IMG/VR virus record: IMGVR_UViG_3300036835_000593
Coordinates: 1-26,771 of that record
DNA: 26,771 nucleotides
DNA from: a virus
Strand: one strand, 5' to 3'
Positions 1 through 26,771 of this stretch are shown here, piece after piece. Positions within the stretch are counted from its first letter, which is position 1. Each line of letters begins with the position of its first letter. The notes beneath the pieces were generated by a model. It did not search any database. It had not been told where the DNA came from and worked only from the letters and a program-made list of their open reading frames with translations. Position numbers and translations under genes: made by a program.

Positions 1-389
1 GGTGCTGGCGTGGTCGCATTCACCCCGGCCGCACCCTTGTTGCCGCCTGCGCCCTGTGCCGGGGCACCCGGTGTCGGCGCGGGCGTGGCGCCGATCTTCT
101 GCTGATGGGTCGCGACGCCCTGATGCCGCTTCAGGTACTGCGCCTCGGTGCCACTCGCCTGCGCCTTCGCGAGCCCCTTCGTCTGCTGCGCGGTGAGCGG
201 CTTCGCGCCGAGCCCTGCACCGGGCGCGCCACCCTTCTGGCCCCCCGCACCCTGTGCGGGAGCACCCGGCGGCTTCTTCGGCGCAGGCGGCGGCTTCGGC
301 GCCTTCGGCGGTGCCGCCTGTCCCGCTGCCTTCTGTCCCCCCGCACCCTGCGCGGGGGCCCCTGCGGCTGGCTTCTTCTGCTGCGCCAT
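1..389 (-). CDS. Ala/Gly/Pro/Gln/Lys-rich repeat protein, 3' end beyond the window
   Basis: I do not recognise the family. The gene reads leftward and runs off the left edge, so the C-terminus is missing; about 129 codons are visible. The start is the ATG at 389-387, six bases after the stop of the upstream gene. The protein is low-complexity: a basic N-terminus (MAQQKKPAAG) is followed by three copies of a GAPAQGAGG(Q/N)K motif separated by K/P/A-rich linkers and one more ordinary stretch around residues 62-100. The same motif occurs twice in the next gene upstream. It is the last visible gene of the leftward structural block, so a virion or internal (ejected) protein is plausible, but nothing in the sequence proves it. 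Confidence 0.7.
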   Translation of the reverse strand, partial: MAQQKKPAAGAPAQGAGGQKAAGQAAPPKAPKPPPAPKKPPGAPAQGAGGQKGGAPGAGLGAKPLTAQQTKGLAKAQASGTEAQYLKRHQGVATHQQKIGATPAPTPGAPAQGAGGNKGAAGVNATTPA

Positions 390-602
390 GGCGCGTTACC
401 GTGGCACGGCGCCTGCCGCGCCGGGGAGTCGCGCGATCTGCTGCTGCAGCTGTGCCGGTGCGGGCTTTCCCTTCCCACCACCGGGCCCCTGTGCGGGTGC
501 GCCGGGCGGTGGTGCACCGGGTAGCTGCGCGACTTGCTGCTTCACCGGTCCCTGCATCCCGCCCGCACCTTTTCCACCACCCGCTCCCTGTGCGGGCGCG
601 CC
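52..602 (-). repeat. Five dispersed copies of a 17-bp GAPAQG-coding repeat across two genes
   Basis: Near-identical 17-mers of the type CCCTGTGCGGGNGCNCC (plus-strand reading) start at about 52, 250, 346, 487 and 586. On the minus strand each encodes GAPAQG followed by (A/P)GG(Q/N/G)K. Three copies lie in the leftmost gene and two in its upstream neighbour, so the repeat crosses a gene boundary. The flanking K/P-rich linkers differ between copies. Confidence 0.85.
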
Positions 603-899
603 CGGTGGCGGCATCCGCTGCATGCCCTTGATCGCGCCCATCTGCGGCTGGAGCTGCCCCCAGTTCTGCATCGTCTGGGGGTTCCGTGCGGTGAGCTGCG
701 AGAGCATGTCGCCGCCGCCAGCCTGCGGCGTCTGCATCCCGGTCGAGCTCTGCGGGGTGCCCAGCGCGCCCATGTTCTGCATGGCCTGCCACCCCGCCGG
801 CATCGTCTGCCCGATCGCCATATTCCCGAGTGGTCCCCCCATCGGACCTCGCTGCGTCGCGAGCGGGCTCGACCCCATCGGTTGCTGTGTCTGCGCCAT
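396..899 (-). CDS. Gln/Gly/Met/Pro-rich protein with tandem C-terminal repeat
   Basis: Unrecognised 167-residue protein, disordered-looking and rich in Q, G, M, P and A. The ATG at 899 is preceded by a clear AAGGAG ribosome-binding site seven bases upstream. The C-terminal third holds two tandem units of about 32 residues. Each starts with PPGAPAQG(A/P)GGGK and ends with a short helix-like segment (QQVAQLPGA, then QQIARLPGA). The same PAQGAGG motif is in the downstream gene, which suggests duplication between neighbours. It lies in the leftward structural block between other low-complexity genes. A minor virion protein is the most likely role by position only. Confidence 0.75.
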   Translation of the reverse strand: MAQTQQPMGSSPLATQRGPMGGPLGNMAIGQTMPAGWQAMQNMGALGTPQSSTGMQTPQAGGGDMLSQLTARNPQTMQNWGQLQPQMGAIKGMQRMPPPGAPAQGAGGGKGAGGMQGPVKQQVAQLPGAPPPGAPAQGPGGGKGKPAPAQLQQQIARLPGAAGAVPR

Positions 900-909
900 T
901 GATCGCTCC

Positions 910-1134
910 TTATCCCTGGAGGCCGAACGACCGGAGGAACGCGAGACGGTCGGTCGACTGCGGCGTCGCCATCATCGGCAGCGGAGCCTCGCCTTGGAGG
1001 AAGGGCGGCGTATCCGGCGGCGGCTTGTAGATGATGCCCATCGGATCGAGCAGGCTCCCGGTGTCCTTCGTCGGGTCGTTCATCTGCGACATCAACCCGC
1101 CCAGCATCGACTGGCCCTGACCACCTCCCGCCAT
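910..1134 (-). CDS. Small protein ending in DRLAFLRSFGLQG
   Basis: Unrecognised 74-residue protein. It begins with a G/M/Q-rich stretch, has a Pro-rich middle (YKPPPDTPPF) and ends in a conserved-looking amphipathic tail, DRLAFLRSFGLQG. The gene directly upstream ends in DRLAFLRAFGMQG, so the two unrelated-looking proteins share a C-terminal tag. The start at 1134 lies three bases after the neighbour's stop, and only a weak purine-rich site precedes it, so translational coupling is likely. Position suggests a minor virion component. Confidence 0.72.
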   Translation of the reverse strand: MAGGGQGQSMLGGLMSQMNDPTKDTGSLLDPMGIIYKPPPDTPPFLQGEAPLPMMATPQSTDRLAFLRSFGLQG

Positions 1135-1137
1135 GGG

Positions 1138-1836
1138 TCACCCCTGCATGCCGAACGCGCGGAGGAACGCGAGTCGGTCGAGTTGCGGCGGTGGCGGCAC
1201 CGCCGGCAGTTGCGGCGTCGAGATCTCCTGCGGCGGCGACCCAGGACGCTTCGCGGTCGCCATCTGGGTGCCCCCCTTCACGATGTCGGTCAGCGGCTTG
1301 TACCGCGTCGCGTAGTCGTTGAGCGTGTTGATGCCCTGTCCGATGGAATGGAAAAAGCCACCGGTGGGACTCGTCGCCGTCGCATCCGCCGCAGGCATGC
1401 CGGCAAGCGTGGTCCCACCGCCCGTGCTGAGTCCGGCGGTGATCGGCGCGGTCGACCCACCGGCACCCGCGAGGATCGCTTCCGCACCGGGGGCTGCTGC
1501 GGAGAGAGCTGGCGCGGACGCTGCCGCGAGCGGCGTCGAGATGCCGGATGCCAGCGCGCCCGCTTCTGGACCCGCTGCGGCGAGCAGCGGTGCCGCAGCG
1601 CCCGCACCGCCTGCCGCGCCGAGGCCCGCCGCGATGGGAGCTGCGGCGCCGGCCGCGCCCGCTGCGCCTGCTGCTGCCGGCAGTGCCGCTCCGGCCGCAC
1701 CCGCTGCCGCAGGCGCTGCGGCGCCCGCACCACCCGCGAGCGCGCTCCCGATGGCGGTGGCAGCTGTGCCCACTGCCGTGCCCGCCGTCCCCGCTGCGGA
1801 GGCGATGAGCGGCACCACTGCTGCGAGCCAGGGCAT
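1138..1836 (-). CDS. Ala/Gly-rich putative virion (ejection-type) protein with shared C-terminal tag
   Basis: The protein has 232 residues. The first 150 are almost wholly A, G, P, T and S with hydrophobic runs, beginning MPWLAAVVPLIASAAG. The last 80 contain an ordinary segment (GFFHSIGQGINTLNDYATRY, then KPLTDIVKGG) and the DRLAFLRAFGMQG tail shared with the next gene. A GAGG ribosome-binding site precedes the ATG at 1836. Long Ala/Gly-rich, membrane-compatible segments occur in podovirus internal proteins that are ejected with the DNA. That comparison is by composition only, with no family match visible. Confidence 0.72.
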   Translation of the reverse strand: MPWLAAVVPLIASAAGTAGTAVGTAATAIGSALAGGAGAAAPAAAGAAGAALPAAAGAAGAAGAAAPIAAGLGAAGGAGAAAPLLAAAGPEAGALASGISTPLAAASAPALSAAAPGAEAILAGAGGSTAPITAGLSTGGGTTLAGMPAADATATSPTGGFFHSIGQGINTLNDYATRYKPLTDIVKGGTQMATAKRPGSPPQEISTPQLPAVPPPPQLDRLAFLRAFGMQG

Positions 1837-1850
1837 TCCACGTCCTCCCT

Positions 1851-2462
1851 CTACGGTCGGTAGGTCGGTCCCTTGGTGGTCGCCCCGAGTTTCGTCTGCG
1901 CCTTCGCGAGCTTCTTCGTCGCCTGCTCATGCGGCTTGCCCAACGCCTCGCGGGTGTTGACCTTCGTCTGCAGGCGGTCGATCTGCTTCTGGAGGTCCGT
2001 CCGCGCCTTCACCTGCGAGCGGACGGGCGCCATCCCGATGCCCTCGATGTCTTCCTTCGTCGGCATGAACGGGAAGTAGCTTTCTCGCGATGGGAGCCCC
2101 AGCTGCTCACGCGTCTGGAGGCCTTGCTGCCCGCCTGCCGCGCCGGGGAGGAACGACCCCGGTTTGAAGCCAGGTGCGCTCGCGCCACCGGACCCCGTTG
2201 AGTCCGCCCCCGTGTCGGCGGCGCCGCTCAGCCGACTCGCGATCCCGCCCCCGAGTCCGTATGCGCGTCCGACGTCGCCGCTTTGGAGGTTCGAGATCGC
2301 CTGCTGCAGCGGCGTCGAGATGGCCGTCTCCGGGGGCTGCGCCATCTGGCCGATCAGGCCCCGCACCAGCTGGTCGTACGGCATCTCCAGCCGGGGCGGG
2401 ACGTCCCGGCCCGTCGTCCCCTTCTGCCACTGGTACGAACTCCCGCGCCCGCCGAAGCTCAT
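1851..2462 (-). CDS. Putative virion-associated protein of unknown family
   Basis: The product has 203 residues. A very strong AGGAGG site eight bases before the ATG at 2462 fixes the start (MSFGGRGSSYQWQKG). The N-terminal half has a folded look (QLVRGLIGQMAQPPETAIS). The middle is Gly/Ser/Ala-rich, and the C-terminal 70 residues are Lys/Gln/Thr-rich with heptad-like spacing (QKQIDRLQTKVNTREALGK), suggesting a coiled coil. The 5' end overlaps the 3' part of the upstream open frame by about 356 bases in another phase, discussed with that gene. A structural role is inferred from the operon alone. Confidence 0.75.
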   Translation of the reverse strand: MSFGGRGSSYQWQKGTTGRDVPPRLEMPYDQLVRGLIGQMAQPPETAISTPLQQAISNLQSGDVGRAYGLGGGIASRLSGAADTGADSTGSGGASAPGFKPGSFLPGAAGGQQGLQTREQLGLPSRESYFPFMPTKEDIEGIGMAPVRSQVKARTDLQKQIDRLQTKVNTREALGKPHEQATKKLAKAQTKLGATTKGPTYRP

Positions 2463-2943
2463 GGTGGAACTCCTCCTCGAGCGCCGGGGCAGCGGCGTTC
2501 TCCGTCAGCCGATGGACGAATACTACACGGTCGAATCGATATCCATGCCTGCTGACCCAGCGGGCGTAGGCATCGAGCCGGGTCCGCCGGGCAGCGTAGA
2601 GCGCGGTCGCGGCGTGCCCGCGCGCCCAGGCGCACATCGTCTCATGGAGCAGCGACGGTGCCTCCCGCGCCCCCACCTGCGCCCAGGCCCAGGTCACCGC
2701 CCCGGTGATGGTCCGGGGCATGTCGACGTAGATCTTGGCCGCACTCCACGCGGCGAGCGCGCCATCCGCGAGCGCGATCCAGATGGCGGCGTACGGGCGC
2801 TGCCCCAAGTAGCTCTGGAGGTCGGCCCACGTCTCCGCTTCGGAGCGGTCGAACTCGGCCTCCATCTCGTTCAGCGTGGCGCGCAGCTCCTGCGCGAAGA
2901 GGCCGAACTGCGCGGGCGTCACGATCTCGTAGACGTTGATCAT
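2107..2943 (-). CDS. Helical/Trp-rich phage protein with an unusually long out-of-frame 3' overlap
   Basis: The ATG at 2943 overlaps the stop of the upstream gene (ATGA). The first 160 or so residues (MINVYEIVTPAQFGLF onward) look like a genuine folded protein, rich in Trp, Ala and Tyr, with a helical segment around AALADGALAAWSAAK-type residues 60-80. From about base 2462 leftward the frame becomes an Arg/Gly/Pro-rich string typical of an anti-phase shadow, and it overlaps the next gene by about 356 bases. Either the overlap is real, or a frameshift near 2470-2520 hides a stop that would sit in the ATGA at 2462. Function unknown. I trust the part right of 2463 and doubt the tail. Confidence 0.55.
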   Translation of the reverse strand: MINVYEIVTPAQFGLFAQELRATLNEMEAEFDRSEAETWADLQSYLGQRPYAAIWIALADGALAAWSAAKIYVDMPRTITGAVTWAWAQVGAREAPSLLHETMCAWARGHAATALYAARRTRLDAYARWVSRHGYRFDRVVFVHRLTENAAAPALEEEFHHELRRAREFVPVAEGDDGPGRPAPAGDAVRPAGAGPDRPDGAAPGDGHLDAAAAGDLEPPKRRRRTRIRTRGRDRESAERRRRHGGGLNGVRWRERTWLQTGVVPPRRGRRAARPPDA

Positions 2944-3440
2944 ACGTGTCGCGGGGTCATGCGGAGCCAGAAGGACCAGCTCTTCAGCGAGAGCTTCGTC
3001 CCGCTGGGCGTGCTCGCCAGCAGCGCGTAGGCCGGGATCTCCTCGTTCTGGGGCATCGCCGCCGGGGCGAGTGGGCCGCGCGCGGCCACGGGCCCGACCC
3101 GCCCTTTCGTCCACGCGGCTGCGGTCGGCTGGTGCCACGACGCGAGGAGGACGAGACTCGTATCATTCTTCTGGTAGCCAATCCCGATGTCGAAGGCGCC
3201 CGAACACTGGGCCCAGCCAACGGCCCAGAGCGCCCACCGCTCAGGCGGCAGGAGGTGGCGCAGTTCCGACCACGGAATGAGCCACGTCCCCACCGCGATT
3301 GCGGTATTGGAAGTCAGGTCGACTGCCGTGTCCGTGATGATAGTCGCGCAGAGGATCTCCTCCTCGTAGTTGAGCACCTGCTCCAGGCGACGGAGCCGCT
3401 CCTCCACGGTGCCCGTGCTCGCGGGACGGATGGTGCTCAC
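2940..3440 (-). CDS. Putative virion protein, beta-rich
   Basis: Unrecognised 166-residue protein. It starts with GTG at 3440, which overlaps the stop of the upstream gene (GTGA). A short helical N-terminus (VEERLRRLEQVLNYEEEI) precedes a Thr/Val/Ile/Trp-rich region that looks like a beta-sandwich (TAVDLTSNTAIAVGTWLIPW; later SLVLLASWHQ and KLSLKSWSFWL). A short helix followed by a beta fold is common in phage fibre-associated and decoration proteins. It lies downstream of the large fibre gene and a coiled-coil gene and is translationally coupled to both neighbours. The role is a guess from context. Confidence 0.75.
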   Translation of the reverse strand: MSTIRPASTGTVEERLRRLEQVLNYEEEILCATIITDTAVDLTSNTAIAVGTWLIPWSELRHLLPPERWALWAVGWAQCSGAFDIGIGYQKNDTSLVLLASWHQPTAAAWTKGRVGPVAARGPLAPAAMPQNEEIPAYALLASTPSGTKLSLKSWSFWLRMTPRHV

Positions 3441-3631
3441 GCCATCGGCTCCTCGAGCGGCTGCGTGTCGGTCAGCAGCTCGCGGAGCATCGCGAGCGCG
3501 CCCCGCATCTGATGGATCGCCACGTCCATCTGCTCGAGCATGCTCGCCACCTTCGCGCGCTCCATCAGCTGCGTCTGCAGCCGCTCCTCCAGCGTCTTCG
3601 CCCGCGCCTCGATCACCGCCCGCTCCACCAT
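3437..3631 (-). CDS. Small coiled-coil protein
   Basis: A 64-residue, highly charged helical protein (MVERAVIEARAKTLEERLQ) with heptad-like hydrophobic spacing throughout its first 50 residues and no membrane segment or signal peptide. The ATG at 3631 comes two bases after the TAA of the fibre gene, with a GAGGAA site upstream. Its end overlaps the next gene by GTGA. Small helical proteins directly after fibre genes can be fibre-assembly chaperones, but many are uncharacterised. I name no function. Confidence 0.75.
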   Translation of the reverse strand: MVERAVIEARAKTLEERLQTQLMERAKVASMLEQMDVAIHQMRGALAMLRELLTDTQPLEEPMA

Positions 3632-3633
3632 TT

Positions 3634-6600
3634 TTAGTTCCTCGCCGCTAGTTCCTTGATGGCGTTGATCATCGCCACCAGGATCGGATGCATGTCGAAG
3701 GTCAGCACCTCGGTCGCGGTTTCGTCCTCTGGGTCAAGCTTGAGCATTGTGGTGCCCACACACTCAGGGAAGATCTCCTTAACTGCGCTCGCGTCGAAGC
3801 CATAGCAGAGCGGGCCGTCGGGCGTGGATTTCAGATGGTATGTGATGGGTTCAAGCTGGCAGATGGCGGCGAGCCCCTTGTCATACGGACCCATATCCTG
3901 CTTGAGGCGCGGGTCGGACGGATTCGACCAGGTGGTGCCGCTGGCCTTTTGGCCCGTGGGGCCGGTAAGAATCAGGTTGCCGCTGCCATCGAGATAGGAA
4001 ACCAGATTGTTCGCAGGCGCCCCGTTCGGACCACGATAGAAGAATTGCACGGCCGCACTGGTCGCCGCGCCGGATGGTCCCGTCAGCTTGAGCATCCAAC
4101 CACCCTTGGTCGCGTCTTGTGGCGCAAAGGGGCTGTTGGTGCTCCACACCGCATCGCCAGTGGCGTCAATAGATGAAGCCATCTGGCATGTGGTGCCGCC
4201 CGCACACATCGTGTTCCACTGGTTTACGGCTCCGTTCACTGACACTCTGCCCGCGTTGTCGAGCGTCAGCAGGGACGCGATCGCCCCTCCCGGCGCTTTC
4301 CGTTCCACTAGCAGCATGTCGGTATCGCCTCGCATCCCGAGCTGCCACGCCGGCTTCGCGTTATCATCTATCACCCAAGCATCGGATGTGTCGAAGGACT
4401 TGTTGTAAGATACATAGACTGCATCCCACGTCTGGGGCTGGATCAGCCGACCCTTGATTGTCCGACTGCCCCACCGAAGCGCGTTGCCCGATATGCCAGG
4501 GATCACCACCGTGCTATTCGCCAGCGTCGTCACCCCACCCGTGTCGATCCGCAGGCGCTCCTGCGTGGCGTTCGACCCAAGCGGCGTGACGTTGATCAAG
4601 AAGAGTGAGCCCGCCGTGGTCGTGCTGAACGTCTCCGCCGCAACGGCTTGCATCGAGACGCCGATTCCATACTGGCCGCTGCCCCAGAAGCCGTTGAAGG
4701 AATAGCTCCCGATGATGTCACCCGACTGGACGACGCCCAGCGACGGACGCGAGCGGCCGAGGAAGCACAGCGCACCTTGGCTTGGGATCGCGCTGTGGCT
4801 GATCGTGATGAGTGACGGCACCGTCGAGCCATCGCCGGCACCGCTGGCATTCAGGTTGGTCGTTAAAATGTCGCCGCAAGTAACTGGGTAAGTGGCCCCC
4901 TTGGCCGGCTGGAGCACTGAGCCGGTGTCTGTCCAGTTCGCTGCACCGGGAATGTCGACCCACGCTCCACCAGCGCGACCCTGGAATTTCCCACTCGCGT
5001 ACTGGAGCGTGCCATCGACTGGCGTCGCCGCCGTACTGGCTCCGATCACCACCGCGCCAAGCACATCGAGCAGCTCGCGGCCCAGGGTTCCCGGTGCGAT
5101 CGAGCCTGTCGAGAGGACCATCCCCTTGTTCGCGGTTTGCCACCAGATCGACCCATTCGCGTTGATCCGCAGCCGCTCACCCGAGAAGTTCTGCCCGAGC
5201 GATGCCGTCAGGAACCGCAGGTCGGTCCCGCCTGAGGAGCCGCTGTGTGTCTCGGCAGCCGTTGCGGTAATGGCTGCCAAGCGCGAGTAGATCGCGTCCC
5301 CGAACTGCACCATCGCAAAGTCGGTGAAGTTCGGTGCCGCTGTCGTCCGGCTGATCGTGACGGTTGGGAGCACCGCATCAGCATGTGTCGCGGGCCCACT
5401 CGAGATCGGGTACGTTGCGCTGTTGGTGGGCTGCAGGAGCGAGCCCGTGTCGGTCCATCCGCCGCCCCCGCCGCCAGCTCCTGGAATATCTACCCATGCG
5501 CCCCCCACACGACCCTGGAACTTCGTCCCCGTGTACTGCAGCGTGCCGTCCTGCGCGGCGAGCGCGACACTGAGTCGGATGCCTCCCTCGATCTCGAGCT
5601 TCTCCGATGGATTGGCCGCCGCCGAATTCGGTCCAATGTCAATGTTCCCCGTGGCTGCGACGAGCTTGAGAAAGCTTTGCGTCTGATCGTGATTGAAGAT
5701 CAGCATCGCCTGCGAGCCGGTCCAGAGCCGCAGGGAGTTGTCATCGGCCTCGATGCCCGTCCGGCGACCCATCGTGCTGCCACCGGGGTCTGCCCAGGTG
5801 ATGGCACGTCCGCTGGCGAGGAGAATGCCACGGTTGAAGAAGTCGAGTGGCTCGAGCATGTTCGCGTCGAGATCCTCGGCCCAGAGGCCTCCACCACCGC
5901 CGCCACCACCACCAGGGAGGTACGTCGCCGGATTGACCCACGCGATGGTCGGCTTGTTCGGCGTCCCGGCCTCGATGACTCCGAGGATCATGCCGAGGTT
6001 CGCGTGGATCGGCCACGGCGGCAGCGGCACGGAATCCTGATCGATGTTGTCGAGCGTCACCGCCTCGTCCTGGAGTGCCGCGTTGCCCACGGAATCGACC
6101 GCCATCGAGAGTGCCGTCACGCTGCCGTTCACGGGCGGGAGCTGTGACGGGATCACCCCTGGCTGGATCTTCGCGGCTGTGACGGACGCGTCCGCAAGGG
6201 CACGCGTCGAGACGGCACCCGCCGCGAACTTCGGCTCCGTCACACTGAGATCGGCAATCGGCTGCGCGGGCAGCGCGGCCCAGGCGAGCGCCGGGCCCGC
6301 GCCCACCGTCAGCCACTTGCCGACGTCGCCGCCCGTCGGGATCGGGGAGAGCCAGCAATCGGCGGCGGTCTTCGCGCGCGTGACCGCGCCCCCCGCGATG
6401 ACGGGCGCCGGATAGGAGCCAGTCAAATCCCCGGTCGCCCCCCCACCGGGCGGGAAGGTGGCCGGCACGCCGAGCAGCTTCGCCCAGGACAGGCTGACGA
6501 TGTGCGTATCGGTGATCGATGCCCCCTGGATGTGCGCGCCCGTGATGGTGTTCGCCGGGATCTTCGTGCCGATCACGGCGCCGTCCGCGATCTTCGGACT

Positions 6601-6804
6601 CGTCACCGCCCCGTTCGCGAGCATGTTCGTCGCGACGGACAGATCCGCGAGCGGTGGCAGGACGACCAGCCCGGTGTTCACCGCGTTGTAGATGGTGTCG
6701 AGGTCCGCATCGACCTCGGCCGCCTCGATCAGCGGATAGCCGTTGTCCCGCTCTGCCACGAAGGTCCGCGAGCCACTCGTCTTCTGCGGTCGTTGAACAG
6801 CCAT
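3634..6804 (-). CDS. Tail fibre/spike protein with C-terminal S74 (endosialidase-type) chaperone domain
   Basis: The product has about 1056 residues. The start is the ATG at 6804, which overlaps the upstream stop (ATGA) and has GGAGTGG before it; the frame stays open further upstream but only as a shadow of that gene. The N-terminus (AEVDADLDTIYNAVN) probably attaches to the tail. Next come hexapeptide-like turns (GAVTSPKIADGAVIGTKI), glycine linkers (one run of nine G) and two copies of a module holding WTDTGS-LQP and DGTLQY-KFQGR-GGAWVDIPGA. The last 95 residues (from about 963) start with SDPRLKQDM, the signature of the peptidase S74 intramolecular chaperone, which trimerises fibres and then cleaves itself off. 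The left half of the gene is visibly less GC-rich than its neighbours, suggesting an exchanged receptor-binding region. Confidence 0.9.
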   Translation of the reverse strand: MAVQRPQKTSGSRTFVAERDNGYPLIEAAEVDADLDTIYNAVNTGLVVLPPLADLSVATNMLANGAVTSPKIADGAVIGTKIPANTITGAHIQGASITDTHIVSLSWAKLLGVPATFPPGGGATGDLTGSYPAPVIAGGAVTRAKTAADCWLSPIPTGGDVGKWLTVGAGPALAWAALPAQPIADLSVTEPKFAAGAVSTRALADASVTAAKIQPGVIPSQLPPVNGSVTALSMAVDSVGNAALQDEAVTLDNIDQDSVPLPPWPIHANLGMILGVIEAGTPNKPTIAWVNPATYLPGGGGGGGGGLWAEDLDANMLEPLDFFNRGILLASGRAITWADPGGSTMGRRTGIEADDNSLRLWTGSQAMLIFNHDQTQSFLKLVAATGNIDIGPNSAAANPSEKLEIEGGIRLSVALAAQDGTLQYTGTKFQGRVGGAWVDIPGAGGGGGGWTDTGSLLQPTNSATYPISSGPATHADAVLPTVTISRTTAAPNFTDFAMVQFGDAIYSRLAAITATAAETHSGSSGGTDLRFLTASLGQNFSGERLRINANGSIWWQTANKGMVLSTGSIAPGTLGRELLDVLGAVVIGASTAATPVDGTLQYASGKFQGRAGGAWVDIPGAANWTDTGSVLQPAKGATYPVTCGDILTTNLNASGAGDGSTVPSLITISHSAIPSQGALCFLGRSRPSLGVVQSGDIIGSYSFNGFWGSGQYGIGVSMQAVAAETFSTTTAGSLFLINVTPLGSNATQERLRIDTGGVTTLANSTVVIPGISGNALRWGSRTIKGRLIQPQTWDAVYVSYNKSFDTSDAWVIDDNAKPAWQLGMRGDTDMLLVERKAPGGAIASLLTLDNAGRVSVNGAVNQWNTMCAGGTTCQMASSIDATGDAVWSTNSPFAPQDATKGGWMLKLTGPSGAATSAAVQFFYRGPNGAPANNLVSYLDGSGNLILTGPTGQKASGTTWSNPSDPRLKQDMGPYDKGLAAICQLEPITYHLKSTPDGPLCYGFDASAVKEIFPECVGTTMLKLDPEDETATEVLTFDMHPILVAMINAIKELAARN
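4890..5552 (-). repeat. Two copies of a glycine-linked module inside the fibre gene
   Basis: Two segments, about 4895-5018 and 5420-5552, encode the same order of motifs: DGTLQY, KFQGR, GGAWVDIPGA, a variable glycine linker, then WTDTGS and LQP followed by a TYP motif. The copies are clearly related at DNA level in the AWVDIPG and KFQGR stretches but have diverged elsewhere. This indicates internal duplication of a fibre shaft or spacer module. Confidence 0.8.
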
Positions 6805-8579
6805 CAGTTCCACTCCCCGATGTCGAGATCGTCGCGGTCCCATTCGGAGCGACGCCGGTCCTGTGCGGCGGGCGCAGCGGTACTGGGATTCGGACTGGTC
6901 GTCCGGTCGCCAGCGGAGACGGCCGCGAAGGCGAACCCGCGAATCCGCACCGCGCCGCCCGTGTGCGAGAACCGGAACCGCACCCACTTCCCGCGCACGT
7001 TGAGCGGGCCTTCCGACTCGCCCTGCGCGAGCGTGCACTGCTGATCCGGTCCCAGGGCATCGAAGACCGGCGAGAGATCGACGTACCAGCCGGGGCTCGC
7101 GGCGGTTGCCGGGCCGAGCGCCGGGTACTGCGCCTGCCAGTCGAGCTGGTCACGCGCCGCGCACTGCACGGTGAGCTGCGTGCCCAGCGTGACCGCTTCC
7201 CAGTCAACCTTGACGGCAACCACGTAGCGCCCTTCGGGGAGCGCGAAGTCCTTCGACTCGACGTAGTTGAAGCGCGTGTCGGTGAGTGGCGTGTTCTCGC
7301 GCTCGACCCAGATGCTGTTGTCGGCGTGCAGCACCATGTGCTTGAAATTCAGCGTCGCGATGTCGGTGTGCGCCGTCGTGCCCAGCATGATCATCGCGTG
7401 ATCGCGCGCCTCCCCCTCCGCGCCTGGGCTATCCGGCCCCGGCACCTGCACCGTTCCCCAGGCCTGGTGATCGGCGTTGTAGACAAAGAACTGCTGCTTG
7501 CGCGGATCGGCGGATCCCGTGCTCCGGTAGACGATCTGCGGGATGAAGATCGAATTCCAGCGTGGGTGCCAGAGCGTGCGCGCCACCAACGAGCGCCACG
7601 AATCGTCGGGCACGTCCTCCCGCCAGGCCTTGTGGATCGCGGAGCCGATCGGCTGTCCGGGGCCGAGGTAGATGTTGTCAAAGCTCGCGTAGCACGCCCC
7701 CAGCGGCGTCTCGTCGGCCCACGGCGAGGTGGCGAGATTCACGACGTTGCCCGTATCGATGCAGCCGTGGGCGCCGATGTAGTTCCGCGTGAACGGCGGG
7801 ATCTGCCCGGTGGGCGAGAGGGCGTACGTCCCGGCCCGCGTGAAGACGCCCAGCGCATTCGCCTGCAGGAGCGCGAGCGCGTTGATGCCCGAGAGGGCGT
7901 CATCGAGCGCGCCGAAGTCCGCGTCGTTCGAGATGTCGGGCGTCCAGACGGTGGTCGAGTCCGCTGCCGAGATACGCACCGTACGGACATCCCCCTGCGA
8001 ATCCCCGACACAGGCGGCGATCAGATGGCCGGCGAACGACGCGAGATGCGCGCAGCGGAAGGTCGCCTTCTGCCCGGTGAGCGTCGCCCAGGTCGCGCCG
8101 CCGTTCCACTGCCCCATGGAGAAGCCGGTGCTCGAGCCGGGCGGGCCGCCCGCGCCGACCGTGAAGACGAACCAGCCGTTCAGAAACGCGGACTGCACCG
8201 CCACGTAGCCACCCGCGTACGTGACCCGCGTGCCGACGCCGTCCCACGGGATCTCTGTCGGCGTCACGAAGCTGGGCGTCCCCTGACACTTGTAGAGATG
8301 CACCGGCAGGTTGGCCCCGCCCACCCCGAACTCGTAGGTGAGGAAGAGCAGCGGCATCTCCTCGTCGTAGGGCTGATTCAGGATGCCGAAGATCGTCTGC
8401 GGCGGGCTGAAGGTATAGGAGCTGGGGAGCAGGAGGTCGTAGGTCGGGGCGGTCGCGGCGCTCTCTTCGTCAGGCACGAAGTTCAACGCCCGTCCCCACT
8501 GCGAGTCCTCGATGGCGGCGGGATTCACCCGATAGTTGAGCCCACCACCGAAGGTCGCCACCACCGTCCATTGCCGCAT
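6804..8579 (-). CDS. Large beta-rich tail structural protein (tail hub/nozzle candidate)
   Basis: The product has 591 residues, starting at the ATG at 8579 (MRQWTVVATFGGGLNYRVNP). The opening pattern, a GGGLN turn followed by a proline, acidic residues and a RALNF-like segment, resembles beta-propeller tail proteins of podoviruses (the P22 gp10 and T7 gp12 functional class). Repeated aromatic/glycine beta segments continue throughout, for example in ALALLQANALGVFTRAGTYAL and QQFFVYNADHQAWGTV. It sits between the adaptor gene and the fibre gene, with three bases to the former and an ATGA overlap with the latter, the usual place for a nozzle or hub protein. The class is inferred from pattern and position, not a firm family match. 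Confidence 0.78.
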   Translation of the reverse strand: MRQWTVVATFGGGLNYRVNPAAIEDSQWGRALNFVPDEESAATAPTYDLLLPSSYTFSPPQTIFGILNQPYDEEMPLLFLTYEFGVGGANLPVHLYKCQGTPSFVTPTEIPWDGVGTRVTYAGGYVAVQSAFLNGWFVFTVGAGGPPGSSTGFSMGQWNGGATWATLTGQKATFRCAHLASFAGHLIAACVGDSQGDVRTVRISAADSTTVWTPDISNDADFGALDDALSGINALALLQANALGVFTRAGTYALSPTGQIPPFTRNYIGAHGCIDTGNVVNLATSPWADETPLGACYASFDNIYLGPGQPIGSAIHKAWREDVPDDSWRSLVARTLWHPRWNSIFIPQIVYRSTGSADPRKQQFFVYNADHQAWGTVQVPGPDSPGAEGEARDHAMIMLGTTAHTDIATLNFKHMVLHADNSIWVERENTPLTDTRFNYVESKDFALPEGRYVVAVKVDWEAVTLGTQLTVQCAARDQLDWQAQYPALGPATAASPGWYVDLSPVFDALGPDQQCTLAQGESEGPLNVRGKWVRFRFSHTGGAVRIRGFAFAAVSAGDRTTSPNPSTAAPAAQDRRRSEWDRDDLDIGEWN

Positions 8580-8582
8580 CGC

Positions 8583-9269
8583 TCACGGGCCCCGCTCTGT
8601 CGTGCCTCCCGCGAGCATCGTGTTCTTGTCATCGAGGATCACGCGGGCGAGCATCCCCTCGAACATCTGCCGCCACGTCTGCGCCCGGTCCTCTTCGTGC
8701 AGGTAGGCGAAGGCGTCCGCGAGCGCCCCGTAGCGGACGACGTGCGGGTAGCGCAGCGTGAAGAAGTTGGCGCGTACCGGGTCGTTCAGCGACGGCACCC
8801 GCATGTAGTAGTCGAGCACGATCTCCAGATCCTGTGACGGCACCGGCAGCAGGTAGAGGCATTCCTTCCAGATCGCGTACTGCACCGGCCACCCGATGGG
8901 CGCCCCGGGCGGCGCCACCTGCGGATACTCCGGATCGCGCAGCCCCTCGACGGGCTTTTCCGAGCGGAGCCACTCCTGCCGCAGCGTCTTCTCCATGTAG
9001 GCGAGCAGCGGCACGTCGCCCGTGTCGGTCTTCTGGTAGACCGCGCGCTGCGCCACGAAGTCGAAGGGCAGGCTGATGAACTCGGTGCTCGCCGGGTAGG
9101 CGAGCGGGATCGAGGTCGCTTCCTGCCCTCGGAAGAGGTGCGCTTCCTGCATCAACGCGATGGCGCCGTTGATGCATTCGTCGCAGATCGGATCCGGCAG
9201 GACGGCGGCGTTATGATGCGTCGCCGTCCAGGTGCGGAGATCGTCGCGGAGCTCACCCAGCGTCGCCAT
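8583..9269 (-). CDS. Head-tail adaptor/connector-like protein (P22 gp4-like class)
   Basis: The product has 228 residues (MATLGELRDDLRTWT). The order of elements matches phage adaptor proteins: an N-terminal helix, then a CINGAIALMQEAHLF helix, a central LPFDFVAQRAVYQ beta region, a VQYAIWKECLYLLPVPS segment, and a C-terminal helix (RYGALADAFAYLHEEDRA, then QTWRQMFEGML) that closely follows the adaptor pattern. In podoviruses this protein binds below the portal and carries the tail. It is immediately followed by the large tail protein, as expected. No strong ribosome-binding site precedes the ATG at 9269. Alternative: another completion protein of the same size class. Confidence 0.78.
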   Translation of the reverse strand: MATLGELRDDLRTWTATHHNAAVLPDPICDECINGAIALMQEAHLFRGQEATSIPLAYPASTEFISLPFDFVAQRAVYQKTDTGDVPLLAYMEKTLRQEWLRSEKPVEGLRDPEYPQVAPPGAPIGWPVQYAIWKECLYLLPVPSQDLEIVLDYYMRVPSLNDPVRANFFTLRYPHVVRYGALADAFAYLHEEDRAQTWRQMFEGMLARVILDDKNTMLAGGTTERGP

Positions 9270-9328
9270 GGCGTGCGGCCGTGCGCCCGCCGCAGCGCCC
9301 GCTGGGCGTCAGACGGGCGACCGGCGGT

Positions 9329-9502
9329 TCAGTCCTCTCCGAGTGGGGTCGACCGTGCGGGCTGCACTTCCGGCCCCCGGCCACCCCGGTTCGAGTCGAA
9401 CGGGCTCGAGGGGTTCTCCGGGGCCGCGTCCTGATCCGCCGTCAATGCCTGATCTTCGGGGACCGCGTTCGTGCCGGTGCCGTCGCCCACGTTGCGTGCC
9501 AT
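9329..9502 (-). CDS. Small acidic Gly/Pro-rich protein
   Basis: Unrecognised 57-residue protein (MARNVGDGTGTNAVPEDQAL). The start at 9502 is chosen because a perfect GAGGAGG site lies five bases upstream; the frame is open further back, but only across the 3' end of the neighbouring gene. It is hydrophilic and probably disordered, with no Cys and no membrane segment. It lies between a putative head-decoration gene and the adaptor gene, so a minor capsid-region role is possible. Confidence 0.65.
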   Translation of the reverse strand: MARNVGDGTGTNAVPEDQALTADQDAAPENPSSPFDSNRGGRGPEVQPARSTPLGED

Positions 9503-9512
9503 TGCGGCCTCC

Positions 9513-9875
9513 TCACATGCCGAGCACGACGAGGCGCAGCGTGCCGCCGTTGCCGATGGCGGCAGCGGTGAGCGCGACGCCCGTCGCGTCGTAGAGCATG
9601 ATCTTGTTCGTCTTGCCGTCCCAGATCGCGGTGAGCGGGACGAAGGCATTCGCGGAGGTCCACCCACTCGCGTGGATGACGGCGAGTACCTTCGAGAACC
9701 CCATCCGGCGGAAGTCGCTCGAGTCGAGCTGGATCGTGCCGGCGGGATTGATGACGCTCGCCGCCGTGGTGAGGCCCATGTCGAGCACCGACAGCTTCGC
9801 CCCGTTGTTGATGTTGAAGATCCGGCGACCCTGATCGATGGTCGCCGTGAAGGTCGCGTTCCCGCCGAGTGCCAT
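9513..9875 (-). CDS. Small beta-rich capsid-region protein (decoration protein candidate)
   Basis: The product has 120 residues (MALGGNATFTATIDQGRRIF) and is rich in Thr, Val, Ile, Ala and Gly, with alternating hydrophobic residues suggesting a beta-barrel or sandwich. The last strands are KIMLYDATGVALTAAAI and GGTLRLVVLGM. Size, composition and position shortly after the major capsid gene resemble phage head-decoration proteins, but no specific motif proves it. A GGAG site precedes the ATG at 9875. Confidence 0.72.
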   Translation of the reverse strand: MALGGNATFTATIDQGRRIFNINNGAKLSVLDMGLTTAASVINPAGTIQLDSSDFRRMGFSKVLAVIHASGWTSANAFVPLTAIWDGKTNKIMLYDATGVALTAAAIGNGGTLRLVVLGM

Positions 9876-9876
9876 C

Positions 9877-10092
9877 TCAGGACTCTCCCTTCTCCTCCTT
9901 CGGCGGCACCTGATCCGGATGCGGCAGATCCTGGGGAGGCGTCGGCGCGTCGTTCGGCGGCGGATCCGGAGTCCCCCGGCGGAGAATGCCTTCCGGCGGC
10001 AGCTCAGGGGCCTCCTTCTCGTCCTTCTCCTCGTCCTCGTCGTCGGGCGGGAGATGCTCTTCCTCGCCGTGATGCTTCTGACTCTTTGCCAT
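9877..10092 (-). CDS. Small acidic Pro/Glu/Asp-rich protein
   Basis: A 71-residue hydrophilic protein. The N-terminus is basic/His-containing (MAKSQKHHGEEEHL), followed by an acidic DDEDEEKDEKE stretch and a proline-rich C-terminal half. The start at 10092 is preferred over an upstream in-frame ATG because GGAGG lies six bases before it. It is almost certainly disordered. Its place between capsid genes allows an assembly role, but none can be assigned. Its end comes one base before the ATG of the next gene. Confidence 0.65.
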   Translation of the reverse strand: MAKSQKHHGEEEHLPPDDEDEEKDEKEAPELPPEGILRRGTPDPPPNDAPTPPQDLPHPDQVPPKEEKGES

Positions 10093-10094
10093 GA

Positions 10095-10346
10095 TCAGCC
10101 TCCAGAACGCCCACGGACGTAGCCACGACATCGCTCCTCCTCCGTCGGAGGACGGGGGGACCGCGACTTCGGCGCAGGCGACGCGTCGTCCATGAACTCG
10201 TCCCAGTCGGATTCCGGCACGTCCTCGGTGGTCACGTAGAAGGCGTTGAAGCCGTTCGACTTGTTCACCTGGGCCGGGGTGGTCTGCTTGTTCCAGCGCA
10301 TGCCGGTCGACCGCCGTTCGTCGTCCCCGTTCGGGCCCGCCGCCAT
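10095..10346 (-). CDS. Small hydrophilic capsid-region protein
   Basis: Unrecognised 83-residue protein (MAAGPNGDDERRSTGMRWNK) with a short ordered-looking centre (NGFNAFYVTTEDVPESDWDE) and a basic, Arg/Pro-rich C-terminus. The ATG at 10346 has a GGAGG site eight bases upstream, and the gene starts four bases after the major capsid gene's stop. Small genes directly after the capsid gene often encode head-associated or completion proteins, but no family is recognised here. Confidence 0.68.
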   Translation of the reverse strand: MAAGPNGDDERRSTGMRWNKQTTPAQVNKSNGFNAFYVTTEDVPESDWDEFMDDASPAPKSRSPRPPTEEERCRGYVRGRSGG

Positions 10347-10350
10347 CGGC

Positions 10351-11703
10351 TCAGCCTCCGTACTCCCGCACGCCCTTCAACCGCGCATGCGCGCTCTGGA
10401 GCGGGACGGTCGACGGCGAGTTCGCATCCGGGGCGGTGCCGGTGCAGTGGACCTCGAGGCCGCACTCGGTGAGGAACTCGTCGCGGGACGCGTCCTCCCC
10501 GGGCGACTGGCGGTTCCGGAGAAAGCGGGTGTCGTCCAGGAAGCGGTACACCAGCTTGTCGGGATCGATGACGAAGAGATCGTAGCGCCAGGTCGGATTG
10601 TCGGTCATCAACGGGTGGTTGTAGAGGAGCAGCGTGCCGAACGGGGTGATGTACCGCATCAGGTGGAACCCGTACGTGTCGTCGGTCGGCGCCAACTCGA
10701 TGCGTGCCTTGTTCTTCGCGAGCTCGTTCAGGACGAGCAGCGCGCCGCTGCCGGCGAACGCGAGCTTCTCGCGCGAGCCGTAGCGGAAGGCGACCTCGAG
10801 GAACTGATCCCAGAGTTTCTCCGTCAACGAGCCCGGCGGGTTGAACTGCGTCAAATCGGTGTTGACCGACATCGCGGCGGTCGTGACCGGCGGCAACCAG
10901 TTCAAGAACCCGCGCGTGGTCCGCAGCGGCTGTCCCGCCGAGGTGATGTCGAGCGGCGCGGTGCCGCCGCCGCCGACGGAGATGATCTCCTCGCGCTCGC
11001 CAAAGAGGAAGGCTTTCTCCAGCTCGATCGAGTGGATCTGGAGCGCCTCGCGCTTCGCCTCCCGATACGGGCCCTCGTCGTCGTAGCGGAGCCGCGTCTT
11101 CCGCGCCGTGCGGGTGAGGGCGAGCGGTGTGCGGAAGATCTGCGTGAAGTTGTACTGCCGGACTGGCTTGTAGGCGATGGCGTTCCCGAGGAGCGCGCCT
11201 TCCGGGTTGCCCGTGCCGATGATGACGAGCGCATCGCCCGTGCCGATCGCCCCGCCCGTGATCGCGGGATTCGACACGAACTTGTCTCCGATGTCCCGGC
11301 GGACCCGGATGCTGGTCGCGGTGACCGCGAGGACCAGCATCGCTTCCTCCGTCTTCTCGTTGAAAACGACGTGGCCGGGCTTGTAGATGGAGACGTCGTT
11401 GGCGACGCTGCCGTCGGGAATCATCTTCAAGTACGCGTCGGCCGTCTGCCCAGCCGCGACGCTCGCATCGTCGGCGGGCGCATCCGCCGCGCCGGCCCCG
11501 CGAATGGTGCCCCGCTGGATCGGCAGCCCCTTCTCGAACCAGTGATACTGGGGGTCGTCGGTCGGCTGATCCTTCAGCTTCGACATGAACGCCGTCAGCG
11601 GCGCGTCCCCGTTCGGGAAGTACAGCAGGATCCCCTGGCGCCAGTTTTGCGGACGCTCGACGCTCGTGAACGTCCCCGTGCCTCGCATGCCCAGAACGGC
11701 CAT
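10351..11703 (-). CDS. Major capsid protein, HK97 fold (SU10/DUF5309 type)
   Basis: The product has 450 residues. Features seen in SU10-type capsid proteins are present in order: an N-terminal region with LLYFPNGDAPLTAFMSKL; a QYNFTQIFRTPLALTRTAR segment around residue 180; a helix with EALQIHSIELEKAFLFGER (about 220-240); then RTTRGFLNWLPP and a C-terminal region with the RYITPFGTLLLYNHPLM strand pair. This is the main shell subunit. It follows the scaffold gene in the same direction with a GGAGGGAG site before the ATG at 11703, the expected scaffold-then-capsid order. Confidence 0.9.
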   Translation of the reverse strand: MAVLGMRGTGTFTSVERPQNWRQGILLYFPNGDAPLTAFMSKLKDQPTDDPQYHWFEKGLPIQRGTIRGAGAADAPADDASVAAGQTADAYLKMIPDGSVANDVSIYKPGHVVFNEKTEEAMLVLAVTATSIRVRRDIGDKFVSNPAITGGAIGTGDALVIIGTGNPEGALLGNAIAYKPVRQYNFTQIFRTPLALTRTARKTRLRYDDEGPYREAKREALQIHSIELEKAFLFGEREEIISVGGGGTAPLDITSAGQPLRTTRGFLNWLPPVTTAAMSVNTDLTQFNPPGSLTEKLWDQFLEVAFRYGSREKLAFAGSGALLVLNELAKNKARIELAPTDDTYGFHLMRYITPFGTLLLYNHPLMTDNPTWRYDLFVIDPDKLVYRFLDDTRFLRNRQSPGEDASRDEFLTECGLEVHCTGTAPDANSPSTVPLQSAHARLKGVREYGG

Positions 11704-11759
11704 GTGCTCCCTCCGTCCGGACGCGCGGGCAGGCGCGACCTCTCCTCAAGGTTGGTTCG

Positions 11760-12737
11760 CTACCGCGCCAGATCGAGAATCTCGGCTGTGAGCTGCGTCT
11801 GCGCGGACGGATTGCCCGGTCGGGCGGCACCCGTCCCCATCTCTCCGAACGCGGGACGGAGTCGGGACTGGAGCGTCGGCCGGGGCGCGGCATAACCGTT
11901 CCCCGTCGCGCCATAGCCCGCTGCGCCCAGCGAGACGTTCACGTTGTAGACCTGCCGCAGATGATTCACGGTGCGGGCGGCGACCTCGCGTTGCGCGGAC
12001 TCCCAGTCGAAGCGCGGCGCCTGCGCCTGCTCTGCCGCCACCTGCGCGGCGTAGTGCTGCACGATGACTTCGTGGTCCGCGAGTTCGGGGAACGCGGTCC
12101 AGAAGGCACTGTGCATCTGGCCCGCCCGCTGCTCGACCACCTGCGCCTGCTGCCGGACGCCCTGATCGCGCTGGTAGTACTGAACGAGTCGTCGCTCTGC
12201 CGCCTGGATCGCAAGCAGTGCGGTCGCCTGCAGCGCGCGGGTGACGATCTGCGCGCCTTTCGCGCCGCCCTGGAAGACCTCGATCAAGTCGTCTTCGCTC
12301 ACCTGCAGGATGTCGAGCACTTCCTGCAGGACGGGATCGACCTGTTGCTGCGGCTGCTGGGCCGCTGCCTGCTCCATCGCGGCGGCGGCGCGGAACTGCA
12401 GCTCCCGCTCGAGCAGCCCGCTGCGCTGCTGCTGAATGGTCAGCTCGCGGCGCAGTTGTTCGATCTCCGTCCGGGGATCGAACGCGGGGGCGGCGGCGGG
12501 GCTGGGGGTGGGGGGAGCACCCGGCGCCACGCCACCACCGGGGAGGTCGGGTGCGGACGGTGGCGCGGACGGTTGCTGCGGAGGCGGCGCACTCGGCGCC
12601 TCCTCGGAGGCTGGCGTGTCGCGAACAGGATCGCTGAAGCGCGACTCCGATGGGCCCAGCGACTCGACCTCGCTGGTGAGATCGCCGCTGCCGCTTCCGG
12701 TGTCTTCGGCGGCTGCTGCTCCACCACGTCGCGCCAT
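11760..12737 (-). CDS. Putative scaffolding protein
   Basis: The product has 325 residues. The first 80 are disordered and rich in Ser, Pro, Ala and acidic residues. A coiled-coil segment follows (TEIEQLRRELTIQQQRSGLL, about 90-130), then Gln/Ala-rich helices (VVEQRAGQMHSAFWTAFPEL), and the C-terminus is more basic and Gly/Pro/Arg-rich. This acidic, coiled-coil protein with a basic C-terminal end immediately before the major capsid gene fits the scaffolding class, which shapes the procapsid and is then lost. The start at 12737 follows GAGGAGG closely. It is the first gene of the leftward block, so the control region to its right probably drives the whole block. Confidence 0.75.
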   Translation of the reverse strand: MARRGGAAAAEDTGSGSGDLTSEVESLGPSESRFSDPVRDTPASEEAPSAPPPQQPSAPPSAPDLPGGGVAPGAPPTPSPAAAPAFDPRTEIEQLRRELTIQQQRSGLLERELQFRAAAAMEQAAAQQPQQQVDPVLQEVLDILQVSEDDLIEVFQGGAKGAQIVTRALQATALLAIQAAERRLVQYYQRDQGVRQQAQVVEQRAGQMHSAFWTAFPELADHEVIVQHYAAQVAAEQAQAPRFDWESAQREVAARTVNHLRQVYNVNVSLGAAGYGATGNGYAAPRPTLQSRLRPAFGEMGTGAARPGNPSAQTQLTAEILDLAR

Positions 12738-12771
12738 GACCCCTCCTCACGGCAACGTGGGCAGACGCGCC

Positions 12772-12791
12772 TGTGGATCTCCTGTGGACAA
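12772..12791 (+). promoter_or_regulatory. Two DnaA-box-like direct repeats at 11-bp pitch
   Basis: CCTGTGGATCT is followed at once by CCTGTGGACAA. The inner 9-mers TGTGGATCT and TGTGGACAA match the DnaA-box complement TGTGGATAA at 7 and 8 of 9 positions. They sit 35-54 bases upstream of the scaffold gene on the opposite strand. A replication or regulatory role is possible, but two imperfect sites are weak evidence. Confidence 0.4.
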
Positions 12792-12796
12792 CGCCC

Positions 12797-12823
12797 GTAG
12801 CAAACGCTACATGCGCCGTCAAG
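12797..12823 (-). promoter_or_regulatory. Candidate promoter of the leftward structural block
   Basis: On the minus strand a TTGACG −35-like hexamer is followed after 17 bases by an extended −10-like TGCTACGGG (only TA of the −10 matches). It lies about 60-85 bases upstream of the scaffold ATG. A small hairpin with arms GTAGC/GCTAC (12797-12810) overlaps the −10. The weak −10 makes this tentative; a phage-specific promoter is equally possible. Confidence 0.3.
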
Positions 12824-12840
12824 GCACGGAAAAACCAGGG

Positions 12841-12859
12841 CTGTGCCTGAACAGCACAG
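12841..12859. repeat. Inverted repeat CTGTGC/GCACAG
   Basis: Perfect 6-bp arms separated by 7 bases in the divergent control region between the scaffold and terminase units. It could be an operator half-site pair or chance in GC-rich DNA. Confidence 0.4.
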
Positions 12860-12930
12860 AGTGTGAACAACGGTGATCGAAAGCGACCAACCCAGCAGCC
12901 TGGGCAGAGACTGATGGGCGTCGCGTGACA

Positions 12931-12994
12931 GGATCGGGCGGGCGGACACCAACAGCCGCCCCCGGCTGAATCCCCCCGCCCGTCCGATCCTTTT
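12931..12994 (+). promoter_or_regulatory. Large nested hairpin followed by TTTT, upstream of the terminase genes
   Basis: The 15-base arms GGATCGGGCGGGCGG (12931-12945) and CCGCCCGTCCGATCC (12976-12990) pair at 14 of 15 positions. The loop holds a second perfect 6-bp hairpin, CAGCCG/CGGCTG (12953-12968). TTTT follows directly at 12991-12994, 16 bases before the next start codon. By shape it is a rho-independent terminator, but it lies between divergent units with no plus-strand gene on its left. A leader attenuator or a packaging-initiation site is therefore also possible. Confidence 0.65.
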
Positions 12995-13010
12995 CTCCAA
13001 CGAGGCGGTG

Positions 13011-13370
13011 ATGGCGACGGATGGCAACGGTGACGGCGAGGAGCCGAAAACCCCGACGCCGCTGCCGCTCCGTCCCCGCGAACGGCCGGCGCTTGCGAGC
13101 GCGCCGCCCCCGATTCCGCGCGATCCGCGTGGGCGCCTCGGCACCCAGCGCGCCGCGTTCCTCACGACCTACTTGGGCGTGCTCCAGGAGCCGGACGTCG
13201 TGAACCACGTCCGCGCGATCCTCTCGACGGGCAAGGCCTCCGACGTCGCCGCCGTGCTGAGCGCGCTCGTCCGCGTGCTCATCCCGGCCGAGAAGGGGTC
13301 GGGCTCCCCGGTCCAGATCAACCTCTCGCACGGCGTGCCCCGGCCGCCGGTCGACGTGACCCCCCCGTGA
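13011..13370 (+). CDS. Putative small terminase subunit
   Basis: The product has 119 residues with the ATG at 13011 chosen because GAGG lies five bases before it; the GTG one codon upstream is too close. A Pro/Arg-rich first third precedes a helical core (TQRAAFLTTYLGVLQEPDVV; VAAVLSALVRVLIPAEKG) and a short tail (PVQINLSHGVPRPP). The stop overlaps the large terminase start (GTGA). The size and position fit the DNA-recognition subunit of the packaging motor. No clear helix-turn-helix is visible, so the call rests mainly on context. Confidence 0.6.
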   Translation: MATDGNGDGEEPKTPTPLPLRPRERPALASAPPPIPRDPRGRLGTQRAAFLTTYLGVLQEPDVVNHVRAILSTGKASDVAAVLSALVRVLIPAEKGSGSPVQINLSHGVPRPPVDVTPP

Positions 13371-14683
13371 GCGCCGTCCCGCTCATCGGCCCCACGGGCC
13401 AGCCCTACATCCCGAACAGGAGCCAGGCGCCGTTCCACGCCTCGCCCGCGAAGTACAAGCTGCTGCTGGGCGCCGCCGGCAGTGGCAAGACCGTCAGCCT
13501 GGTGGTCGAGGATCTGCTCCTCGCGCTCGAGTACCCCGGCTCGACCGGCGTGATCTTCCGCCGCTACTACCCGTCGCTGCGCGATACGACGAAGCAGACG
13601 TACTTCGATTGGATTCCGCGCACGCTCATCCGCCGCGAGTTCAAGAGCGAGGGCCGGGAAGAGGTCGAGCTGCACAACGGGTCGCGCACCTTGTTCCGCG
13701 TCCTCGATGACTACCGGAAGCTGGGCTCGATGGAGTTCGACCGGATCGCCATCGATGAGGCGATCGAGGTCCAGGAGCGCGAGTTTCTCGCGTTGATCGC
13801 GCGTCTCCGTGGGCAGCGGGGCCCGCGCCGGCTCTTCGCGGCGACCAACCCGCCCGACGAAGATCACTTCCTCCACCGCTGGTTCGTGGATCAGGCGCGG
13901 CCCGGGAAGGAGGTCTTCCACTCCTCCACGTACGACAACGCGGAGCACCTCCCGGCCGACTACATCAGCGAACTCGAGCAGTATCCCCCCGCGTGGCGCG
14001 AGAAGTACCTCCACGGCCAGTGGGGCTACCTGCCCGAAGGCTCGCCCGTGTTCGACGGCTTCGACCCGCAGATCCACGTCACGCAGCTCGAGCCCATCGT
14101 CGGCCTCCCGGTCATCCGGGGCTGGGACTTCGGCTACGTCCACCCGGCATGCGTGTGGCTCCAGCTGCTGCCGTCGGGCCACGTCCGCTGGCTCCACGAA
14201 CTCATGGGCTCGAACGAGGAGCTGCGGCTCTTCGCCGCCCGCGTACTCGCGGAGACGAAGCAGCACTTCCCGCACGCGAAGGTCTTCGAGGACTACTGCG
14301 ACGTCGCCGGCACGTACAAGAACGACAAGTCCCCAACGTCCGTCCAGATCCTCCGGAACGAGTTCAAGCTCGAGCCGTACGCCCGGAAGTACGGCATCGC
14401 CTACACGATCGAGCGGCTGCGCGGATTGCTCCGGACGAAGGTCGACGGCATCCCGCTGCTGCAGATCGATGAGCGGTGCCGGATCTCGCGGCGCGGCTTC
14501 GCGGGCGGCTACGCCATCGACTCCAAGAAGGACGAGCCCGCGAAGGACGGCTTCTACGACAACATGATCGATGCCGGACGCTACGCCATCACCGCCATCA
14601 CGCACGGCTTCGGGACCGACGTGACCGCGCAGAGCTACCGGGGCAAGCCGCTGCCGGATTGGCGTCCCGCTGCGGGGATCTGA
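13367..14683 (+). CDS. terL: Terminase large subunit (packaging ATPase and nuclease)
   Basis: The product has 438 residues, starting with GTG coupled to the preceding stop. The ATPase half has the Walker A loop GAAGSGKT (35-42), the Walker B segment FDRIAIDEA (about 124-132) and the ATNPP coupling motif (about 159-163). The nuclease half has the RGWDFGYVHPA acidic strand (D near 254), FEDYCDVAG (about 307-315) and a C-terminal DGFYDNMIDAGRYAI with the last acidic site. The enzyme pumps DNA into the prohead at the portal and cuts concatemers. Length is normal for the Terminase_3/6-like group. The portal gene follows after 18 bases. Confidence 0.94.
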   Translation: MSAVPLIGPTGQPYIPNRSQAPFHASPAKYKLLLGAAGSGKTVSLVVEDLLLALEYPGSTGVIFRRYYPSLRDTTKQTYFDWIPRTLIRREFKSEGREEVELHNGSRTLFRVLDDYRKLGSMEFDRIAIDEAIEVQEREFLALIARLRGQRGPRRLFAATNPPDEDHFLHRWFVDQARPGKEVFHSSTYDNAEHLPADYISELEQYPPAWREKYLHGQWGYLPEGSPVFDGFDPQIHVTQLEPIVGLPVIRGWDFGYVHPACVWLQLLPSGHVRWLHELMGSNEELRLFAARVLAETKQHFPHAKVFEDYCDVAGTYKNDKSPTSVQILRNEFKLEPYARKYGIAYTIERLRGLLRTKVDGIPLLQIDERCRISRRGFAGGYAIDSKKDEPAKDGFYDNMIDAGRYAITAITHGFGTDVTAQSYRGKPLPDWRPAAGI

Positions 14684-14701
14684 GGGGGAGGGCGCGCGGC
14701 C

Positions 14702-16723
14702 ATGATGACGCGGGAGCTCGCGACGGCACTCCAGCAGGAATTCTCCCCGCTCCAGGACGAGATCGTGCCCTTCTGTATGCGCCGGCTCGACGTCGCGAGT
14801 GACCAGTGGTCGAAGCGGTACGAACGCTGGCGGGAAGCCGAACGCCTCTACCGCGCCTACCGCGTGCCCGACCAGCAGGACCAGAAGACGCGGAACGCGT
14901 CGCTCACCGAGGGCGTCGAGAAGATCGTCATCCCGTACTCGTACGCGACGCTCCAGTCGATCCTCGCGTTCTTCATGTCGATCCTGACCGAACGCCAACC
15001 GATCATTCCCGTCCGTGGCGATGGGCCGTGGGACGTGTCACCCGCGCAGAACATGGAAGCGATCTTGCATTACCAGATGGAGAACATGCAGCCGTGCGGA
15101 TCGCTGATCATCTTCCAGTGGCTACTCGATGCGTGGCGCTACGGCGTCGGCATCGTGAAGAACCTCTACACCGTGCGGGAGTGGGTGGATCTGATCCGCA
15201 CGTTCTCGACCGACCCGCTGAGCGGGCAGATGGTCGATCAGCTGGTCGAGACGGACGTCACCGCCTACGAGGGCAACGAGGCGATGAACATCTCGCCGTT
15301 CGACTGGTTCCCCGATCCGGGCCGACCGATGAGCGAGTTCCAGCGCGGCGAGTTCGTGTTCCACGAGATGCGGCGCTCCTGGACGGAGATGCTGCAGCGG
15401 GAGGCGGAAGGCCTCTACGTCGGCGTCGACCTCATCAAGAAGGGGTACACGGGCATCGGGAGCCGCAGCGAGAGCATGGGATCGCGCGACAACTCCGACA
15501 TCGGCCGCATCGTCGGCCTCGATACGAGCGGCGCCGACGACAGCGATGTGCGGCGTGGCGGCATGGAGGGCACCAGCCAGAAGTACCCGACGCTCCACGA
15601 AGGGTGGATGTGGCTGACGCCGAAGCAGCTCGACAAGCTCCATCTGACCCCGTTCGTCCGCCCCGCGAACACGCCGCGCCTCTGGGTCTTCACCATCGCG
15701 AACCGCTCGCGCTGTATCCGCGCCGAACCGGCGAACCTCCCGGGGCGCCGCTTCCCGTTCGAGATCACGGAGCCGAACTACGACGTCTACTCGCCGTCGA
15801 ACATCGGAATCATCGAGACGACCCGAGGGCTCCAGTACCATCTCAGCTGGCTCTTCAATGCCCGCATGATGGCGGTGCGGAAGACGCTCAACAACGAGCT
15901 GGTCGTGGATCCCTCCATGATCGAGGAAGCCGACTTGCTGGATCCTCGACCGGGCAAGCTGCTGCGCTTGACGCGCGCCGCGCAGAATAGCGGGTTGATC
16001 GACAAGGCGGTCTTCCCGCTGCCCGTGGTCGACGTCACCGCGTCCCACTCGATCGATTCGAAGAACGTCCGCGAGATCGGGGAAGAGGTGACCGGCGCGT
16101 CGCGCCTCTTGATGGGCCTCGCGAACACCGGCCGGCGCGCGGCGACGGAGGTGCAGGCGCAGACGCAGCTCTCGTCGGGACGCATGAAGATGCTCGCGGA
16201 GATCTTCGTCTCGCAGGGCATGCGCCCGTGGTCGCTCCAGATGTCGCGGAACACGCAGGCCTTCATGGTGAACTCGCTGAACGTCCGCGTGCACGAATCG
16301 CTGGCCCGCGTGCTGGGCGCGCAGTCGCTGCAGGTGAATCCGCAGATGCTCCAGGGGAACTTCACCTTCCCGATCCTCGAGCAGGGTACGCCGACCGACC
16401 AGATGATGGAGCAATCGGTCTGGCGGGAGATCTTCACGACCGGCATGCAGACGGGCGCGGCGGCATCCGTGCTGCAGTCGATGAACTGGTTCGCGGTCTT
16501 CGGACGATTCCTGAAGACGATGGGGATCCGCAACATGCAGGACTACCTGCTCCCCGGCGTCCCGAACCCGCAGCTGCAGGTGATGCCCGACGCCCAGGTG
16601 GCGGCGCAGGCGCAGCAGGGGAACCTCGCCCCCGCCGGCTACACGGAGCCGTCCGTGTCGAGCGACGGCTTCCCGCAGTTCCCGAACGCGGCGAGCGGGA
16701 ACGGCGCGCCGCCGGGGATCTGA
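14702..16723 (+). CDS. Portal protein
   Basis: The product has 673 residues (start at tandem ATGs 14702/14705 behind a GGGGGAGGG site). Portal hallmarks: an N-terminal helical arm (KRYERWREAERLYRAYR), the LQSILAFFMSILTERQPI helix, the DAWRYGVGIVKNLY segment, and MNISPFDWFPDPG, a motif common in podovirus-type portals. A long helical wing follows (GEEVTGASRLLMGLANTGRR; LAEIFVSQGMRPWSLQM), with a Gln/Ala/Gly-rich C-terminus. It forms the dodecameric ring through which DNA enters and leaves the head. It follows the terminase gene as usual, but on the opposite strand to the capsid gene. Confidence 0.9.
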   Translation: MMTRELATALQQEFSPLQDEIVPFCMRRLDVASDQWSKRYERWREAERLYRAYRVPDQQDQKTRNASLTEGVEKIVIPYSYATLQSILAFFMSILTERQPIIPVRGDGPWDVSPAQNMEAILHYQMENMQPCGSLIIFQWLLDAWRYGVGIVKNLYTVREWVDLIRTFSTDPLSGQMVDQLVETDVTAYEGNEAMNISPFDWFPDPGRPMSEFQRGEFVFHEMRRSWTEMLQREAEGLYVGVDLIKKGYTGIGSRSESMGSRDNSDIGRIVGLDTSGADDSDVRRGGMEGTSQKYPTLHEGWMWLTPKQLDKLHLTPFVRPANTPRLWVFTIANRSRCIRAEPANLPGRRFPFEITEPNYDVYSPSNIGIIETTRGLQYHLSWLFNARMMAVRKTLNNELVVDPSMIEEADLLDPRPGKLLRLTRAAQNSGLIDKAVFPLPVVDVTASHSIDSKNVREIGEEVTGASRLLMGLANTGRRAATEVQAQTQLSSGRMKMLAEIFVSQGMRPWSLQMSRNTQAFMVNSLNVRVHESLARVLGAQSLQVNPQMLQGNFTFPILEQGTPTDQMMEQSVWREIFTTGMQTGAAASVLQSMNWFAVFGRFLKTMGIRNMQDYLLPGVPNPQLQVMPDAQVAAQAQQGNLAPAGYTEPSVSSDGFPQFPNAASGNGAPPGI

Positions 16724-16743
16724 TGGCGGCGCTCCTCACCGAT

Positions 16744-16968
16744 CTAGGGGACTTCGACCCCGTGTTCTTGGCAGACCCACGCGAGCTGGTGTCTGCCGCT
16801 GTGGATGTGAATGTCCTTCTGCAGCTGGTTCGCGAAATCCTTGTAGTGCGTGGCACAGTGCCAGTGCCCACGGTTCGTATCGCACTTCGGCCCCACCACC
16901 ACCTCACCACCATGGCGCGGGAGGATGTCCCCCTCCTGCACCACGGTCAGGACTTGGGTGTTCTTCAT
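16744..16968 (-). CDS. Cys/His-rich small protein, moron-like, own promoter
   Basis: Unrecognised 74-residue protein on the strand opposite to its neighbours. It contains C29, H35, H37, C38, H41, H54, H56, H60, C66 and H69. The pairs C38-x2-H41 and C66-x2-H69 suggest a zinc site. The N-terminus (VVQEGDILPRHGGEV) is beta-like. Its upstream DNA is clearly AT-richer than the rest of the window and holds a near-consensus sigma-70 promoter. It converges with the portal gene, leaving 20 bases between them. An independently transcribed insertion inside a structural/lysis region matches the definition of a moron. Possible roles include host-regulator or nuclease-like function, but none is shown. Confidence 0.8.
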   Translation of the reverse strand: MKNTQVLTVVQEGDILPRHGGEVVVGPKCDTNRGHWHCATHYKDFANQLQKDIHIHSGRHQLAWVCQEHGVEVP

Positions 16969-17025
16969 CGACTCTTCTCTTTCTCCGGCAGAGGAGCGCC
17001 ACCATCATTTCAAAGAACTGGTAGC

Positions 17026-17054
17026 ATTGTATCATAACGAGACAGCAATGTCAA
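17026..17054 (-). promoter_or_regulatory. Near-consensus sigma-70 promoter
   Basis: On the minus strand TTGACA (17054-17049) is followed by exactly 17 bases and TACAAT (17031-17026): all six −35 positions and five of six −10 positions match consensus. Transcription would start near 17019, about 50 bases upstream of the Cys/His-rich gene. It is the best promoter I see in the window and would be active in an uninfected or lysogenic cell without phage factors. Confidence 0.88.
17030..17035 (+). promoter_or_regulatory. Possible opposing −10 element (TATCAT)
   Basis: On the plus strand TATCAT matches TATAAT at five positions and overlaps the −10 of the leftward promoter. A −35 at the right distance is poor (ATTTCA). 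It could serve the rightward small genes starting at 17071, which lack an obvious ribosome-binding site. Low confidence. Confidence 0.25.
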
Positions 17055-17070
17055 CTGGGTGTGATTAAGC

Positions 17071-17280
17071 ATGCGCTGGTCACCGGGCCCGATCAGCCCG
17101 AACATCGAGGACCGTCGGTTCGAGGATCCGGAAGCGAAGCTCGCGCAGGCCATGAACGCGGCACGCGCAGGCGACATCGGCGGCTGGCAGGAGCTGCCGC
17201 CGTGGATGTGGCCTGACGACGTGCAACTCCAGCAGGCGGCAGTCCAGCGTGCGCTCGACCGGCTCGCAGGCGCGCCATGA
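17071..17280 (+). CDS. Small hypothetical protein upstream of the lysis genes
   Basis: Unrecognised 69-residue soluble protein (MRWSPGPISPNIEDRRFEDP) with a helical, Ala/Gln-rich second half and a WQELPPWMWPDD turn. No membrane segment is present, so it is not a holin. The start at 17071 has no visible ribosome-binding site. Its stop overlaps the next start (ATGA), indicating coupling. No function assigned. Confidence 0.62.
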   Translation: MRWSPGPISPNIEDRRFEDPEAKLAQAMNAARAGDIGGWQELPPWMWPDDVQLQQAAVQRALDRLAGAP

Positions 17281-17585
17281 AGATCAAGCGCGAGGACATC
17301 GAGCGCACGTTCGACCGGCTGTCAAAGACCGGCGATCTCGATCTGATCGTCGCGATCCTGCAGGACGCCGCCGCGCTCGTCCGCGACGAGCTGCTGAAGA
17401 AGCTGTCGACCTTTCCCGTGGCCGACACGACCGACTTCGCCGCGTTCGCCTACCGGCAAGGGTGGCTGCGGGGCCTCGAGCAGGTGATCGCGCTCCTCGA
17501 CCCGGCCCGCATCCGCGCGCTCGAGGCCGCGCAGCGCGATCTCGTCCAGGAGATCGTCAGGTTCAACGAGGAGGAACTCGGATGA
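17277..17585 (+). CDS. Small helical hypothetical protein
   Basis: The product has 102 residues (MKIKREDIERTFDRLSKTGD), mainly helical and charged, with Leu/Ile heptad-like spacing (LDLIVAILQDAAALVRDELL; ALEAAQRDLVQEIVRFNEEE). No signal peptide or membrane helix is visible. It is coupled to the preceding gene and lies 28 bases before the endolysin. It could be a lysis-associated or small virion protein; the family is not recognised. Confidence 0.68.
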   Translation: MKIKREDIERTFDRLSKTGDLDLIVAILQDAAALVRDELLKKLSTFPVADTTDFAAFAYRQGWLRGLEQVIALLDPARIRALEAAQRDLVQEIVRFNEEELG

Positions 17586-17613
17586 CACACCGGAAGGGTG
17601 GGTGAGGTGCCCG

Positions 17614-18177
17614 ATGGCGGTCCATCGAGAGTACTTCTACGACAACCTGCGCTGCTACCTCTTCAAGTCGTTCACCCAGCAACAGGTCGATGGGCTGAAC
17701 GTCTTCCTCGACTGGTACGACACCGAGAATCCGTCCCTCCCGCAACGCTACCATCTCGGAGATCGCGAGTTCGCCTACATCCTCGCGACGACCTACCACG
17801 AAACGGCCTTCACGATGGCACCCGTGAGCGAGTACGGCGGTGAGGCGTATCTGAAGGGCAAGCCGTACTACCCCTACTACGGGCGCGGGTACGTCCAGCT
17901 CACCTGGCAGGAGAACTACCAGAAGCAGGACGAGAAGCTCTCGCTGGCCGGCGAGCTGGTGGCGAAGCCCGACCTGGCGCTCGACCCCGCCATCGCACTC
18001 GAGGTGATCATCGAGGGCATGTGCGACGGCGACTTCACCGGGAAGAAGCTCGCGGACTACTTCACCGACAGCGACACCGATTTCTACAACGCGCGCCGGA
18101 TCGTCAACGGCACCGACTGCGCGTCCACCATCGCGAGCTACGCGGAGAAATTCTTGAACGCCATCGCGCATACGTGA
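17614..18177 (+). CDS. Endolysin, glycoside hydrolase family 19-like
   Basis: The product has 187 residues. The ATG at 17614 has a GAGG six bases upstream and is preferred to an in-frame GTG at 17602. The lysozyme-like fold of GH19 is shown by TTYHETAF, with a probable catalytic Glu at residue 63, and by the signature YYGRGYVQLTWQENY (89-102). Next come the LALDPAIALEVIIEGM helix and the FYNARRIVNGTD segment, as in phage GH19 lysins. It would cleave cell-wall glycan for host lysis. There is no signal peptide, so release would need a holin, which I cannot see in this window. Confidence 0.88.
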   Translation: MAVHREYFYDNLRCYLFKSFTQQQVDGLNVFLDWYDTENPSLPQRYHLGDREFAYILATTYHETAFTMAPVSEYGGEAYLKGKPYYPYYGRGYVQLTWQENYQKQDEKLSLAGELVAKPDLALDPAIALEVIIEGMCDGDFTGKKLADYFTDSDTDFYNARRIVNGTDCASTIASYAEKFLNAIAHT

Positions 18178-18189
18178 GGAGGATCCCCC

Positions 18190-18573
18190 ATGCGGACGTT
18201 CGGACTGCTCCTGCTGCTCGCCCGGCTCGCCTCGGCTGCCACGCTCGATCTGACGGCGCAGGCCCAGGGACAGCTCGCGACCGCGCAGACGGCCACGGGC
18301 GTCAGCGCGAACGAGGCCGATTTCGGGGTGTCGGGGCGGCGCGGAGCGGCGCTCTTCCAGCTCCGCAATACCGCCGGCACGGCGACGGTCGAGTTGCAGG
18401 TGAACTGTCTCCCCGGCACGGCCGACTACGCGGTGATCCCGAGTTCGTCCACGGCGCTCACCGTGAGCAGTGCCGCGCTCGACGTCGTGCGACCGGGGTG
18501 CCGCTACCGCAGCAACGTCACCGCGTGTAGCGGCTGCAACGTCACGGTGACGGTGACGAGCATCGCGCAGTGA
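18190..18573 (+). CDS. Secreted small protein with signal peptide
   Basis: The product has 127 residues, with a strong GAGGAGGA site before the ATG. The N-terminus MRTFGLLLLLARLASA is a typical Sec signal with cleavage expected after ASA. The mature part is Thr/Val/Ala-rich and beta-like (GAALFQLRNTAGTATVELQV) and ends in a four-cysteine region (YRSNVTACSGCNVTVTVTSI). It overlaps the next secreted protein gene (GTGA), so the two are probably made together. Phage structural proteins normally lack Sec signals, so an extracytoplasmic role in the host cell is more likely than a virion role. Family not recognised. Confidence 0.8.
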   Translation: MRTFGLLLLLARLASAATLDLTAQAQGQLATAQTATGVSANEADFGVSGRRGAALFQLRNTAGTATVELQVNCLPGTADYAVIPSSSTALTVSSAALDVVRPGCRYRSNVTACSGCNVTVTVTSIAQ

Positions 18574-19286
18574 GCCGCTGGCCGCTCCTCCTATCGCTCC
18601 TCGCCGCAGGCGTGGCTCTTGCCTCGGTCGGGAGCGGCCCCGCGTCCCTCCAGCGGTTCGCTTGTACGGGACCGGCGTCGATCCATCCGGGGCCCGCGTC
18701 CATCGGCGGCTGCGTCGTGACGACGACGACGACGCTGCCAGCGGTCCCGCAGGTGTTGCCGGTGGCAGGGAATGCGGACGTCAACTGTCCGACGACCATC
18801 CCGACGCAGACCGGCAGCTTGTCCTTCGTGAACATGCTCATGGCGTCGCGGACCTGTGCCACCGGAGCCAACCCGAACGGGTACGATGTCACGGCGTTTT
18901 CGGCCTACATCGGGACGGCCGCACCGGGCAGCAATCTGCGGTGCTCCGTCTGGACCGCGCCCGCTGGGTACGTCTCCGGGACGACGGCGATCCCGAAGGT
19001 GGCAGCCGGCTGCGATAGCGCGCCGTGGGCGAGCACGGTGAGCCCGAATGCGTTCGTGCAGATGACGGTACCCGGCCCCTGCCATCTGGCACCAGCCACA
19101 CGCTACTTCATCGGCTGCAACCAAGATAATACGGGCATCTCGCAGGCCTACCTCACGCCCTGTGGCTCCAACTGTGCGGAACAGCGGACGGGCACCACGT
19201 ATCCCGGCCTACTCGATCCGTGGACGGCGACCTCGACGGCGGGTGGAGCGATGGCGTGTTACCTGACGGTCACGCCGACGCCCTAA
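18570..19286 (+). CDS. Secreted Cys-containing protein with Thr-rich linker
   Basis: The product has 238 residues, GTG start coupled to the previous stop. A Sec signal (LLLSLLAAGVALA) is followed by three GPAS repeats, a TTTTTLP linker and a beta-rich domain (AFSAYIGTAAPGSNLRCSVW; ATRYFIGCNQDN) with about nine cysteines that could form disulfides outside the cytoplasm. The domain loosely resembles beta-sandwich adhesion or surface modules, but I cannot name a family. T-run plus LP linkers are common in secreted proteins of some high-GC bacteria, which hints at host origin. It is the last gene before the terminator. Confidence 0.78.
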   Translation: MSRWPLLLSLLAAGVALASVGSGPASLQRFACTGPASIHPGPASIGGCVVTTTTTLPAVPQVLPVAGNADVNCPTTIPTQTGSLSFVNMLMASRTCATGANPNGYDVTAFSAYIGTAAPGSNLRCSVWTAPAGYVSGTTAIPKVAAGCDSAPWASTVSPNAFVQMTVPGPCHLAPATRYFIGCNQDNTGISQAYLTPCGSNCAEQRTGTTYPGLLDPWTATSTAGGAMACYLTVTPTP

Positions 19287-19328
19287 TGCAGCGGCGGCGC
19301 ATCGGCCGGATCGTCGTCGTCACCGGAG

Positions 19329-19345
19329 AAGGCGTGCGCCTTTTT
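19329..19345 (+). terminator. Rho-independent-like terminator
   Basis: A short stem AAGGC/GCCTT with a GTGC loop is followed by TTT (five T in a row counting the stem). It lies 43 bases after the stop of the last gene in the rightward lysis/secretion unit and before the convergent small gene. The stem is only five base pairs, so strength is uncertain. Confidence 0.5.
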
Positions 19346-19375
19346 GAGCAGGACCCTTCGACACCATCAACGCAC

Positions 19376-19594
19376 TCAGTCCTTCCGCATGCGCTCCAGT
19401 GTCTCCTGCGCCACCTGACGCGCGGTCGCGAGGAAGGCCTGCCGGAACTCCTCATCCGCCCAAAGTTCGCGGGTGACTTCCTCCGTCGCGCGGATCGCCT
19501 GTCCACTCAGCCACGTCGCGAGCGCCCGCTCGACACTCTCGGTGATCAGCCGGTCCATCGGCGTCCGAGACGCCCCATTCTTCCGCCGTGCCAT
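19376..19594 (-). CDS. Small charged helical protein next to the Uma2 nuclease
   Basis: Unrecognised 72-residue protein (MARRKNGASRTPMDRLITES). It is predominantly helical and highly charged, with a basic N-terminus and Glu/Arg-rich remainder (RATEEVTRELWADEEFRQAF). Its start overlaps the stop of the Uma2-type gene (ATGA), so it is translated with it. A partner or modulator of the nuclease is conceivable but unsupported beyond adjacency. Confidence 0.68.
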   Translation of the reverse strand: MARRKNGASRTPMDRLITESVERALATWLSGQAIRATEEVTRELWADEEFRQAFLATARQVAQETLERMRKD

Positions 19595-20193
19595 CAGGCG
19601 TCTGGCACCAGACGCCAGAGGGCGTCGAGGTCGATGGCGGGCCCGACGACCGGCATCACGATCCCGGCGGTGGCGAGCAGCACCCGCCCGTATGTCCAGC
19701 CCTGCCCGGTTGCCCGCTGTCGCAGATAGACCTCGAACACGCGGTGGATCGGTTCCAGCGTCCAGTAGTGTGGGACGCCGAACGCGCAGTACTCGATCAG
19801 CTTCTGCGTCCGGTCGCGCTGCACGTCACGCGGACGGGGCGACACCACCTCCACGATGAGGTCGGGCACGGCGCGCATCTGGCCGTCCCACGGCACCGGC
19901 TGCCCGCTCCACCACGCGATCAGATCGGGCTCGCGCACGTCGTAGTCCCCGAGACGGAGGTCGGGATTCGCCCACGTCCCGCCGCCCTTGGCGCGGGCCC
20001 ACGGCTCCAGCACGTTCTCCAGTGCTCGCAGCATGATCTGGTGCCGTCGACTGGGCATCTCCCCCTCCACCACGACCCCGCCCACCAGCTCGAGATCAGT
20101 GCCGGGTGCCCGATCCTCGCGCTCGCTCTCCCCGAACGCGGCCTCGAACTCGTCTGCCGTCATGCGCTGCGGCTGCGGCTCTGCGGTCGCCAT
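19594..20193 (-). CDS. Uma2-family putative restriction-endonuclease-fold nuclease
   Basis: The product has 199 residues, the usual size for the family. Family features in order: ELVGGVVVEGEM (about 35-46), a conserved His in SRRHQIMLR, REPDLIAWW with D90, then PDLIVEVVSPRPRD with E115, and KLIEYCAFGVPHYWTLEP (131-148), the diagnostic K-x-EY-GV-YW region. Together these give a PD-(D/E)XK-like active site. Members are abundant in bacteria; their biological roles are poorly known. A 9-bp perfect inverted repeat lies 14 bases before the ATG. It is in a leftward unit with an XRE regulator. Nuclease activity is inferred from family. Confidence 0.88.
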   Translation of the reverse strand: MATAEPQPQRMTADEFEAAFGESEREDRAPGTDLELVGGVVVEGEMPSRRHQIMLRALENVLEPWARAKGGGTWANPDLRLGDYDVREPDLIAWWSGQPVPWDGQMRAVPDLIVEVVSPRPRDVQRDRTQKLIEYCAFGVPHYWTLEPIHRVFEVYLRQRATGQGWTYGRVLLATAGIVMPVVGPAIDLDALWRLVPDA

Positions 20194-20206
20194 GGCGGGC
20201 AGGATA

Positions 20207-20229
20207 TGTCAACCGCGTGCCGGTTGACA
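20207..20229. promoter_or_regulatory. Perfect 9-bp inverted repeat, operator candidate
   Basis: TGTCAACCG / CGGTTGACA with a 5-base spacer lies between the zinc-ribbon gene and the Uma2 start. Each arm contains TTGACA reading outward, but neither has a matching −10. An XRE-type regulator is encoded two genes upstream, so this is a plausible operator. A weak processing or pausing hairpin is the alternative. Confidence 0.6.
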
Positions 20230-20230
20230 A

Positions 20231-20497
20231 TCAGCGATAGACGCCGCCGCCGGGGGCCGCTTTCGGGTCGTCCCGCACGCTGGAGACGGAGCGGTGGCGC
20301 GGGCAGCGATAGACGACGACGCCGGGACGGAGCGGGTTCGGATGCGCGTACGCACGGGTGCGGAGGCTCCCGCACACGTCGCACGCGGCGCTGCCGACGA
20401 CCGTCGGATGCGGGTCCAGCACCGGCCGGGGCGTCGGCGCCCGGCGGACGTGCGCCGGGGCGGTGACGGTGCCAAGCGCCTCGTCGTCGTCCGTCAT
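20231..20497 (-). CDS. Small zinc-ribbon-like protein
   Basis: The product has 88 residues. The start at 20497 overlaps the stop of the XRE gene (ATGA), which selects it over the longer open frame. The first 35 residues are Pro/Arg-rich. The core has C39-x2-C42 (ACDVCGS) and, 22 residues later, C65-x2-H68 (YRCPRHRS), a likely zinc knuckle. The C-terminus is short and disordered. Such proteins are common in phage accessory regions; no specific role is visible. Confidence 0.7.
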
Positions 20498-20772
20498 GCC
20501 TCCCCACGCGGGATCACGTCGGCCAGCAGGGACATCGCGTCCCAGTGCGCCTGGAAGGTGGCGGCGCAGAGGATGGCGAGCGCCGTCGCCTCGTCGTCGT
20601 CGGCGGCGAACGCCCGGATCAGCGCATCGCCCCGATGCGGATCGCACCAGCGCGTGCCGCGCTCGATCTCCGTCACGTCCGCGAGCGAGAGCCCCGCCCG
20701 CCGCGCGAGCGTCGCCCGGTCCCACATGCGCGCCCGCCGCAGGCGCGTCACGGCACGGCACAGGGCGTCCAT
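20494..20772 (-). CDS. XRE-family helix-turn-helix regulator
   Basis: The product has 92 residues from the ATG at 20772. Residues 8-42 ([20 protein letters not shown], then [14 protein letters not shown]) match the XRE/Cro helix-turn-helix: TLARRAGLS positioning helix, V-x-x-IERG-x-R recognition helix and following turn. The second half is helical and could dimerise. It heads the leftward unit ending in Uma2 and sits 45 bases from a divergent rightward unit, the classic place for a repressor controlling both. An imperfect palindrome lies between them. No strong ribosome-binding site; translation may start close to the transcript end. Confidence 0.78.
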
Positions 20773-20784
20773 CCGCGTGTGATC

Positions 20785-20802
20785 GTAGCACGAACATGGT
20801 AC
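20785..20802. promoter_or_regulatory. Imperfect palindrome and extended −10 in the XRE divergent gap
   Basis: GTAGCA and TGGTAC form a dyad with one mismatch and a 6-base centre. On the minus strand the same bases include TGCTACGAT, an extended −10-like element that would start transcription a few bases before the XRE ATG. A regulator binding here could block its own promoter and the rightward unit. Confidence 0.4.
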
Positions 20803-20817
20803 GCTCCGAGGGCAGGG

Positions 20818-21594
20818 ATGGCGCGCCTCCGATCCTGCCTCGCCGCCGTGGCACTCGCGACGTGCCCGCTGGTGCCGATTCCGTCGAAGCGTGCGCTGTG
20901 CCAAGCGGTCTGTCAGCCGCTCGCCGCCTCCGTCTGCGCCGCCCTCACGGACGGGGCGCAGAAGCGATGCGTGCGCGGCATCACGAACATCTGCGTCCAG
21001 ACCGATCCATCCGCGTGCCCCGCCCCGGTCGGTCCCGCAGGCCCCCCTGGACCCCCCGGAGCCACCGGGCCACCCGGTGCTGTCGGTGCTGTCGGTCCCA
21101 CCGGTCCTGCCGGTCCCACCGGTCCTGTGGGTCCGCTCGGCACGCCTGGGATCGCCGGCATGCCTGGCGTCGGGGGACCGGTCGGCGCGACCGGACCAGC
21201 GGGGCAGGACGGACCACCGGGGCCCCCCGGCGCGATGGGCACCCCCGGCCTCGCTGGCGCGACGGGCGCACCGGGGGCGACGGGACCGACCGGCCCCGCG
21301 AGTCCCCCGCTCGCCGTCACGATCCGACAGGTGTCCCAGACCTTCGGTCGCGCGCAGTCGGGACAGCTGATCACCGTCACCGTGCCCTGTGCGGCGGGCG
21401 AGATCGTGCTCGCGGGCGGCGTCGTGCCGACGATTGCGGGTGGCACCGCCACAGACATCTCGCGCGTGCACCTCCTGGTTTCCGGGCCCGCGAGCGCGAC
21501 GGCGTGGACGGCGGCGAGCACGATCACGAGCACGCTCTCGCAGACCGCGAATCTCACCTACGTCGCGTTCGCGTTATGCGCGCCGTCGTCCTGA
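20818..21594 (+). CDS. Secreted collagen-like protein
   Basis: The product has 258 residues with the ATG at 20818 just behind GAGGGCAGG. The first 25 or so residues are signal-like ([18 protein letters not shown]), followed by a cysteine-containing segment to about residue 70. Then come 30 uninterrupted Gly-X-Y triplets, many GPP, GPT and GAT, which should form a collagen triple helix. The last 90 residues form a beta domain ([20 protein letters not shown] ... [11 protein letters not shown]) like the GG-x-V / A-x-CA tail domain seen in bacterial collagen-like surface proteins. Phage collagen repeats usually belong to fibres, but the export signal and neighbouring outer-membrane gene point to the host surface. 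Confidence 0.85.
21029..21300 (+). repeat. Gly-X-Y coding repeat (30 triplets)
   Basis: A degenerate 9-bp periodic sequence rich in GGN-CCN codons encodes about 30 consecutive collagen triplets. No two long blocks are identical, so this is not a recent expansion, though short units such as GGTCCTGCCGGTCCCACC recur. Confidence 0.85.
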
Positions 21595-22739
21595 GTCTCG
21601 CCGTCGCCACCTCGGCGCTCGCGAGTCCGCAGTCGGTGCTCACCGACACGATGGGCCGCGCCTGCGTCCAGGTGCGCGGCTCCTTCTCGCTCCTCGGCAC
21701 GGCGCTCGGACAGGACGCCGCCATCGCGATCACGAACGGCCCCACGGCGCTCGCGTCGATGAGTGGAGCCATCGACTCGAGCATGAGCGAGCTGGGCCCG
21801 ATCTTCCTCGATCACCCACAGACGCTGGGACGCGGGCGGATCAACCTGAACCTGCTGGGCCAGACCTCCGCGCTGACCTCGTTCGACGGCATGTCCCTCG
21901 ATCCGCCAGCGCAGACGGTCGTCTTCGGTCCCCCGCCGGTCGTTGCCGCCCGCCTCACGTACGACGCCCGGATCCGGCAGGCGGCGGTGGGGCTCGCGCT
22001 CTCCTACGGGCTGCTCGACCGGATCGATCTGAGCCTGCTCTTCCCGCTCGTCTTCACCCGTGTCGCCGTCACCGCCACCAAGCAGGTGACCGACGCGCTG
22101 CAGACCGGGCGCTTCGTCCCCGTCCACCAGCCCGCGATGACCGCAAGCGGCGCGGCGTCGGCGTTCTCGCAGGGCGATCTCACCGTGCGCGGCAAGTACG
22201 GGTTCTGGGATGCGCCCGTCGCGCTCGCCGCCACGCTCGCCGTCCAGTTCCCGACCGGCGTGCCGGAACTGCTGACGGGCACCGGGCACTACTACGTCGA
22301 TCCCGGCCTCGCGGCCTCCTACCCGTTCTGGGGCGGGCGCGCGGAGTTGAACGCCTCGCTGGGCATGCTGATCGACGCCTCCCAGCTCTCGTTCTCGAAG
22401 GTCAGCTACGGCATCGGTGCGAGCGCCATCGTCGTCCCGCAGCGCCTCGGCGCCGTGCTCGAGGTCTTCGGCCAGAGCGACGTCGCCGCGCATCTCAACC
22501 CGCAGGACACGGCCGTGCTCACCCTGCTCTCGAACCGCACGCTCGCGCAGCAGCCCGCGCTCAATCTCTTCTTCACCCGCACGGATCAGGTGAATCTGTC
22601 GGTCGGGCTCCGCGCTCCCGTCGCCGCCATCGGCTCGCTCAGCGTGCTCGTCTTCGCGACCGCCGTCATCCCGCTGAACGACCAGGGGCTGCGTCCCAGC
22701 GGCGCGTTCCTGACGCTGGGGATGGGCAGCACCTTCTAG
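21576..22739 (+). CDS. Predicted outer-membrane beta-barrel protein
   Basis: The product has 387 residues, starting at the ATG at 21576 inside the end of the collagen-like gene (19-base overlap). A Sec signal ([17 protein letters not shown]) precedes a region with alternating hydrophobic/polar strands and tight turns, for example [40 protein letters not shown] and [18 protein letters not shown]. It ends in LTLGMGSTF, a C-terminal Phe as in the barrel-assembly signal. The order of strands recalls transporter-like barrels such as the phenol MetA family, but I cannot fix a family. An outer-membrane barrel in a phage region is rare and implies a diderm host. Confidence 0.82.
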
Positions 22740-23248
22740 ACCTCCCACCGCTTGCGGATTCGGCGCGCGATCTCGCGGTGCGAGGCGAGCGCCTCCTCCT
22801 CGGAGCCGTAGCGGAGCTGCGTCGTCGTCTCCCCCGGCGCGCCGGGAACGGGGAACTCCAGCTCCGGATGGCTCTGGAATTCGTGCCCGGACGGTCGCAG
22901 GACGTGCGTCTCGATCTCGCCCGAGAAGTACATCGTCTCGAAGAAGAGCGGACGCCCGCCGAACCCGTGGTCGAGGCCCAGCCACGCCGTCGAGAGCAGC
23001 GAGCCGTCGGGGAAGTCGGTCTGCGCGACGGTGCGGAGGAGCGGATCGGCCTCCAGCATCCGCGCCCAGGCGAGCGTCGGCCCAACGTCGCTGCCGTCGC
23101 CCGGAATCGGGAACCCTTGGCGGTCGTAGTAGCGCGGCCCCGGTCCCATCACCGGATCCAGCAGGCGCTCGTAGACCGACCCACGCACGCGGCTCGCGTG
23201 GAGATCGCAGAAGGCGAAGAGGGCGGCGCAGTCAGGCGGCGGTGGCAT
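22736..23248 (-). CDS. Common phage hypothetical (LGLDH-x-F/LFETM type)
   Basis: The product has 170 residues. The central block TDFPDGSLLSTAWLGLDHGF, then RPLFFETMYFSGE, then LRYGSEEEALASHREIARRI, matches a widespread uncharacterised phage protein with the pattern STV-LGLDH ... LFETM ... RY-TWEEA-GH. I do not know a function for it. Its stop shares the CTAG tetranucleotide with the convergent barrel gene's stop. Its start overlaps the zinc-ribbon gene by 17 bases. Confidence 0.82.
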   Translation of the reverse strand: MPPPPDCAALFAFCDLHASRVRGSVYERLLDPVMGPGPRYYDRQGFPIPGDGSDVGPTLAWARMLEADPLLRTVAQTDFPDGSLLSTAWLGLDHGFGGRPLFFETMYFSGEIETHVLRPSGHEFQSHPELEFPVPGAPGETTTQLRYGSEEEALASHREIARRIRKRWEV

Positions 23249-23573
23249 GTGCCACCGGCTTGAACCGCCGCACGCGCGGCCGGTGCCAGTACGGCGACGA
23301 GCACGTCGCCCGCGAGCAGCGCACCGGCAGCATCCCCGACCGGACGAACCACTGCCAGCCGCACCGCGCGCAGCAGAGCCACACCGTCCCCGCCGGCAGC
23401 GCCCGCTGCTTCGGGATGCTCGTCTTCCGCCACTGCGCCGTCGCCCAGAGCATGGTCTTGCAGCCGGGGCAGTCGCGCGGCTTCACGTCCGGGTCGGTCA
23501 GATGCCAGACGTAGGCGCAGACCTGGCAGCGCGTCCAGGGACGGATGACGGTCGGGGTGACGGGCGGGGTCAT
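23232..23573 (-). CDS. Tandem zinc-ribbon protein
   Basis: The product has 113 residues. The first ribbon has C16-x2-C19 and C35-x2-C38 (RCQVCAYVW ... CPGC). The second has C68-x2-C71 and C86-x4-C91 (CCARCGWQWFVRSG ... RCSRATCSSPYW), a pattern like the W-C-x2-CG-x-W-R ... P-x-C-x2-C phage/plasmid zinc ribbon. The tail is basic (RPRVRRFKP), so nucleic-acid binding is plausible. It is divergent to the gene at 23670, with a repeat array in the gap. Confidence 0.78.
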   Translation of the reverse strand: MTPPVTPTVIRPWTRCQVCAYVWHLTDPDVKPRDCPGCKTMLWATAQWRKTSIPKQRALPAGTVWLCCARCGWQWFVRSGMLPVRCSRATCSSPYWHRPRVRRFKPVAHATAA

Positions 23574-23591
23574 TGCCCCTCTCCTCTACCG

Positions 23592-23655
23592 GGACCGGGA
23601 ATTTCGGGCAAGATCCCCCCGGATATTTCGGGTTGACGCCGCCGGATCTTTCGGG
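23592..23655. repeat. Three direct repeats of CCGGA-TTTCGGG at 23-24 bp pitch
   Basis: TTTCGGG occurs at 23602-23608, 23626-23632 and 23649-23655, each preceded by a CCGG(G)A-like element, giving CCGGGAATTTCGGG, CCGGATATTTCGGG and CCGGATCTTTCGGG. Each is itself a partial dyad (CCG...CGG). Spacing of two helical turns and location in a divergent gap suggest an operator array. A TTGACG at 23633-23638 lies 17 bases before a poor −10. Confidence 0.65.
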
Positions 23656-23669
23656 TCTGGTGTCCCGAC

Positions 23670-24083
23670 ATGTCCAGTCGGTTCCTCGCCATCCTCTTCA
23701 CCATCCCACTCGTCGGCCTCGCCGTGCTCGCCGTCACCGCGCGTCCCGTCACCCCTCCTGCTCCCGCCACCACCCCCGCCCGCCCCAGCGTCGGCATCTG
23801 GCGCGTCGTCTGCCCGCCGTCGGGCTGGGGCTGGGGACCGTTCACCAGTCCCGACGCCTGCCGCAGCCGGCTCGAGTCCGCGCAGCAGACGTGCGCCCGG
23901 CCGCTGCTGGAGCCGCACAGCCCCAATCCCGACTTTGTCGCGCTCGCGCCGCTCTGCCGTGACGCGTTGAACGCGTCGCTGTGCTCCTGCGACTTCCAGC
24001 TCGTCGTCGCCCGCGTCCCGACTGCCGGGGAGTTCCTCGCCAGCCCCCCCACGCCGACCGCCGTGCTGTTCGGCCGTCCCTAG
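23670..24083 (+). CDS. Exported or membrane-anchored Cys-rich protein
   Basis: The product has 137 residues. The N-terminus MSSRFLAILFTIPLVGLAVLAV is a signal or single membrane anchor, followed by a Pro/Thr-rich linker (TPPAPATTPARP). A domain with six cysteines then follows (WRVVCPPSGWGWGPF; CRDALNASLCSCDFQLV), probably disulfide-bonded outside the cytoplasm. No lipobox is visible, and it does not resemble a known spanin. It converges with the PP-loop enzyme gene, one base separating the stops. It is the fifth export-signal gene in the right half. Confidence 0.75.
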   Translation: MSSRFLAILFTIPLVGLAVLAVTARPVTPPAPATTPARPSVGIWRVVCPPSGWGWGPFTSPDACRSRLESAQQTCARPLLEPHSPNPDFVALAPLCRDALNASLCSCDFQLVVARVPTAGEFLASPPTPTAVLFGRP

Positions 24084-24084
24084 A

Positions 24085-24939
24085 TTACTCGCAGAGGTTG
24101 TAGATCGAGAGGCAGCGCGGCGTCGGCAAGAGCGGCAGCTGGTCCTCGTCCACCGAGAGCAGATAGCGCGCGACGTCGTCCACGGTCGGCGCGAACATGC
24201 CGCGCCCATCCTTCGTCTTCACCGGCACGGAGCAGAACCGCTGCGGGATGTAATCCGCGCGGAACATCGTGCGCGGGGACTCGGAGACGCCCGCACTCTC
24301 GGTCGCGAGCCGCTCGACCCGCCGCAGCCGCTCGAGCAGCGCGGGATCGTGCTTGATCAGCACACGCAACTCGCGGTGGTTCACGAACACACACGGCCAG
24401 CAGCCGACTCTCCCCGCGCCGATTTTGTAGAGCGGATTCGGTTCGACCCCATGCCGCTTATGAATGGCGAAGACGTCGCGCACGGGCCAGCGAAAGATCG
24501 GCCGCACGATGGTGTAGCCGGGGCGGTAGTGCCCATCCACCTGGCCTTCGGGCACCTCCTCGCGCTCCAGCATCTGAGAGCGCGGCGCGGACTCCTCCGC
24601 ACGAATCCCCTGGTAGAGCACCACGTCGTCCTCGAGGCCGGCGATGTACGCCCAGAGCGGGAAGATCTTCAGTTCCTGCGTGCAGAACCGCGTCGTCTTC
24701 CCCGGAATCATCCGGCGCTTCACGACCAGATCCTCGAAGCCCGCGTACGTGGATGAGCGCAGCACGGTCAAGTTCGGGAGCACGCCCGCCTCGAGCACGC
24801 CCCAGATGTAGCCGTACGTGAGGGCGTGCTCCCACGCGGTGTCCATGAAGACAACGGTGCACTCCACGCCCTGCTCGCGCAGCAGCAGCACCACCGCCGT
24901 CGAGTCCTTGCCGCCCGAGAAGGCGACAACGTGGCGCAT
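24085..24939 (-). CDS. PAPS-reductase-family PP-loop enzyme
   Basis: The product has 284 residues. SGGKDS at residues 8-13 is the ATP-pyrophosphatase PP-loop. GIRAEESAPR (about 112-121) matches the second family motif. A cysteine pair in AGRVGCWPCVFVNHREL (about 174-190) follows the W-VRDVFAIHKRHGVEPNPLY segment and could hold a metal or cluster. Such proteins are frequent in phages. True PAPS reductases make sulfite, while relatives act in nucleic-acid sulfur or base modification; the substrate here is unknown. It starts directly after the stop of the DUF3008-like gene. Confidence 0.85.
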   Translation of the reverse strand: MRHVVAFSGGKDSTAVVLLLREQGVECTVVFMDTAWEHALTYGYIWGVLEAGVLPNLTVLRSSTYAGFEDLVVKRRMIPGKTTRFCTQELKIFPLWAYIAGLEDDVVLYQGIRAEESAPRSQMLEREEVPEGQVDGHYRPGYTIVRPIFRWPVRDVFAIHKRHGVEPNPLYKIGAGRVGCWPCVFVNHRELRVLIKHDPALLERLRRVERLATESAGVSESPRTMFRADYIPQRFCSVPVKTKDGRGMFAPTVDDVARYLLSVDEDQLPLLPTPRCLSIYNLCE

Positions 24940-25128
24940 TCAGTAGCCCGGCGGCGGCGGCTTCGGCTTCGGCGGCTTCTTCTTCACCCGCCCCGCCGCC
25001 GGCGCCTTCTTCTTCGCAAAGTCCTCGAGCTGCGCCTCGCTCATGCCCGTCTGCGTCTGCTTGCCCGCCCGCTTCCGCGCGAGCTCCGCGCCCATGAAGC
25101 GTTGCTGGCGATCCGATACCGCTGGCAT
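24940..25128 (-). CDS. Small DUF3008-like phage protein
   Basis: The product has 62 residues. MPAVSDRQQRFMGAELARKR followed by GMSEAQLEDFAKKK is the recognisable pattern of a small phage protein family (MPA-S-xQQRFMG ... MSEAQLxxFA). Its function is unknown. The C-terminus is Lys/Pro-rich. The start at 25128 overlaps the stop of the gene upstream (ATGA) and has GGAGGTG before it; the longer open frame upstream is a shadow. Confidence 0.78.
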   Translation of the reverse strand: MPAVSDRQQRFMGAELARKRAGKQTQTGMSEAQLEDFAKKKAPAAGRVKKKPPKPKPPPPGY

Positions 25129-25325
25129 CACCCACCTCCAAACGTCTCGCCCGGCGCGGTCGGCACGTCGAGCAACGTCGCCGCCGCCCGCAAGACCCGC
25201 GCCCGCGCCTCGCCGTCGAGCGGCTCGAGCGCGCGGGTCACCGCCTCGACGGCGTTCGCAATCTTCTCCGTCGCCCGCGCCCGCCGCCGCTTCCCGTTCC
25301 GCTCCGCCCGCGCCTCGTCGGTCAT
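25128..25325 (-). CDS. Small helical phage protein (LDGEARARVLRAAATLL type)
   Basis: The product has 65 residues from the ATG at 25325 (MTDEARAERNGKRRRARATE); an upstream in-frame ATG at 25406 would extend it into the repeat-rich gap and is not favoured. The N-terminal half is strongly basic. The C-terminal half (EPLDGEARARVLRAAATLLD) resembles a short helical motif common in phage small proteins, where L-x-LD-x-E-x-R-x-RVL recurs. DNA or RNA contact is possible from the charge. It is the first gene of a leftward three-gene unit. Confidence 0.7.
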   Translation of the reverse strand: MTDEARAERNGKRRRARATEKIANAVEAVTRALEPLDGEARARVLRAAATLLDVPTAPGETFGGG

Positions 25326-25340
25326 CGCGCCACCGGGTAC

Positions 25341-25403
25341 GCTTGTAGACAAGCACTGTCCAGCCAGATTCGACACCCCGCGTGCCGCTTCCTGCCTGGA
25401 CAG
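25341..25403. promoter_or_regulatory. Dyad elements in the divergent gap
   Basis: A perfect palindrome GCTTGT-AG-ACAAGC (25341-25354) is followed by CTGTCCAG (25356-25363) and its inverse CTGGACAG (25396-25403), 8-bp perfect arms with 32 bases between. The gap separates a leftward and a rightward unit. No clear −10/−35 pair is visible, so these are operator candidates only. Confidence 0.5.
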
Positions 25404-25432
25404 CACCCCGCTCGCATTCTACCTCTCCCCCC

Positions 25433-25822
25433 ATGCGGCAGTTCGGGCTGTTCGACGGCAGTCCCCCGCCGCCCCCGTCCGACCCACTCGCCGTCCTCCG
25501 CGCCCAGGTCGAAGCCGAGTACGGCGGCCCCTCCAAACTCTTCGAGGCCTTCGTCGCCTTCCACCACGCCAACCCCGCCGTCCTCCCCCTCCTCGTCCGC
25601 TTCGCCCGCGCCGCTCACCAGTCCGGCCACACCCACTACGGCATCGGCGCCATCTGGGAACGCGTCCGCTGGCACCTGAGCATCGACACCCACGACCCTA
25701 CCGGCCTGAAGCTCAACAACAACCACCGCGCCTACTACGCCCGCCTGATCGCGCTGCTCCACCCCGACCTCACCAGCCTCTTCGCCACCCGCCAGCTGGG
25801 GCAACCCCATCACCTCGTGTAA
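25433..25822 (+). CDS. Widespread phage/mobile-element hypothetical (KLNNN type)
   Basis: The product has 129 residues from the ATG at 25433 (MRQFGLFDGSPPPPPSDP). The core HTHYGIGAIWERVRWHLSID, then GLKLNNNHRAYYARLIALLH, and the final FATRQLGQPHHLV match an uncharacterised protein often seen in phages and prophages (GI-IWERIRW ... KLNNN-R-YYARL). The role is unknown. An N-terminal LFD-x-SPPPP segment is disordered. It is followed by another common small phage gene ten bases downstream. Confidence 0.82.
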   Translation: MRQFGLFDGSPPPPPSDPLAVLRAQVEAEYGGPSKLFEAFVAFHHANPAVLPLLVRFARAAHQSGHTHYGIGAIWERVRWHLSIDTHDPTGLKLNNNHRAYYARLIALLHPDLTSLFATRQLGQPHHLV

Positions 25823-25832
25823 CACTCCCCCC

Positions 25833-26234
25833 ATGGCCGACCCCACCGTGCCCCCCCTCGCCTTCCCCTTCACCCGCAGCGGCTACGCCCACGTCCTCCT
25901 CGCCCGCACCGGCCCCTGGTGCCTCGTCCGCCGCACCTGGATCGAAGACGGCAACCCCCACCTCCCCCACTTCGAGATCGTCCGCCTCCGCCAGCGGGCC
26001 GAGCGACGATGGCCCGACGGGCGCGTCACCCCCGCCCTCGAAGCGTACCCCCCACCCAGCCGATGGGGTCGTGACGCGTGGTCGATGCCGACGCTCAGGC
26101 ATGCGCGACAACGCTGGGAGGCCCTCCGGAGCACCGGGGAAGATCTGCCGGAATGGGTCAGCCTCGGAATTCCAGAGGACGAGGAAGGGTATCGGGCCTG
26201 GCAAGAGGGTCGCCTGCCTCCCGTAACGCGCTAA
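25833..26234 (+). CDS. Small phage hypothetical (FEIVR ... RWG-x-AW type)
   Basis: The product has 133 residues. The pattern LARTGPWCLVRRTWI ... PHFEIVRLRQR ... PPPSRWGRDAW with following ARQRWEAL resembles a small uncharacterised phage family with beta strands (L-R-G-W-LY) and a P-S-xWG-x-xGW motif. The C-terminal 45 residues (EGYRAWQEGRLPPVTR) look like an added tail. It is the last gene before the repeat-rich right end. Confidence 0.72.
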   Translation: MADPTVPPLAFPFTRSGYAHVLLARTGPWCLVRRTWIEDGNPHLPHFEIVRLRQRAERRWPDGRVTPALEAYPPPSRWGRDAWSMPTLRHARQRWEALRSTGEDLPEWVSLGIPEDEEGYRAWQEGRLPPVTR

Positions 26235-26313
26235 ACGCGAAATAGAGGCATTGTGGTGCGGGGCACGGAGCGTCTCTGGACGTGCCGCGCCCGCACAGCC
26301 CGTGTCGGCGCGT

Positions 26314-26357
26314 GCCAGCCTGTGCTAGACCCCCCTCCGGGGACTCCGCAGGCTGGC
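26314..26357. repeat. Inverted repeat GCCAGCCTG/CAGGCTGGC with GC-rich loop
   Basis: The 9-bp perfect arms enclose 26 bases that contain a second CCCC/GGGG stem. No T-run follows in either direction, so it is unlikely to be an ordinary terminator; a cruciform or structured RNA is possible. Confidence 0.65.
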
Positions 26358-26412
26358 GGCGCGGTGAGGACATGCCTCGCGGAGAGCGGATCGGCTGGTG
26401 GGGGCCGGTTCT

Positions 26413-26435
26413 GTTCTGTCCCTTCGGGACAGAAC
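26413..26435. repeat. Tight 10-bp hairpin GTTCTGTCCC/GGGACAGAAC
   Basis: Perfect 10-bp arms with a 3-base loop (TTC). No T-run follows on the plus strand, and GGGCCC comes next. The left arm is preceded by GGTTCT, a partial duplicate. Could be an operator, a recombination core or an RNA hairpin. Confidence 0.7.
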
Positions 26436-26548
26436 GGGCCCGTGCGGGTCGAAAAATCCGGCTGGCAAGTATTCCGGGGCGAGCCGTGCCGCCGTGGGTG
26501 GACCGTCATCCCGGGTAGGGCCACGCCTCAGAGAGGGGGACGCCATCG

Positions 26549-26594
26549 CCTCGAGGCCTCGCCGTTCCCTCGCCTCGAGGCATGCCCCTCGAGG
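26549..26594. repeat. Three CCTCGAGG palindromes
   Basis: The 8-bp palindrome CCTCGAGG occurs at 26549-26556, 26573-26580 and 26587-26594, the first two within CGCCTCGAGGC. Three copies in 46 bases are not expected by chance and suggest protein-binding sites. Confidence 0.65.
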
Positions 26595-26616
26595 TGGCCA
26601 CCCGGTTGGGCAAGCC

Positions 26617-26639
26617 GCGTCTGATCCGGCATCAGACGC
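26617..26639. repeat. Perfect 9-bp inverted repeat GCGTCTGAT/ATCAGACGC
   Basis: Arms of nine bases flank CCGGC. This is the same arm/spacer geometry (9-5-9) as the inverted repeat before the Uma2 gene, although the sequence differs. Confidence 0.7.
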
Positions 26640-26647
26640 ACCTAACC

Positions 26648-26704
26648 GCGAATCCCCTACCGTGGTGGGCGAATCCGCCTCGCCTGTCCGAGTTCGCTGT
26701 CCGA
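26648..26704. repeat. Short direct repeats (GCGAATCC and CTGTCCGA)
   Basis: GCGAATCC at 26648-26655 and 26669-26676 (21-bp pitch), and CTGTCCGA at 26684-26691 and 26697-26704 (13-bp pitch). The 21-bp pitch is two helical turns. They may be iteron-like but are short. Confidence 0.45.
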
Positions 26705-26771
26705 TTGCGCGCTGGCTACCAGCTCACGGACGCCTCGCGCCGCGCCGCGCGGGGTCGCGTTCCGCCTGCGT

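Follow-up and report, generated by a model that had tools for sequence, protein, structure and literature searches.

Lambda Lom and the PA-2 porin are phage-encoded outer-membrane proteins of lysogens. Spanins (Rz/Rz1, T1 gp11) are small exported or membrane proteins that are mutually coupled, lie in the lysis cassette and build a rod on the scale of the periplasm; a survey of 677 phages left 91 (about 13%) without a spanin, and considered that an outer-membrane protein could serve as o-spanin (PMC6139136). Prophage tail fibres of the EPclA type combine a collagen triple-helix stretch with end domains (PMC3368898), while myxobacterial TraA/TraB outer-membrane exchange relies on a Cys-bearing surface protein with an operonic barrel partner (PMC12045341). 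All these systems share features with the stretch of DNA analyzed here (the window), a linear virus record from IMG/VR, 26,771 bases long with 68.6% GC, that is probably an incomplete phage genome. Its predicted barrel shares with Lom and the PA-2 porin a Sec signal and a probably temperate phage background, but differs in being of the PF13557 type (the only family recovered in a Pfam scan to E=1, which gave no Ail_Lom match), in being coupled to a collagen-like gene and in lying beside an endolysin in most contigs. Compared with spanins, no lipoprotein was found with the phage pair; a collagen rod would take the place of the coiled coil and a barrel that of the lipoprotein. The collagen-like protein differs from EPclA-type fibres in its signal leader, its N-terminal cysteines and its C-terminal domain, and a candidate assignment to the collagen-like phage tail fibres was not supported, given this leader and the lack of a Phage_tail_N or Phage_fiber_C match. 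Membership in TraA/TraB, considered for the gene layout and for a TraB match, was rejected (11.1 bits against a cut-off of 700, E=0.07, not significant), and neither the OmpA-like domain nor the MYXO-CTERM described for that system (PMC12045341) was found here.

The window has an SU10-type backbone with major capsid (PF17236), portal (PF23899) and adaptor (PF24175) genes, in addition to a terminase, an S74 tail fibre and a GH19-type endolysin (17602..18177, + strand), which recurs as a context gene with the exported set. This endolysin matched the PHROG 181 endolysin family at E=2.5e-21 and fell slightly below the Pfam cut-off for Glyco_hydro_19; a four-row alignment was made of it. The named phages nearest by portal (Caulobacter phage Kuura, Microcystis phage Mel-JY34, Vibrio phage VS-ABTNL-3 and Desulfofustis phage LS06-2018-MD01) have portals homologous to that of the window over most of their length, at <30% identity. 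Within IMG/VR, a sister contig of 25.2 kb has a portal 92% identical to the window's, and two more contigs have portals ~70% identical. Searches with tblastn against phages returned no homologues of the barrel, the collagen-like protein or the products of genes 18190 and 18570, those against plasmids none of the barrel or the collagen C-terminal domain, and scans of bacterial genomes none of the barrel or of the Uma2-type protein. No tRNA genes or Rfam matches were found in the window, and a promoter/terminator scan was uninformative on the two coupled gene pairs described below.

The first-pass annotation had proposed five export-signal genes between positions 18190 and 24083, and all five are indeed open reading frames with coding-type GC3. 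Signal peptides were scored with a heuristic written for this analysis rather than with SignalP. Sec-type starts are clear for 18190 (score 4.50, predicted site between MRTFGLLLLLARLASA and ATLD), 18570 (4.36, between MSRWPLLLSLLAAGVALA and SVGS) and the barrel gene 21576 (4.47), whereas the start of 23670 (4.60, between MSSRFLAILFTIPLVGLAVLA and VTAR) may be a signal or an anchor. The leader of the collagen gene 20818 is weaker (3.74), with a cleavage site that is poor here and stronger in some homologues; it is nevertheless conserved, since the homologues retain the leader and a K-[RH]-A-L-C junction. By the same score, the four nearest named phages have 5 signal-like proteins among 221 annotated, mostly implausible, against five in the window; as a background for any score, 4.8% of shuffled proteins and 10 of 173 six-frame ORFs were positive. 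The five signal genes are confined to 10 of ~27 genes (P ~0.003, post hoc), and the mature exported proteins contain 2.81 Cys per 100 residues vs 0.75 in the virion, packaging and lysis proteins. At the level of sequence, the leaders thus show predicted export of all five products from the cytoplasm. The five had been read as one cluster, which the comparisons below resolve instead into two separable coupled pairs (18190 with 18570, and collagen with barrel) and a fifth gene.

To place these genes among other phages, scans with GH19 and with the terminase of a second lineage were made, which gave >90 further loci; the counts reported here are of contigs, several of which are close relatives drawn from the same metagenomes, and the choice of queries favoured linkage to GH19. 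As the earlier suggestion of a search in other phage contigs anticipated, the cluster genes recur. In two of the contigs (L002 and L010) collagen, barrel and GH19 genes are consecutive, and relative to the window their terminases are ~25% identical, their barrels 60–66% and their GH19 proteins 62–65%. Within the second lineage the terminases are 92% identical and the barrels just 60%, so the histories of barrel and terminase differ. Locus L028 holds within 4.2 kb, in order, homologues of 18190 (53%), 18570 (38%, E=3e-30), the barrel (34%), the collagen-like protein (42%) and GH19 (59%), with none of the head or packaging genes of the window in that locus; L024 and L041 resemble it. Four of the exported proteins therefore travel together with a GH19 endolysin among unrelated soil phages. 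Barrel and collagen genes are missing from many related phages that do carry GH19 or a member of the 18190 family, and the 18190 and 18570 pair is absent from the sister in the loci compared.

The collagen-like gene (20818..21594, + strand) and the barrel gene (21576..22739, + strand) share a 19 nt overlap. The collagen-like call of the first-pass annotation was borne out by alignments and by a Gly-X-Y repeat above the PF01391 cut-off (50.9 vs 27.2 bits, E=1.3e-13). The protein consists of the leader, a conserved six-Cys domain, the rod and, at the C-terminus, a domain in which one pair of Cys is invariant. In the window the rod spans about 21031–21300 (~90 residues), and rods in the family have 48–93 residues, or 14–27 nm when reckoned at 0.286 nm per residue. 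For the predicted outer-membrane barrel the sequence evidence stood, namely PF13557 above cut-off (29.7 vs 22 bits), a C-terminal F and alternating hydrophobicity that only 0.3% of shuffles equalled, while the AlphaFold2 model from a four-row alignment (pLDDT 33) was unusable. Among homologues, PF13557 scored 26.1 bits in L010 and 23.5 in L024 (cut-off 22), with no match in the most divergent ones. Between window and sister the barrel gene has a pN/pS of 0.33 and the collagen gene one of 0.38, from which we conclude that both genes are kept by selection. An HTH regulator (20494..20790, − strand; HTH_31 above cut-off, 86% identity in the sister) is divergent from the pair, the two starts being 27 bp apart; in L004, from the window's own lineage, a membrane coiled-coil gene occupies this HTH-divergent slot, which holds collagen and barrel genes in both the window and the sister.

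The barrel family has 15 members including the window's, and an exported collagen gene adjoins in 15/15 (the automated count was 14, to which the barrel-collagen pair of L099 was added, with a gene just below the score cut-off and ~90 bp away). Exported collagen genes number 20, of which 14 run straight into GH19 (−6 to 388 bp) and 2 more lie in the same block as GH19; five of the collagen-GH19 contigs were retrieved by the terminase query, not by GH19. In the window itself 2.6 kb, including a block on the opposite strand, separate the endolysin from the collagen-barrel pair. The membrane coiled-coil gene adjoins the collagen gene in seven cases and precedes GH19 or terminase in 25/41 contigs, and in L082 the ORF after the collagen and coiled-coil genes is not GH19 but resembles an M15-type endopeptidase (judged by eye, without a profile).

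The other pair was also coupled as first described, in that the exported Cys protein 18190 (18190..18573, + strand) and its exported partner 18570 (18570..19286, + strand) overlap by 4 nt (GTGA). The 18190 family comprises 36 members including the window's (homologues in L002, L028, L034, L041 and others), with conserved cysteines, a hydrophobic segment ahead of the domain in every match and no match in Pfam, PHROG or NCBIfam. In the second lineage the gene lies 2.5–3.8 kb downstream of the terminase, directly behind the portal in 30 of the 33 contigs with enough sequence, and the idea of an optional moron was dropped for this near-core family. Fused copies, e.g., L002:15985-16581 and L010:7615-7872, total 21; they place the 18190-type domain in frame after a small basic phage domain (phrog_20603), which makes the signal-like stretch internal, and other copies have their own start and signal. 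A second signal-bearing gene follows in 21/33, mostly with 4–40 nt of overlap and often with a GCGP-type spacer. The C-terminal beta domain of this partner is exchangeable, being Laminin_G_3 in 8 of 10 tested, DUF4082 in L002 and choice-of-anchor-R-like in the window (NF041539, E=6e-4, below cut-off). The AlphaFold2 model of the 18570 domain from a single sequence (pLDDT 39) was unusable, and a Foldseek list obtained with it, which held nothing below E=0.3, was disregarded. A 2-TM gene follows the family gene or pair within 1.7 kb in 21/37, with GH19 next in L027. Separately, a 133-residue Cys protein with a signal, encoded between terminase and portal at L010:4679-5080 (+), had no family match.

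Genes for terminase, portal, endolysin and holin-like proteins ("holin-like" denoting size and topology only) accompany both pairs, which suggests that the pairs are expressed late rather than in the lysogen, the setting for which the first-pass annotation had proposed them. We therefore favour, with a probability of roughly 0.4, that the exported genes are late genes whose products target the envelope of the host as infection ends, with the collagen rod and the barrel perhaps as stand-ins for spanins. The genes themselves carry export signals, conserved cysteines, two coupled pairs, the mark of purifying selection on barrel and collagen, and linkage to endolysin and holin-like genes. A host with an outer membrane is assumed from the barrel. 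The collagen-like protein would form a trimeric rod of ~14–27 nm that works with the outer-membrane barrel, and the two could link the outer membrane with the periplasm or the cell surface during cleavage of the wall by the endolysin. In this way outer-membrane opening, or egress, would be coordinated with the endolysin, a spanin-like action without membership in a spanin family. The 18190 and 18570 proteins, made in the oxidizing periplasm, would supply a base protein and a lectin-like binding domain open to exchange; their place of action would be the surface, debris or particles already released. A more specific version is tentative and rather doubtful: soil phages would have a hitherto undescribed system for exit through the outer membrane, in which the Sec-exported collagen rod and barrel replace spanins and the second exported pair, a Cys protein and a lectin domain that can be exchanged, has the envelope or the released particles as its target.

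In a search of 15 contigs, accompanied by a control, no candidate spanin lipoprotein (lipobox) was found within 3.5 kb of the endolysin; the window has two lipobox matches, both off the exported and lysis genes. At L002:3544-3792 (+), a long way from the endolysin, a small signal-bearing coiled-coil protein weakly matched an Rz-like spanin (E=0.011). Against an exit function, the lectin-like domains suggest binding rather than lysis, many relatives do without barrel and collagen genes, the window's own pair stands apart from its endolysin, and gene neighbourhood by itself is no proof of function. The linkage of the exported set to lysis genes hints at an unrecognized way to open or alter the outer cell layer, and the recurring barrel-collagen-endolysin set makes outer-membrane opening without a recognizable spanin testable with few genes.

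A lysogenic role is nonetheless not foreign to these phages. No integrase was recognized in the window, an incomplete record, but a tyrosine recombinase is present in the sister (PF00589, E=6.6e-13) and in 6/6 second-lineage contigs >32 kb, so the clade is probably temperate, and the earlier idea of surface remodelling in lysogens keeps a place. The barrel, collagen and lectin-like proteins would then modify the lysogen or infected cell at its surface, with receptors blocked or adhesion changed, as lysogenic conversion or superinfection exclusion. We consider this unlikely. It accords with the export signals, the integrases, the HTH gene divergent from the collagen-barrel pair, the fit of barrel and lectin-type domains to a surface role, and the known inactivation of receptors by phage proteins such as Cor (PMC11436027); however, co-location with terminase, portal and endolysin genes makes late expression likelier, and the 18190 family, near-universal behind the portal in its clade, is unlike an optional moron. 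If the products do remain on the cell surface, a broad and probably temperate clade of soil phages would possess a surface-conversion set of several genes. One 54 kb contig (G005, the contig of L064) has two integrase genes (17495-17959 and 53119-53595); it possibly contains two prophages, or a prophage with host flank, and could reveal the host.

The position directly behind the portal in 30/33 and the 21 fusions to a small phage domain, together with Laminin_G_3 on the partner, would also suit virion parts loaded through the Sec pathway, in which 18190 and 18570, perhaps with the collagen-like protein, are exported for disulfide formation and, once the cell lyses, attach to the particle as decorations or as fibres whose lectin domains are exchangeable. 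We regard this as distinctly unlikely, since we know of no tailed-phage virion protein with a Sec signal, a barrel is hardly expected in a virion and the collagen-like protein lacks the two fibre-domain matches, even though collagen domains do occur in prophage tail fibres (PMC3368898). Least probable of all are separate acquisitions without a common task, for although gene order varies among contigs, the sister lacks 18190 and 18570 in the loci compared and 23670 changes freely, this is contradicted by the constant pairing of barrel and collagen, the gene overlaps, the purifying selection and the gathering of the same families beside endolysins in unrelated contigs, so that it fits 23670 only.

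That fifth gene (23670..24083, + strand) encodes a small Cys-rich protein with an N-terminal signal or anchor, and falls outside any shared cluster, being seen only in the window and the sister, with no homologues beyond the sister among the loci compared. The two copies are 42% identical, keep 6/6 Cys columns and have a pN/pS of 1.09, i.e., fast change on a fixed disulfide frame. It has no match in Pfam, PHROG or NCBIfam and, like the 18190 family with none and 18570 with a sub-threshold one, would therefore be annotated as hypothetical. Between the two exported pairs lies a Uma2-type endonuclease gene (19594-20193, −; PF05685, PADLOC candidate PDC-S03) with 51% identity to the sister copy. 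In the gap after the portal, a near-perfect sigma-70-like promoter (17026-17054, −; 11/12 with TG) points back to the portal, without a clear gene or Rfam match. Next to 23670, a PAPS-reductase-family gene (24085-24939, −) matches defence-type profiles (SspD E=1e-20, DndC E=3e-14), and genes of this sort are carried by many phages.
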